From: Candidatus Rokuibacteriota bacterium | Lineage (GTDB): Bacteria > Bacteroidota > Bacteroidia > Flavobacteriales > Flavobacteriaceae | DNA length: 64,000 nt | Assembly (NCBI GenBank): GCA_900299425.1 | Contig: OMJU01000030.1 | Span: 1-64,000, forward strand | Reading direction: 5' to 3' | In this document: piece after piece, positions 1-64,000 of the stretch | Layout: every line of letters starts with the position of its first letter | Numbering within the stretch: position 1 is the first letter of the stretch | The notes under the pieces: generated by a model | Seen by the model: only the letters and a program-made list of their open reading frames with translations | Databases searched by the model: none | Told to the model about the DNA's origin: nothing | Made by a program: the position numbers and the translations under genes

Positions 1-92
1 AAGAAAGCGACCGTCAGGGCAAAGGTTTTGCCACTGCCCGCCGAGGCATTGTACACGCGAAAAGGGGGGGATGTTTTATTTGACTGAGCCAT
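1..92 (-). CDS. UvrD/RecB-like helicase, N-terminal fragment (runs off left edge)
   Basis: Reverse strand from ATG at 92..90 reads MAQSNKTSPPFRVYNASAGSGKTFALTVAF; the ASAGSGKT Walker A motif is typical of UvrD/RecB-family helicases. Confidence 0.75.
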   Translation of the reverse strand, partial: MAQSNKTSPPFRVYNASAGSGKTFALTVAF

Positions 93-180
93 AACCTGCC
101 CTCTAAGATACCATTAAGATTTTCTATAACCACATAAACAGTAACAAATTCGGCCTGCGCCGTCACTGGGATTTTATTGT

Positions 181-188
181 TAAATTTG
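181..188 (+). promoter_or_regulatory. possible Bacteroidetes -7 element (TAAATTTG) upstream of sod
   Basis: Matches TAnnTTTG about 30 bp before the sod ATG; no clear -33 TTG seen. Confidence 0.3.
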
Positions 189-219
189 CAGCAGTTTTAA
201 ACCTTTAAATACAACGATT

Positions 220-828
220 ATGGCTTTTGAATTACCTTCATTACCCTACGCGCACGATGCTTTGGAACCCCACATCGATGCTCGTACGATGGAAATACAC
301 CACGGAAAACACCACGCGGGTTACACGGCGAATTTAAATGCCGCAGTATCAGGTACGGCTCTTGAAGGCCAAGATATAGAAAGCATTTTGCGCTCTTGTG
401 ATATGAACAATAAGGCTTTGCGCAATAATGGTGGCGGGTTTTACAACCACAATTTATTTTGGCAAGTAATGGGGCCAAATGGCGGGGGAGCCCCAGAAGG
501 CGCATTGGCCCAGGCTATTGATACAGCTTTTGGCAGTTTTGACGGCTTCAAAGAGGCGTTTTCACAGGCGGCTAAAACACAATTTGGTTCTGGTTGGGCC
601 TGGCTTTGTGTTCAAGCAGACGGCACATTAGAAGTTTGCGCTACAGCCAATCAAGACAACCCTATGATGCCAGGAATCGGCTGTGGCGGTACGCCAATAT
701 TAGGCCTGGATGTTTGGGAGCACGCTTATTATTTGAACTACCAAAACAGACGTCCTGATTATGTGTCTGCATTTTTTAATGTGATCAATTGGGCGGAAGT
801 ATCAAAGCGCTTCGAGGCGGCAAAATAA
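220..828 (+). CDS. superoxide dismutase (Fe/Mn family)
   Basis: [15 protein letters not shown] and [30 protein letters not shown] signatures. Confidence 0.97.
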
Positions 829-890
829 TCAGCAGTTGCTTTTGTAGTCGCTGACTGAAAGGCCCCTGACTGGGGCGATGTATAGCAAAT

Positions 891-920
891 AAAAAAGGTG
901 GACGAGAGTCCACCTTTTTT
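891..920. terminator. bidirectional intrinsic terminator between sod and purF-like gene
   Basis: Perfect inverted repeat AAAAAAGGTGGAC-GAGA-GTCCACCTTTTTT between convergent genes. Confidence 0.9.
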
Positions 921-1047
921 GCCCCAAATCTTACCATGAACTAAACCTACTTATGTTATGGTAGTGGTCAAATATAGGCAAGGCAAAAATACTTTTGACC
1001 TACTTTTCTTACTTTTCGTTAAAGGAAAAAAATAATCGACGAACGGC

Positions 1048-2952
1048 TTAGTAAGCGCGTTCTGGATTCCCTTCGTAAAAGTGTACAAAGGCCCGGTTGA
1101 CCACCACTGATCCACCCTTTGTGGGGTAGTCCCCAGTAAAGTACCAGTCGCCCAAATGTTCTGGACAGGCCGTGTGTAAATCATCTACGGATTGGAAAAT
1201 CACTTGGACCTTAGCTCCGAGATCTTCTGTGGTGATAATTTCGGCGATTTTATCGGAGATTTCCTCATCGGTAAAACCCGCATAAAGCGCTTTGACGTGA
1301 TTTTCATTCTCCTGCCCTTCTGCTGTTTGAGCCAGTGCTGCCTTACAATTGGCGTAAATTTCGTCGACTATGCTCGCGTTGCCGCGCTCCTTGTGCAAGG
1401 CAATGGCTGCATTAAACGCGACTAAATGTTCGAGACGCGCCATGTCTATTCCATAGCAGTCTGGATAGCGTATTTGTGGCGCCGAAGAAACTACAATAAT
1501 TTTCTTAGGATTGAGACGATCCAGCATTTTTAGGATGCTCTTTTTCAGGGTAGTCCCGCGTACAATACTGTCATCGATAATCACCACATTATCTTGAGGT
1601 TGAACCACACCGTAAGTCACATCGTACACATGAGCTACTAAATCATCCCGACTGCTGTCCTCAGTGATAAAAGTGCGGAGTTTGACATCCTTAATAGCTA
1701 ATTTTTCGGTGCGTATTTTTTGGTTTTGTATCGCCTCAAGGGCCGAGGCCTCAAGGTGATCCTTTAAGGCCAAAATTTGCTGAGTTTTCTGCTTGTTTAA
1801 CTCGTCATTAGCGGCTTCCATCATTCCGTAGAATGAAGTTTCTGCGGTATTGGGAATAAACGAGAAAACCGTATTGTTGATGTCGTGATTAATACTCTTT
1901 AGGACTTTGGGCATCACCAATCGACCGAGCGTTTTGCGTTCGCGATAAATCTCGGCATCACTGCCTCTTGAAAAATAAATGCGTTCAAAAGAGCAGGATT
2001 TGCGCGGCAATGCTGGATGAATCTGCGAGAGTGCGGTCACCCCAGATTTTTTAATGATCAAAGCATGCCCCGGGGTCAGCTCATGAATTTGCTCAAAAGC
2101 TACATTAAATACCGTCTGGATCACAGGGCGCTCACTAGCGACCACTACCACTTCGTCGTCTTCATAATAGTAGGCCGGACGAATCCCTGCAGGATCCCTT
2201 AAGACAAAAGCATCTCCATGACCGAGCAGCCCAGCCATGGCGTAGCCGCCATCCCAATGCTTTGCGGCCTTTTTTAGTATTTTTTCGATACTCAGGTGCT
2301 CTACTATATAAGGAGAGGCCTGCTGTTTACTCAATCCTTTGGCTTTGGCTTGTTTGTAAAGTTTACGCACTGCGTCGTCCAGGAAATGCCCGATTTTTTC
2401 CATTACGGTGATGGTGTCGGCTTTTTCTTTAGGATGCATGCCCAGTTCGATGAGGTTTTGAAAAAGCTCATTGGTATTGGTCATGTTAAAATTTCCTGCG
2501 ATGATGAGGTTGCGGTGCATCCAATTGTTTTGACGCAAAAACGGATGAACAGTTTCAATACTATTACCGCCAAAAGTACCGTAACGTACATGACCCAAGA
2601 GCAGTTCGCTGAGATAAGGGATACGCTTTTTTTGGAGCTCGATATCTTCACTCAAGCTTGGATCCTTGGCAAATTCGCTATTGATGCGTGCATTGATCTG
2701 CCCAAAAATATCTTGTATTGGCTGGGCTGCATTTGAGCGGATGCGGCTGATGTAGCGCTCTCCTGGTGCGACGTCGAGTTTAATGCCAGCCAAACCAGCC
2801 CCATCTTGGCCGCGGTTGTGCTGTTTTTCCATCATCAAATACATTTTATTGATCCCGTAAAAAGACGACCCGTACTTTTCTTTGTAAAAGTCAAGTGGCT
2901 TTTTTAATCTGACTAGGGCAATGCCACACTCGTGTTTTAAAGGATCGCTCAT
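1048..2952 (-). CDS. purF: amidophosphoribosyltransferase (PurF family)
   Basis: N-terminal Ntn-type ECGIALV after a short leader, HNRGQDGAG, and PRPP-binding VVIIDDSIVRGTTLKKS. Confidence 0.85.
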   Translation of the reverse strand: MSDPLKHECGIALVRLKKPLDFYKEKYGSSFYGINKMYLMMEKQHNRGQDGAGLAGIKLDVAPGERYISRIRSNAAQPIQDIFGQINARINSEFAKDPSLSEDIELQKKRIPYLSELLLGHVRYGTFGGNSIETVHPFLRQNNWMHRNLIIAGNFNMTNTNELFQNLIELGMHPKEKADTITVMEKIGHFLDDAVRKLYKQAKAKGLSKQQASPYIVEHLSIEKILKKAAKHWDGGYAMAGLLGHGDAFVLRDPAGIRPAYYYEDDEVVVVASERPVIQTVFNVAFEQIHELTPGHALIIKKSGVTALSQIHPALPRKSCSFERIYFSRGSDAEIYRERKTLGRLVMPKVLKSINHDINNTVFSFIPNTAETSFYGMMEAANDELNKQKTQQILALKDHLEASALEAIQNQKIRTEKLAIKDVKLRTFITEDSSRDDLVAHVYDVTYGVVQPQDNVVIIDDSIVRGTTLKKSILKMLDRLNPKKIIVVSSAPQIRYPDCYGIDMARLEHLVAFNAAIALHKERGNASIVDEIYANCKAALAQTAEGQENENHVKALYAGFTDEEISDKIAEIITTEDLGAKVQVIFQSVDDLHTACPEHLGDWYFTGDYPTKGGSVVVNRAFVHFYEGNPERAY

Positions 2953-2966
2953 TGTATTATCGCAGC

Positions 2967-3890
2967 TTAATGGAGTTCAATATCGAATTGGGTGAGTTGT
3001 TTAAATTGTTGAAGGCGACCGTAGAGTTCTTGTCTAGTTAGGCTTTGAAGACGTTCTGTGCCAAATTTCTCGACGCAAAACGAGGCCAAAGCCGATCCGT
3101 GGACAATCGCTTTTTTCATATTGTCAAAACTATAGTCTTGGGTTTGGGCTAAAAATCCAGCAAAACCTCCGGCAAAAGTATCTCCAGCGCCAGTGGGGTC
3201 AAAAACTTCTTCTAGGGGTAAGGCTGGAGCAAAAAACACCTCATCTTTGTGAAATAGCAAGGCTCCGTGCTCTCCTTTTTTAATGATGACATATTTAGGA
3301 CCCATTTCTTGAATTTTTTGCGCGGCACGCACTAAGGAATATTCCCCAGTGAGTTGACGGGCCTCTTCGTCGTTAATCGAAATTACATCCACACGGTTCA
3401 TGACTGCAACTAGGGCATCCCAGGTATGCTCCATCCAAAAATTCATGGTGTCCAAAATCACCAATTTTGGCTCAGCCATTTGATCTAGCACCGATGATTG
3501 GACCGCAGGATGCAAATTACCCAGCAATACAACCGCTGCATCGCGATAGTTTTCGGGGACGACAGGATTAAAATCAGCAAGGACATTGAGTTCCGTAGCT
3601 AAAGTATCGCGGGTATTCATATCGTTATGATACTTGCCCGCCCAGAAAAATGTTTTACCCTCTTTGATAATTTCAATACCCGAGGTATCCATTCCACGGC
3701 TTACCAGAAGCTCGAGATACTCTGAGGGAAAGTCACCACCCACTACGGAGACTAGGGCGCCATCTGCATGGTATTGGGCAGCCGAAAGGCCAATATAGGT
3801 GGCAGCGCCTCCAAGTATTTTATCCGTTTTACCGAAAGGTGTTTCTATGGCGTCGAAGGCTACGGTGCCCACTATTACGAGTTGACTCAT
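2967..3890 (-). CDS. PfkB family carbohydrate kinase
   Basis: GGAATYIGLSAA and DPTGAGDTFAGGFAG motifs. Start taken at MSQLVIVG; the ORF extends to 3923. Confidence 0.9.
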   Translation of the reverse strand: MSQLVIVGTVAFDAIETPFGKTDKILGGAATYIGLSAAQYHADGALVSVVGGDFPSEYLELLVSRGMDTSGIEIIKEGKTFFWAGKYHNDMNTRDTLATELNVLADFNPVVPENYRDAAVVLLGNLHPAVQSSVLDQMAEPKLVILDTMNFWMEHTWDALVAVMNRVDVISINDEEARQLTGEYSLVRAAQKIQEMGPKYVIIKKGEHGALLFHKDEVFFAPALPLEEVFDPTGAGDTFAGGFAGFLAQTQDYSFDNMKKAIVHGSALASFCVEKFGTERLQSLTRQELYGRLQQFKQLTQFDIELH

Positions 3891-4138
3891 CAGGTCGTTT
3901 TGTGTTGGGTCAAAAATAATCAATTCTGTGGGATATCCCGGATGGAATTATTTGAAGATTTCTGCCGCGTAATTCTCATGGAGATTTGATGCAGTTTACC
4001 GATTAAAATCACCCGATGAGGTATCTGAAAAAAATAGGCCCTCGAATAATAATATTAAATACTTTCGATTACTAACGTCTGCAACAATTGTGATTGGGCA
4101 TATATCGATTTACATCAATCACTGCTACTTTCAACTAA

Positions 4139-4867
4139 TCACTTCCGCCCAAAATCAGCGGGGATTTCGCCCCAGACTTTGGTTTCCCATTTGAGAATGG
4201 AAGTGGAGTAAGTGTTTGATCTAAGCCAAGTTTCGGCTCTTACGATGAGCTCAAATAAAATTTTATTAGAAGAATGTGGTGCCAGTTTGGTGCCACATTT
4301 TTTTTTGCGCACCCAGCCTATGGCAATACGGCTATCGCTGTAAATGGAGCGATCGCTGCCCTCTTTTTTAAGATAAGCCAGGCCATGGACTAAGGCCAAA
4401 AACTCCCCGACATTATTGGTACCTTGGGCGAATGGCCCTTGATGAAATAATAATTTGCCAGTTTGGGTGTCCACGCCCTGGTATTCCATGCGCCCAGGAT
4501 TCCCCGAAGAAGCGGCATCTACCGCAATACTGTATAAATTTGGTTCTCCGCGGCGTTTGAGCTCTGCGGCACTTAATCCAGAGTTACGGCGCCCACTCTG
4601 GCCCTTAAAACCACCACTCTTGGCACCATGTCGGCCTCCATTTTGCCCGAAATTGCCGCCCTGATCACGGCCGCTCAGCTTTTTGCCCGCTTCTACGGCC
4701 GCTTTGTAGCTCCCGTCCAAAGCACGCTGAGCCTGCTCACGTGTGGAATACGACTTATACTGCGCCCCAGAAATTCCATTGATGGCCTTTTGACAATCCG
4801 CCCAATTCGTGTAAAGCCCTGGGGGATTGCCATCCCATACCGCATAAAATTTAGGTTTATTGGCCAT
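4139..4867 (-). CDS. ribonuclease H with N-terminal viroplasmin-like (RHBD) domain
   Basis: KFYAVWDGNPPGLYTNWADCQKAINGISGAQYKSY is a viroplasmin/RNase H1 N-domain; the C-terminus is RNase HI-like (VDAASSGNPG, IYSDSRIAIGWV). Confidence 0.88.
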   Translation of the reverse strand: MANKPKFYAVWDGNPPGLYTNWADCQKAINGISGAQYKSYSTREQAQRALDGSYKAAVEAGKKLSGRDQGGNFGQNGGRHGAKSGGFKGQSGRRNSGLSAAELKRRGEPNLYSIAVDAASSGNPGRMEYQGVDTQTGKLLFHQGPFAQGTNNVGEFLALVHGLAYLKKEGSDRSIYSDSRIAIGWVRKKKCGTKLAPHSSNKILFELIVRAETWLRSNTYSTSILKWETKVWGEIPADFGRK

Positions 4868-5450
4868 GGGTGTCTTGTTTTAGTAGATTCAGGACCACAG
4901 GCGCAAAATGCTCATGTTCGAGCTCTTGAACTTTTCTAGCAATATCTTCGGGCTGGTCATCGCTCGATACACGGGTCTCTGCCTGAAAAATAATGTCTCC
5001 TTCGTCGTAGGCGGCGTTCACATAATGAATGGTGATGCCTGTTTTTTCTGCGCCACTTGCTTTAACAGCCTTGTGCACATGCATCCCGTACATCCCTTTG
5101 CCTCCAAAATCAGGCAAAATCGCAGGATGAATATTCACTATGCTGCGCGAAAATGCCCTAATGATGAACTCAGGAATTTTTCTCAGAAAACCCGCCAGGA
5201 TGATGAGGTCAGGAGCATCTTGTTGTAGCCAAGCCAGAACAAACTCTGTATCGTTGAGCTGCTGATTCTCAAAAAGCCTTACGGGTACCCCTAAGCGCTC
5301 GGCGCGCTGTATGACCCCAGCAGTGGGATTATTGCAATAAACTGCGCTCACTTTGGCCCATGCGCAAGCTTGTGCCTGCAAAATAATTTGCTCGGCATTG
5401 GATCCGCTGCCTGAGGCAAAGACTATGATTTTTTTTGGACCGTTGAGCAT
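4857..5450 (-). CDS. purN: phosphoribosylglycinamide formyltransferase
   Basis: ASGSGSNAEQI, LAGFLRKIP, NIHPAILPDFGGKGMYG. Confidence 0.95.
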   Translation of the reverse strand: MLNGPKKIIVFASGSGSNAEQIILQAQACAWAKVSAVYCNNPTAGVIQRAERLGVPVRLFENQQLNDTEFVLAWLQQDAPDLIILAGFLRKIPEFIIRAFSRSIVNIHPAILPDFGGKGMYGMHVHKAVKASGAEKTGITIHYVNAAYDEGDIIFQAETRVSSDDQPEDIARKVQELEHEHFAPVVLNLLKQDTHGQ

Positions 5451-5646
5451 GGTTGAGATTTAAAACAAAAATAAGGTAAACTTCGCTTTTGACTGGAATA
5501 AAGGATAAATAATGCCCATTGTCGCGTGGACTAGATTAGCCAAAGGGCATTAGCCATGAAACAGGCCGAGGCCGTTTGCCGTCCAAGGGGCTGAACACCC
5601 CCGATTTTAATTTGGCTGTAGGGGGGTACATTTTGAAGCCAAAACC

Positions 5647-5675
5647 TTGTTTTAATGTAAAATGTTTTATTTTTG
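5647..5675 (+). promoter_or_regulatory. Bacteroidetes-type promoter for acpP (TTG-N18-TATTTTTG)
   Basis: TTG at 5647-5649, 18-nt spacer, TAnnTTTG match at 5668-5675, about 33 nt before the acpP ATG. Confidence 0.65.
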
Positions 5676-5707
5676 CCTCTTGTAAACCAATCTAAATCTT
5701 AACAATT

Positions 5708-5941
5708 ATGTCAGACATTGCATCAAGAGTAAAAGCAATTATCGTAGACAAACTAGGTGTTGACGAAAATGAAGTTGTAACTGAAGCTAGCTTCACTAAC
5801 GACTTAGGTGCCGATTCATTAGATACGGTAGAATTGATCATGGAATTCGAAAAAGAATTTGATATTCAAATTCCAGACGATCAAGCTGAAAATATTGCGA
5901 CTGTAGGTCAAGCGATTTCCTACATCGAAAACGCAAAATAA
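5708..5941 (+). CDS. acpP: acyl carrier protein
   Basis: 77 aa with [17 protein letters not shown] phosphopantetheine site. Confidence 0.98.
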
Positions 5942-5954
5942 ACCTCATTCCTCT

Positions 5955-7208
5955 ATGGAATTAAAGCGAGTAGTAGTAACAGGACTTGGTGCACTTACCC
6001 CCATTGGCAATAACCTTTCCGAGTATTGGGATGGACTTAAAAATGGAAAAAGCGGTAGCGCAGCCATTACCTATTTTGACACCGAAAGGTTCAAAACTAA
6101 TTTCGCTTGTGAGCTTAAAAATTTCAACCCACTCGATCACTTCGATCGCAAAGAAGCCCGAAAACTCGATCGCTTTGCTCAATACGCACTCGTCGCATCT
6201 GACGAGGCTATTGCCGATGCACAGTTTGACCAAGACCGGTTGGACAAATTTCGTGTTGGGGTTATTTGGGGGGCAGGAATTGGAGGCTTAGAAACATTCC
6301 AAGACGAAATGATCTCTTATGGAGAAGGGGATGGAACACCGCGTTTCAACCCCTTTTTCATACCTAAAATGATCGCAGATATTGCTCCTGGTAATATCTC
6401 AATCAAGCACGGCTACATGGGCCCGAATTACGCCACAGTCTCAGCTTGTGCCTCCTCAGCTAACGCCATTATTGATGCCTTAAACTATATCAGATTAGGA
6501 CATTGTGATGTGATTGTCACCGGAGGAAGCGAGGCGGCTGTAGCCATAGCTGGTATGGGCGGGTTTAACGCCATGCATGCCTTGTCCACCCGTAATGAAA
6601 GTCCTGAGACAGCCTCGCGTCCATTTGATGCTACTAGAGACGGCTTTGTACTCGGGGAAGGAGCAGGCGCCCTCGTGCTTGAAGAATACGAGCACGCAAA
6701 AGCACGTGGCGCCAAAATTTACGCAGAAGTTGTCGGAGGAGGATTGTCTAGTGACGCCTATCATATGACTGCACCGCATCCGGATGGTCTTGGTGTGGAA
6801 CGCGTAATGCTCAATTGTCTTCGCGATGCTGGGATTACTCCAGACCAAGTTGACGCCATTAATACGCATGGGACATCCACTCCACTTGGCGATGTTGCTG
6901 AATTAAAGGCCATTGTAAAAGTATTTGGGGATCATGCGCCTAATATCAATATCAACTCTACAAAATCCATGACAGGCCACTTACTTGGTGCCGCAGGAGC
7001 TGTAGAGGCTATTGCGTCGATTTTGGCCATGAACCACAGTTTGGTGCCGCCTACAATCAATCACACTACAGTGGATGAAAATATTGATCCAAGCCTGAAT
7101 TTAACCCTAAATAAAGCTCAAGAGCGCGAAATTACCTACGCCATGAGCAATACCTTTGGTTTTGGTGGACACAACGCTTGTGTGCTCCTAAAAAAGTATA
7201 CTGAGTAG
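5955..7208 (+). CDS. fabF: beta-ketoacyl-ACP synthase II
   Basis: KAS signatures VSACASSANAI, NTHGTSTPLGD, NSTKSMTGHLLGAAGAVE; directly follows acpP. Confidence 0.97.
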   Translation: MELKRVVVTGLGALTPIGNNLSEYWDGLKNGKSGSAAITYFDTERFKTNFACELKNFNPLDHFDRKEARKLDRFAQYALVASDEAIADAQFDQDRLDKFRVGVIWGAGIGGLETFQDEMISYGEGDGTPRFNPFFIPKMIADIAPGNISIKHGYMGPNYATVSACASSANAIIDALNYIRLGHCDVIVTGGSEAAVAIAGMGGFNAMHALSTRNESPETASRPFDATRDGFVLGEGAGALVLEEYEHAKARGAKIYAEVVGGGLSSDAYHMTAPHPDGLGVERVMLNCLRDAGITPDQVDAINTHGTSTPLGDVAELKAIVKVFGDHAPNININSTKSMTGHLLGAAGAVEAIASILAMNHSLVPPTINHTTVDENIDPSLNLTLNKAQEREITYAMSNTFGFGGHNACVLLKKYTE

Positions 7209-7214
7209 TCATTT

Positions 7215-7970
7215 ATGGTGTCCATAAAAAACATATTTTCCTCGCGTTCGCAAGAAGAGGGAGAGTTTTTTAATGCCGTAAAAAATATTCTTGGCTTCAG
7301 CCCCCAAAACTTAAATTGGTATCACGAAGCCTTTACCCATCGCTCTACCCAAATACTCAATAGCGAGGGTAAGCCACAAAATTATGAGCGCCTTGAGTTT
7401 GTGGGCGATGCTATGTTGGGTTCGGTCATCGCGGCTTATTTATTTTCTATGGTCCCTGAAGGCAATGAGGGCTATTTGACCAAAATGCGCTCTAAAGTGG
7501 TGAGTCGTGAGCATTTAAACGAGCTCGGACGGGATCTAAATCTGATTTCTTTGGTAAAAACTACGGTGCCTATCGATCAATTTGGCGAAAACATACACGG
7601 CAATGTCTTTGAAGCCCTTGTGGGGGCGATTTATTTGGACCGCGGCTATGCTTGGGTGCAAAAATTTGTCCAGAATCGGGTTATCGAACCTTATGTAGAT
7701 ATCGAAAAGCTCGAGGGCAAGGTGATCAGCTATAAAAGTTTGGTCATCGAGTGGTGCCAAAAACACAAAAAACAATTTAAGTTTCAGACCTACGAAGACA
7801 ATGGTGTTGAGACCTTGAAACACTTCGCGGTAAAACTTTATATCGATAAAGAAGTGGTGGCTAAAGCGCGCAGTACTTCTAAAAAGAAGGCCGAAGAATT
7901 AGCCGCAAAACGTACGTTTTATAAGCTGCAAGAACAAATGGCCCCCTTAGCCGACGAGTCCCCAAATTAG
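7215..7970 (+). CDS. rnc: ribonuclease III
   Basis: YERLEFVGDAMLGSV signature, C-terminal dsRBD-like region. Confidence 0.96.
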   Translation: MVSIKNIFSSRSQEEGEFFNAVKNILGFSPQNLNWYHEAFTHRSTQILNSEGKPQNYERLEFVGDAMLGSVIAAYLFSMVPEGNEGYLTKMRSKVVSREHLNELGRDLNLISLVKTTVPIDQFGENIHGNVFEALVGAIYLDRGYAWVQKFVQNRVIEPYVDIEKLEGKVISYKSLVIEWCQKHKKQFKFQTYEDNGVETLKHFAVKLYIDKEVVAKARSTSKKKAEELAAKRTFYKLQEQMAPLADESPN

Positions 7971-8057
7971 GACTAAAACGTTTTCGTTTGTTAAAGCGCA
8001 AAAATCAGCGCAATTCCCCAGCTATCGTAAAAACTATTCTTAATTTTATCGAAATTT

Positions 8058-8552
8058 GTGCCCATGGCAATACATCGTTTGCATCTAGAGGAAGAAGATG
8101 AGGACTTTGCGCTTTTTGCCATCCATTGCGGTGAAGCGCCATTTAAAATGGCGTTTTTAATGAATCAATTCCTTAAGTGGCAGCTAAAACGCGAGCGCGA
8201 AGATGTATGTGTGGTCAGGTCAGGAAAGCAACAACAATATCCGAGATTTCGCTATGTTTCTCGGCACGATCAAATTGATCATCTGCTCTTAAGCAATGTC
8301 GATTTTCCCGAAGATGATGCTTCCAATGAACTAGGCTTAGGCTTATTTGATGCTATGAATGGGCCTGGTTTAAGCGCTACTTATTTAATGCCTGAATTTA
8401 AAAAGGTAGACTACCTGCTCAAGATTGAGGCGCCCTTAGCAGACGGTGAAATAAAATCGATCGTCGGACAAATAAAATCAATCAAGGAAGTGGTGTCCAC
8501 TTATGTGATTCCACACAATAAAATTAAAAATATCAACCCGCTAAATAATTGA
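8058..8552 (+). CDS. IPExxxVDY family protein
   Basis: 164 aa between rnc and pyk; contains MPEFKKVDYLLKIE, matching the family-naming motif. Confidence 0.85.
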   Translation: MPMAIHRLHLEEEDEDFALFAIHCGEAPFKMAFLMNQFLKWQLKREREDVCVVRSGKQQQYPRFRYVSRHDQIDHLLLSNVDFPEDDASNELGLGLFDAMNGPGLSATYLMPEFKKVDYLLKIEAPLADGEIKSIVGQIKSIKEVVSTYVIPHNKIKNINPLNN

Positions 8553-9982
8553 TCATGAATCATATCAAAAAGACCAAAATTGTAGCCACCTTGGGCCCTG
8601 CTACAGCAGATAGAGCCGTATTGCGCGCTATGATGGAGGCCGGGGCCAATGTATTTCGTATTAATTTTTCTCATGCCGATTATTCAGAGGTAAAAGAGCG
8701 CGCAAATATGATTCGCTCTATAGAAGAAGAGACCGGATTATCCGTAGCGATTTTGGCCGATTTACAGGGGCCAAAACTGCGTGTAGGCACTATGAAGGAA
8801 GAAGTCGTGGTACATCCTGGGGATCAAATCAGTTTCTGCACAGGTAAAAAGTTTGAGGGGACAAACAGCCGCGTGTACATGAATTACGATCAGTTTCCTC
8901 AAGATGTCAAGCCAGGCGAGCACATTTTGTTAGACGATGGAAAATTGATGTTCAAAGTACTGGAGACCAATGGTAAAGACAAGGTGTTAACCGAAGTGGT
9001 TCAAGGGGGGCCACTGCGCTCTAAAAAAGGCGTGAATTTGCCAAACACGGCTATTTCACTTCCCGCATTGACTGAAAAAGATAAAGAAGATGCGCTTTTT
9101 GCCATAAGCCTTGATGTCGACTGGATCGCTTTGTCCTTTGTGCGTCATAAAAAGGATATCACCGAGCTCCGAGAATTGATTGAGGCGAATGCCGATCATA
9201 AAATTCCGATTATCGCAAAAATTGAGAAGCCTGAGGCGGTCAAAAACCTTGAGGAAATCGTTAAAACAGCAGACGGTCTTATGGTGGCCCGCGGGGATCT
9301 CGGGGTAGAAGTTCCTGCAGCCGATGTGCCATTGATTCAAAAAGAAACAGTACTTGCCGCCAAACGCGCCCGTATTCCTGTGATAATTGCCACCCAGATG
9401 ATGGAGTCTATGATTACCTCATTGACCCCTTCACGCGCTGAGGTGAACGATGTAGCAAACAGTGTGATGGATGGGGCAGATGCCGTGATGCTTTCGGGTG
9501 AAACCAGTGTTGGAAAATACCCTGTCCAGGTGATTGAGAAAATGGCCAGCATTTGTCGTCGTGTGGAAAACAGCCCACTGATTAAAGTGCCTCATGAACC
9601 ACCAGGAATCCGCACGAACCGATATATCACAAAGAGTATTTGTTACCACGCTGCAAAAATCGCAGGCGAGATTGACGCTAAAGTTATCTGTACGCTCACA
9701 AATAGTGGTTATACAGCCTTCCAAATTTCGGCTTGGCGCCCAGAAGCACATATATTGGTATTTACCTCTAACCGTCGCATTTTATCGCGTCTGAATCTGC
9801 TTTGGGGCGTGCGTGCGTTTTACTATGACAAGCAGGTAAGTACCGATGAAACCGTTTGCGATGTTAACGAAATTGCTGTCCAAAAAGGCTTTGCCAATGC
9901 TGGGGACTTTTTGGTCAACCTAGCCGCAATGCCGATTTTGGATCGCGGCATGGTCAACACTTTGCGAATTTCACAAGTCTAA
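8549..9982 (+). CDS. pyk: pyruvate kinase
   Basis: KTKIVATLGPAT, FRINFSHADY, IIAKIEKPEAVKN, VARGDLGVE, VMLSGETSVGKYP. Confidence 0.97.
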   Translation: MIMNHIKKTKIVATLGPATADRAVLRAMMEAGANVFRINFSHADYSEVKERANMIRSIEEETGLSVAILADLQGPKLRVGTMKEEVVVHPGDQISFCTGKKFEGTNSRVYMNYDQFPQDVKPGEHILLDDGKLMFKVLETNGKDKVLTEVVQGGPLRSKKGVNLPNTAISLPALTEKDKEDALFAISLDVDWIALSFVRHKKDITELRELIEANADHKIPIIAKIEKPEAVKNLEEIVKTADGLMVARGDLGVEVPAADVPLIQKETVLAAKRARIPVIIATQMMESMITSLTPSRAEVNDVANSVMDGADAVMLSGETSVGKYPVQVIEKMASICRRVENSPLIKVPHEPPGIRTNRYITKSICYHAAKIAGEIDAKVICTLTNSGYTAFQISAWRPEAHILVFTSNRRILSRLNLLWGVRAFYYDKQVSTDETVCDVNEIAVQKGFANAGDFLVNLAAMPILDRGMVNTLRISQV

Positions 9983-10884
9983 AGGATACTTTCCTCGTGC
10001 GCTTGGATTAGCACCCCGTTTTCTCTGGGGGCAAGATGAACGCGTCTCATAAAGTTTTTGCTGCGATAGACGTAGGTCATTTCTTGAATTTGGCCGTCTG
10101 CACGCCTTACAGCGAGTTCGCTTTTCCAGATACCTTTTTTAGGTTTTTTGTCAGGATATACTGCGTTTTCAGGGCCGTACACAGAAGGACATTTTAAATC
10201 TTCGGGTATACCAAAGAGCCTTTGGGCAACCAAATAGGCTTGATTCAGATTCATTCCTGGCATCAATAAGGATTCACTCACAGAAGGTGCGCTTAAATCG
10301 TCAGAGATTGTTCGTGAATATTGCGGCATTTCAATATTGCCAGAAACTGAGGTTTCTTGCAATTCTTGCAGGTGAGCCGTATACTCGGCTGCATTCATTT
10401 TGTGCCCTGGTGGAGCATAAGGTCCGAGAAAACCACTAAAGGCATAGCCTTGTAAATCATTAAAGCGCACACTGTACATTGTCCCGGGGATGCCCGAAAC
10501 GGTCATGGTATTGATTTGAGGCATTTGCTCGACCAAAACTTTTGACCCCCATGGCATAAGGGTTAATCGCTCACTGTGCAAATTGTTATGAGCCCGGAGA
10601 TACAGTCCGCCAGGAGCCAAAACATAGGCGTAGGTTTCGGGATTCATCAGCAGGCTCAAATCACAAATCATATCTGGCAGGCTTGTATTTACCGCATCGG
10701 AGGTCTCAGAAAACTCGGTTCCTTGTGCAATTTCTGTAGTGGCTGTGTAGGGTTCAGGAGTTTGATTCTGTGTTACGGGCGCAGAAACTTGTTCAGGGGT
10801 CAAAAGTTCAAGGTCAGTGGGTGCATCGCAGCCCAAACAAAAGCCGGCTGTACAAAAAACGGCGGAAAAAATAAGTGCATTCAT
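9979..10884 (-). CDS. secreted hypothetical protein with SH3-like region
   Basis: N-terminal signal-like sequence with Cys; ALIFSAVFCTAGFCLGC; middle YLRAHNNLHSERLTLMPWGSKVLV resembles bacterial SH3. Confidence 0.55.
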   Translation of the reverse strand: MNALIFSAVFCTAGFCLGCDAPTDLELLTPEQVSAPVTQNQTPEPYTATTEIAQGTEFSETSDAVNTSLPDMICDLSLLMNPETYAYVLAPGGLYLRAHNNLHSERLTLMPWGSKVLVEQMPQINTMTVSGIPGTMYSVRFNDLQGYAFSGFLGPYAPPGHKMNAAEYTAHLQELQETSVSGNIEMPQYSRTISDDLSAPSVSESLLMPGMNLNQAYLVAQRLFGIPEDLKCPSVYGPENAVYPDKKPKKGIWKSELAVRRADGQIQEMTYVYRSKNFMRRVHLAPRENGVLIQAHEESIL

Positions 10885-11205
10885 AGATAAAGGAATTAAG
10901 AGTGAAACAAAAATTAAGTAGAGCTGTTCCTATATCGCTGCAGTTTTATTATTTGAAAAGACACTTTTAGACCCTTTTTCGTGTTGCGGTTTAAGCGACT
11001 CCGTTTGGGGTGTTTGTTTTTTAGTCGAGAATCAAAACCCATTCCAATTTTATCACAGGGCACAATCCTAACAAATGTTTAACAAAAAGGATGAGCCTAA
11101 GTTCGAAATTTCACCACGTTGAACTCAGGTATTATCGGGGGCGTATGGGTTGATTTGTTAACTTAGAGGTCTTGAATAGTTTTACCGCGATTATCATGGG
11201 AATCT

Positions 11206-11696
11206 CTTTAGAAATAGAGCGCAAATTTTTGGTCTTGAGCGAGACTTTTAAGCTGGAGGCCACAGTGCGTGTAGCCATGCGGCAAGGTTATTTGAGCACG
11301 GATCCAGGGCGTGTGGTGCGCGTGCGTCTATCTGAGAATCTTGATTCCGGGCGGCGCGAGGCTTTTTTAACTATTAAAGGCCAAAGCATAGATAAAGGTC
11401 TGAGTCGGGTGGAGTGGGAACAGGCCATTGATTTTGAGGAGGCTGAACAATTGCTGGCTCTATGCCTGAATTATCCGATTGAGAAAACAAGATATTTTGT
11501 GCCTGTTCAAGGGCATACTTTTGAGGTTGATGTGTTCGATGGCGATAATAAGGGTCTCATTGTAGCTGAGCTCGAATTGCCCGCAGTAACTGCGGAATTT
11601 ACCCGCCCCGAATGGTTGGGCCAGGAAGTTACCCACGATGGAAAATATACTAATGCTGCACTTAATAATCGTCCGTTTTCAACTTGGGCCGATTAA
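11206..11696 (+). CDS. CYTH domain-containing protein
   Basis: EIERKFLV motif near N-terminus, RVRLS, FLTIKG. Start placed at MGISLEIERKF; the ORF extends to 11172. Confidence 0.9.
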
Positions 11697-12407
11697 GTCT
11701 TTTAAATTTTGGCGGTTTATTGCGCGTCTTTGACCAGCTTGTCGCATCTCTTCAAAGCTAACCGCATTTATCGGTTGCTCTTCGCTTATCATTGTGGAGG
11801 CGGAGGCGTGTATGGCCTTAAACCCGGCCCTAGCAAATAAATGTTTGTTTTGGGCATTGATGCCTGAACCTGGCATTATGGTAATCTTTTCTTCAAGGGC
11901 CTGATCAAGGGCATTAAGTAAGTCAATACCCTCCACAGCAGTTCGCGCCTGACCCGAACTCAATAGGGTTTGGCAACCCAAATCAATTAACTCTTGAGCA
12001 GCAATCATCGGATCAGCAACCCAATCAAATGCGCGATGGGCGGTTATGTGGATCTTTGGATTTAGAGACCTAGCGATGGTAATCAGCTGCTGCATCGTTT
12101 GCCGATCCACCGAAAAATCTTGATTTAGGGCTCCTATAACAACACCCTCCGCCCCTGATTCAGCCAGTAATTTAATGTCTTGACTCATGGTTTGGATTTC
12201 GTGGGACGTATAATGAAATCCACCGATACGCGGACGAATGAGCACGTGCACTGGAATTTTGACCTGTCGCTTAATCTCGGCAAAAAGGCCCATGCTAGGG
12301 GTGAGACCACCCACTTCCAGTGCGCTGCACAATTCCAAACGGTCAGCACCGTATTCTTGAGCCAATAGGGCTCCTTCTAGGGATTGAACACAAATTTCGA
12401 TTATCAT
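11679..12407 (-). CDS. cutC: copper homeostasis protein CutC family
   Basis: GADRLELCSALEVGGLTPSMG, VHVLIRPRIGGFHYT, TAHRAFD. Confidence 0.93.
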   Translation of the reverse strand: MIIEICVQSLEGALLAQEYGADRLELCSALEVGGLTPSMGLFAEIKRQVKIPVHVLIRPRIGGFHYTSHEIQTMSQDIKLLAESGAEGVVIGALNQDFSVDRQTMQQLITIARSLNPKIHITAHRAFDWVADPMIAAQELIDLGCQTLLSSGQARTAVEGIDLLNALDQALEEKITIMPGSGINAQNKHLFARAGFKAIHASASTMISEEQPINAVSFEEMRQAGQRRAINRQNLKDLIGPS

Positions 12408-14920
12408 TATTCCAGGATGATTTCGTCAATAAAAGTCCATGAAACTTGCCCCGCACCTTGCGCTCCCTGGGGGATGGTCCCATAGGGCATGACATTAATG
12501 ATGCATGAGGTTAAGGTTTTTCCTGCAGGGTCAGGCAAGGTCCAATTTTGGGCATAAGGCCCATTTTGCGTTGGGGACTCAATGGCTAAGGCTAAATTTT
12601 GTTTACTGCCGTCATTGTAAATTAAAGTCAGTCCTAAAGATCTAGGGGCATAAATCCATTGACCGGGGCCGTGATAAAAACGCATCTTGAGTTGGCGGGC
12701 CTGTGCGGCCTGTTTTAGGTCGAGTTCAATGGTGACATCCTCACCCCAAAAACCGAGCCACTCACTGTCGCCATAACGATCGTTGTCTCCGCGCTTACCG
12801 TTGGTAAGCGCGGCAATACCTCCCGCATTGTAGCTCGAGTGCGGTGCAGGAACTACACTACTCACGCTCCCTAATGCCGCGTGCAGCATCAAGCTATCAC
12901 GCATGGTGCGCCCCACCGCCTCTCCATCGCGAAGCAGACGCGCCTGGATTCCTGCGGAAGCCTCTATGGTAATGGGCCCATTGTATGGAGTCCACGGGCC
13001 CTGATTTAAACGATATTCCATTTCGAGGTCTGGTAATGGATTAATCAAGGCGTAGTTGATAATTGTTTGGCCTGAGGCCAGTTTTGTGGACTGTTCCCGG
13101 GTTTGCTCTTCCAACCGCTTTGTCCCTTCCTGAGAGTTTTGCCCAACTTGTTTAATCTGATTCCCGGAACTCGCCGAGAACTCAACCCGATGAACTGAAG
13201 CAATGTCATATAAATGGTTGGCATAATTTACCCCCATGCCGTCCAATCGATTAAAAAACGAAGCTACACGTCGCGTAAACCCGGCATATTCTCGATCCAA
13301 GGACTTGGCTGGACCTTGCCATACCACCTCGCTCAAGGCCAAAATGCGCGGAAAAACCATGTACTGTACCTGCTCAAAAGTCGGCATGTACTCAGTCCAT
13401 ACATTCCCCTGAGCGCCTAAAATAAATTGCGCTTCTTCGGCGGTTAATTCATGAGGAATAGGATTGTAACTGTAGACTTTTTTAAGGGGTAAGTAACCAC
13501 CGATGGCCAAAGGTTCTGTGGGCAAATCGCTTTGGTAGTAATCAAAATAACAATGCGAGGTCGGAGTCATAATCACGTTATGATGCTGCTTGGCGGCTTC
13601 TATACCTCCTTGAGTTCCGCGCCAAGACATGACCGTGGCGTTGGGGGCAAGCCCCCCTTCTAGAATCTCATCCCAGCCGATGATTTGTTTGCCCTTGCTG
13701 TTGATAAAGGCCTCGATACGGGTGATGAAATAACTCTGTAATTCGTGCTCGTCAGCCAGGCCATGTTCTTGAATTACACTTTGACAGTTGGCGCATGATT
13801 CCCAGTGCGCTTTTGGAGCCTCGTCGCCACCGATATGGATGTATGGCCCAGGAAATAAGCCCACCACCTCTTCTAGTACGGTCTCTAGGAATTCAAAAGT
13901 TTGATCTTTTGCGCAGTAAATATCCTCGAAGATGCCCCATTTTGTGGCAACGTCAATGGCTTCTCCCGTACAACCCAGTTCTGGATAAGCCGAGATAGCG
14001 GCCTGGGCATGTCCGGGCATTTCAATCTCGGGGATTACTGTGATATGTCGCTGGGCCGCATAGGCGACGATGTCTTTGACCTCTTCTTGGGTGTAAAAAC
14101 CACTGTAGGGGGTCCCATCAAAGGCGTGCGGTTGATCAGAATAATGCCCCACCAGGGTTTCTGGGCGGGTCCCTCCGTGCTGGGTAAGCCTAGGGAACGA
14201 CTTTATTTCAATGCGCCAGCCTTGATCTTCAGTGAGATGCCAATGAAAATAATTCATTTTTAAGAGAGCTAAATAATCGATGTATTGCTTGATTTGTTCT
14301 GGGCCAAAAAAATGACGCCCCACATCTAAATGCATTCCTCGGTACGCAAATTTTGGGTGGTCTTTGATCAGTCCAGTAGGCAAATAAAAGGTCTGCGGTT
14401 TTGAAGCCATGGCCCATCCTTCAGGCTGCTCCCCTTCGAGGTATTCTGGCATGAGTTGACGCAGAGTCTGTGCTGCATAAAAAGCCCCTAAATCATCAGC
14501 TGCGCTCACACTTAGATGTTCTTTTTCAATTTCTAATTGGTAAGCCCCACGCGCTAAGGCGGTATCAATAAAGAACGTCCATTGCGGTGTGTTTTGGTCT
14601 AAATCTGACAAAGTCCCTTTTGAAGTGGACCATTGTTTGTCGTTGGTTTTAGGGGCGGCCGTTGGGGCAAATTCTTTGAGCTTAAAACCGTGGGCGGTTA
14701 AATAATCTGCTAAAAATGTTTTGGTAAGGGTTAAGGACTCTGGAATCGACCAAATAATTTCTGCCCCCACCAGGTGCTGCTGGCCGCTTGGGTAGATGAC
14801 TTGGGGTTGAGGGATAATCAGAGTTATGTCTTTAGACTCCAAAGGTTCAGGGGCATGACAAGCCAAAAGCAAGAGACTAAAAAGTAAAAAAGTGTCCTGT
14901 AATTTCATAGGTCGTTGCAA
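12407..14920 (-). CDS. beta-N-acetylhexosaminidase (GH20), lipoprotein-like
   Basis: HWHLTEDQGWRIEIKSFPRLT and HIGGDEAPKAHWESC catalytic signature, lipobox-like LLLLACHA. Confidence 0.93.
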   Translation of the reverse strand: MQRPMKLQDTFLLFSLLLLACHAPEPLESKDITLIIPQPQVIYPSGQQHLVGAEIIWSIPESLTLTKTFLADYLTAHGFKLKEFAPTAAPKTNDKQWSTSKGTLSDLDQNTPQWTFFIDTALARGAYQLEIEKEHLSVSAADDLGAFYAAQTLRQLMPEYLEGEQPEGWAMASKPQTFYLPTGLIKDHPKFAYRGMHLDVGRHFFGPEQIKQYIDYLALLKMNYFHWHLTEDQGWRIEIKSFPRLTQHGGTRPETLVGHYSDQPHAFDGTPYSGFYTQEEVKDIVAYAAQRHITVIPEIEMPGHAQAAISAYPELGCTGEAIDVATKWGIFEDIYCAKDQTFEFLETVLEEVVGLFPGPYIHIGGDEAPKAHWESCANCQSVIQEHGLADEHELQSYFITRIEAFINSKGKQIIGWDEILEGGLAPNATVMSWRGTQGGIEAAKQHHNVIMTPTSHCYFDYYQSDLPTEPLAIGGYLPLKKVYSYNPIPHELTAEEAQFILGAQGNVWTEYMPTFEQVQYMVFPRILALSEVVWQGPAKSLDREYAGFTRRVASFFNRLDGMGVNYANHLYDIASVHRVEFSASSGNQIKQVGQNSQEGTKRLEEQTREQSTKLASGQTIINYALINPLPDLEMEYRLNQGPWTPYNGPITIEASAGIQARLLRDGEAVGRTMRDSLMLHAALGSVSSVVPAPHSSYNAGGIAALTNGKRGDNDRYGDSEWLGFWGEDVTIELDLKQAAQARQLKMRFYHGPGQWIYAPRSLGLTLIYNDGSKQNLALAIESPTQNGPYAQNWTLPDPAGKTLTSCIINVMPYGTIPQGAQGAGQVSWTFIDEIILE

Positions 14921-15106
14921 TGTTGGGTTAAGTTACAAAATAGAGGGTTACAGGCTGATTTTTAAGGCTCAAAATCCTTAAATAAGGCGCTATAAATTCT
15001 GTTAAATGGCCCAAGGATTTTGTCAAAATAAGGTATCTTTACTGAGTGTAAACGGGTTGAGGCTCGATTATCATTTATTCCAAAAACCCCTCGAAAATAA
15101 CGATTT

Positions 15107-16270
15107 ATGGGATGTGCCAGTTGTAGCACCGGAAAAGACGGAAGACCAAGAGGCTGTAAAAATAACGGCACTTGTGGTACTGACGGCTGCAATAAACTTA
15201 CTGTTTTTGACTGGCTGGGCAATATGTCTTTGCCTGCAGATATGGCCCCATTCAGCGGGGTAGAGGTACGTTTTAAAAACGGCCGAAAGGAGTTTTTTGA
15301 CAATCGCGACGGATTGAGTTTGTCCATTGGCGATGTGGTAGCCACAGAGGCTGCCCCTGGCCATGATATCGGCATCGTTACTTTGACAGGAGAATTAGTG
15401 CGCGTACAAATTAAGCGCAAAAAAGAATCCATGAATTTGGAGTCTTATCCCAAAATTTATCGCAAAGCGACACAAAAAGACATTGACCTTTGGCAAAGTT
15501 TACGTCAGAAAGAAGATGAGTTTCAAAAACGCTCGCGAGAAATCGCCATGGGCCTCAAGCTCAAGATGAAAATCAGCGATGTGGAATTTCAAGGAGATGG
15601 CGGCAAGGCGATTTTTTATTATACGGCAGAAGATCGGGTCGATTTTAGACAATTGATCAAAGACTTTGCGCGGGCCTTCAGCACCCGAATTGAAATGAAG
15701 CAAGTAGGCTTTAGGCAAGAAGCCGCGCGCCTCGGGGGCATCGGTTCATGTGGCCGCGAACTGTGTTGCTCAACCTGGCTCACCGATTTTAGATCTGTAA
15801 ATACAGCTGCGGCGCGCTATCAACAACTCTCTTTAAACCCTCAAAAACTTGCTGGCCAATGTGGTAAACTCAAGTGTTGCCTTAATTTTGAGCTCGATGC
15901 CTATATGGAGGCTTTGAAAGTTTTTCCAAAAATGGAGGTCAAGTTAAAGACCGAAAAAGGAGTTGGATTGTGTCAAAAAATCGACATTTTTAAAGGACTC
16001 ATGTGGTATTGTTATGACAAAGAGTTCATGAATTGGCATGAACTCCCCGTTGCCAAGGTTAACGAAATCATCGAGGCCAATAAAAAAGGACAGAAAGTGG
16101 AAAGCCTCGAGGAGTATGCCGTGGAACAGACAACAAAAGAGCAAGAAACTTACAATAATGTGGTGGGCCAAGACAGTCTTACTAGATTTGATCAGCCCAA
16201 AAGAAAAAAAGCTCGAAAGAAAAATCGAGGCGCCAAGAACCGCAGAAAAAATCAAAGTAATAATGCCTAG
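15107..16270 (+). CDS. ricT: PSP1 domain / RicT-like regulatory Fe-S complex subunit
   Basis: MGCASCSTGKDG...CGTDGCNK, GSCGRELCCSTWL, AGQCGKLKCCLNFE. Confidence 0.88.
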   Translation: MGCASCSTGKDGRPRGCKNNGTCGTDGCNKLTVFDWLGNMSLPADMAPFSGVEVRFKNGRKEFFDNRDGLSLSIGDVVATEAAPGHDIGIVTLTGELVRVQIKRKKESMNLESYPKIYRKATQKDIDLWQSLRQKEDEFQKRSREIAMGLKLKMKISDVEFQGDGGKAIFYYTAEDRVDFRQLIKDFARAFSTRIEMKQVGFRQEAARLGGIGSCGRELCCSTWLTDFRSVNTAAARYQQLSLNPQKLAGQCGKLKCCLNFELDAYMEALKVFPKMEVKLKTEKGVGLCQKIDIFKGLMWYCYDKEFMNWHELPVAKVNEIIEANKKGQKVESLEEYAVEQTTKEQETYNNVVGQDSLTRFDQPKRKKARKKNRGAKNRRKNQSNNA

Positions 16271-16742
16271 ATTACTGATCGCAGTTTTATGGCTATTGAT
16301 GCTCTCAGCCTGTGGTTCAGATAAAATTGCAGACTATAAAACGATAGATAACGGGCTCTGGTCATACGATGAAGCAATTCAATTTGCCCTTCCTCAATTA
16401 GACAGCCTCAGGCGTTATGACCTCTTGTTGAGCTTGCGTAACACTAATGATTATCCCTATAATAATCTGTTTTTGCTGGTGACCATGACCCATCCCGATG
16501 GGTATGCTGAAGTGGATACTTTAGAGTACCGTATGGCCGCCCCTGACGGCACTTGGTTGGGTGTCGGTGCCGGAAATATCAAAGATAATTTATTGGCCTA
16601 CAAGGAGTCGATGACTTTTGACAAGGCGGGACAATACGGCCTTTCGATAAGACACGCTGTGCGCAATAACTCAGAAGTGCAGGGCGTTTCCCAGTTACAG
16701 GGCATTGTGGAGCTGGGGTATCAACTGAGCCCTCTTGAATGA
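16263..16742 (+). CDS. gldH: gliding motility lipoprotein GldH
   Basis: Lipobox LLMLSACGS, NNLFLLVTMTHPDG; lies between ricT and PBP1A. Start trimmed from ORF start 16038 to MPRLLIAV. Confidence 0.85.
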   Translation: MPRLLIAVLWLLMLSACGSDKIADYKTIDNGLWSYDEAIQFALPQLDSLRRYDLLLSLRNTNDYPYNNLFLLVTMTHPDGYAEVDTLEYRMAAPDGTWLGVGAGNIKDNLLAYKESMTFDKAGQYGLSIRHAVRNNSEVQGVSQLQGIVELGYQLSPLE

Positions 16743-19071
16743 ATTGCCGTCATTTATGAAAACAAACAAAAGCGCAAATAAGAAAGCAAAAAAGCAGACC
16801 ATTTACAGAACTTACATTCTGTGGTTTTGGGGCCTGTTTTTAATGGGCATGCTCTGTGTCGTTGCGCTGTTTTCTCTAACCGCCGCTGGAGTTTTTGGTC
16901 CACTACCCGATGAAACCAGACTTGAGGATCCAGAAAAAGATTTGGCCACACAAATCATCTCGGTCGATGGCTCGGTGATCGGTAAGTTTTTTACCGAAAA
17001 TCGTACACCCGTTAAATTTCGCGACCTTCCTGAGCATTTGGTTGATGCCTTGATTGCCACTGAGGATGCGCGATTCTATGACCATTCTGGAGTGGATGGA
17101 CGCGGAACATTACGCGCATTGGCGTTTCTGGGGGCCCGTGGAGGCGCAAGCACCATCAGTCAGCAATTGGCCAAGCAATTTTTCACCGACCAAGTCTCGA
17201 GCAATAAATTCGAGCGGGGGATGCAGAAAGTCAAAGAATGGATTATTGCAACCCGATTAGAGCGACGTTATACCAAAGAAGAAATCATAACCATGTACTT
17301 TAACGTCTATGATTTTTTGAATTTGGCCATCGGTATTGAGTCTGCCGCCCAGATATATTTCAATAAACAGCCTCAAGATTTGAATCTTCAAGAATCCGCC
17401 ATGTTGGTTGGAATGTTTAAAAACTCGGCTCTGTACAATCCTAAACGCAACCCTGTCGGGGTCACTAATCGTCGTAATGTAGTTTTGGGTCAAATGGCCA
17501 AATACGACTATATCACAGATCAGGTCCGCGACTCCCTTCAGGCCCTGCCGCTCGGGGTAAATTTTACACCCCAAGATCACGATAAAGGACTAGGGACTTA
17601 TGTGCGTGAATACATACGCGGATTTGTCAAACAATGGGCCAAGGACCACCCTAAACCAGATGGCAGTCTTTGGAACGTCAGCAGTGATGGTTTGAAGATT
17701 TACACCACTTTAAACGCTCAAATGCAGCGTTTTGCAGAAGAGGCTGTGGATCAACACATGAGTCAACTCCAGAAGGTCTTTGATCGTCAGAATTTAAGAA
17801 ACCCTACCGCTCCGTTTTTGGACATTAGCCCAGAGGAAAAAGAGGGGATTTACACCTCGGCGATGAAGCGCTCAGACCGTTGGCGTGAGATGAAACAACA
17901 AGGTAAGTCCGAGCGTGAAATTATAGAAAGCTTCAAGCGACCTACAGGAATGAGTGTATTTAAATACTCAGGAGACGTCGACACCATTATGTCGCCTTTG
18001 GACTCGATTAAATATTACAAGTCATATTTGCGTGCCGCCATGCTTTCGATGGTTCCGCAAACTGGCGAAATTCGGGCTTGGGTCGGCGGAATTGATTACA
18101 AAAATTTTAAATACGACATGGTGCGTTACGGTCAAAGACAAATTGGCTCTACATTTAAGCCGTTTGTCTACGCGACGGCCATAGATCAAATGCATATGTC
18201 TCCTTGTGACACCTTACCTAATACACCCTATTGCATCCCTCAAGGACGCTTTGGAATACCAGAGGATTGGTGTCCAAAAAATTCTAGCGATACTTATGGT
18301 GGAATGATGAGTTTGAAACAGGCTTTGGCCAATTCAATCAATACTGTGACCGCACGTTTGATCGATAGAGTAGGACCAAAACCAGTGATTGATTTGGCCG
18401 AAAAGATGGGCGTAGAACGAGGACGAATTCCTCAGGCACCCTCAATCGCTTTAGGAACGCCGGATTTATCCCTGTATGAAATGGTGGGGGCCTACGGGAC
18501 TTTTGTAAACGAAGGGGTTTATGTCACCCCTAATTTAGTCCAACGCATCGAGGATAAAAATGGAACCATACTCTACGAGCATGTGCCTGAAACCAGAGAT
18601 GTCTTGAGTCGCGAATCAGCCTATGTGACTTTGAATTTAATGGAAGGGGTTACCCAGTCGGGATCTGGCCAAAGACTGCGGCATAGTTTTGCCAAGGACA
18701 ACGATGTATACAAGCAAGCCGTTACCGGATACCCCTATGTTTTTGAAAATCCTATAGCGGGAAAGACCGGGACGACCCAGAATAATTCTGACGGTTGGTT
18801 TATGGGTATGGTGCCAAACTTGGCGACCGGGGTTTGGGTCGGCGGTGAGGATCGAGCCACCCATTTTGAGGGGATTGCCTATGGGCAAGGGGCTACCATG
18901 GCCCTCCCGATATGGGCCTTGTACATGAAGCAATGTTACGCCACTCAGGAGTTAGGGATATCTTATGATGAATTTCCCAAGCCTGAGGTTTTGACCATAG
19001 AGACCAATTGCGAGGTTTATGGAAAAGATCAAAATCAAGGTGTGGATCTCGGCAATGAATTGGATTTTTAA
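16735..19071 (+). CDS. penicillin-binding protein 1A, transglycosylase/transpeptidase
   Basis: ATEDARFYDHSGVD, GGASTISQQLAKQ, QIGSTFKPFVYATA, AGKTGTTQNNSDGWFMG. Confidence 0.95.
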   Translation: MNELPSFMKTNKSANKKAKKQTIYRTYILWFWGLFLMGMLCVVALFSLTAAGVFGPLPDETRLEDPEKDLATQIISVDGSVIGKFFTENRTPVKFRDLPEHLVDALIATEDARFYDHSGVDGRGTLRALAFLGARGGASTISQQLAKQFFTDQVSSNKFERGMQKVKEWIIATRLERRYTKEEIITMYFNVYDFLNLAIGIESAAQIYFNKQPQDLNLQESAMLVGMFKNSALYNPKRNPVGVTNRRNVVLGQMAKYDYITDQVRDSLQALPLGVNFTPQDHDKGLGTYVREYIRGFVKQWAKDHPKPDGSLWNVSSDGLKIYTTLNAQMQRFAEEAVDQHMSQLQKVFDRQNLRNPTAPFLDISPEEKEGIYTSAMKRSDRWREMKQQGKSEREIIESFKRPTGMSVFKYSGDVDTIMSPLDSIKYYKSYLRAAMLSMVPQTGEIRAWVGGIDYKNFKYDMVRYGQRQIGSTFKPFVYATAIDQMHMSPCDTLPNTPYCIPQGRFGIPEDWCPKNSSDTYGGMMSLKQALANSINTVTARLIDRVGPKPVIDLAEKMGVERGRIPQAPSIALGTPDLSLYEMVGAYGTFVNEGVYVTPNLVQRIEDKNGTILYEHVPETRDVLSRESAYVTLNLMEGVTQSGSGQRLRHSFAKDNDVYKQAVTGYPYVFENPIAGKTGTTQNNSDGWFMGMVPNLATGVWVGGEDRATHFEGIAYGQGATMALPIWALYMKQCYATQELGISYDEFPKPEVLTIETNCEVYGKDQNQGVDLGNELDF

Positions 19072-19198
19072 TCCCCGAGGCCTATCATCATTGATTGATG
19101 CTCAAGCGTATTAGTTGGTTTATTGATGACATAAATGATTGCCGTCAGATAAAATAATACCGCTGAAAAAGGACTAAAATGACCAAAACGACCAAAAT

Positions 19199-19909
19199 AT
19201 GATCAATAAAACAGTGAATAACGTCACAGAGGCTTGTGCCGGTGTGGAAAGTGGCATGACCCTAATGCTCGGCGGTTTTGGCCTCTGCGGTATTCCCGAA
19301 TGCGCTATTGGCGAATTACAACGACTAGGGGTCGATCAATTGACGTGTATTTCAAATAATGCTGGTGTAGATGATTTTGGGCTGGGCCTGTTGTTACAAA
19401 CCCGTCAAATCAAGACGATGATCGCATCATATGTGGGCGAAAACGCCGAGTTTGAACGTCAAATGCTCAGTGGAGAGCTTGAGGTTCACCTGATTCCTCA
19501 GGGGACTTTGGCCCAACGTTGTCAGGCGGCTCAAAGCGGAATACCTGCTTTTTATACCCCTGCAGGTTATGGTACCGAAGTAGGTCAGGGCAAGGAAGCG
19601 CGAGAATTTAATGGTAAGATGCATTTGCTGGAACACGCTTTTCAAGCAGATTTTTCTTTTGTAAAGGCATGGAAGGGTGATACAGCCGGTAATTTGATTT
19701 TCAAGGGCACGGCTCGGAATTTCAATCCAAATATGTGTGGAGCCGCTAAGATAACCGTAGCTGAGGTAGAAGAATTAGTGCCGGTTGGGCAGCTAGATCC
19801 GAATCAAATCCATATCCCCGGAATCTTTGTTCAGCGCATTTTCCACGGGACAGATTACCAAAAAAGAATAGAACAACGAACCGTTAGAACTAAGGAACAT
19901 GGCGCTTAA
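19199..19909 (+). CDS. 3-oxoacid CoA-transferase subunit A
   Basis: LMLGGFGLCGIPE and FNPNMCGAAKITVAEVEE; paired with subunit B. Confidence 0.94.
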   Translation: MINKTVNNVTEACAGVESGMTLMLGGFGLCGIPECAIGELQRLGVDQLTCISNNAGVDDFGLGLLLQTRQIKTMIASYVGENAEFERQMLSGELEVHLIPQGTLAQRCQAAQSGIPAFYTPAGYGTEVGQGKEAREFNGKMHLLEHAFQADFSFVKAWKGDTAGNLIFKGTARNFNPNMCGAAKITVAEVEELVPVGQLDPNQIHIPGIFVQRIFHGTDYQKRIEQRTVRTKEHGA

Positions 19910-20555
19910 TAAATTTCAAATTGCCCAGCGCATTGCGCAAGAAGTCAAGGACGGATATTATGTAAATCTAGGTATTGGGATCCCTACATTGGTGGCCAAT
20001 TTTGTACGTGAAGATATCAGTGTTGAATTTCAGAGTGAAAATGGAATACTCGGGATGGGTCCTTTTCCCTGGGAGGGAGAGGAAGATGCCGACTTGATCA
20101 ATGCGGGAAAACAGACTATAACAGCCTTGCCTGGAGCGGCATTTTTTGACAGTGCACTTAGTTTTTCCATGATTCGTGGACAACATGTAGACCTAACGAT
20201 ATTGGGCGCTATGGAAGTGTCGCAAAATGGAGACATTGCTAATTGGAAGATTCCTGGTAAAATGGTCAAGGGAATGGGCGGGGCAATGGATTTAGTTGCT
20301 TCGGCTGATCGAATTATCGTAGCGATGACGCATACCAACAAAGCAGGAGACTCAAAATTATTATCTGCTTGTACCCTCCCGCTGACCGGCGTAGGCTGCG
20401 TGAAAAAAATCGTGACGGATTTAGCGGTGCTTGAGGTGCGGGACAACGCCTTTCATTTGCTGGAGCGCGCCCCGGGCGTTAGTGTCAAAGAAATCCAAGA
20501 AGCCACAGAAGGCGCATTGATAATTCCTGATGAGGTGCCCGAAATGTTAAAATAA
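19899..20555 (+). CDS. 3-oxoacid CoA-transferase subunit B
   Basis: VNLGIGIPTLVANFV, SENGILGMGP, GAMEVSQNGDIANW; overlaps subunit A. Confidence 0.95.
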   Translation: MALNKFQIAQRIAQEVKDGYYVNLGIGIPTLVANFVREDISVEFQSENGILGMGPFPWEGEEDADLINAGKQTITALPGAAFFDSALSFSMIRGQHVDLTILGAMEVSQNGDIANWKIPGKMVKGMGGAMDLVASADRIIVAMTHTNKAGDSKLLSACTLPLTGVGCVKKIVTDLAVLEVRDNAFHLLERAPGVSVKEIQEATEGALIIPDEVPEMLK

Positions 20556-20694
20556 TGTGCTTTTTATCGAATTTTTAAGCACTTTATCTGTTTTTGTCTC
20601 ATTTTTTAGCATATTTGTTTAGTTAATGTGATGAACCTACTTCATCATCTTGTTGTTATCAAGCCCCAAATCTGCACCATGTAGATTTAGCATT

Positions 20695-20730
20695 AAACCA
20701 GTTCTTTGTGAGGTTAGAACGGGTTTTTTT
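20695..20730 (+). terminator. intrinsic terminator after CoA-transferase operon
   Basis: AAACCAGTTCT-N10-AGAACGGGTTTTTTT, one mismatch in the stem. Confidence 0.75.
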
Positions 20731-20759
20731 GTGTCCTAAGGAGCTATTTTCTCGCGACT

Positions 20760-22463
20760 TTATTCTGCCTTTGAAATACCCTTTGGAATTGCGCCAATAA
20801 GACTTTTTGTGTATTGAGATTTTGGCATGGCATAAATTTCATCGGCGTCACCAATCTCCACCAGACGTCCATTTTGCATGACCAAGAGTTGGTCAGACAT
20901 ATACTGCACTACCGATAAATCGTGAGAGATGAAGATGTAAGTAAATCCAAAATTATCCTTCAGGGTGTTGAGTAGATTGAGGATTTGTGCCTGTACCGAA
21001 ATATCCAAAGCACTCACGGATTCGTCGCACACAATGATTTTTGGTTCAAGAGCGATAGCCCTCGCGATGCCTACGCGCTGACGTTGACCACCGGAGAGCT
21101 GATGAGGATAACGTGTTGCATAGGATTCATCCAGCCCCACTTGGCAGAGCAAATGGTTTAGCCTTTGTTTTCGATTTTGACTAGAGGCGCCAATACCATG
21201 AACGATCATGGGTTCAAGGATACAATCTCCGATGGTCATTTTGGGATTTAACGAGGAGAAGGGATCTTGAAAAATAATTTGAATGTCTTTTCTCAGTGCC
21301 CGCCATTGTGGGCTAGGAAGGCGCGTAATGTCTCGACCTTTGTAAAATACTTGGCCACTACTGGCTTTTTCAAGTGCGAGTAAAGTCTTGACTAAAGTGG
21401 TTTTACCGCATCCTGATTCACCAACTAGACCTACGGTTTCTCCTTCAAATACGGAAAATGAGACTTCGTCTACGGCTTTTGTCATTTGTTGTTTTCCAAA
21501 GAGAAATGGCTTTTGATAAAATGCCTTGGTCAGATTGTGTACCCGAAGTAAGGGTTCTTTAAGGTAGATCTGCTGATGTTTTGCTGCCCGTGCCGCCGCG
21601 CTTAAAATCTCTGGGGTGAAACTTTTGTCCTTTATTGAAGCTACAGTAGCTAAAGACTTAAGGCGCAAATTGCCTTGAGGTCGCGCGGAGATTAAGGCTT
21701 TGGTATACTCGTCTTGGGGATTAATAAAAATAGCCTCAGGGCTGCCCTTTTCGACTATCTTTCCTTGATACATAACCAGTATTTCATGAGCAATTTCGGA
21801 GACAAGTGCCAAATCGTGCGAGATGAAAATCATCGACATCTGAGTTTTGAGCTGGATTTCTTTTAAGAGCTCTATGATGTCTTTTTGGACGGTTACATCC
21901 AGGGCCGTTGTGGGTTCATCCGCAATGAGCAATTTGGGCTCACAACTGATGGCCATTGCAATCATCACGCGTTGCATCTGTCCTCCAGAGAGCTGATGAG
22001 GATAGCGGCGGTAAATTGTAGCTGGATTCGGAAGTTTAACCTGCTCAAATAATTCAAGGGTTTTTGCTTTGGCCTTTTCTCGACTCAGCCCTAGTTGAAG
22101 CATGAGCATTTCGTCGACTTGGCCACCACAGCGTTTTGCAGGATTAAGGGCGGTCATAGGGTCCTGAAATATCATGGCTATTTCTTTGCCCCTTAACCCT
22201 CTAACACGTTTTGGGTGGTTTGGAAAAATTGATTCACCCTCAAATTTAATTCCTCCATAAACCTCAATATGCGATGCGTCTAACAGACCCATAATTGACA
22301 TGGCGGTAAGAGATTTGCCACTACCAGACTCCCCAACGATACCGATAATACTATTTTTTTGTACCGAAAAATCAATTTCTGACAATGCCAACTGCGGTGT
22401 TGGCCGAGTAAATCGAACACTTAGTCTAATAACTGATAATAAGGAGGTTATATCCTGTGTCAC
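20760..22463 (-). CDS. ABC transporter ATP-binding protein with two NBDs (oligopeptide/dipeptide type)
   Basis: Two Walker A (GESGSGKS, GESGCGKT) and two LSGGQ signatures in one ORF. Confidence 0.93.
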   Translation of the reverse strand: MTQDITSLLSVIRLSVRFTRPTPQLALSEIDFSVQKNSIIGIVGESGSGKSLTAMSIMGLLDASHIEVYGGIKFEGESIFPNHPKRVRGLRGKEIAMIFQDPMTALNPAKRCGGQVDEMLMLQLGLSREKAKAKTLELFEQVKLPNPATIYRRYPHQLSGGQMQRVMIAMAISCEPKLLIADEPTTALDVTVQKDIIELLKEIQLKTQMSMIFISHDLALVSEIAHEILVMYQGKIVEKGSPEAIFINPQDEYTKALISARPQGNLRLKSLATVASIKDKSFTPEILSAAARAAKHQQIYLKEPLLRVHNLTKAFYQKPFLFGKQQMTKAVDEVSFSVFEGETVGLVGESGCGKTTLVKTLLALEKASSGQVFYKGRDITRLPSPQWRALRKDIQIIFQDPFSSLNPKMTIGDCILEPMIVHGIGASSQNRKQRLNHLLCQVGLDESYATRYPHQLSGGQRQRVGIARAIALEPKIIVCDESVSALDISVQAQILNLLNTLKDNFGFTYIFISHDLSVVQYMSDQLLVMQNGRLVEIGDADEIYAMPKSQYTKSLIGAIPKGISKAE

Positions 22464-22487
22464 GGGGCTTTGGTCAAATTAAAAACA

Positions 22488-23651
22488 TTAAATCCCAGCT
22501 TGATCAAGTATGTTATAGGCTTCTTCCATATAGACGGGAATATCATCACCAAAATCCCTACTTTGACCTCTTTTGGAATGTAGATGGCCAAGGCGAACAA
22601 TAATCACATTGTCCTTTGGATTGACCATAACATACTGCCCAAGATGACCTTTCATCATGAAGAAATCACGCCCCATGTGACTGTGCATCCACCAGCCATA
22701 TCCGTATTGCGGTGAATCTTCAAAGCGTGGAGTAATACTTTTGGCCACATAGGCGCTGTCTAAAATTTGTTTGCCCATCCAGTTGCCTTGGTCTTTATAA
22801 AGTTTGCCAAAACGGGCAAAATCCAGGGCGTTTGAGGCCAAACAGCAATAGGCTTTTTCAATACCGGATTCCTCGGAGTCTAGCTGCCAATAGGCATCAT
22901 GCTCGGCTCCTAAAGGCTGCCAAAAATATTCGATCAATTGCTGGCTCAAGGTTTTGCCATTGGCCTTTTCTAAAACCATGCCTAAAAGCTGCGTATCTCC
23001 ACTGGCATATTTGAACTTTTGGCCAGGGGTGTCTACAACTTTTAAATTCAGTATCACCTTACGCAAGTGATCGTCAAAATAAGCCCTTGTGGTGATCGAA
23101 AGGGGTGAGTAATACGCCTCGTCCCAGTTCGTTCCAGAGGACATAGAGGCCAAATCGCCCACAGTAGTTTGCGCAGCGAGGCCTTGGCTAAATTCTGGAA
23201 AAAAATCGCCCACAGGTTGGTCCAAACTTTTAATGGTACCGTTCATGATTGATTTACCCAGCAAACAAGAGACCACACTTTTGACCATAGAAAAGGAATT
23301 AGTATTTGAGCTGTCCGAATATCCTTGGTAGTATTTTTCGTAAAAAACACTATCATTTTTGATCACGACAAAGGCGATAGTCCCCATTTCTTGGTGCTTT
23401 TTTTCAAGGCGATCCGAGGCCTTGGTTGTATTGTAACCCTTGTGTTTTGGCCAAGAATATTTTACAGGACCCGCGGCAATAGTCCTGTTGTCAAATTCGT
23501 GGTAATCATCTAAAAATGCCGTGACATGACCTTTGAGATAAATGGTGCGCACAGCCTTGAGCAAATAATCTGTGTTTGTGGCATAAGCCAAACCTATGAT
23601 TGAAATAATGCAGATGACAAGGATGCGGATAATTTTTTTGAGACTTTTCAT
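22488..23651 (-). CDS. serine hydrolase (class C beta-lactamase-like)
   Basis: FSMVKSVVS (SxxK), YASGDTQLLG, HLGQYVMVNPKDNVIIVRLGH. Confidence 0.85.
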   Translation of the reverse strand: MKSLKKIIRILVICIISIIGLAYATNTDYLLKAVRTIYLKGHVTAFLDDYHEFDNRTIAAGPVKYSWPKHKGYNTTKASDRLEKKHQEMGTIAFVVIKNDSVFYEKYYQGYSDSSNTNSFSMVKSVVSCLLGKSIMNGTIKSLDQPVGDFFPEFSQGLAAQTTVGDLASMSSGTNWDEAYYSPLSITTRAYFDDHLRKVILNLKVVDTPGQKFKYASGDTQLLGMVLEKANGKTLSQQLIEYFWQPLGAEHDAYWQLDSEESGIEKAYCCLASNALDFARFGKLYKDQGNWMGKQILDSAYVAKSITPRFEDSPQYGYGWWMHSHMGRDFFMMKGHLGQYVMVNPKDNVIIVRLGHLHSKRGQSRDFGDDIPVYMEEAYNILDQAGI

Positions 23652-23684
23652 TGTAGAACAAATGGGTGTTAATTGTGAATGCTG

Positions 23685-24434
23685 CTATACTCGATGCTCC
23701 AGATCAGTATGTTTTAAAACTGCAATAGCAGCCGCACTGACCGAAAGCGGCAAGACGATAATGACCCCAACAAATGGAATAAGCGCCAATAAGTTAAAAA
23801 GAATTCCATTGCCCACGGCTAGGCCGCGATATTGATTGAGAAAACTTTTGCTTTGGCGGTAGTTAAAAAAGGCCTCCAAACTGTAGTCCATATTGCCCAC
23901 CCCAACAAAATAGGCTTGAATTAAGAACAAAAGGGGTGTGGTAATTAACCCAAAAGCCGGTATAAAACTGAAGATCAGTAGCAGTAATGTTAGCCCAAGT
24001 TCTCGGGCCAAATTTCCTAAGTTTAGTCTAAGTCCTCGCCATAGCAGGGCCCAAAAGTTATTGCCGCCTTGAAAATCCAGTTCGGGCCTGAGATGTATTC
24101 TGATTTTTTCGGCCACAGCGCTCATAAAAGGTGCACTGAGGGCCAAAACTAGGTATTTGGTCATGATAAAACCCATGAGCAAAACGCCGATTGACCCTAA
24201 AAAACCGCTGACGCTCGCCATAAAATCTGCGCCAAATGTCCATGGCCAAAAACCTTTAAAATAGTTGCTGACCACAGATTTGGTTTGCCAGGCGATAGTA
24301 CTCACACTGAGGGTTACCACCAGACTGATCCCCAAAGGAATAGCCATATAGGTCCAAAGCCTGAGCTCCCTGATCAATCCCGTAGCCTGGGCATAGGCGG
24401 CCAAACCGCGACTGATATTTTTAAAGAATTTCAT
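23685..24434 (-). CDS. EI24 domain-containing membrane protein
   Basis: Multi-TM, FFKNISRGLAAYAQATGLI and late LNQYRGLAVGNGILFNLLALIPFVG. Start at MKFFKN; the ORF extends to 24542. Confidence 0.75.
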   Translation of the reverse strand: MKFFKNISRGLAAYAQATGLIRELRLWTYMAIPLGISLVVTLSVSTIAWQTKSVVSNYFKGFWPWTFGADFMASVSGFLGSIGVLLMGFIMTKYLVLALSAPFMSAVAEKIRIHLRPELDFQGGNNFWALLWRGLRLNLGNLARELGLTLLLLIFSFIPAFGLITTPLLFLIQAYFVGVGNMDYSLEAFFNYRQSKSFLNQYRGLAVGNGILFNLLALIPFVGVIIVLPLSVSAAAIAVLKHTDLEHRV

Positions 24435-24465
24435 ATTGACTTTTTTCCTTGGACGATCGCCAGAA

Positions 24466-24990
24466 TTACCCAGCGGATTGTATACCTTTTTTATCGAGTA
24501 GGTCTTTTTCGATTTTTTCGTTGATGTGTAAGATGAATTCACGAATGCTTTGATGTAGATCGAGCAAGCGACTTTCTATGACCGTAGAATCTGGCAAAGA
24601 TTTTTTAGCTTCTTGGTTCAACAGACTTATGCGTGTATTCACCACAAGAAGTCTTGCGTTTATGATGGGCGATTGCAAGGCTTGGGGTACAGTTACGGCC
24701 AAAGAATCTGTTTGAAGACGCAGATTATTGCTGCGGTATTTTAAATCCTCAACCGGGGTATTGATGAGGTTTTGCGAAATTCTCCGAAAGTCTTTAAAGA
24801 CAGGCCAGTCTGTGATGATTTCTTGACTCTCGACAGTCAAAATGGGAAAAACAAACGGCGTTTGACAAAACATTTGTTCGGCTTCAACGATTGGCTCAGC
24901 CTCAGCCTCGGTGGCCCGGTCTTGGCAACCACTTAGTGCATGCAGAAAAAGCAATCCGGAAAATAATAGACTAAGAACGAGGTTTTTCAT
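24466..24990 (-). CDS. hypothetical lipoprotein
   Basis: MKNLVLSLLFSGLLFLHALSGCQD lipobox. Start trimmed from 25140. Confidence 0.6.
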   Translation of the reverse strand: MKNLVLSLLFSGLLFLHALSGCQDRATEAEAEPIVEAEQMFCQTPFVFPILTVESQEIITDWPVFKDFRRISQNLINTPVEDLKYRSNNLRLQTDSLAVTVPQALQSPIINARLLVVNTRISLLNQEAKKSLPDSTVIESRLLDLHQSIREFILHINEKIEKDLLDKKGIQSAG

Positions 24991-25078
24991 TAGGTAAAGA
25001 TAAGACTTTGCTTTTCTGCAGCGTAAAAAATCAAAAAGATGCCTGCCGAAATATGTATCTTTGATCAAACTAACGACC

Positions 25079-26026
25079 ATGTCAGTTACTCGTATTTTAA
25101 TCGTTGGCGCTCTAGGCCAAATCGGAACCGAACTCTCCACTTACTTGAGGAACATTTACGGCAAGGACAATGTCATTGCTAGTGATATTAAATCGGTGGA
25201 TGAGGTAGATGAAGCTCATGGGCCCTACGTTTATTTAAATGCTCTTGATGGTAGTGGGTTACGCGAGTTGATCATCAAACACGAGATCACTCAGGTTTAT
25301 CTCATGGCGGCAATGCTTTCTGCTACGGCCGAAAAAGTACCCATGAAAGCCTGGAACCTCAATATGAATAGCTTATTTCACGTTCTAGAGGCCGCCAAAG
25401 ATGGCCTAATCCAGCGAGTGTTTTGGCCCTCGAGTATTGCGGTTTTTGGACCGACTACTCCCGCGGACAATACTCCTCAAAAAACGGTCATGGAACCGAC
25501 CACTGTATATGGCATTAGCAAACAAACTGGAGAGCGATGGTGTGCGTATTACCAAAAGAATTACGGTGTGGATGTGCGCAGTTTGCGCTATCCGGGACTG
25601 ATCAGTTACTCGGCGCCTCCGGGAGGTGGCACAACAGACTATGCCATTGATATTTTTCATAAAGCCGTGAATGAAAAACACTACAGTTGCTTTTTATCAG
25701 CCCATACAGAGCTTCCGATGATGTATATGGATGACGCGATTCGCGCTACGCATGAGCTTATGGCTGCTGAGTCAGAGCAAATCAAAGAGCGCGGGGCCTA
25801 TAATTTAGCAGGGGTGAGTTTTGATCCACAAACTTTAGCTGAAGCCATCGCTGAGGAAATTCCTGACTTTACAATAGACTACGCGCCTGACTTTCGACAG
25901 AAAATTGCTGATTCCTGGCCAAACAGCATCGATGACAGTGCGGCACGAAAGGATTGGGGCTGGACGCCTAAGTTTGATCTTTCTGCTATGGTATTGGCCA
26001 TGATTGAGGGTCTGAAAAAACAGTAG
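25079..26026 (+). CDS. NAD-dependent epimerase/dehydratase, L-threonine dehydrogenase-like
   Basis: ILIVGALGQIGTELSTYLR (GxxGxxG), YGISKQTGERWC (YxxxK), SLRYPGLISY. Confidence 0.85.
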   Translation: MSVTRILIVGALGQIGTELSTYLRNIYGKDNVIASDIKSVDEVDEAHGPYVYLNALDGSGLRELIIKHEITQVYLMAAMLSATAEKVPMKAWNLNMNSLFHVLEAAKDGLIQRVFWPSSIAVFGPTTPADNTPQKTVMEPTTVYGISKQTGERWCAYYQKNYGVDVRSLRYPGLISYSAPPGGGTTDYAIDIFHKAVNEKHYSCFLSAHTELPMMYMDDAIRATHELMAAESEQIKERGAYNLAGVSFDPQTLAEAIAEEIPDFTIDYAPDFRQKIADSWPNSIDDSAARKDWGWTPKFDLSAMVLAMIEGLKKQ

Positions 26027-26095
26027 CCTCGCCAGGACTCGAACCTGGATCTAAAGTTTAGGAAACTTCTATTCTATCCCTTGAACTACGAGGCC
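26024..26095 (-). tRNA. tRNA-Arg (anticodon CCT)
   Basis: Reverse complement GGCCTCG TA GTTCAAGGGATAGAAT A GAAGT TTCCTAA ACTTT AGAT CCAGG TTCGAGT CCTGG CGAGGCT A folds as a cloverleaf; T-loop TTCGAGT; anticodon CCT. Confidence 0.93.
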
Positions 26096-26148
26096 AATTT
26101 ATTTTTATATCTAAATGGAGGAAGGTTACGCAAATAAATTATTAGTAT

Positions 26149-26355
26149 TTAGCGAACCATAAATGGCTTGCGCAAGTCTTCCAGACGCTGATTCCAATTC
26201 AGTCGGCCCATAATTTCATAGGAGAGACCAAAACTGTGATTGCCATAAGAATATTTGGAGAGTGGCCCTGTCCCTACATCTTAGGCATTTGTGAGGCTCA
26301 TACCTTTAAAAACTTTGGATTTGCGATCCAGTGGGGGCGCCAGGAACAATGGCGA
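26149..26355 (-). pseudogene. decayed C-terminal fragment with internal TAA (outer-membrane-like)
   Basis: One frame reads SPLFLAPPLDRKSKVFKGMSLTNA*DVGTGPLSKYSYGNHSFGLSYEIMGRLNWNQRLEDLRKPFMVR*. No start codon. Confidence 0.5.
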
Positions 26356-26554
26356 TCAGATTTATTAATTGATTTTCTGCTTCATTTATCGCCTCTATCT
26401 TAGGCCCAACGGATTCTTGAGACTCAAAGCCTCGCGCAATGACCAGCTCCTTATTTAATTCCTTGTCGCTTATAACATCAGAAATAACCCCACTTGCAGT
26501 CAGACTAAAACCACCGAGAAAAGCGAGAAAAATTAATAGGGAATATTTTTTCAT
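26306..26554 (-). CDS. small secreted hypothetical protein, possibly the 5' remnant of a disrupted gene
   Basis: 82 aa with signal peptide MKKYSLLIFLAFLGGFSLTASG; its 3' end overlaps the decayed fragment in another frame. Confidence 0.4.
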   Translation of the reverse strand: MKKYSLLIFLAFLGGFSLTASGVISDVISDKELNKELVIARGFESQESVGPKIEAINEAENQLINLIAIVPGAPTGSQIQSF

Positions 26555-27040
26555 TTTAATAAAGCCTATGTGGGGATTAGCCGTGTTCGATGAAAAATAG
26601 TACTATTGGGAGCTGTAAACTCAAGCAAATGTAAGATAAAACTTACAATTTGACGGAGTTCAATTGTATAGACATTACGTTTATAAGCCTTTCTGGCGGG
26701 TAATAATTGAATCAGTGCATTAATCATGACTTACTTCTTCTATATACAGGCGAATAAAAGGATGCTTAACCGTTCCGATCGTTACAAATTTCATTAATGG
26801 GACGTATTGGAGTAACTGCTTTGAACGCCAGAGGTTTAATCAATTTTTGGATTAGGTCATTGTCGATACTCAGTAAAGCGCAACATGAGAAGTTAAAAAT
26901 ACTTAATATTATTGTTTTACTCAATATGCAAATGCATAACCTTTATTCGTAAGCATGACTTTTGCCCAAAAGGACATAATGAATTCGGACAATAATTGAT
27001 TTTAGACTTTCGTTAGAAAAACACCGCAAACCATTACAAA

Positions 27041-27577
27041 ATGAAAAGAACGACATTAAAGTTTCAAACTATTACGAAGTTGTTGTTACTAATTTTTGTA
27101 TTTACCAATGCAACTGCACTCTCAGCCCAAAACTTCCCCGAACGACAAATGATGCGAAAGTTCAAAGCAGACACCCTCGCTTTGGATGGGATTAACCAAG
27201 ACGGGGCTTTCAAGTTACGTGGAAAACGCAGCGGCAAATGGGGACTCTATCAGTGGTTGTACAAAGGTCTTATGACCATAGAACTGATCCCTATGGAATA
27301 TGATAGTATTGATTTTATCGGGTTTAACGCGCCATTTACTACAGTTTATCAAGAGGGCAAACATGGCGTGTACCTCTCTGGGTGGAGTTATGAGGATGCT
27401 CACGAAACCGTTCCCTGTATTTACGACGATTCACAGCTCATTAGACAAGGCAATCGCCTCTATATAGCGGTAAAGAAAAATTCTAAGTGGTTTTGGGTTA
27501 ACTGGAAAACCGGAGAAGAATTATCAAATATAACGGCAGATTCTTGGGAGGAACTTCCGCCATGCCCTCAACTCTGA
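27041..27577 (+). CDS. secreted hypothetical protein with WG-repeat-like segments
   Basis: Signal peptide LLLLIFVFTNATALSAQ; RGKRSGKWGLYQWLYKG and KHGVYLSGWSYEDA resemble WG repeats. Confidence 0.55.
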   Translation: MKRTTLKFQTITKLLLLIFVFTNATALSAQNFPERQMMRKFKADTLALDGINQDGAFKLRGKRSGKWGLYQWLYKGLMTIELIPMEYDSIDFIGFNAPFTTVYQEGKHGVYLSGWSYEDAHETVPCIYDDSQLIRQGNRLYIAVKKNSKWFWVNWKTGEELSNITADSWEELPPCPQL

Positions 27578-27752
27578 GACATGACTAAATATGAGGCTTC
27601 GGGCGTAAATATTTTTCTTTAAATATTTTAAATATCGAGTGGTAATCATGCACACCAAAACAAGCTGCTCAGAATATGCACAAAAGCGTTGTAATTAATT
27701 CTTTTCAGTTTTGGCCGAAACAATGTACTTAGTGGTCAAAAGCTTTGGGATT

Positions 27753-27802
27753 AAAAAAACCGACCAACAATCTTCTTATTGAAAATCGTTGATCGGTTTT
27801 AA
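27753..27802 (-). terminator. intrinsic terminator downstream of katG
   Basis: Minus strand AAAACCGATCAACGATTTTC-AATAA-GAAGATTGTTGGTCGGTTTTTTT, long near-perfect hairpin with T tract. Confidence 0.85.
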
Positions 27803-27883
27803 TTGATAAACGGACAATTATCCGTTATGATTTAAAGAATTGAACGCTTGATCCAGCTGATTCAATCTCTGATCACAGCTGAA

Positions 27884-30190
<2,307 letters not shown>

Positions 30191-30377
30191 TTATAAATAA
30201 TATCGGTTAAATTAAAAAATAGAGATGCTTTTTATCGTATATAAACAAGATAAAACCTTTGAGAATCATGTATTCTTAGCTCAATAAATTTGAGGATTAT
30301 TTATTTAAATGTTAAAAAAAAATGATATTAATAAAATTTTAACTATTTTTATGTCTACAACTTAAACCAATTATCAT

Positions 30378-31169
30378 ATGAAAATCTTAGACACCATTCT
30401 CGGTTTGCCTGAAAAAGCTGAAGGCGCCATGAAGGCTGGCATGTTTTCTGACATGCTTTCAAATTTTAATTCCAATGATGGAGTTAGAAAACACATTTCG
30501 TGTATTTACAATTACGCCTCTTTTATTTTCCTGGTACTTTTTCTATATGGAACAGTAGAGTCGGCATTTGATTATATCGGTAATGCTGATGGAGGAATGG
30601 CTAAAGCCGGGAGTATTTTATCAATGTTAGTCTTTGTATACGCGGGATTCTTGCTTGCAAGAGTGATTCGCAGTGCAGGCAAATCATTCGAAGGAGGTCA
30701 TAATGGGGTATTAAGCCTTGTTTTTAAAGACTTTGTTATGATCAACATTAGAATGGTAGGTGAATTTATGGCGGTTATGGCTTTTTTCGGCGCTGTCACC
30801 ATGACACTTGCATGGCTTTTGAATTCTGGAGTTTACACCAGTGCAGGATCTAACTTTTTGGGGGCTGTTATGCCTGTATTTGAATTCCCTATGATGATTT
30901 TGGCTCAATTATTAGATGGCACGCCCCTCGAAGTAATTGGTGGAGCTTTTAACTCATTAAATGATTTAGACATGGGAGGCTCGATGTCTCAAATTGGCGA
31001 CAATTATTCTATGGCGTCATTGACTGCCGTCGTGATGTCGTATATCGGCGTTATTGTTTTATTAATACAAATGTATGCCTCACTTGCTGTATATGGTTAT
31101 TTATATGGCCTAGTTGAAACATTGATAAAATGGGTTTCAGCACCATCCTTGCCAATAAAAATGAAATAA
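30378..31169 (+). CDS. hypothetical multi-pass membrane protein
   Basis: 263 aa with several hydrophobic helices and a clean terminator; no family recognised. Confidence 0.7.
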   Translation: MKILDTILGLPEKAEGAMKAGMFSDMLSNFNSNDGVRKHISCIYNYASFIFLVLFLYGTVESAFDYIGNADGGMAKAGSILSMLVFVYAGFLLARVIRSAGKSFEGGHNGVLSLVFKDFVMINIRMVGEFMAVMAFFGAVTMTLAWLLNSGVYTSAGSNFLGAVMPVFEFPMMILAQLLDGTPLEVIGGAFNSLNDLDMGGSMSQIGDNYSMASLTAVVMSYIGVIVLLIQMYASLAVYGYLYGLVETLIKWVSAPSLPIKMK

Positions 31170-31192
31170 CTTTTGAAAGCTACATTTGTAGG

Positions 31193-31220
31193 AAGGAGCG
31201 GGAACCCCGCTCCTTTTTTT
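31193..31220 (+). terminator. intrinsic terminator after membrane protein gene
   Basis: AAGGAGCGGG-AAC-CCCGCTCCTTTTTTTT perfect 10-bp stem plus T tract. Confidence 0.93.
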
Positions 31221-31276
31221 TGTGATTGGCTCAAGTCATGAAATTTTCATAAATTTAAATTCTGCAATTCCATTTT

Positions 31277-33163
31277 ATGACTTCAAACAGACCCGTGCAG
31301 GTTTTTGACACTGCATTAAATGCCTCCCGTCAAATTGCCAAGGACGTAGCCCAAATCATAAGGCAAAAAAATCAGAGCGGTGAATTTTGTGTTCTAGGCT
31401 TGGCCACAGGATCAACCCCAAAAAGTTTCTATGCCGAGTTGGTCCGCATGCATCGCGAGGAAGATCTCAGTTTTAACAAGGTAATCACCTTCAATCTTGA
31501 TGAATATTATCCCATGCAACCGCAAGCTGTGCGAAGTTATCACCGCTTTATGCATGAACATTTATTTGATCATATCGATATCCCCAAGGATCAGGTGCAC
31601 ATTCCCGATGGTATGCTCACAGAGGATGAGATTATTCATTATTGTATTGAGTATGAAAAGAAAATTGCAGATTCAGGGGGCTTGGATCTTCAAATTTTGG
31701 GGATTGGCCGCACCGGACACATCGGGTTTAACGAACCGGGTTCTGGACGAAAGTCCAAAACAAGATTAATTAGTTTAGATCGTATTACTAAGTTAGACGC
31801 TGCCAGTGATTTCAATGGAGCAGAATATGTGCCTAATCGCGCAATTACAATGGGGGTAGGGACTATTTTGAAGGCAAAAAAAATTATTTTGATGGCCTGG
31901 GGTGAAGGGAAATCAGAAATCATAAAAAAATCTCTCGAGGGGCCAGTCACCGATCAAATACCAGCTACTTTTTTACAAAATCACCCAAATACCGATGTAT
32001 TTTTAGACGAAGCTGCGGCTTCTGACTTGATTGCCTATGCCACGCCCTGGCTTACTCAATCAGTAGAATGGACTCCTAAAATGGTAAAAAAGGCCGTGAT
32101 CTGGCTTTGTTATAAAACCCAAAAACCAATCCTCAAGTTAACCGAGAATGATTATTCTGAGAATGGTCTGGAATCCTTACTCTCAGCGCATAATGGAGCC
32201 TATGCCATAAATCTGGATATTTTTAATAAAATTCAAAGAACAATAACCGGCTGGCCAGGGGGTAAACCGGAGGTTGATGATTTTCATCGACCAGAACGAT
32301 CCAATCCAATGCCCAAAAGATCGCTTATTTTTAGCCCACACCCTGATGACGATGTGATTTCTATGGGCGGCACTTTCAAGCGATTAGTGGATCAGGGCCA
32401 TGAAGTTCATGTGGCGTACCAGACTTCAGGAAATATTGCTGTTTTTGATGACTATGTCGTACAGTTAATCGATTTATTCGACGAGATAAATCATTCAAAA
32501 GGGATTTTGGATAATGATCTCTCAAAACTGGTTAAGCTCGCTTTAGACAAAAGCGATTTGGATCAAATGGATGATGAATTACTGCGCAATTTGAAAGGAT
32601 TAATACGCAAGGTCGAAGCCAAAGCGGCATGTCGCTTTGTCGGAGTGCCTGTTGACCGGATTCATTTTATGAAACTTCCTTTTTACGAGACAGGAACCAT
32701 CAAAAAAAATCCGTTGGGACCTGAAGATGTTGCATTGACAGTAGCACTACTCAATGAAATAAAACCTCATCAAATATTTGCGGCCGGAGATTTGTCCGAT
32801 CCTCATGGAACACACAGAGTTTGTCTAGAGGCCATTACGCAGGCTTTGGCACAATGCTCAAAACAAGAGTGGTTTAAATCTTGTTATGTATGGCTTTATC
32901 GTGGCGCTTGGCAAGAATGGCCAATCGAGGCAATAGATATGGCTGTTCCTCTGAGTCCCGCCGAAGTGTTTAGTAAAAGAAAGGCCATTTTTAAACATCA
33001 ATCGCAAAAGGATGCTCCAGTTTTTCCTGGCCCTGATAACCGAGAGTTTTGGCAAAGGGCCGAAGAGCGCAATGCCCATACGGCAGAATTATACGATCGA
33101 CTAGGTCTGCCAGAATACCAGGCTATTGAAGCATTTCAGCGGTTATTGATAGCTACTGAATAG
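31277..33163 (+). CDS. nagB: glucosamine-6-phosphate deaminase fused to PIG-L/LmbE-type deacetylase domain
   Basis: N-half NagB (LGLATGSTPKSFY, FNLDEYY, GIGRTGHIGFNEPGS); C-half FSPHPDDDVISMGGTFKRL and DLSDPHGTHR. Confidence 0.92.
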   Translation: MTSNRPVQVFDTALNASRQIAKDVAQIIRQKNQSGEFCVLGLATGSTPKSFYAELVRMHREEDLSFNKVITFNLDEYYPMQPQAVRSYHRFMHEHLFDHIDIPKDQVHIPDGMLTEDEIIHYCIEYEKKIADSGGLDLQILGIGRTGHIGFNEPGSGRKSKTRLISLDRITKLDAASDFNGAEYVPNRAITMGVGTILKAKKIILMAWGEGKSEIIKKSLEGPVTDQIPATFLQNHPNTDVFLDEAAASDLIAYATPWLTQSVEWTPKMVKKAVIWLCYKTQKPILKLTENDYSENGLESLLSAHNGAYAINLDIFNKIQRTITGWPGGKPEVDDFHRPERSNPMPKRSLIFSPHPDDDVISMGGTFKRLVDQGHEVHVAYQTSGNIAVFDDYVVQLIDLFDEINHSKGILDNDLSKLVKLALDKSDLDQMDDELLRNLKGLIRKVEAKAACRFVGVPVDRIHFMKLPFYETGTIKKNPLGPEDVALTVALLNEIKPHQIFAAGDLSDPHGTHRVCLEAITQALAQCSKQEWFKSCYVWLYRGAWQEWPIEAIDMAVPLSPAEVFSKRKAIFKHQSQKDAPVFPGPDNREFWQRAEERNAHTAELYDRLGLPEYQAIEAFQRLLIATE

Positions 33164-33265
33164 GGGTGAACCTTATGTTTGACTTATGATGTCGCTGGTA
33201 TTGGAGCAAGTCTGCTCTGTAGGAAATCGCGAAAAATGTGCTTAGAAGTCACCAAGCGCGAAGGG

Positions 33266-35503
33266 CTATATATTAAACCAGTAGTTTAATTTTAGGTTGA
33301 TGGAGCGATAGCGTTTGTAAAAATTCACAGAGTCGTATCCGTCGTTGTAAACTAAAAATAAATCAGACATGGGGGCGAATCGCCATTGCAAGCGCGAGTT
33401 AATCCCAAAATTATCACTGAAGTTACTGTATTGAATAAAGTTCGACCAAAAGAGGTTCTTTGTAAAGGTCCACTCGAGCTTTGGTGCGATTAAAAATAGT
33501 TTGGCCGAAGGATATGGTGCTGCCAAACGAATATCGTTATAGTCAAAATCCACACTCATATTAAAGGTTGGTTGAGCGCGGTAATTGATACGTCCTTGGA
33601 GACCAACCCGCTTGCCATTAAAGAACTGACCTGTAGTAGCCGTCGCTCCCCATGTAAAAATCCCTGCGGGTTGAGAATTGTATTCCAAAGCCCAAGAATT
33701 ATAGGTGTATTCACTTCCCATGGGTAGGGCAAGAGCATCATCACCGCGGGTGGGATCAAAGTCGTCAAACAGATAGACATAGCGCATAAAATAGTTGAGC
33801 TCAAGACGCGATTGATTTTTATAGTTGACGATATACTCAAATTTCAAGGTCTGATCCGTCTGTTTATAATCTAAGTCTTGTGCGAAATAAAACTCATTAT
33901 AACAGCCGAGTTGATAAGTGTTTACCGAGCCACTTTTGGGATAAAAACTGCGGGTCACTTTATCCGCTTTTTTAATAAATCCGGTACGTGGAATAAAACC
34001 TAAGTCCGATTCAAATTCTTCATCGACAAATAGGGCTAGAGTAAAGATGTTCCAAAATCTGTTGTTAAAACGCAGTTGTGCCTGTCCCGATAAATTTCCT
34101 GCCGTATCATTTTCACTCATTGATTTATGGGCAAAAAACTTGCCAGTCCACTTATTATTGGAGGAAGCCAGGCTGTAATCAAGACCCAAAACGCGGTTAA
34201 ATGTATTGTAGCCTTCGGGCAATGCTTGGTCTCCAGTAGCTTCTCTGTTAATCACAAAAAGTCCTACTTGCGAGCGGCCAAAGACCCTTTGCTGCAGGGC
34301 GAGCATACTGTTATTGTTGCTCGGAATCCCATTTGCTTGATCTGCGCGAGTTTGCAGTGACAAAAGCCCTAGACGTAGATTACTGTTTAACTTTCCACTG
34401 AGTCGGAGTCCACCGATAATGTCATTTTGAATGGTGTTGCCTTCAAGATCCTGAGCAATGCCGATACGTCTCGAGAAAAATGGAGAAGCATCTCGCCCAT
34501 TACCAAAGCTGGAAAAAAGGTCACTGTTGTCCAAAAAGAATTGACGTTTTTCTGGTAGTGATACTTCAAACCTCGAGATATTGTTGATCAGGTCGTCGAC
34601 TTCTACATTGGAAAAATCCGGATTCAAAGTCAAGTCTAGAATCATTTGACTCCCTACAGGAATTTTTACATCAAAACCAACTTTTATGTCATCAGTTGCC
34701 GGGCTATCGATTTCAAAATCTTTGCTGCGCGCGCCATTGATATAGGGGATAAAGTATGATGTATTGTTGTTTTTTGGAAGTGGCCGATCAAAATGCAGTA
34801 CCCCGAGATAACCGAGGTTTGACAGCATTTGATTTTGATCGACACGGCTCCATATACTGCGCTCATTAGTTTGTAGGTCAAATCGATAAGCTTGCATGTT
34901 CCATTGGGTGCAACCCTCAGGATATTTGATTGAGTAAAAGGGGATGGCTAACTCGGCTACGTAGGTATCCCCTTCAATATGGCCCTCAGAAAACCATTTC
35001 ACATCCCAGTTCGGATTAAACGAATCCCGATCAATACCACCATCAGAAACCAGAGATTCTCTTTGGGCGCCATAGGGATTCACCCCAAATTGATAGGCAT
35101 TGACCCCATCCATAAAGGTGTCGAAAAAGAAAGATACATTATCGGTAGTAGATCCTCTAAAGTCGCGTTTGAGCGAAGTGGCCACAAAATCTGAACCGCT
35201 ACTTTTTGCTTGAATCGCAATGTAGAGATAAGTGTCGTCAAATAAAAACTTGATAGAGGTAGGGTGCTGTGCAGCCAAAGTGTCCGTTGGGAAATTTTGA
35301 CGAAAATGAGAAAGAACTTCAGCTTTGCGCCATACCTCATCGCTAATTTTACCATCAATTTTTGGAGGAATGTCGGTATAATAGGCGGTTGTTTGAGGCC
35401 TCTGTTCTGCTGACTCTTGACCCATTGAGGCTGTAGAGACCATCATCATTAGTAGAGCGAAAAAAACAAAACTAAACCTATTTACGATATGCTGATGTCC
35501 CAT
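33266..35503 (-). CDS. DUF5916 / carbohydrate-binding family 9-like outer-membrane protein
   Basis: IPPKIDGKISDEVWRKAEVLSHFRQNFP CBM9-like N-terminus, VEVDDLINNISRFEVSLPEKRQFFLDNSDLF, long beta-rich C-terminus. Start likely MGHQHIVN. Confidence 0.85.
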   Translation of the reverse strand: MGHQHIVNRFSFVFFALLMMMVSTASMGQESAEQRPQTTAYYTDIPPKIDGKISDEVWRKAEVLSHFRQNFPTDTLAAQHPTSIKFLFDDTYLYIAIQAKSSGSDFVATSLKRDFRGSTTDNVSFFFDTFMDGVNAYQFGVNPYGAQRESLVSDGGIDRDSFNPNWDVKWFSEGHIEGDTYVAELAIPFYSIKYPEGCTQWNMQAYRFDLQTNERSIWSRVDQNQMLSNLGYLGVLHFDRPLPKNNNTSYFIPYINGARSKDFEIDSPATDDIKVGFDVKIPVGSQMILDLTLNPDFSNVEVDDLINNISRFEVSLPEKRQFFLDNSDLFSSFGNGRDASPFFSRRIGIAQDLEGNTIQNDIIGGLRLSGKLNSNLRLGLLSLQTRADQANGIPSNNNSMLALQQRVFGRSQVGLFVINREATGDQALPEGYNTFNRVLGLDYSLASSNNKWTGKFFAHKSMSENDTAGNLSGQAQLRFNNRFWNIFTLALFVDEEFESDLGFIPRTGFIKKADKVTRSFYPKSGSVNTYQLGCYNEFYFAQDLDYKQTDQTLKFEYIVNYKNQSRLELNYFMRYVYLFDDFDPTRGDDALALPMGSEYTYNSWALEYNSQPAGIFTWGATATTGQFFNGKRVGLQGRINYRAQPTFNMSVDFDYNDIRLAAPYPSAKLFLIAPKLEWTFTKNLFWSNFIQYSNFSDNFGINSRLQWRFAPMSDLFLVYNDGYDSVNFYKRYRSINLKLNYWFNI

Positions 35504-35675
35504 GAATTTGTAGCACAAGTTATTGTGCCCATGAAAGTACATTTCTTTTTTAAGTGTTTTGCTCATTTTTTGTTAAAATCAGAATAGGTTCATGTATATC
35601 TCACAGTTAGGGGCTTAGAAAATGAGCCATAGAAACTGCCGATAAATTCGTAATTTAACCACTCATTGTCATAAT

Positions 35676-36557
35676 ATGAAGCGACGAAATTTTATAGAGA
35701 AGGCCACTTTGAGCGGTTTAGCGCTGGGTTCAATGACAAGTTTGAGCGGCGCAACACAAGTGTCGTCTAGGCAGGTTTTGAATCTTTCACAAACCAAAAC
35801 TAGAATTAACCACAGTGTTTGTCATTGGTGTTTTGAGCAGATCCCTTTGGAAGAATTTTTAATTACGCTTCGTCGCTTGGGGATAGGGGCTATTGATTTG
35901 GTGGGTCCAAAAGATTGGCCACTTTTAAAAAAACACAACATCCACTGTTCCATGTGTAATGGTGCGGAACTCGGCCTAACAAGGGGTTGGAACAACCTAA
36001 AATATCACCAAGAACTCATTGAAAATTACACCAAAATCATCCCGCTTGTGGCGGAGGCTGGGTATACAAATTTGATCTGCTTTAGCGGCAATCGCGATGG
36101 CATGACCGATGGAGAAGGACTTCAAAACTGTGTCGATGGTTTGAGTCAGATATTGCCTTTGGCCGAAAGCCATGGTGTGGTCTTGCAAATGGAATTATTC
36201 AATCAAATAGATCATCCGGATTATATGTGTGATCATTCTAATTGGGGGATTGCTTTGTGCAAAGCCTTGGGGAGTGAGCATTTTAAATTGCTTTACGATA
36301 TTTATCACATGCAGATTCAAGAGGGGGATATAATCCGCACGATTCAAAACAACCATCAGTATTTTGGGCATTATCACACCGCCGGAGTGCCGGGTCGTCA
36401 TGAAATTGACGAAAGTCAAGAGTTGTATTATCCTGCCATCATGCGCGCGATAGCCGAAACGGGCTATGAGGGTTATGTTGCACAAGAATTTATTCCGAGG
36501 TCTAAAGATTTGATTGGGTCACTGATTCGGGCTATTGAGATTTGTGATGTGCAGTAG
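35676..36557 (+). CDS. hydroxypyruvate isomerase-like TIM-barrel protein with Tat-like signal
   Basis: MKRRNFIEKATLSGLALGSM; xylose-isomerase-like barrel (LLYDIYHMQIQEGDIIRTI, GHYHTAGVPGRHEID). Confidence 0.88.
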   Translation: MKRRNFIEKATLSGLALGSMTSLSGATQVSSRQVLNLSQTKTRINHSVCHWCFEQIPLEEFLITLRRLGIGAIDLVGPKDWPLLKKHNIHCSMCNGAELGLTRGWNNLKYHQELIENYTKIIPLVAEAGYTNLICFSGNRDGMTDGEGLQNCVDGLSQILPLAESHGVVLQMELFNQIDHPDYMCDHSNWGIALCKALGSEHFKLLYDIYHMQIQEGDIIRTIQNNHQYFGHYHTAGVPGRHEIDESQELYYPAIMRAIAETGYEGYVAQEFIPRSKDLIGSLIRAIEICDVQ

Positions 36558-36644
36558 GGCCTCGATGTTGTACCGATTGTTGACCGACTTGACGCATTTC
36601 AGAATTGGGGTGCGCGACAAGGCAATAGTTAATTTGACCAAAAA

Positions 36645-36926
36645 TTAATCGAAATTACTGCGGATATAGTCCTTAAACCCCTGCCAGTTTTCTTTATTGA
36701 GCCGAAAGCGCATACGATCTTGTGAAATATGACCTTCTATAAGCCCTAGAGCCCGCAATTCTTGAAGCCCTTTTTGTACTGCTTCCTTTGGGAGGTTAAT
36801 CATGTCCGCAAGACAGTTTTCATGCCACTCATCGCTAGCCGTTTAACATTCTAGGATGGCCACTTTAACGGGGTGTGCCATTGCAGAAGCTGCGGCAGCC
36901 AATTTAATTTGATTTTCGGTAAACAT
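36645..36926 (-). pseudogene. ArsR-like winged-helix regulator interrupted by in-frame TAA at codon 28
   Basis: MFTENQIKLAAAASAMAHPVKVAILEC*TASDEWHENCLADMINLPKEAVQKGLQELRALGLIEGHISQDRMRFRLNKENWQGFKDYIRSNFD*. MAHPVKVAIL and QKGLQELRALGLIEG are ArsR-like. Confidence 0.75.
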
Positions 36927-37018
36927 TCGGAGGGCTAAATACTTAATTTATTCCTCACGAATTTAATAAAAAAGTTTTGTCAGAAGCCCCCATGAGCATG
37001 TGACTTGTCATTTCGCCG

Positions 37019-37240
37019 TCACGGTGAAGGATTTTCCCATGGGAAATCGAAATAGAATAAGATTTCCATCGGCACTTCTAATAAAAGAGAAAGGCGCATG
37101 CCGAGTTCAAGACTAGGGTTATAGCGATAACTCTCGATTGAAATGATTGTTTGTCGGCTCACATCTAGGCGTCTTCCGAGCTCTTGTTGTGACCAGCCTT
37201 TTGTGAGACGGTATTCTTTAACGCGATGGCGAAATATCAT
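37019..37240 (-). CDS. XRE-family transcriptional regulator (short)
   Basis: RVKEYRLTKGWSQQELGRRLDVSRQTIISIESYRYNPSLELGMRLS HTH. Start at MIFRHRVK; the ORF extends to 37294. Confidence 0.9.
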   Translation of the reverse strand: MIFRHRVKEYRLTKGWSQQELGRRLDVSRQTIISIESYRYNPSLELGMRLSLLLEVPMEILFYFDFPWENPSP

Positions 37241-37325
37241 GAAGGGTTCACTTAAATTGTTGTACCTTTCTTTCGAAAGATAATACCTCGTCAAAAGATT
37301 TTCTTGACAAATATAATAAATTTTA

Positions 37326-37343
37326 AGTAAAGTATACTTTACT
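37326..37343. promoter_or_regulatory. perfect 18-bp palindrome AGTAAAGTATACTTTACT, candidate operator
   Basis: Exactly self-complementary; in the divergent intergenic region between the XRE gene and the TIM-barrel gene. Confidence 0.6.
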
Positions 37344-37362
37344 AAAAATGTGTTAAGTGGCC

Positions 37363-37393
37363 TTTACAATATTAATGTAAAGTAACATTTACA
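37363..37393. promoter_or_regulatory. clustered TTTACA/TGTAAA half-sites, candidate operator
   Basis: TTTACA-N7-TGTAAA followed by TTTACA (37388-37393), immediately upstream of the 37410 ATG. Confidence 0.5.
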
Positions 37394-37409
37394 TAATTTT
37401 ATTGGAACA

Positions 37410-38300
37410 ATGAAGAGAAAAACATTTATAAAGCTCGGGAGTAGCGCCTATCTGGCAAGTTTAATGCCGTTTTCCTGCATAGGTCCGACACCTTCAAAAC
37501 GTAAAATGGGCTTGCAACTTTACACAGTTCGCGATGCCATGGAGCGTGACGTCACAGGTACTCTGAAGGCGCTGAAAGCTATGGGATACACTAATTTTGA
37601 GTCATATGGCTATGACGTCACGAGTCAGACCTATTATGGGATGAGTCCGGAGGCCTTTAAACAACTACTCACGGACCTTGAATTAACTACCAACAGCGGT
37701 CATTATGGGTTTGCAGATCATATGTGGTCGTCAAAAGAGGTGTTATTGGCCTACACAGATGCCTGTATCGAAGGCGCCTCGCGTCTTGGAGATGAGTATA
37801 TTGTTTGGCCAATAGTTAGGGAGGCGGATCGCAACCTAGATGGATTTAAAAAGTTGGCGGAACAATTAAGCATTATCGGAGAGCGAACCGCCGCAGCCGG
37901 TATGGGCTTTGCCTATCATAATTTTGGCTATGAATTTGAGCAGTACGAGGAATTCATGCCCTATGAATACATTATACAGCAAACTGACCCAGCACATGTC
38001 CAGCTGGAGGTCGATTTTTATTGGGTTTCTCGGGCAGGGGTGTTTACTCCAAAAGAGATCATCGAATTGGCTCCCGGCCGCTATCCTCTTTGGCACATTA
38101 AAGACATGGATAAGGTGACCCAGGACTATACTGAACTTGGTAATGGATCAATCGATTACACAACTTTGATGCCTGATCCCGAGCGTGCCGGGCTGAAACA
38201 CCATTACATTGAACAAGGCGGTAATTTCGTCAAGGATTCTATGAGCAGTGTGGCACAAAGCGCGGCTTATTTTCAAAAGGAGTTAAAGCACTTTTTCTAA
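37410..38300 (+). CDS. sugar phosphate isomerase/epimerase-like TIM-barrel protein
   Basis: KMGLQLYTVRDAMERDVTGTLKALKAMGYTNFESYGY and YPLWHIKDMDK; lipoprotein/Tat-like N-terminus. Confidence 0.9.
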   Translation: MKRKTFIKLGSSAYLASLMPFSCIGPTPSKRKMGLQLYTVRDAMERDVTGTLKALKAMGYTNFESYGYDVTSQTYYGMSPEAFKQLLTDLELTTNSGHYGFADHMWSSKEVLLAYTDACIEGASRLGDEYIVWPIVREADRNLDGFKKLAEQLSIIGERTAAAGMGFAYHNFGYEFEQYEEFMPYEYIIQQTDPAHVQLEVDFYWVSRAGVFTPKEIIELAPGRYPLWHIKDMDKVTQDYTELGNGSIDYTTLMPDPERAGLKHHYIEQGGNFVKDSMSSVAQSAAYFQKELKHFF

Positions 38301-38309
38301 AGAACGGGT

Positions 38310-39590
38310 ATGATAAAAATTGGACTTTGGTCGAGTACAGCTCTGGTGACCGGAAACATGATCGGTTCGGGTATTTTTTTATTGCCCGCGACACTCGCCG
38401 CTTTTGGCGGTATTGGCCTGATGGGCTGGTTATACTCTGCTATTGGGGCCTTGCTTTTCACCTTGGTTTTTCGTCAACTGAGTCAGCGACTGCCTGAGAC
38501 TATCGGGGGGCCCTATGCTTATGTAAAATTAATGCTGGGCGATTTCTGGGGATTTTTAGTTGGCTGGGGGTATTGGGTCTCGATCTGGTGCACTAATGCA
38601 GCAATTGCCGTTGCCTTTGTGGGCTATTTATCAGTTTTTATTCCCGAAATCAACCACAACACCCCACTTGCGATCAGTTGCGGGCTAGGGGCGATTTGGG
38701 CGCTTAGCGCAGTGAATAGTTTTTCGATTCGCACGGTCGCCTGGGTGCAAAAAATAACCACAGTATTAAAGCTACTACCAATTTTGTCCATCGGATTTAT
38801 TGGCGTCTTTTATATCGATTGGTCACTAATCAATTTTGACAATTTATCAGGTCAAAGCGATTTTCAGGCCATTTCTGCCGTGACCACCTTAACCCTTTTT
38901 GCATTTTTAGGACTGGAATCTGCTACCGTGGCCAGTGGACGCACAAAAAACGCAGCCAAAACAGTAGGACGCGCCGGAATGATAGCCTTGGGGATTACCG
39001 GAGTTACCTATATTTTATCTTCCGTAGCGATTTTCGGCATACTCCCCCCTGAAGTATTAAAAGATTCGTCAGCGCCATTTGCCGATGCTGCATCGGTCTT
39101 TTGGGGCGAAAAAGCGAAGTATATCGTGGCTGCGGGGGCCATTGCCGCCACTCTTGGGGCCCTAAACGGCTGGCTGCTCATACAAGGCCAAATTCCCATG
39201 GCCTCGGCCCAAGACGGACTCTTTCCTAAAATATTTGCGCGCGTCAATCGTCATGGATCGCCGATTATCGGCATAGCGATATCGAGTGTCTTGGCCTCAA
39301 CGGTTTTGACCTTTAGATTTTCAGAGCATTTAGCTCAAGTCTTTGGCTTTATGATGAACCTTTCGACGCTTTCTGTACTCACGCCATATTTGATGACCAT
39401 TATCAGCCTGCTGTTGCTGCTTAAAAGGGACGCTATCCGGAATCGAATGATGCAAACGGTTTCCTGGCTATCCATCGGCTTTTGTCTTTGGATTATATAT
39501 GGCTGCGGCTTAGAGGTAGTGGCCTATGGAGGCTTGTTGGTGCTTGCAGGAATTTTTATTTACTTTACCTTAATCAAGCCCAAGAAATGA
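38310..39590 (+). CDS. APC family amino-acid permease
   Basis: TGNMIGSGIFLLPATLAAFG, GGPYAYVKLMLGDFWGFLVGWGYW, multi-TM. Confidence 0.92.
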   Translation: MIKIGLWSSTALVTGNMIGSGIFLLPATLAAFGGIGLMGWLYSAIGALLFTLVFRQLSQRLPETIGGPYAYVKLMLGDFWGFLVGWGYWVSIWCTNAAIAVAFVGYLSVFIPEINHNTPLAISCGLGAIWALSAVNSFSIRTVAWVQKITTVLKLLPILSIGFIGVFYIDWSLINFDNLSGQSDFQAISAVTTLTLFAFLGLESATVASGRTKNAAKTVGRAGMIALGITGVTYILSSVAIFGILPPEVLKDSSAPFADAASVFWGEKAKYIVAAGAIAATLGALNGWLLIQGQIPMASAQDGLFPKIFARVNRHGSPIIGIAISSVLASTVLTFRFSEHLAQVFGFMMNLSTLSVLTPYLMTIISLLLLLKRDAIRNRMMQTVSWLSIGFCLWIIYGCGLEVVAYGGLLVLAGIFIYFTLIKPKK

Positions 39591-40675
39591 GTAAATTTTT
39601 CGTCCATCCAGATATAAAAAAGGCCGAAACCCTGCCCGCCCATTTTTATCGCGATCCCGAGGTATTCCAAAGGCTGGCCGATGAGGTATTTAGTAAGACT
39701 TGGCAATTTCTAGGGGATCAAGAAACCTTGTTGCCGCTGAGTGAATCCCACGCGCCTTTGAACTTTTTATCCCCACTTATTGAAGAACCCATGTTGCTGG
39801 TACGTGACAAGAATGAGCAAACAAGTTGTTTGTCTAATGTTTGTACCCATCGTGGCAATCTTTTAGCCCATCATCCAGGGCGGGGCAAACAAATTATATG
39901 TCACTATCACGGCCGTCGTTTCGGCCTTGATGGTCAGTTTAGAAGCATGCCTGAATTTGAACAGGCTGAGGATTTTCCTCGCCCCTGTGATCACTTACAT
40001 CAGTATCCACTGCGCAACTGGTATGGCCTTATGTTTACCAGCATTGAGCCTGCCTTTGATCTCGATGAGGTTTTAGCGCAAATGCAAGAGCGCGTCGGAT
40101 TTATGGCCCTTGATCAGCTCAAATTTGACCCCGTGCGCAGTCGTGATTATCTTGTGAATGGTCATTGGGCCTTGTATTGTGATAATTATCTCGAAGGATT
40201 TCATATTCCATTTGTCCATCAGGGCCTCAATGCGGCCATTGATTACGAGACGTACGAGACGCATTTATATCCGCACATGAACCTTCAGATTGGGCTGAGT
40301 AAAGGGGATGCGCTTAGTTTTACACTAACAAAGGGACACCCTGATTATGGTAAGTCGGTCTCTGCCTATTACTATTGGGTTTTCCCAAATATGATGTTTA
40401 ATTTTTATCCTTGGGGACTCTCGATTAATGTGGTGCGCCCCATCTCAAAAAAGCAGTCCAAAGTGTCTTTTATTACCTACGTGTTAGACGCCTCAAAACT
40501 CGATCAAGGTGCGGGGGCAGATCTGGATAAGGTCGAACGCGAAGATGAATATGTGGTCGAGGCAGTCCAAAAAGGCATGGAATCGCGACATTACACCACA
40601 GGGCGTTTTAGCCCGACTCGAGAGCAGGGTGTACACCATTTTCATCGCTTGCTAGTGGAGTTTTTATCCCCTTAA
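39587..40675 (+). CDS. Rieske-type aromatic ring-hydroxylating/choline-monooxygenase-like oxygenase alpha subunit
   Basis: Rieske CTHRGNLLAHHPGRGKQIICHYHGRRFGLDG and mononuclear-iron region DNYLEGFHIPFVH. ATGA overlap with the permease stop. Confidence 0.9.
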   Translation: MSKFFVHPDIKKAETLPAHFYRDPEVFQRLADEVFSKTWQFLGDQETLLPLSESHAPLNFLSPLIEEPMLLVRDKNEQTSCLSNVCTHRGNLLAHHPGRGKQIICHYHGRRFGLDGQFRSMPEFEQAEDFPRPCDHLHQYPLRNWYGLMFTSIEPAFDLDEVLAQMQERVGFMALDQLKFDPVRSRDYLVNGHWALYCDNYLEGFHIPFVHQGLNAAIDYETYETHLYPHMNLQIGLSKGDALSFTLTKGHPDYGKSVSAYYYWVFPNMMFNFYPWGLSINVVRPISKKQSKVSFITYVLDASKLDQGAGADLDKVEREDEYVVEAVQKGMESRHYTTGRFSPTREQGVHHFHRLLVEFLSP

Positions 40676-40735
40676 ACGCCCATTTTTGTTAACTTTTTTG
40701 GCTCGAAGAGATTAACTGGTGTTATCTCAGACTTT

Positions 40736-41281
40736 TCAATTCTTGATCACCTTATAAAGCACTTCGTTTTTGCGGTTAAAAACATCAAAAGGACTATTGT
40801 AAACCAGCAGTATAGGTTCGCCTGAAATTTCAAGCCCCTGACTAGCGGCAACTTCTTTTAGTTTTTTTGCGGCTTTTTTCTCGCGCCAATTCATAGAATA
40901 GCCCCCGTATTGGGTAGCCAGATAATAGCCCGTTTCTGACTCAAGAACTTTTACATTTGGCGAGATTGCCTTTGGGGTATTGTTTTTATTGTAAGCAGCA
41001 GGAAGCACAAATTGCATCACTGGCTCCCCGGAAGTATTACCCATTTGTACCGGTGTGGTCATCGCAATTTTTGTCCCCGTTTCATTGCCCCCTGAAATAT
41101 ATCGGAACAAGGATCCAAAATCGCCATTGCTTTGAATTTTCATCACAGGAGGATAAAAGCGTAATTCGGCTTCTTCGAAGTTTTGAATCAATTCATACGG
41201 TTGAGTTTCATATTTCTGAGCCATAATATTGCTGAAGTAAAACAAGGAGAGGAGCACGAATAGTGCAGTTCTTGAGTTCAT
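40736..41281 (-). CDS. SOUL-type heme-binding family protein
   Basis: YELIQNFEEAELRFYPPVMK, GTKIAMTTPVQM, SPFDVFNRKNEVLYKV. Confidence 0.85.
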   Translation of the reverse strand: MNSRTALFVLLSLFYFSNIMAQKYETQPYELIQNFEEAELRFYPPVMKIQSNGDFGSLFRYISGGNETGTKIAMTTPVQMGNTSGEPVMQFVLPAAYNKNNTPKAISPNVKVLESETGYYLATQYGGYSMNWREKKAAKKLKEVAASQGLEISGEPILLVYNSPFDVFNRKNEVLYKVIKN

Positions 41282-41379
41282 AATTTTTTCTTTTTCAGGT
41301 CAAAGATAATTCAAAGTCGGGGCTCTAACCATAGGAAATCGAAATATTTCAATTACCTTAGAGACATAATTATCTAAAA

Positions 41380-42261
41380 ATGAGTAAATTATATTCATTT
41401 CTTTTTTCCGTAGAAAATCGCGCGAAACTAGAGCGACTTACAGTGATCTTGGCAATTGTGGGCTTTTTCGCCCATTTAGCATTAATAGGACTCGCACAGT
41501 TTTGGCCTATTGAACTATTTGGGGGACAACTATTACAAAATCCGATCAACGCTATTTACACGCCGTTTTCATTTATTCTTATTTTCGAGATTTACTTGTT
41601 AATCTTCTATTTGCCGCGCTCGTTCAGCACGTCTCTTTTAAAGCAATTTGAAGTGATTTCGCTTATTATGGTGCGCCGCGTATTTGGAGACATTACCAAC
41701 ATTAATTTTGCTGAGATTGAAATCAGTAATCCGGGGTTTATCAAGCTTGTGATTGATTTGGGGGCCGTTTTGATTATGGCCTTGGCGATTTTGCTATTTA
41801 TAAAAGCCAAAAATAAACTCAAGGCTTACGGACAGCCCGACATGGATCCCAGTGAACAGAGATTTAATAGTTTAAAACGTCAAGTATCAGCAATACTACT
41901 GGTCCTCTTGGGGGGTATTTCATTGCTTCATTTAGTAGATTTTGCTGTGGTACAATTCACAGGAGAACATCTGGTGGCCTCATTTAATAATGACCTTGAT
42001 TCGATTTTTTACAAAGATTTCTTTACGGCCTTGATATTGGCCGATGTATTGATTTTACTGCTGTCTTACGCGCTATCGCAAGATTATTTTAAGCTGATCC
42101 GCAATACAGGATTCGTCATTACGACCGTTTTATTGCGCCTGTCTTTTGGCGCGTCCCAACCATTTGATGTGTTGTTGATTATTACCGGCGCGTTATTTGG
42201 GTATCTCATGCTTTTGATGTACATCGGGTACAGCCGAGAGACACAAGATCACAAAAGCTAG
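41380..42261 (+). CDS. hypothetical multi-pass membrane protein
   Basis: 293 aa, about 7 hydrophobic segments; no family recognised. Confidence 0.6.
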   Translation: MSKLYSFLFSVENRAKLERLTVILAIVGFFAHLALIGLAQFWPIELFGGQLLQNPINAIYTPFSFILIFEIYLLIFYLPRSFSTSLLKQFEVISLIMVRRVFGDITNINFAEIEISNPGFIKLVIDLGAVLIMALAILLFIKAKNKLKAYGQPDMDPSEQRFNSLKRQVSAILLVLLGGISLLHLVDFAVVQFTGEHLVASFNNDLDSIFYKDFFTALILADVLILLLSYALSQDYFKLIRNTGFVITTVLLRLSFGASQPFDVLLIITGALFGYLMLLMYIGYSRETQDHKS

Positions 42262-42373
42262 AATTCTTCAACTTTTTTAGCTGAACGACTATTTAATTTA
42301 GTTTAATTGCGTATTTCAATGTTACGTAATTGTTAATTTATTATTTTTGGATCATATTGCAGAATAAGGGAAA

Positions 42374-42823
42374 ATGAATTCAGAAAAACTTTCTTATCCC
42401 AAACAGTCTTGTGCTTGCGCCGTTTCTTTAGATCTTTTAGGAGATAAATGGTCCTTACTTATTATTCGCGATTTGTTTCGTGGAAAAAGTACTTATTCAG
42501 AATTTTTGAAAAAATCTGACGAGGGGATTGCGACAAACATTTTGGTAGATCGACTCAAAAATCTTGTAGCTATGGGTATAATTGATTTTATACGAAACCC
42601 ACGAGACAAAAAAATTAAAAAATACTTCTTGACCGATAGGGGAATTGACCTCTACCCGGTGATTTATGAACTGCAGTTTTGGACGCTCAAGCATGTAGAT
42701 TTTGACCATACGGACAACACCAAGAATTGGAATGATTTAATCAAGAATACATCGCCAGACGAGGTAATCAATCAATTCCAGAACGGATACAGAGCTTTGC
42801 GTCAGAGCGAGTTCGGTTTTTAA
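42374..42823 (+). CDS. HxlR family transcriptional regulator
   Basis: CACAVSLDLLGDKWSLLIIRDLFRGKSTYSEFLKKSDEGIATNILVDRLKNL. Confidence 0.93.
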   Translation: MNSEKLSYPKQSCACAVSLDLLGDKWSLLIIRDLFRGKSTYSEFLKKSDEGIATNILVDRLKNLVAMGIIDFIRNPRDKKIKKYFLTDRGIDLYPVIYELQFWTLKHVDFDHTDNTKNWNDLIKNTSPDEVINQFQNGYRALRQSEFGF

Positions 42824-42883
42824 GCACTTACTTAAATCTTCAATTTTTATTAACTTGACTTCAGATTCCAAAGAAGTTGAGTT

Positions 42884-44362
42884 ATGTCGCAATATATACT
42901 TTCCATAGATGCTGGAACAACCAGTTCAAGAGCCATCATTTTTGATCAATACGGAGCCCAAATCGCCCTAGCACAGCATGAGTTCACCCAAATATTTCCT
43001 CAGAAAGCATGGGTGGAGCACGACGCCTTAGAGATATGGGAGACCCAGCTCAAAGCCATTAAAGAGACCATAGAAAAGGCTGGAATTCGTCCCGAGGATA
43101 TTTCAGCTATAGGGATCACCAATCAGCGGGAAACCACGGTCATCTGGGATCGCAAAACAGGCGCGCCGGTGTATAATGCCATCGTCTGGCAAGATCGCCG
43201 CACTGCAGACTATTGCCAAGAATTAAGCAGCGCAGGTCACGCGCAAACTTTTTTAGATAAAACAGGTCTGGTCATCGACGCCTATTTCTCGGGTACCAAG
43301 GTCAAGTGGATTTTAGACAGTGATCCTGAATTGCGCCAGCGCGCGGAACAAGGGGAATTGGCTTTTGGGACTATAGACAGTTGGCTTATTTGGCAGCTCA
43401 CTGGGGGCCAGACTCACGTCACCGATGTCACCAATGCCAGTAGAACCCTGATGTATAATATTCATGAGCTGTGCTGGGACCAGGAGCTCTTGTCGATTCT
43501 GGAAGTACCCGAGGCGCTTTTGCCCGAGGTCAAGTCTTCTTCTGAGGTGGTCGGTCATACGGATAACGCATTGTTGGGCGCTCGTATTCCTATTGCTGGG
43601 GTCGCTGGCGATCAACAATCGGCCCTATTTGGGCAACTGTGTCTTGAACCAGGGACCGTTAAAAACACCTACGGCACCGGCTGTTTTTGCATCATGAACA
43701 CTGGGGATACGCCAGTAGTGTCAAAAAATAAAATGCTCACGACCATCGCCTGGCAAATCGGTGGTAAAGTCACCTATGCCATAGAAGGTAGTGTATTCAC
43801 TGCAGGATCTTTGGTGCAATGGTTGCGTGATCAATTGCATATGATCGAAAAATCAGCCGATATTGAGGCCCTCGCGGCATCGGTAGAACACAGTGATGGA
43901 GTAACCTTTATACCCGCACTATCTGGACTCGGCGCCCCTTATTGGGACCCCTACGCTACAGGAACGATTTTTGGGATTACTCGAGGTACGGCTCAGGGAC
44001 ATATCGCCAGAGCCGCTCTTGAGGCTATTGCACTAAGATCACGGGATATTATTTTAGAAATGCAAAAAGACGCTGGAGTTGATTTTAAAACTTTAAAGGT
44101 TGATGGTGGAGCCAGCAATAACGATTTACTGATGCAAATTCAGGCCGATCTGCTCAGTGCCCAAGTCATAAGACCAAGGGAGACGGAAACCACTGCACTT
44201 GGAGCCGCTTTTCTGGCGGGATTGGCTGTGGGCGTTTGGACATCGCTACAAGCCTTGGAGGCCATGTGGCACAGCGACCGCGTGTTTACGCCCACTCCAA
44301 ACGAGTCCACTCAGGAAGTCATCAATTTATGGCACGAGCGCATCACCAGAATTTTATCTTAA
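42884..44362 (+). CDS. glpK: glycerol kinase
   Basis: LSIDAGTTSSRAIIFD, GITNQRETTVIWDRKTG, KNTYGTGCFCIMNTG. Confidence 0.97.
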   Translation: MSQYILSIDAGTTSSRAIIFDQYGAQIALAQHEFTQIFPQKAWVEHDALEIWETQLKAIKETIEKAGIRPEDISAIGITNQRETTVIWDRKTGAPVYNAIVWQDRRTADYCQELSSAGHAQTFLDKTGLVIDAYFSGTKVKWILDSDPELRQRAEQGELAFGTIDSWLIWQLTGGQTHVTDVTNASRTLMYNIHELCWDQELLSILEVPEALLPEVKSSSEVVGHTDNALLGARIPIAGVAGDQQSALFGQLCLEPGTVKNTYGTGCFCIMNTGDTPVVSKNKMLTTIAWQIGGKVTYAIEGSVFTAGSLVQWLRDQLHMIEKSADIEALAASVEHSDGVTFIPALSGLGAPYWDPYATGTIFGITRGTAQGHIARAALEAIALRSRDIILEMQKDAGVDFKTLKVDGGASNNDLLMQIQADLLSAQVIRPRETETTALGAAFLAGLAVGVWTSLQALEAMWHSDRVFTPTPNESTQEVINLWHERITRILS

Positions 44363-45913
44363 ATGCGGCGATCAGTCCACAAAGAGCGCGTAAAATCACA
44401 AAGCCAATGGGATGTAGTCATTATTGGAGGAGGGGCTAGTGGTCTAGGTATCGCAGTGGATGCCGCGAATCGCGGATATCGCACACTGCTTATGGAACGC
44501 CATGATTTTGCCAAAGGCACCTCTTCACGAAGCACAAAACTCGTACATGGAGGCGTGCGCTACCTACAAAACGGCGATGTTTCGCTAGTCATTGAAGCAC
44601 TCAAAGAACGTGGGATAATGAAACAAAACGCACCGCACTTGGTGCGTGATATGAGTTTTGTTATCCCAATTTATTCCTGGTGGAATGGTCCATTTTACAG
44701 CGTTGGTCTCAAGATATACGACATGATGGCTGGGGATTTGGGGCTCGGAAAATCTCAGTGGCTGAGCAAAAAGCAAACCACAGATATGATTCAAAATGTG
44801 AATCAAGATGAACTGCGTGGCGGAGTGGTGTATTACGACGGCCAATTCGACGACGCGCGTATGGCCATAAGCCTAGCATTGACTGCTGATTCCCTCGGAG
44901 CAAGCTTGTTAAATTACGCTGAGGTTATCCGTATAAAAAAACAAAATGGACTGGTCAGTGGTGTGACCTTTCAGGACGCAGTTAGCGGAGAAGACTTTGA
45001 GATTTCCGCTTCTGTGGTGATCAACGCCACGGGGGTGTTCAGTGATGCGATCATGGCAATGGACGACCCAAAAGCGAAACCCAGAATTACCCCAAGCCAG
45101 GGGATACATTTGGTCTTAGACCGGACTTTTTTAAAGGGCAACCATGCCATTATGATTCCGCAAACTTCAGATGGACGCGTGCTTTTTGCTGTGCCTTGGC
45201 ATGATCATGTCATCCTTGGCACTACGGATACCCTAATTGAGGCACCTTTGTCAGAACCCGAGGCCTTAGATCAGGAAATCGACTTTGTCTTAAATAATGC
45301 CGCCCAGTATATGCATAAAAAGCCCACTCGCGAAGACATCAAAAGTGTATTTGCTGGATTACGCCCCTTGGCTGCCAGTGCGGTGAAGGAGGGCAAAACC
45401 AAAGAGATTTCTCGGCATCACAAAGTACACGTCAGCACCAGTGGTCTGGTGAGTGTATTAGGGGGAAAGTGGACCACCTACCGCAAAATGGCAGAAGACA
45501 CATTGAATGCGGCGGCGATGGTCGGGGGTTTGCCTACCAAAAAATGCAAAACACGAAAGTTAAAGCTCTTCGGTTATCAAGCGGGGCTTTCGTTCGATGA
45601 TCCGCTTCATATTTATGGCAGTGAACGGACTAAAGTTTTAAACCAAGGTCCTGAAAGTCAAAACAAATCATTGAGTGATAAGTACTATATTAGTAAAAAT
45701 CAAATTTTATACAGCATGCGTTATGAAATGGCCATGCGTCTTGAAGATGTTATCGCCAGAAGGGTGAGAGCTCTATTTTTAGATGCTCGTGAAACGCAGC
45801 GATTGCTGCCGGAAATCGCTCAAATAATGGCAGAGGAACTCCATAAAGATGCCAAATGGATCAAAGATGAAATAAAGCATACCGAACAGATATTAAAAAC
45901 CTATTTATTATGA
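44363..45913 (+). CDS. glpD: glycerol-3-phosphate dehydrogenase
   Basis: DVVIIGGGASGLGIAVDAANRGYRTLLMERHDFAKGTSSRSTKLVHGGVRYL. Confidence 0.96.
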   Translation: MRRSVHKERVKSQSQWDVVIIGGGASGLGIAVDAANRGYRTLLMERHDFAKGTSSRSTKLVHGGVRYLQNGDVSLVIEALKERGIMKQNAPHLVRDMSFVIPIYSWWNGPFYSVGLKIYDMMAGDLGLGKSQWLSKKQTTDMIQNVNQDELRGGVVYYDGQFDDARMAISLALTADSLGASLLNYAEVIRIKKQNGLVSGVTFQDAVSGEDFEISASVVINATGVFSDAIMAMDDPKAKPRITPSQGIHLVLDRTFLKGNHAIMIPQTSDGRVLFAVPWHDHVILGTTDTLIEAPLSEPEALDQEIDFVLNNAAQYMHKKPTREDIKSVFAGLRPLAASAVKEGKTKEISRHHKVHVSTSGLVSVLGGKWTTYRKMAEDTLNAAAMVGGLPTKKCKTRKLKLFGYQAGLSFDDPLHIYGSERTKVLNQGPESQNKSLSDKYYISKNQILYSMRYEMAMRLEDVIARRVRALFLDARETQRLLPEIAQIMAEELHKDAKWIKDEIKHTEQILKTYLL

Positions 45914-46656
45914 TAAATCCTTACATAGCTGAATTTATTGGCACCGCCATATTGCTTTTATTGGGTATGGGGGTCGTGGCAAACGTCAACCTCAAAAAGA
46001 CCATTGGCTCAGGTCAAACGCCATGGGTATTGATCACCAGCGCTTGGGGGTTTGCTGTATTTGTGGCCGTATTCATTACTGGACAATTTAGCGGAGCACA
46101 TTTGAACCCCGCAGTAACCATAGGACTCGCTGTGGCAGGAAAGTTCGCCTGGCAAATGGCCGCAGGATATATTTTGGCCCAAGTTTTAGGGGCTATGGCC
46201 GGGAGCTGGCTGGCTTATGTTCTATATATTGATCATTACAGGGTTACAGAAGATGTAGATGTGGTACGCAGCACATTTTGCACTGGGCCAGCGGTAAGAA
46301 ATTTAAAAAACAACCTGTTTAGTGAGGCTTTAGGGACCTTTATGTTGGTCTTTGGGGTGCTCTTTATTGCCGGGCCGAGCATATCAATAGACGGCGCTGA
46401 GGTGACTAACTTTGGCATTGGTTCGCTCGATGCCTTACCTGTAGGCATCCTGGTTTGGGTCATCGGTATGGGTCTAGGAGGGACCACGGGTTATGCCATA
46501 AACCCTGCTCGTGATTTTGGGCCGCGTCTGGTACATCACCTAATTCCGATGCGCCAAAAAAATTCGGATTGGCCTTACGCTTGGATTCCCGTTATAGGGC
46601 CATTTATAGGAGGAGCAGTAGCCGGATTATTATATCTGCTCTTAACTGCCAGCTAG
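45910..46656 (+). CDS. glpF: glycerol uptake facilitator / MIP family aquaporin
   Basis: SGAHLNPAVTIGLA and NPARDFGPRL NPA motifs; ATGA overlap with glpD. Confidence 0.96.
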   Translation: MINPYIAEFIGTAILLLLGMGVVANVNLKKTIGSGQTPWVLITSAWGFAVFVAVFITGQFSGAHLNPAVTIGLAVAGKFAWQMAAGYILAQVLGAMAGSWLAYVLYIDHYRVTEDVDVVRSTFCTGPAVRNLKNNLFSEALGTFMLVFGVLFIAGPSISIDGAEVTNFGIGSLDALPVGILVWVIGMGLGGTTGYAINPARDFGPRLVHHLIPMRQKNSDWPYAWIPVIGPFIGGAVAGLLYLLLTAS

Positions 46657-46923
46657 CGGACTACCAAAAATACCGACGGCCAGTTCAGCCCAGATGAGCA
46701 AAAACACCAAGATTACAGTGGCGATATAAGCCCTGCGATTTGGGCTTTGTGTGAACTTTTTAAGCACAAAACTTATCCCAAGACCAAGGCTCAATAATAG
46801 GACGCTCATGATTGTAAAATCGAACCATGACCAGTTCACCTCAGCACTGACTAGGTTGCCGATAAATGGTATTATTAATAAAAATAGGGGATGGTAAAAT
46901 TTGAATTTATAAGAACTGAGCAT
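46642..46923 (-). CDS. small membrane hypothetical protein
   Basis: 93 aa with three hydrophobic segments, convergent with glpF. Confidence 0.5.
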   Translation of the reverse strand: MLSSYKFKFYHPLFLLIIPFIGNLVSAEVNWSWFDFTIMSVLLLSLGLGISFVLKKFTQSPNRRAYIATVILVFLLIWAELAVGIFGSPLAGS

Positions 46924-46990
46924 AAGGAAATAAAGGTTAGGTTGAGCGCTAAATTAGTATAATTTCAAACCAGTTGGATAAACATTAAGA

Positions 46991-47149
46991 CTAATTTGTG
47001 ATTCCCATAGGCCGGCTCGACAAGGCCATCAGTAACAGGGTTCGCTGGATAATGTCATCGGTAATGGCGACCATCTGGACAGGACTATCGATAATGCACA
47101 TGCCAGCTTTGGCTGTAAAAACTGAGTGTTGATTTCTATACTCTATGGC
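46991..47149 (-). pseudogene. N-terminally truncated reading frame (fossil fragment)
   Basis: Minus strand AIEYRNQHSVFTAKAGMCIIDSPVQMVAITDDIIQRTLLLMALSSRPMGITN*; coding-like composition, no plausible start. Confidence 0.35.
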
Positions 47150-47157
47150 AAATAGAA

Positions 47158-47178
47158 AAAGCCCCAAAACGGGGCTTT
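47158..47178 (-). terminator. intrinsic terminator after PEGA-domain gene
   Basis: AAAGCCCC-GTTTT-GGGGCTTTTT on minus strand, perfect 8-bp stem. Confidence 0.9.
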
Positions 47179-47205
47179 AAATTATTGTCGAATATGCTCT
47201 TGTGT

Positions 47206-47856
47206 TTATGAGCGCTGTTGCACCTCTTCTATGAGCGCAGCATAACGCTTTAAGATACGGGTCCAAGGCTTATACTTTTCATCGTCTTTGGGGCTGGTTT
47301 GTCCTTCAGCACGTTCTGAAACCACCTTGATGGAGAACTCCAATGGATTTTCTCTCGTCATACGGTAAATGACCCGTGTTCTAATTGTATATCCTTTAAA
47401 TGTGGCAACCACCCATGATGTTCTGAGGTAGTATACGTCGGTGTCGTTGACTTCCATGGCATCAAAATAATTGGATATCAAACGAAATGCATTTTTCCAG
47501 ACTTGCTCGACATCCTTACTTTTTGGATTTATGATAATGTCATTATTGGCGAAATCCGATTGCACACTGGCCTCGAAGGAATCGTCAACACCGAGTTCAA
47601 TATACTCTGTTTTTTCAATTCGTGGCATGCCCTTTATTTTGCAATACTCTTTGGTCTGTGACAGGTAACCTGTAGCACTGACTTGTACTGTAATGCATTC
47701 ATTTCTTGGGATTTTTATCCCACCAACTTCCCCTTGGCCTACAAGTTTTCCGTCGATAAATATGTCTGCAGAAGGAACGTTGGTTCTAATTGTTGATTTT
47801 TGACCATATACGCCAAAAGTAAGAGTTATGGCTAATAAAGTGAGTAAATGTTTCAT
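47206..47856 (-). CDS. PEGA domain-containing secreted protein
   Basis: Signal peptide, TNVPSADIFIDGKLVGQGEVGGIKIPRNECITVQVSATGYLSQTKEY is PEGA-like. Confidence 0.8.
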   Translation of the reverse strand: MKHLLTLLAITLTFGVYGQKSTIRTNVPSADIFIDGKLVGQGEVGGIKIPRNECITVQVSATGYLSQTKEYCKIKGMPRIEKTEYIELGVDDSFEASVQSDFANNDIIINPKSKDVEQVWKNAFRLISNYFDAMEVNDTDVYYLRTSWVVATFKGYTIRTRVIYRMTRENPLEFSIKVVSERAEGQTSPKDDEKYKPWTRILKRYAALIEEVQQRS

Positions 47857-47874
47857 GATGTGGTTTTAGTAGAT

Positions 47875-48119
47875 TTAGTTCAAGACAAGTGACAAATAAT
47901 TTTGAAAAAACTCAATCGTATCCATGCTTTTCAGCTCTTTTAAGGTGATTTTAAGATCATACAATGCGCTTTGAATAAGTTCATGGGTGGTTTTAAATTG
48001 AAGAGCGCTTTAATGATTTGGTTATTTTTTCGTACTTTTTACCCATCTTCCAATAAAATAAAGCCTGTTGAAGGCTCTTTTCCGTTCTAATTTTTTCTTT
48101 AAGAGCCTCAAAGGCTAAA
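47875..48119 (-). pseudogene. frameshifted small coding remnant abutting gapN
   Basis: Two frames joined by one indel near [47 protein letters not shown] / ALQFKTTHELIQSALYDLKITLKELKSMDTIEFFQNYLSLVLN*. Confidence 0.5.
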
Positions 48120-49724
48120 ATGTCTTTTATGAAACCAACGACTGTTACCGTGCCCGAAGAGTTCACTTTGGAGCCAATTACGCTAAATCAATATGTCCTT
48201 GATGGCCAAGTAAAAACTTGGAATGGACCCACCACCGAGGTCTATTCCTCAATAGAAACCCTTGATCAATCAGGTCAATTGGGGCCAACCTATCTTGGGC
48301 AGGTGAGTGCCATGGATGAGGAGTCTGCTCTGGAGGCCATCCGCTCATCAGTTAAAGCATTTGACCGGGGTATGGGGGAGTGGCCCACCATGCGCGTAAC
48401 GGACCGCATTAAGTGTATGGAAGATTTTGCCGCAAAAATGGTGACCAAACGCGATGAGGTGGTGAAATTATTAATGTGGGAGATTGGCAAGAATTACAAC
48501 GACTCCCAGAAAGAATTTGATCGTACCGTAGATTACATTTACGACACTATAGAGGCTTGTAAGGATTTTGACCGAAAGGGGGCTCGCTTTTTGAACGACA
48601 GTGATGTACGCGCCCATATTAGACGAGGACCTTTGGGTATCGTTTTGTGCTTAGGGCCTTATAATTATCCGCTCAATGAGACTTTTTCGTTGCTCATACC
48701 AGCCATAATTATGGGCAATACGACCATTTTCAAGCCTGCCAAACTCGGCGTATTGCTCATAGGTCCTTTACTTGAGGCTTTTGCGACGAGTTTTCCAAAG
48801 GGCGTGGTCAATGTACTTTTTGGACGTGGTCGAGCAGTAGCTTCCCCAATTATGAAATCTGGCCATATCGACGTTCTTGCCCTTATCGGCCATAGTTCAT
48901 CGGCTATTGCACTGCAAGATTTACACCCAAATAAAAATCGTTTGCGTTTGGTTCTTGGACTGGAGGCGAAAAACCCTGGAATCATCTTGCCCAGTGCCGA
49001 TTTGCAAAATGCGGTTTCGGAGTGTATTTCAGGCACGCTTTCCTTCAATGGACAGCGCTGTACGGCACTGAAAATTCTCTACGTACACAAAGCCATCAAA
49101 GATCAATTTTTATCTGCTTTTTCGGATGCTGTGGATGCCCTACAGTTGGGCATGCCTTGGGAAAACACACTGCTCACGCCGCTTCCTGAGCCGCATAAAC
49201 CAGACTACATTCAGTCACTCATTGATGATGCCTTAGACAAAGGAGCCAAAATCATCAATAAACGTGGCGGTGAGCGCAGTAGCAATTTTATATTTCCAGC
49301 GGTATTGTATCCAGTGACCAAGGACATGAAAATCTATCACGAGGAACAATTTGGACCTGTGATCCCTGTGCGAGATTTTGAAGACATACAGCTACCATTA
49401 GAAGACATGGCCCAGAGCAATTATGGGCAACAGGTGAGTGTATTCGGAACTAATTCTGCAGAGCTTGCGCCCTTGATCGATTACTTAGTTAATTTGGTGT
49501 GTCGTGTTAATCTAAATAGTGCGTGCCAGCGGGGACCAGACACTTATCCATTTACTGGGCGAAAAGATTCTGCAGTAAGTACACTTAGTGTTCATGATGC
49601 TTTGCGTTCATTCTCGATTCGAACATTTTTGGCAGCAAAAGATAACGCCTTGAATAAGGGGATTATAAACGATATGCTCCGCGAGCGCCAAAGCAATTTT
49701 GTAACGACGGACTACATTCTTTAA
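48120..49724 (+). CDS. gapN: NADP-dependent glyceraldehyde-3-phosphate dehydrogenase (aldehyde dehydrogenase family)
   Basis: [62 protein letters not shown]. Confidence 0.85.
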
Positions 49725-49817
49725 TTTTAAATCACGGGGCTTATGGGTCATTTACCCGGCACTTTATTAATTATCCTCAACTAAATCTACTTTTGAAATA
49801 ATAGATATTATTGGCCT

Positions 49818-50444
49818 ATGAGGGGATCAGTTTTGTGTTTTGGCGATTCAAATACCTGGGGTTATAATCCAAAGGATGGATCGCGCTATCCGGCCCATGT
49901 TAGATGGACTGGGATCTTACAGCAAAAACTTGGGCAGGATTTTACGGTAATTGAAGAAGGGCTCAATGGGCGGACCACAACAATTAATGAACTTGAGCGT
50001 CCCATGCGCAGTGCCGCCGATATCTTACCGGTGCTGATTGAAAGTCATCGTCCTTTGGACGTTATTGTACTTATGTTGGGAACCAATGATTTAAAAACTC
50101 ATTTTGATCGCTCTTCTGAGCAAATCGCGAATGATCTCTCGGGTTTATGTGCCGTGATCAAACAACATCCGATGCTCTTAGATCATCCGCCCAAGCTTAT
50201 TTTGGCTGAGCCTACTGGGGCTGATCTCAGTAGTCCCGCCTTACCCGAGTGGTTTGAGCACGCCGAGGCCAAATGGAAGGGTTTAATCGCACTTATGCCT
50301 GCTATCGCTCGAGAACATCAGGCACTCTATGTGGAGACCAATAAGATTATTGAGCTCAATTTTTCGGATAGTTTACACTGGTCGCCTGAGCAACACGCAT
50401 TATTTTCTCAAGAAGTTTTTATGCAAATTAAATCCTCTGTTTAA
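49818..50444 (+). CDS. SGNH/GDSL hydrolase
   Basis: LCFGDSNTWGYNP, EEGLNGRTT, VLMLGTNDLK, DSLHWSPEQH. Confidence 0.92.
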   Translation: MRGSVLCFGDSNTWGYNPKDGSRYPAHVRWTGILQQKLGQDFTVIEEGLNGRTTTINELERPMRSAADILPVLIESHRPLDVIVLMLGTNDLKTHFDRSSEQIANDLSGLCAVIKQHPMLLDHPPKLILAEPTGADLSSPALPEWFEHAEAKWKGLIALMPAIAREHQALYVETNKIIELNFSDSLHWSPEQHALFSQEVFMQIKSSV

Positions 50445-50455
50445 TGGGCACGAAT

Positions 50456-52093
50456 TCAAATGTTGGAAAGAATATTAAATCGAATTTTTTGCCCTTTTAT
50501 GCGCTGGCCTAATTGGCTCAATGATTCATCTGAAAGCACTAGAATTCGAGGATAGCCTCCAGTTACTTGACCGTCTTTAGTCAGAATAATAACTTGACCA
50601 CTGGGCGTGAGTTGTACCGTGCCAGGAAGGACAGCGGAGGAGTAAATAGCGGAGCAATCATTTTTTATTAATTCACTCAGCAGATAGCCCATCCGGTCAT
50701 TGGCCCCAATGGTAAATTCTTGATTTAAGGATTTTTTGATTGAGTCTATGAGCGTATTGTACTCAGGACCAGTGCTCGCTGTAAGGACCAGTGCTTTTTC
50801 AGTGGACCAGTTGTTGCTTTGACTTTGCCTATGCGGCAACTCCGTATGATCTAGGAGTATATGAGACTGATTGGTAAGCCTTTGGCCTGAGTTGGGCCCC
50901 TCAATTCTTTGATAAAGAAAATCGCCGTCTTTAAAACGCTTGTTCCCTGTAACTGGGGCGTATTGGCTTCTACTGCCCATGACCAGCTCAGCGTCAAATC
51001 CATGTTCAATGGCTAAATACGTGCGTGCCCCATTTTTTCTTTGACTCATGGTGATCAGGTCTCCAGGCTGCAGTGCTATTACTTTGTTTAATTCTAAGGG
51101 CAAATTATTTTTTTGAGCAGAAAAGTCTGCCCCACTAAGTGCGATATTACAAGCAGAAAGACATGCTAACTTAATTCCGCCGTAGGTTATTTCTAAAACG
51201 GCCTCCCCGGGAGAATTCCCTACCAAGGTATTGGCTATTCTAGCTGAAATTTGATCCATCGCACCGCTTTGTACAACCCCTAGAGCGCGATATCCATGGC
51301 GTCCGAGATCTTGGAGACTGCTGTAGATGCCGCTTTTTATCAGCTCAAAGACTACATTTTTTTTAGTATCGGACTGAAGGAGTGGATTTGATGAGGATAA
51401 GGATAAGCTTTGTTTGTGCTCAAATTCTGCTTTGGAAATTGGAGTGAATTTTATCAAGTCTCCGGATTTTATCTTACAAGCAGGAGACTCAAGTGGGTCA
51501 AATAGATTGTGATAGGTTCTTCCGATAACGTGCCAACCACCCGTAGCATCCGCAGGATAAATACCAGTTTGCGCCCCGCCAATAGCCACGGATCCTTTTG
51601 CCACAAATGGCGAAGGACTGGACTTTCTGGGCGTGTGCAGTATGGGGTTTAATCCGCCCATATAAACAAAGCCAGGTTGAAACCCTATGAAATAAACGAG
51701 ATATTCAGGCGCGCTGTGCTGCTCTATCAATTCATTGATGGATATATTTTTATCCGCACATATGGCCACTAAATCCGGCCCAAGTTCAGGATCATAACAC
51801 ACGGGAATCTTGTGGGTGGTTTGTGATATTCTCGGAGTTTGATGGGCTTGTTGATATTGCTCATCCACATAATTTATCCAAAAGTCAAAGTTCTCCTGAG
51901 GCTGGTGAAAAATCAATGTAAGCGAATGATAGGCCACAACGCGCTCAAGAATTGCCTCATGAGTCAACAACGAGTTTAGCGCTATAATGTCATAAAGTAT
52001 TTCGGGGGCGATAGCCGCGGGCCAATTGATCAGGAGTGCACTTTGGCCGAAAGGCACATAATTCAAAGTGTATTTAGACCTCATGGTTACCAC
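50456..52093 (-). CDS. 5-oxoprolinase subunit B/C fusion (KipI-KipA-like; allophanate hydrolase subunit 1/2 family)
   Basis: N-half PxpB-like (VYFIGFQPGFVYMGGLNPILHTPRKSSP, VAIGGAQTGIYPADATGGWHVIGRT); C-half PxpC-like (IKSGIYSSLQDLGRHGYRALGVVQSGAMDQ). Confidence 0.93.
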   Translation of the reverse strand: MVTMRSKYTLNYVPFGQSALLINWPAAIAPEILYDIIALNSLLTHEAILERVVAYHSLTLIFHQPQENFDFWINYVDEQYQQAHQTPRISQTTHKIPVCYDPELGPDLVAICADKNISINELIEQHSAPEYLVYFIGFQPGFVYMGGLNPILHTPRKSSPSPFVAKGSVAIGGAQTGIYPADATGGWHVIGRTYHNLFDPLESPACKIKSGDLIKFTPISKAEFEHKQSLSLSSSNPLLQSDTKKNVVFELIKSGIYSSLQDLGRHGYRALGVVQSGAMDQISARIANTLVGNSPGEAVLEITYGGIKLACLSACNIALSGADFSAQKNNLPLELNKVIALQPGDLITMSQRKNGARTYLAIEHGFDAELVMGSRSQYAPVTGNKRFKDGDFLYQRIEGPNSGQRLTNQSHILLDHTELPHRQSQSNNWSTEKALVLTASTGPEYNTLIDSIKKSLNQEFTIGANDRMGYLLSELIKNDCSAIYSSAVLPGTVQLTPSGQVIILTKDGQVTGGYPRILVLSDESLSQLGQRIKGQKIRFNILSNI

Positions 52094-52787
52094 AGTTGAG
52101 GTTAATTCGCTGAGCGATCAGTAAAGCGTTTGGGTGGTCGGAGTGAATGCAGCAAGTATGGACCTTTATCGGTATGTTTTGACCCTCTATTGAGGTTATG
52201 TGACCATTACAAAGACTTAAAAACTGTTGATGGGCTTGGTCTGGATCATGAATAATGGCGTGCTTTTGATCTCGGGCAACAAGATGCAAATCGCTTTGAT
52301 AACCGCGGTCGATAAAGCCCTCAGACCAGAGTATGTGTTTAGGACCTAGTGGGGCATTAAACATTATAGAATTCGGGGCAGTGATGATTATGGTTTCCCC
52401 AAGGATTTCTGAAACTACCTCCAAAAATAGTCGCCCTAATTCTGAATTGCGGGCTAGGTCGTGATATAGTGCCCCATGAGGTTTGACGTGACTGAGTTTA
52501 GTGCCTTGCTGATGCGCGTAAAGACTTAATTCTTGGATTTGCTGAAAGAGTGTTTCTTTTAACGCTTGGGGGGTTAGACTCATTGATAGTCGGCCAAAAT
52601 TATCTTTGTCGGGATAGGAAGGGTGGGCACCAATGGCCACCCCGTGCTTCACCGCTAATTCAATACTTCGCTGCATGATTTCGGGGTTGCCAGCATGACC
52701 ACCACAAGCAATATTACATCGCGAGATGTGTGGCATAATTTGCGCGTCATTAGCCATTCCTTCACCTAAATCGCAGTTGATGTCCAT
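52074..52787 (-). CDS. pxpA: 5-oxoprolinase subunit A (LamB/YcsF family)
   Basis: DINCDLGEGM, SRCNIACGGHAGNPEIM, GAHPSYPDKDNFGR, VKPHGALYHDL. Confidence 0.96.
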   Translation of the reverse strand: MDINCDLGEGMANDAQIMPHISRCNIACGGHAGNPEIMQRSIELAVKHGVAIGAHPSYPDKDNFGRLSMSLTPQALKETLFQQIQELSLYAHQQGTKLSHVKPHGALYHDLARNSELGRLFLEVVSEILGETIIITAPNSIMFNAPLGPKHILWSEGFIDRGYQSDLHLVARDQKHAIIHDPDQAHQQFLSLCNGHITSIEGQNIPIKVHTCCIHSDHPNALLIAQRINLNCGNHEV

Positions 52788-54017
52788 TTAATTTAGTATT
52801 TGCAAAACGCCACTGATCCCTTTTAATCCCACGATCAGCGTTACGATAAAAACAAGGATGCCAAATGCATTTTGAACCCTTGTATTGACCGCTTTTTTCA
52901 TTAACGTCTGTTGATTGACAAGCCAAAGTACTAGGGCCGCAATGATAAAAATTAAAGTTCCGTTAGCCACTTGTGCCAATTTAATCAGTGTTATGGGCTT
53001 TATTTGTGTGGTCGCTAAAACCACACCGACCAGCAGCACTGCACGCCAAACTAATTTAAATCGGTTGTGATTTAAATCTGTGGACCATCCCAGACAACCA
53101 CAGGCTACGAAGGCCGCTGCAAGTGGAGCGGTGATTGCTGAGGTCATTCCAGTCGCGAATAAGCCCACACCCATAAGGATGGTTGCCATAGAGCCATAAA
53201 GAGGGCTGAGTCCTTGTGCTAAATCTACAGCATTATTGATTTGTGTAATTCCAGAACCTGCAGCACAAATAACAATACTCATTGAGACTACACCGCCTAG
53301 GCCAATAGTCCAAAAAGTATCGCGCCGCAGCTGTGGTAGAGCATCAATGCTGTGCCATTTTTTGCGTACCAGCGAAGCGTGTAAAAAAATATTATACGGG
53401 ACTATGGTCGTACCGATTAATCCAATAATGGTCCAAATACTTTTTTCAGGTATTTTAGGTTGGACCAAACCCGCCAGTAAATCCGGTATATCAGGCTGAA
53501 TGATAAGGGCGGTAAGGACAAAAGACAAGCTCATAAATAATACCAGTACTGTAAGGATTTGGGTCAAACGTTTATCGCTATTTTGAGAGAGTACGATAAA
53601 CGCACCCAAGCCTAAGGCCAATGCCGCAATATTTAATCTAAGGCCAAAAACCTCAAAGGTCAAAGGCCCCATAATGGCCTCTAATCCCAAAACACCACCA
53701 CCGATATTGCCGGCTTGATAAGCTGTATTGCCCAAAACTATGGCGAGCATAATTAGCCATAAGGCAGGTTGTCGCCAAATAGAATGCTCGAGTTGTTGCC
53801 TGAGCAATTCGGCCAAACCTTTTTGGGTCATCAATCCGATACGCGCAGCCATCTCTTGTAATACAATTGTGGCTAAGGTCGATAATAAAACGGCCCATAA
53901 TAAGGTGTAGCCAAATGATACCCCAGCAATAGAACACAGGGTCACGGTACCAGGCCCGATAAAGGCTGCAGCAACGATAAATCCTGGACCTATATTTTTA
54001 AATGGATTCAATGGCAT
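52788..54017 (-). CDS. NRAMP family divalent metal transporter
   Basis: IGPGFIVAAAFIGPGTVTLCSIAG (DPGxxA variant), multi-TM, TTIVPYNIFLHASL. Confidence 0.9.
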   Translation of the reverse strand: MPLNPFKNIGPGFIVAAAFIGPGTVTLCSIAGVSFGYTLLWAVLLSTLATIVLQEMAARIGLMTQKGLAELLRQQLEHSIWRQPALWLIMLAIVLGNTAYQAGNIGGGVLGLEAIMGPLTFEVFGLRLNIAALALGLGAFIVLSQNSDKRLTQILTVLVLFMSLSFVLTALIIQPDIPDLLAGLVQPKIPEKSIWTIIGLIGTTIVPYNIFLHASLVRKKWHSIDALPQLRRDTFWTIGLGGVVSMSIVICAAGSGITQINNAVDLAQGLSPLYGSMATILMGVGLFATGMTSAITAPLAAAFVACGCLGWSTDLNHNRFKLVWRAVLLVGVVLATTQIKPITLIKLAQVANGTLIFIIAALVLWLVNQQTLMKKAVNTRVQNAFGILVFIVTLIVGLKGISGVLQILN

Positions 54018-54047
54018 TATACAGTGTTGCGGGGTTTTAAAAATTGA

Positions 54048-55364
54048 TTAGGCTTGAGCTAAAGTTTTTACGGCACTTATAAAATGATCTAATTCTTCGT
54101 ATGTGGTAAAGACATTCGGAGTAATGCGACAACCTTTCACATTGGCATAGTCAATGGCTACAGTAAAAACCCTGTGCTCATTCAAAAGTCGGTCTGCCAT
54201 TTGAGCTGGGGTCATATTGATTAGGCCAACATTGCCAATGCCACGGGCGCGGCCTGTGTCGAAAGGGGTGTTGATGACCACGCCGGGGATATCTTTTAGT
54301 GCTTCCATCCAATAGGACCTCAAGGCGTTCAGACGTTCTTCTTTGCGCTTTAAGCCAATCCAATTCAGATAATTGATGGCGTCACCAATTCCCAAAGTAA
54401 TGTAGGCAGGGTGGGTTCCTAGATGGTTTAAACGCAATATATTGTTGGGGTCTTTTTCGTAATCTGCAAGCAAGGGCCAAAGCTGTGCAATGCGTTTTGA
54501 GTCAATATACAAGAGTCCGTTGCCCAATGGCGCTGCGAGCCATTTGTGAAGGCTAGAGCCATAATAATCGCAGTTTAAGTCCTGAATATTAAATTCAAAA
54601 TGCCCTATGCAGTGGGCTCCATCCACCAAAACCTCCAATCCGTGACTGTGGGCCATGTCACATATTTTGCGCACGGGTAAAATCTGCCCGGTAATGTTGA
54701 TCATATGACAGACCATAATCATTTTTGTCTGCGGAGTGATTTTTGATTCATAAAGCGCAACAATTTCCTCATCGCTCGAGGGATGATTCGGCACCGAAAT
54801 AATCTCTTGAGTCAACCCGTGGCGCTCGCTGACTTGTTCAAACATGACTTTCATGGCCCCATAGTCTTGCATGGCATAAATCACATGGTCCCCTTTTTGC
54901 CAAGGATACCCGGCAATGACTAAATCTAGGGATTCCGTGGTATTGCGTGTAATGATCAAATTTTCTTGTGGGCAACCCATAAAATCAGCAAGACTCTTCG
55001 CGATCTTATGGCGGTCTTGGTCCAACTCAGTGCGCATGTAATGCGATCCTCTGAGATTGACTTGATTCATATTTTGTTTGAGCCCCTCAAGCGTGGGTTC
55101 AGGGATAATATTGTAATAACCACTTTCAAGATTTATAAAATCAGGAACTAATTTATAGTGGCTACGCACCTCTTCCCAAAAAGTTTCTTCTGAGCCAGAC
55201 CAAGGTTTAAGATACGGCTTGGCGGATTTTTGAGTCAATTCATACGCCATATGTTTGGCCTCACGACTTGTTGAATGCTCTGATGAAGCATTGATAAAGT
55301 TTGGCACACTAAAAGGCAATAAGCCCGCTAATGAAGCTTTTTTAAGAAAACTGCGCTTATCCAT
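54048..55364 (-). CDS. aminotransferase class V-fold PLP enzyme with Tat-like signal
   Basis: MDKRSFLKKASLAGLLPFSV; NLIITRNTTESLDLVI, VDGAHCIGHFEF, YYGSSLHKWLAAPLG. Confidence 0.93.
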   Translation of the reverse strand: MDKRSFLKKASLAGLLPFSVPNFINASSEHSTSREAKHMAYELTQKSAKPYLKPWSGSEETFWEEVRSHYKLVPDFINLESGYYNIIPEPTLEGLKQNMNQVNLRGSHYMRTELDQDRHKIAKSLADFMGCPQENLIITRNTTESLDLVIAGYPWQKGDHVIYAMQDYGAMKVMFEQVSERHGLTQEIISVPNHPSSDEEIVALYESKITPQTKMIMVCHMINITGQILPVRKICDMAHSHGLEVLVDGAHCIGHFEFNIQDLNCDYYGSSLHKWLAAPLGNGLLYIDSKRIAQLWPLLADYEKDPNNILRLNHLGTHPAYITLGIGDAINYLNWIGLKRKEERLNALRSYWMEALKDIPGVVINTPFDTGRARGIGNVGLINMTPAQMADRLLNEHRVFTVAIDYANVKGCRITPNVFTTYEELDHFISAVKTLAQA

Positions 55365-55509
55365 TTATTCAGGTGTAATGTTGATGTTTCAGGTTGTGAG
55401 ATTGCACTTAAATATAAAGATAATCAGTGATGTAGCCAATTCGATAGGGCTGAATGGATTTACGTATCTTTAAGCTGACAACTAATCACTAATATTGACC
55501 ATCTAAGTC

Positions 55510-55812
55510 ATGCTAACTTTTAAAATAATTTCCATTTGCACCACCTCCCTGGTCCGCAAGACAATTGTATTTTTCTCTTTCATGACAACATTAGGTGTTT
55601 TGCTGGGCAGTTATTTGGGCAGTGTCGAAAGCGGTAAAACGGCGATCATGTTTGAGGCGATATTTGACACATTGGCGGCGGGAACATTTTTGTACATTGC
55701 TACTTTGGAGATCATCGCCGAACTCTTTGAAAAGAACGAAAAAAAGTCGTCAAAACTGTTGATGATTCTTTGTGGATTTTCATTGATGGCGACTATTGCA
55801 ATATGGACTTAA
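55510..55812 (+). pseudogene. truncated ZIP-family zinc transporter (C-terminal part only)
   Basis: FDTLAAGTFLYIATLEIIAELFEKN is a ZIP C-terminal signature, but only 100 aa; N-terminal helices absent upstream. Confidence 0.6.
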
Positions 55813-55825
55813 AAAAGAAAAATTG

Positions 55826-58198
55826 ATGGGACTAATTAGACGATACATTACTGTTTTTACCCTCCTTAGCTTTGGACTTGTTGCGGCTCAAAGCGATAAT
55901 TCAACTAACTTGCCTGGACCAAAGTCTATTGATTCGCTCATGATGGATTATCCAAAATCCAATGGGTTTATCCAGAGTTTTTTTAAGGCCAAAAAAAATA
56001 AATTAATGTGGGTGGTGCCCGACAAAATTTTGGGCAGAGACCTACTCATGGTCACGCGATTTGTTCAATTACCATCCGATTATTCGGGGTATGTTAATGC
56101 TGGTAGTAAAACAGCCGAACGTATAGTGCGTTTTGAAAAAAGAGCCGGGTCACTTGTACTCAGAGAACACTCCTTTGTGAATTTTGCAAGCGATCAGGAT
56201 CCTATTGCGGAATCTGTACAAGCCAATAATTTTGCGCCTATTTTGGCGGTATTTGACATTGAAAATGACGATAAAGACCGTTACTTGATTGATGTGTCGG
56301 GGTATTTTTCAGAAGACTCTCCAGGATTTAACGTAATTAGTGAATCCACTAAAAAGGATTATAAAATTGGTAGTTTAGATAAATCTAGATCCTTTATTGA
56401 CCATTGCCGAAGTTTTCCGCAGAACGTTGAGGTACGTCACACCTTGACCTTTAAAGTGGGTGAGCCTCCGCGTGGTAATCGAACAGGGACTTTTACTTTT
56501 CAAATGAATCATTCTTTAGTGCTTTTGCCCAAAGAACCCATGCAAATGCGCCGTGCAGACCATCGAGTGGGGTGGTTTAGCTTGAAGAAAATCGATTACT
56601 CCTCTGAGGCCTTGAAAGCGGATGATTTTGAGGTTGCTGTGCGCTGGCGATTGGAGCCCATGGATGTTGCGGCCTATAAACGAGGTGAATTAGTTGAGCC
56701 CAAAAAGCCAATTGTCTTTTACTTAGACCCAGCCACGCCTATGAAATGGCGACCATATTTCAAACAAGGAATTGAAGATTGGCAGCAGGCCTTCGAATCT
56801 GCTGGATTCAAAAATGCGATTATCGCCAAAGACCCGCCGACGCCCGAAGAAGATCCTGATTTTAGCCCCGAGGATGTGCGTTATTCGACGGTGCGCTATG
56901 TGGCTTCGACCACCAGAAATGCCGTGGGACCCAGTGTTAAGGACCCACGCTCAGGAGAAATCATAGAAAGTGATGTGATTTGGTATCACAATCATTTGCG
57001 TTCCTATAGAAACAGGTATCTTTTAGAAACTGGTGCCGCAAATCCCAAAGCGCGGACTTTAGACACACCAGAAGAAGAAATCGGGGAGATGATGCGGCGC
57101 GTGATTGCCCATGAGGTGGGCCATGCTTTGGGACTTCCGCATAATATGAAGGCCAGTTCAGCCTACCCCGTTGATTCGTTGCGTTCGGGCGCTTTTACCC
57201 AAAAAATGGGCATTGCTACCACGATTATGGATTATGCGCGCTACAATTATGTCGCCCAACCCGGAGACGAAAATATTCGCTTTGTAAGACAAATTGGGCC
57301 TTATGATCATTATGCTATTGAGTGGGGGTACCGTTATTTTGATGGGGCCGATATGGCTCAGGTGGATCAACAGCTTAAATTAATGGTTGACCAGAAATCA
57401 CTGGATCCAATCTATATGTTCGGCGGGCGTGGTAATGATCCCAATGCACAGACGGAAAATATTGGTGATGACCCAGTGAAGGCCACCGATTATGGGATTA
57501 AAAATTTAAAAATAGTCGCTCAAAATCTTGAACAGTGGACTACGCCTCAAGGGGCTAACTATGACGATTTGGAGGAGCTCTATGGGGAATTGCTGAGCGT
57601 GTATTCGAGGTACGTCAATCACGTGGCGGCCATTGTTGGGGGCGTTTATGAAATAAGGATCAATAAAGGACAAGAAGCGATTCCTTATCGTGGTGTCCCA
57701 GAATCAGAACAGAAAAGGGCCCTGAAATTTTTAAATCAAGAGCTCTGGAACAACCCTAATTGGCTGATGCCCGCCACAACAGTTGCGAACTTCAGTGAAT
57801 CGGGCAGTTTGGACCGTGTTTCTGCTATTCAAAATAGAGTGCTGAGACGTTTGTTGTCCCCGAAACGATTGAACAATATGAATTCAATTGCTGAGACTCT
57901 GCCACTGTCCAGTGCGCAGCGGCCTATGGATGCCGCGGGATTGATTGACGCAATGGGGGAGGACCTTCGCGGACTGTCTACGGGCTTTATGCTGAACCGA
58001 AACCTTCAATCTGAGTGGGTAAAACAATTACTGGAATTAAGTCAGGATAAGGAGCTGTCCCCGGCCGTCGCTGCTTCTGTACAAAAGGCCATTATGGACA
58101 CAAAAAAATGGGCTAAAAAGCGACGTGGGTCTGGAGCTGATTCAGAAAAAGCGCATTTTGGCTATGTGTATAATTTATTAGAGGAAATCGATGATTGA
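55826..58198 (+). CDS. zinc-dependent metalloprotease (DUF5117/DUF5118 family-like)
   Basis: RVIAHEVGHALGLPHNMKAS (HExxHxxGxxH), signal peptide. Start at MGLIRRYITV. Confidence 0.9.
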   Translation: MGLIRRYITVFTLLSFGLVAAQSDNSTNLPGPKSIDSLMMDYPKSNGFIQSFFKAKKNKLMWVVPDKILGRDLLMVTRFVQLPSDYSGYVNAGSKTAERIVRFEKRAGSLVLREHSFVNFASDQDPIAESVQANNFAPILAVFDIENDDKDRYLIDVSGYFSEDSPGFNVISESTKKDYKIGSLDKSRSFIDHCRSFPQNVEVRHTLTFKVGEPPRGNRTGTFTFQMNHSLVLLPKEPMQMRRADHRVGWFSLKKIDYSSEALKADDFEVAVRWRLEPMDVAAYKRGELVEPKKPIVFYLDPATPMKWRPYFKQGIEDWQQAFESAGFKNAIIAKDPPTPEEDPDFSPEDVRYSTVRYVASTTRNAVGPSVKDPRSGEIIESDVIWYHNHLRSYRNRYLLETGAANPKARTLDTPEEEIGEMMRRVIAHEVGHALGLPHNMKASSAYPVDSLRSGAFTQKMGIATTIMDYARYNYVAQPGDENIRFVRQIGPYDHYAIEWGYRYFDGADMAQVDQQLKLMVDQKSLDPIYMFGGRGNDPNAQTENIGDDPVKATDYGIKNLKIVAQNLEQWTTPQGANYDDLEELYGELLSVYSRYVNHVAAIVGGVYEIRINKGQEAIPYRGVPESEQKRALKFLNQELWNNPNWLMPATTVANFSESGSLDRVSAIQNRVLRRLLSPKRLNNMNSIAETLPLSSAQRPMDAAGLIDAMGEDLRGLSTGFMLNRNLQSEWVKQLLELSQDKELSPAVAASVQKAIMDTKKWAKKRRGSGADSEKAHFGYVYNLLEEIDD

Positions 58199-58255
58199 GC
58201 CATTTCAAGGCTCAATCCATGCCGGTAAGCCGTGCATAATTTTAAGCGAGGTATT

Positions 58256-58741
58256 ATGAAATCAAATAACCGAATTCTATCAATAATCATCCTGGGAATT
58301 ATATTTTTTTGGTTCATATCAGGAGTGTTGACCATTTATTTTATCGACAATTGGTCGGACCGAGGCACCTTTGGTGACTTGTTTGGTGCGATTAACTCTT
58401 TGTTCTCCGGATTGGCTTTAGCTGGCTTGGTCTATTCTATTTATGGGAGCCGACAAGAGATTGAATTACAAAGAGCAGAAATTGAATTAAATCGTCGAGA
58501 ACTCATTAAAAGCCGAAAAACACAAGAGAAATCTGAAAAAGCACTAGAGGACCAAGTAGAACAAATGCGTATATCCTCTAAGCTCAATGGCTTAAACACT
58601 CTAATCACCTATTATTCTGGTGTTATTGCTAACCCAAATAAAACAGAGGAAGTCCGCGAAAAGGCTGCTGAACGTCGTCGAGAATTAATTAAAGAAATTG
58701 ACCTATTGATTGATCGTCTCAGCGATGAGGATATTGAGTAA
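58256..58741 (+). CDS. hypothetical protein with two N-terminal TM segments and coiled coil
   Basis: ILSIIILGIIFFWFISGVLTIYF, LFGAINSLFSGLALAGLVYSIYGSRQEIELQRAEIELNRRELIKSRKTQEKSEKAL. Start trimmed from 58232. Confidence 0.65.
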   Translation: MKSNNRILSIIILGIIFFWFISGVLTIYFIDNWSDRGTFGDLFGAINSLFSGLALAGLVYSIYGSRQEIELQRAEIELNRRELIKSRKTQEKSEKALEDQVEQMRISSKLNGLNTLITYYSGVIANPNKTEEVREKAAERRRELIKEIDLLIDRLSDEDIE

Positions 58742-58750
58742 ATAATAAAT

Positions 58751-59500
58751 ATGAGTTCAGTAAAAATGAGGGCCGAAAAAACAGTTTCCCAAGCTATATC
58801 CTATCGCAGATCGGTAAGGGTCTATGATGCTGAAAAACCGATTGATTCTGAATTGGTTCGGCGCTGTATTGAGCAAGCAGCACTGGCGCCAAACAGCAGT
58901 AATATGCAATTATGGGAATTTGTACACATCACAGATCCGGCGATGATTGCGAAAATGGCTCCGCTGTGCTTTAATCAAAATGCAGCGCGTACGGCCCAGC
59001 AATTAGTCGTTTTTGTCACCAGAAAAGATTTATGGCGCCGCAGAGCACAGGCAAATCTTGAAATGATCAAGCAGCTTTATCCGGAAAAACCCAAGTCACA
59101 GCAGAGTCGCCGAGAGCGCGTCATCAAAGCTTACTACAGTAAACTCATCCCCAATGTTTATTTTGATTTATTTGGCATTTATGGGTGGCTCAAATATATC
59201 ATGGTACTGGTCACTGGACTATTTCGTCCGATATACCGAGAAGTACGAGCCCAAGACATGCGTGTGGTTGTGCATAAAACATGTGCGCTAGCGGCTCAGA
59301 ACTTTATGATCAGTATGGCCGCTATAGGCTACGATACCTGTCCCATGGAGGGATCCGACACCTGGCGCGTTAAACGCCTATTAAAATTACCCCGTGGTGC
59401 AGAAATCAATATGATTGTCAGCTGCGGAATCCGCAAGCCTGAGGGCGTTTACGGTGAGCGTTTTAGAGTACCTTTTGAGGATATTTATCGCCACCAATAA
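58751..59500 (+). CDS. nitroreductase family protein
   Basis: AISYRRSVRVYDAEKPIDSELVRRCIEQAALAPNSSNMQLWEFVHI. Confidence 0.92.
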   Translation: MSSVKMRAEKTVSQAISYRRSVRVYDAEKPIDSELVRRCIEQAALAPNSSNMQLWEFVHITDPAMIAKMAPLCFNQNAARTAQQLVVFVTRKDLWRRRAQANLEMIKQLYPEKPKSQQSRRERVIKAYYSKLIPNVYFDLFGIYGWLKYIMVLVTGLFRPIYREVRAQDMRVVVHKTCALAAQNFMISMAAIGYDTCPMEGSDTWRVKRLLKLPRGAEINMIVSCGIRKPEGVYGERFRVPFEDIYRHQ

Positions 59501-59527
59501 AAAACCCCGCCATAAATCACGGGGCTG
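59501..59527 (-). terminator. intrinsic terminator after NTF2-like gene
   Basis: Minus strand AGCCCCG-N10-CGGGGTTTTTT. Confidence 0.7.
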
Positions 59528-59547
59528 AATGCTAATGAGAAATTTTT

Positions 59548-60075
59548 TTATTCCTGGTCGGTAGCGGCATCTTCAGTGTCTGCATTGGCGCTGGCTTCTT
59601 GAGCGATGAAATTCATCATCCCGCCTAGATCAAACCAATCTCCACCTCGGTGAATTTTACCATCTTTAAATTCAAAAGAGTGGTAGGCCGTAAGAGCTAC
59701 TTTTACGCCTGTTTCGGTGTGTGTGGCGTTCCATGTACCGTAAACTCGGGTACTACCGTCAGGCATACCTGTTTCTGTATTTACTCCAGGCAACCAATAA
59801 TCGGCCACAAATGACATGTCATCAAACGCGTCTTGATAACCTTGAACGGCAGCTTTGACCTCATCAATTCCCACTAAAGGAGTGCCGTAAACAGGCATGT
59901 GCCACTCCATATCTGGATGTAAATATTCAAACATGGCTTGGGCATCTTCAGATTCGTGTAACTTAAAATAGGCTTTGGCAGTTTCGGTGTTTTTTTCGAA
60001 CGCTGGACGATAGTCATTGTTTTCACAAGAGATAAGGGTGACCAGCACAAGTAAGGCAATCATTAATTGTTTCAT
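59548..60075 (-). CDS. NTF2/SnoaL-like lipoprotein
   Basis: Lipobox LVTLISCEN; SnoaL-like AYFKLHESEDAQAMFEYLHPDMEWHMPVYGTPLVGIDEVKAAVQGYQDAF. Confidence 0.8.
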   Translation of the reverse strand: MKQLMIALLVLVTLISCENNDYRPAFEKNTETAKAYFKLHESEDAQAMFEYLHPDMEWHMPVYGTPLVGIDEVKAAVQGYQDAFDDMSFVADYWLPGVNTETGMPDGSTRVYGTWNATHTETGVKVALTAYHSFEFKDGKIHRGGDWFDLGGMMNFIAQEASANADTEDAATDQE

Positions 60076-60242
60076 GTTGGGTTGTTTTAATTGTTAATTG
60101 CAACAAATTAATCAAAGATTCGCTAAATCACCAAATATATTGAGCTTTTAGGTTTACTTTGGTTCGATCAGCTCTATGAGGCACATGTTTTTAAAGCCTT
60201 AATTTAGAGCGTATGGATCGCTTATTGATCTGTTGCGCGTTT

Positions 60243-60473
60243 TTAGAGCTTCATCTGAATCACGCCTTGAGCGTTATTGGATTTACTAGTGTCGATGATG
60301 ACTTCAATGTCTTCTTTTTGAAAATCTTCATGGACTCGAACACCCACGCGCATGGTGTCAGGAAAGCAAATAGCTTTTTCAATTAAAAGTTCATTGCTAT
60401 GAATTGTTGCGGTGCTAGAAATAAGGCCTTGGTTGTAAAGAATATTGTAACTTACTCTGGCCTGATTGATTAT
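60243..60473 (-). pseudogene. N-terminally truncated reading frame
   Basis: Minus strand open frame without early ATG: NQARVSYNILYNQGLISSTATIHSNELLIEKAICFPDTMRVGVRVHEDFQKEDIEVIIDTSKSNNAQGVIQMKL*. Confidence 0.4.
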
Positions 60474-60512
60474 CTAAAAGTTAACTTAGAATGTTCAAAA
60501 TTTTTTTAATCC

Positions 60513-61301
60513 ATGAATCGAGCGAAGTGCTATACCATAAATGGTTTTTCTGAAGAGCACACAGGCGGCAACCCCGCCTGTGTGATTCCTTTAGAGCGTT
60601 GGTTAGAGCCCAATCATATGCAAGCGATAGCCATAGAAATGGGTGTAGCCGAGACTGCTTTTTTCGTTCCTGAAAAAGATGGTTTTGCATTGAGATGGTT
60701 TACCCCAGATCTAGAGATTGACCTATGTGGACACGCCACCCTGGCTGCTGCCCATTGCATAAAAACCCATCTGGGTTATCGAGAACCAGTTGTTAAGTTT
60801 TATTCAAAAAGCGGGGTGCTATCGGTGCGTTTTGAGCGGAATAGATACGTCCTTGATTTTCCCTCTCGACCTGGGATGCCGGCTGATTTGCCAGAGACTA
60901 TTTCCAAAGCTTTGAGCCATCAACCCCTTGAGGTGTATAAAGCACGCGATTATCTTTTGATCTATCACCGACAAGAGGAAGTGGAGGCGCTGACCATTGA
61001 TCGGGCTATATTCGATCAAATTAATCTGGGAACTGGTGGAGTAATTGTTTCTGCTCCTGGAAAATCTCATGATTTTGTCTCCCGTTTTTTTACGCCTCAG
61101 GCGACGATTCTTGAAGACCCTGTTACTGGATCGGCACATTGTACTTTGACGCCTTATTGGGCTGATCGATTAAAAAAATCAAGTTTAACGGCGCGTCAGT
61201 GCTCGGCAAGAAGCGGTGAACTAAAATGTCTCGATCAGGGTGATCGTGTATTGATTAGTGGTCACGCTGTAACGACACATGATTCCTGCATTCAGTGGTA
61301 G
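60513..61301 (+). CDS. PhzF family isomerase
   Basis: CYTINGFSEEHTGGNPACVIPL, FVPEKDGFALRWFTPDLEIDLCGHATLAAAH, EDPVTGSAHCTLTPYW. Confidence 0.94.
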   Translation: MNRAKCYTINGFSEEHTGGNPACVIPLERWLEPNHMQAIAIEMGVAETAFFVPEKDGFALRWFTPDLEIDLCGHATLAAAHCIKTHLGYREPVVKFYSKSGVLSVRFERNRYVLDFPSRPGMPADLPETISKALSHQPLEVYKARDYLLIYHRQEEVEALTIDRAIFDQINLGTGGVIVSAPGKSHDFVSRFFTPQATILEDPVTGSAHCTLTPYWADRLKKSSLTARQCSARSGELKCLDQGDRVLISGHAVTTHDSCIQW

Positions 61302-61546
61302 TTTAGCCGTACGAATCTCTGCTGCTTTAATTATAGAAATCCCTGTGGCCTGACCAGACCTATGAATTTGAGTTTTGGCACCTGATTAATGGACAGATTT
61401 CAGACGCAAAATGGCATTCAGGCCAGGTGGTAATGAACATAAGGGCTAGTGGAAACCCATTAAAATCAGGAGTTAATGTATTTATAGGCCGAACCAAATC
61501 TTGAAGATTGATAGAATTTATTTAACTATAGAATAAATATTCATCA

Positions 61547-61729
61547 ATGAATTTTCTCAATAAATACTATCCTCTTGTCTTATCCTTTATTGCCATGCTC
61601 TACTCGGTGATTTTGTGGTTCTCTGGGGATAAAGATGCAGGCCTTTATGTGGGCCTTTTGCCAATCACAATTTTAGCGTTTACCTTGGTGTTCGCTCAAA
61701 TTCAAAATCAACATAAAGGAAAGAAGTGA
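61547..61729 (+). CDS. small two-TM membrane protein (60 aa)
   Basis: MNFLNKYYPLVLSFIAMLYSVILWFSGDKDAGLYVGLLPITILAFTLVFAQIQNQHKGKK; TGATG overlap with next ORF. Confidence 0.6.
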   Translation: MNFLNKYYPLVLSFIAMLYSVILWFSGDKDAGLYVGLLPITILAFTLVFAQIQNQHKGKK

Positions 61730-61881
61730 TGCAAGACGGTTTAATGTTTACTTTCGGATTTATCATCTTAGCGGTATACGCTTACTTTATGCTTACTACC
61801 AAATCGCAACAAGAGAAAATTGAACGAGAATCACATCTTGATCAGGCTAAAGAACAAGTCAAGGACACAAAAACGTCTTAA
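61729..61881 (+). CDS. small single-TM membrane protein (50 aa, not in ORF track)
   Basis: MQDGLMFTFGFIILAVYAYFMLTTKSQQEKIERESHLDQAKEQVKDTKTS*. Confidence 0.55.
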   Translation: MQDGLMFTFGFIILAVYAYFMLTTKSQQEKIERESHLDQAKEQVKDTKTS

Positions 61882-61907
61882 CCTCTGGCGCATTAGGTCA
61901 ACTTCTT

Positions 61908-62033
61908 TTAGCTAGTTTTAATAAGGATATAGATTATGGCAATAAGTATTATGGCCCACCAGTACTTTTTGAACATTTGATCAGTCCACTTATTTGCTCC
62001 CCACATAACTTTTGGTTTTAATTGCTTTTGCAT
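61908..62033 (-). CDS. small single-TM membrane protein (41 aa)
   Basis: MQKQLKPKVMWGANKWTDQMFKKYWWAIILIAIIYILIKTS*, the C-terminal part of the listed 104-aa ORF. Confidence 0.4.
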   Translation of the reverse strand: MQKQLKPKVMWGANKWTDQMFKKYWWAIILIAIIYILIKTS

Positions 62034-62083
62034 TATGCATACCGCTGCATGCGGTATACTCCATGGACGGCAATTTATTAAAA

Positions 62084-62857
62084 CTAAATGAGTCCTGAGC
62101 CAAAGCCGACGGCTAGGACAATCAGCATTACTGCGACTATAGTTTGTAGGCGCTTTATGGTAACTTTTTTGAGGAGCTTGTTGCCGATAAATGAGCCAGT
62201 GATTCCAGCGAGAGTAGCGCAAATCACTAAATTCAGATTATCCACCAAGCCAGCTTGTGAAAAGCGCGTGGCATAAACGCTTAGGCGCGTAAAATCGACA
62301 AAGGTGGACACCACCACGGCTGTACCGATAAATGACTCTTTAGAAAGCCCAGCTTTGATTAAAAAAGCACTGCGCAGGGCGCCTTGATTGCCAGACAATC
62401 CGCCAAAAAACCCACTCATTATCCCGCCTAAAGGCAATTTATTTTTTTCAAAAGTCAAGTCCCTAAAAAATGGGATGAGGTCCATGCTGGCAAATAGGAT
62501 CAGAAGGATTGATATTATGAATTTAACACTGGACACTTCAATCAGGTTTTTTCCTAAGGTATAAGCAAATAATGGAGGAGCCTCCGCGATATGGATTAAT
62601 ATCGCCGATCCAATCAGAGCAGCCAGTACCGCTGGGATCCCAAATTTTATAAGTACTTCGCGGTTGGCATTACGCCCTACAAGAATTATCTTAAAAATAT
62701 TATTGAAAAAATGAACCACTCCGGTTAAGGCTATAGACAGCTCCACCGGAAAGAAAAACATAAACACGGGTGTGAGTATGGTGCCTAGGCCAAAACCAGA
62801 AAAAAAGGTTAAAATGGCCACTAAAAAGGCAATAATTGAGACAATTAAGATTTCCAT
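62084..62857 (-). CDS. sulfite exporter TauE/SafE family permease
   Basis: 8-TM-like; FSGFGLGTILTPVFMFFFPVELSIALTGVVHFFNNIFK, GGIMSGFFGGLSGNQGALRSAFL. Confidence 0.93.
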   Translation of the reverse strand: MEILIVSIIAFLVAILTFFSGFGLGTILTPVFMFFFPVELSIALTGVVHFFNNIFKIILVGRNANREVLIKFGIPAVLAALIGSAILIHIAEAPPLFAYTLGKNLIEVSSVKFIISILLILFASMDLIPFFRDLTFEKNKLPLGGIMSGFFGGLSGNQGALRSAFLIKAGLSKESFIGTAVVVSTFVDFTRLSVYATRFSQAGLVDNLNLVICATLAGITGSFIGNKLLKKVTIKRLQTIVAVMLIVLAVGFGSGLI

Positions 62858-62878
62858 AATAGGAATTAGTTAAAAGCC

Positions 62879-63262
62879 TCAATAAGGGGCTTTTAATTTT
62901 TTTGCTCGATAGTCCTTGAGGAGCTTCAGCGAATATACGGGGATCATTAAAAACCCCAAAATGAAAAATGCCTTGGCGCAGTAAGCTGCTGCTTGAATGT
63001 CAAATAATTCATGGGCCATCCAAGAGGTGTTTGCCGCGAGCCAAACCGTTAAAATAAAATTTTCGAGTTTTGCCATTTTACCATCGGCATAAAGCACAAG
63101 GATCACTGAAATGACCAAGGTTATGACAGCAAAAGTTACCGATATGTACTTGAAAATACTGTCCCCCTCCACATTTAAAGAGAAATACCAAGAACTATCC
63201 TTAATGATCCACAGAGGAAAGTGTAAAGCAATCAGTAGGTAAAGCAGATCCTTTCTCATCAT
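62879..63262 (-). CDS. hypothetical four-TM membrane protein
   Basis: 127 aa, four hydrophobic segments. Confidence 0.6.
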   Translation of the reverse strand: MMRKDLLYLLIALHFPLWIIKDSSWYFSLNVEGDSIFKYISVTFAVITLVISVILVLYADGKMAKLENFILTVWLAANTSWMAHELFDIQAAAYCAKAFFILGFLMIPVYSLKLLKDYRAKKLKAPY

Positions 63263-63340
63263 ATTATTAAATTAATTCTAAATTAATCAATAAAATGATG
63301 TGTTTGATTCATTTTTTTACGCGTCTGCTTGAATGATGCA

Positions 63341-63829
63341 CTAAGTGTTTTGATTGTAGATCAAACAAATTTCCTCATTTGCCTCTATTTGTCCTAGTCT
63401 AGAAAATACATCAAAGTGATTTTTTTTGTAAAACTCGGTCAGTGCCGGCTCCTCTACAGTTAACCAAAAATTTTGTTTTGGGAAATGTGCTTTTAAGTTA
63501 TCAAACCATTTAGAGGCATGTCCTCTGCCGCGGAAGTGGGGCATGGTGTAGACATAACCTATGTAGCGATAAGAAGCTTTGAGCAAAGCGTATAGCTCCA
63601 TTTCATAGGGCGTAAGCTTGGGTAAATCAGAACCAAACACAATGCCTATAGTGCTTAGGCCCTCACTTTGATCATCTGGGAATAGACCATAAACACGCGC
63701 TGATTGCGATAGTGCGTTCCACTGAGGAAGCAATTCATTTTGCCATTCTATGGGCAAAAAGCTGAAAAAGTCAGGGGCCGGATTATTTATTTCTTGAAAG
63801 TGCACACTAACGATTACAAAAGGCCCCAC
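63341..63829 (-). CDS. GNAT family N-acetyltransferase
   Basis: YIGYVYTMPHFRGRGHASKWFDNLKAHFPKQNFWLTVEEPALTEFYKKNHFDVFSRLG. Apparent GTG start. Confidence 0.85.
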   Translation of the reverse strand: MGPFVIVSVHFQEINNPAPDFFSFLPIEWQNELLPQWNALSQSARVYGLFPDDQSEGLSTIGIVFGSDLPKLTPYEMELYALLKASYRYIGYVYTMPHFRGRGHASKWFDNLKAHFPKQNFWLTVEEPALTEFYKKNHFDVFSRLGQIEANEEICLIYNQNT

Positions 63830-64000
63830 GAAAGGAGTTTGTCCGAATCTTCTGCCCAGCGGTTGCCAATATCATTGCGGTAATAACTATTGTTGATGAT
63901 AATGTTTGAAATTCGGTTATACATATTCTTTTGTGCCTCTTTCATAGTCATCCCGGTGCCTACAATAAGTAACACAATGCCCGAATTACCCGTAATGAGC
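63814..64000 (-). CDS. phosphoribosylamine--glycine ligase-like protein, C-terminal part (runs off right edge)
   Basis: Minus strand ...GIVLLIVGTGMTMKEAQKNMYNRISNIIINNSYYRNDIGNRWAEDSDKLLSWGLL*, resembling PurD C-termini (YYRxDIGxRWxEDSDKL). Confidence 0.7.
   Translation of the reverse strand, partial: LITGNSGIVLLIVGTGMTMKEAQKNMYNRISNIIINNSYYRNDIGNRWAEDSDKLLSWGLL

Follow-up and report, generated by a model that had tools for sequence, protein, structure and literature searches.

What does a locus do that couples an amino-acid-type permease to a Rieske oxygenase, and how many of the genes around these two take part in the same task? The earlier note on this DNA had seen here a possible catabolic module of four genes, encoding an XRE regulator, a TIM-barrel protein, a permease and an oxygenase. 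Our analysis of the window, by which we mean the whole stretch of 64,000 nucleotides, leads to a smaller unit: the conserved module consists of two genes, the APC permease and the Rieske oxygenase, and this pair recurs across many, mostly marine, Bacteroidota. The window is part of a 1.79-Mb draft genome in 165 contigs, which is 83% complete, and its closest database relatives carry the label Flavobacteriaceae or Flavobacteriales.

All genes named by the earlier note (XRE, TIM1, TIM2, APC and Rieske) are present. The first core gene, at 38310-39590 on the + strand, encodes an APC-superfamily permease of 426 aa, AdiC-like (basic amino acid/polyamine antiporter group), which matches PF13520 with 207 bits and has AdiC as its best relative in the PDB (E 3e-76). 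The second, at 39587-40675 on the same strand, encodes a Group V-like Rieske [2Fe-2S] mononuclear-iron oxygenase of 362 aa, counted from an ATG, which matches both PF00355 and PF00848 with scores that exceed their cut-offs; the TTG at 39482, taken as the start by the ORF list, is an unlikely one. The ATGA in which the permease stop overlaps the oxygenase start (39587-39590, + strand) is read directly from the DNA, and the same -4 overlap is seen again in many relatives. The gap between the TIM2 stop and the permease start, which had been put at 10 nt, measures 9 nt. TIM2 itself (37410-38300, + strand; PF01261) is a xylose-isomerase-like TIM barrel whose N-terminus carries a signal-like segment, and divergent to it lies a small XRE-family (HTH_3) regulator (37019-37294, - strand; PF01381); both are lineage-specific neighbours. 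A further neighbour outside the core, TIM1 (35676-36557, + strand; PF01261), is a TIM barrel resembling hydroxypyruvate isomerase, with a score below the cut-off of the respective model. The 'ArsR-like' gene upstream, described before as broken, is indeed so, as its HTH frame (36645-36926, - strand) is interrupted by an in-frame TAA after codon 27, a stop that is missing from the homologue in the close relative L033. In promoter and terminator scans, matches were no more numerous than in shuffled sequence.

The pairing of permease and oxygenase is seen first in their distribution. Among 201 genomes of the same family, 39 have a strong match to the oxygenase (at least 52% identity) and 30 have the permease; both genes occur together in 29, the oxygenase alone in 10 and the permease alone in 1, giving a Fisher p-value of 2e-25 that counts genomes rather than independent events and is inflated by shared descent. 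Evidence that does not rest on this value comes from gene order, in the form of two different geometries and of exchanged permease types. In 136 distinct loci, the gene beside the oxygenase encodes an APC permease 87 times; 43 loci lack such a neighbour, and in the other 6 the contig or stretch ends. The two genes are found on the same strand with an overlap or short gap in 25 loci and in divergent orientation in 54, and in 8 loci the adjacent place is taken by an APC permease of another type (GadC-like in 5, others in 3). Across the phylum, a search of 396 genomes at E 1e-60 or better gives the oxygenase in 37, and relatives are encoded by at least 577 stretches of species-representative genomes; among the best 80 of these, Flavobacteriaceae, Saprospiraceae, Cytophagales-type and Balneolaceae records prevail. 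The association of the two genes and its conservation are matters of direct observation.

What kind of enzyme is the oxygenase? In searches of the PDB, the carnitine monooxygenase CntA ranks first with the single sequence (E 2e-24) as well as with a profile (E 1e-44), and is the sole full-length match, scoring 156 bits in the profile search with the next entry at 88 bits. An AlphaFold2 model calculated from 58 homologues (mean pLDDT 92) likewise has CntA as best fold match (TM 0.76), followed by stachydrine demethylase (TM 0.76). The ligands of the Rieske cluster (C86, H88, C105, H108), the 2-His-1-carboxylate ligands of the mononuclear iron (H206, H211, D320) and the bridging glutamate E203, equivalent to Glu205 of CntA, are conserved in 147 of 147 homologues. 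Of the residues with established roles in the CntA active site (PMC7948474), the cation-pi Tyr203 corresponds to Tyr201, a position with 144 Tyr and 3 Phe among the 147, and a Y203F variant of CntA is active (PMC7948474); Tyr225 and Asn270 are matched by Tyr223 and the invariant Asn272. On this evidence, the oxygenase would be expected to work like a Group V enzyme. However, the cysteine pair C206/C209, which sits next to the iron in CntA and marks Group V (PMC10952381), is absent, with G204 in 147 of 147 homologues and Ile or Val at position 207, so that we call the enzyme Group V-like instead of filing it as a member of the group. The carnitine pocket of CntA differs as well: Tyr295 is replaced by Phe, Phe258 aligns with an Ala next to a gap, and for Tyr315 and Phe319 the alignment has a gap or a residue that is not aromatic. 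None of the curated equivalog models fits the family, the glycine betaine monooxygenase model NF058607 (GbcA) giving a weak match to the first 217 residues with 76.8 bits against a cut-off of 670. With this score, and with a closest solved relative, CntA, that is ~22% identical, an assignment as a choline or betaine monooxygenase finds no support. A distant relative in Gemmatirosa (32%) has uninformative neighbours.

The permease has both retained and altered positions. Trp293 of AdiC, through which arginine and agmatine are bound by a cation-pi contact (PMC8406831), has a Trp counterpart in 87 of 87 homologues, and Glu208, Tyr93 and Asn101 are retained in 87, 86 and 85 of them, while nearly all have Phe or Tyr at the Trp202 gate, and Ala96, Cys97 and Met104 are changed. 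The scores against subfamily and equivalog models stay below the respective cut-offs (TIGR00905, 294 vs 409; PRK10644, 317 vs 574). As judged from the sequence, the conserved residues favour a cationic substrate class while naming no compound, and by analogy to AdiC the permease may be an exchanger.

For the electron supply, the earlier note had seen no reductase gene in the window, which is correct; a candidate sits on another contig of the same genome (C146; L203:636-1688). This PaaE-type reductase of 350 aa comprises FAD_binding_6, NAD_binding_1 and a C-terminal Fer2 domain and remains below both relevant cut-offs (PaaE, 328 vs 421; GbcB, 151 vs 500). FAD_binding_6 proteins occur in 28 of the 28 genomes tested, equally with or without the oxygenase, and in one oxygenase-bearing genome (G189) the only such protein has 440 aa, with no PaaE-sized match. 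As this generic PaaE-like protein was all that was found and no reductase dedicated to the oxygenase came to light, we infer that the reductase is shared.

Taken together, the pair is probably a unit that takes up a small cationic compound (an amine, an amino acid or a betaine-like molecule) and oxidises it by N-dealkylation or C-N cleavage. The AdiC-like permease would import the compound, possibly in exchange for a product, and the cytoplasmic Rieske monooxygenase would hold the ammonium group of its substrate against Tyr201 for oxidation at the mononuclear iron (His206, His211, Asp320). The reaction would most likely be an oxidative N-dealkylation or C-N cleavage, as in CntA and stachydrine demethylase, with NAD(P)H as the source of electrons and, in between, a general PaaE-type reductase whose gene lies elsewhere. 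We are led to this reading, which for the permease and oxygenase agrees with the proposal of the earlier note, by the co-occurrence of the genes, the Group V-like active site and the conserved cation-pi Trp of the permease, together with the first rank of CntA by sequence, profile and predicted fold, and the presence of a PaaE-like reductase in the same genome. Besides the pairing, what we see directly are the fold and metal ligands of the oxygenase and, in both proteins, the conserved cation-binding positions; substrate class, transport direction, reaction type and reductase are what we infer. Counting against it are the 43 of 136 loci that have no adjacent APC permease, the missing Group V cysteine pair, the altered carnitine pocket and the failure to find a dedicated reductase. 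Choline or glycine betaine as the substrate is not specifically supported.

Could the unit be larger than the pair? The order XRE-TIM2-APC-Rieske is kept in L033 and in L036, the two nearest relatives, where tblastn finds the XRE gene in the same place (70-74% identity) and where the TIM2-APC gaps are 106 and 36 nt, respectively. It may thus be that the four genes are co-regulated in this lineage, and, going further, that they form one regulated catabolic operon in which TIM2 processes either this compound itself or what the oxygenase makes of it; we regard this as doubtful. The identical gene order comes from three related genomes, the window's own included, and the 201 genomes show no co-occurrence of TIM2 with the oxygenase (7/39, p=0.21), TIM2 adjoining the pair in L033 and L036 only, with TIM2-like proteins in varied places elsewhere. 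Moreover, the signal-like N-terminus suggests that TIM2 probably works outside the cytoplasm. Near other oxygenase loci, XRE has a single match, which is remote (35%, L044). TIM1 also shows no co-occurrence with the oxygenase in the 201 genomes (11/39, p=0.36), although the two TIM barrels co-occur with each other (p 3e-6). The usual neighbours of TIM1 elsewhere are genes that we take, reading their protein sequences without a database, to be CTP-synthase-like and YidC-like. On the grounds of co-occurrence, gene order and usual context elsewhere, we reject TIM1 and TIM2 as general parts of the unit; the earlier note had included TIM2 in its module. The check it had suggested, co-occurrence of TIM2, permease and oxygenase in relatives, holds for the permease-oxygenase pair and fails for TIM2 beyond the nearest relatives. 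The four-gene module accordingly stands as a local arrangement, beyond which only the pair is kept; TIM2 is probably outside the core unit, and XRE and TIM2 belong to it, at most, in the closest relatives.

The remaining alternatives accept the pair and concern its chemistry. The main rival has the oxygenase hydroxylate a carbon of a basic amino acid or derivative, of the arginine or lysine type, with no removal of an N-alkyl group; the product would then feed into the breakdown of basic amino acids, a step for which some relatives would use a kinase-phospholyase fusion or a DDAH/arginine-deiminase-like enzyme. While the kinship of the permease to AdiC agrees with such a role, as do the polyamine-type genes upstream of the oxygenase in L035, the active site resembles that of N-dealkylating and C-N-cleaving relatives, and the two associated enzymes point both ways. 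Of the 20 genomes with a DDAH/arginine-deiminase-like gene, 19 carry the oxygenase and 1 does not. The gene moves together with the permease locus, however, remains in L148 where the oxygenase is missing, and does not occur in the window's own genome, which is why we rejected it as proof of a guanidino substrate. The fusion has a PLP domain most similar to ethanolamine-phosphate phospho-lyase and lies downstream of the oxygenase in L042, L047 and L051, at a spacing of -4 to +5 nt, yet lacks overall co-occurrence with it (8/26, p=0.10), and this equally leaves unsupported the hint of an amino-alcohol product that it might have provided. We consider carbon hydroxylation, although the main rival, unlikely. 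A glutaryl-CoA dehydrogenase-like gene lies downstream in 46 locus records, duplicates included; as a lysine-pathway clue it was discarded, being present in 177 of the 201 genomes with the oxygenase or without. On the whole, the neighbour clues lean towards basic amino-acid-derived compounds without proving them. It is very improbable that the enzyme is an ordinary carnitine, choline or glycine betaine monooxygenase that has merely diverged in sequence. CntA is the nearest structure and the GbcA model does match weakly, but at 77 of the 670 bits required; the Phe in place of Tyr295, the Ala aligned with Phe258, the lack of counterparts to Tyr315 and Phe319, the absent cysteine pair, the lack of an adjacent reductase gene and a permease of the amino-acid/polyamine type all speak against this reading.

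Going beyond uptake and oxidation as such, we tentatively entertain the possibility, which we put at less than even, that an undescribed Bacteroidota Rieske subfamily and its APC permease form a pathway of their own for a cationic compound derived from an amino acid, with a substrate or reaction new to Rieske enzymes; algal betaines that derive from lysine or arginine, or basic amino acids with N-methyl groups, might, with the same reserve, serve as examples. Our search of open-licence papers found no relevant description of the Bacteroidota Rieske-permease pair. We regard the pair as a widespread, uncharacterised form of a known enzyme group and not as a new kind of system. With many of the at least 577 relatives coming from marine Bacteroidota, the pair offers a handle on an organic-nitrogen compound used by common marine bacteria, and the missing cysteine pair makes the family useful for comparing how Group V enzymes protect their iron.

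How, then, does the pair relate to known systems? With CntA of the Group V quaternary-ammonium Rieske oxygenases (PDB 6y8j, 6y9d, 6zgp), the oxygenase has in common the fold, a full-length profile match, the Rieske and iron ligands, the bridging Glu, the cation-pi Tyr and the counterparts of Tyr225 and Asn270. It differs from CntA in an overall identity of ~22%, in having Gly and Ile/Val in place of C206/C209, and in its genomic setting, where the partner is an APC permease and no reductase is adjacent. The second-best fold match, the stachydrine demethylase Stc2 (PDB 3vca, 4qup), is likewise a Rieske oxygenase and removes a methyl group from a quaternary ammonium amino acid, but its identity is ~20% and there is no full-length sequence match. 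To GbcA (NF058607), the likeness is weak, confined to the first 217 residues and far under the 670-bit cut-off. The candidate electron donor in the same genome shares FAD_binding_6, NAD_binding_1 and Fer2 with the reductases of PaaE and GbcB type, though it is encoded on another contig and scores below their cut-offs. On the side of transport, the closest solved relative is the arginine/agmatine antiporter AdiC, whose Trp293, Glu208, Asn101 and Tyr93 are kept in the permease, while its Trp202 gate has given way to Phe or Tyr and Ala96, Cys97 and Met104 differ.

Across the 201 genomes of the same-family set, TIM1, the gene for a hydroxypyruvate-isomerase-like TIM barrel (window 35676-36557, +), and the kinase-phospholyase fusion, which directly follows the oxygenase in three other loci, co-occur (17/26, p 3e-6), and this co-occurrence suggests a separate pathway common to both. 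As to gene arrangement, in genome G087, at L197:4649-7783, the fusion lies 12 nt downstream of a TIM1 homologue. A different fusion lies within the window itself (31277-33163, +), joining a glucosamine-6-phosphate isomerase-like domain to a PIG-L deacetylase-like domain. Codon 27 of the window's HTH-like gene at 36645-36926 (-) is followed by an in-frame TAA, which breaks the gene; a homologue in the closely related locus L033, matched by tblastn in two pieces, is free of that TAA.

Two further loci, L148 (G083:C18) and L151 (G024:C2), group DDAH-like, permease and glutaryl-CoA-dehydrogenase-like genes with no oxygenase in between. The oxygenase of G024 is sited away from this group, and a search of G083 for a close oxygenase homologue found none. 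An oxygenase homologue at G367:C12:371695-372180 contains two stops within the matched stretch and is apparently decaying. The window's own genome encodes a second Rieske-domain protein, small and exported-looking (162 aa; contig C87, L002:1394-1882, -), which is not related to the oxygenase.

Immediately 3' of the oxygenase, at a distance of 57-67 nt, the close relatives L033 (7147-7974), L036 (7169-7921) and L034 encode a secreted-looking protein of 250-280 aa. The window lacks this protein here; the gene next after its oxygenase belongs to the SOUL family and lies on the opposite strand. Also in the window is a membrane-like ORF of 293 aa (41380-42261, +), for which Pfam and NCBIfam searches returned no match; a homologue, 37% identical, is found downstream of the oxygenase in locus L037.
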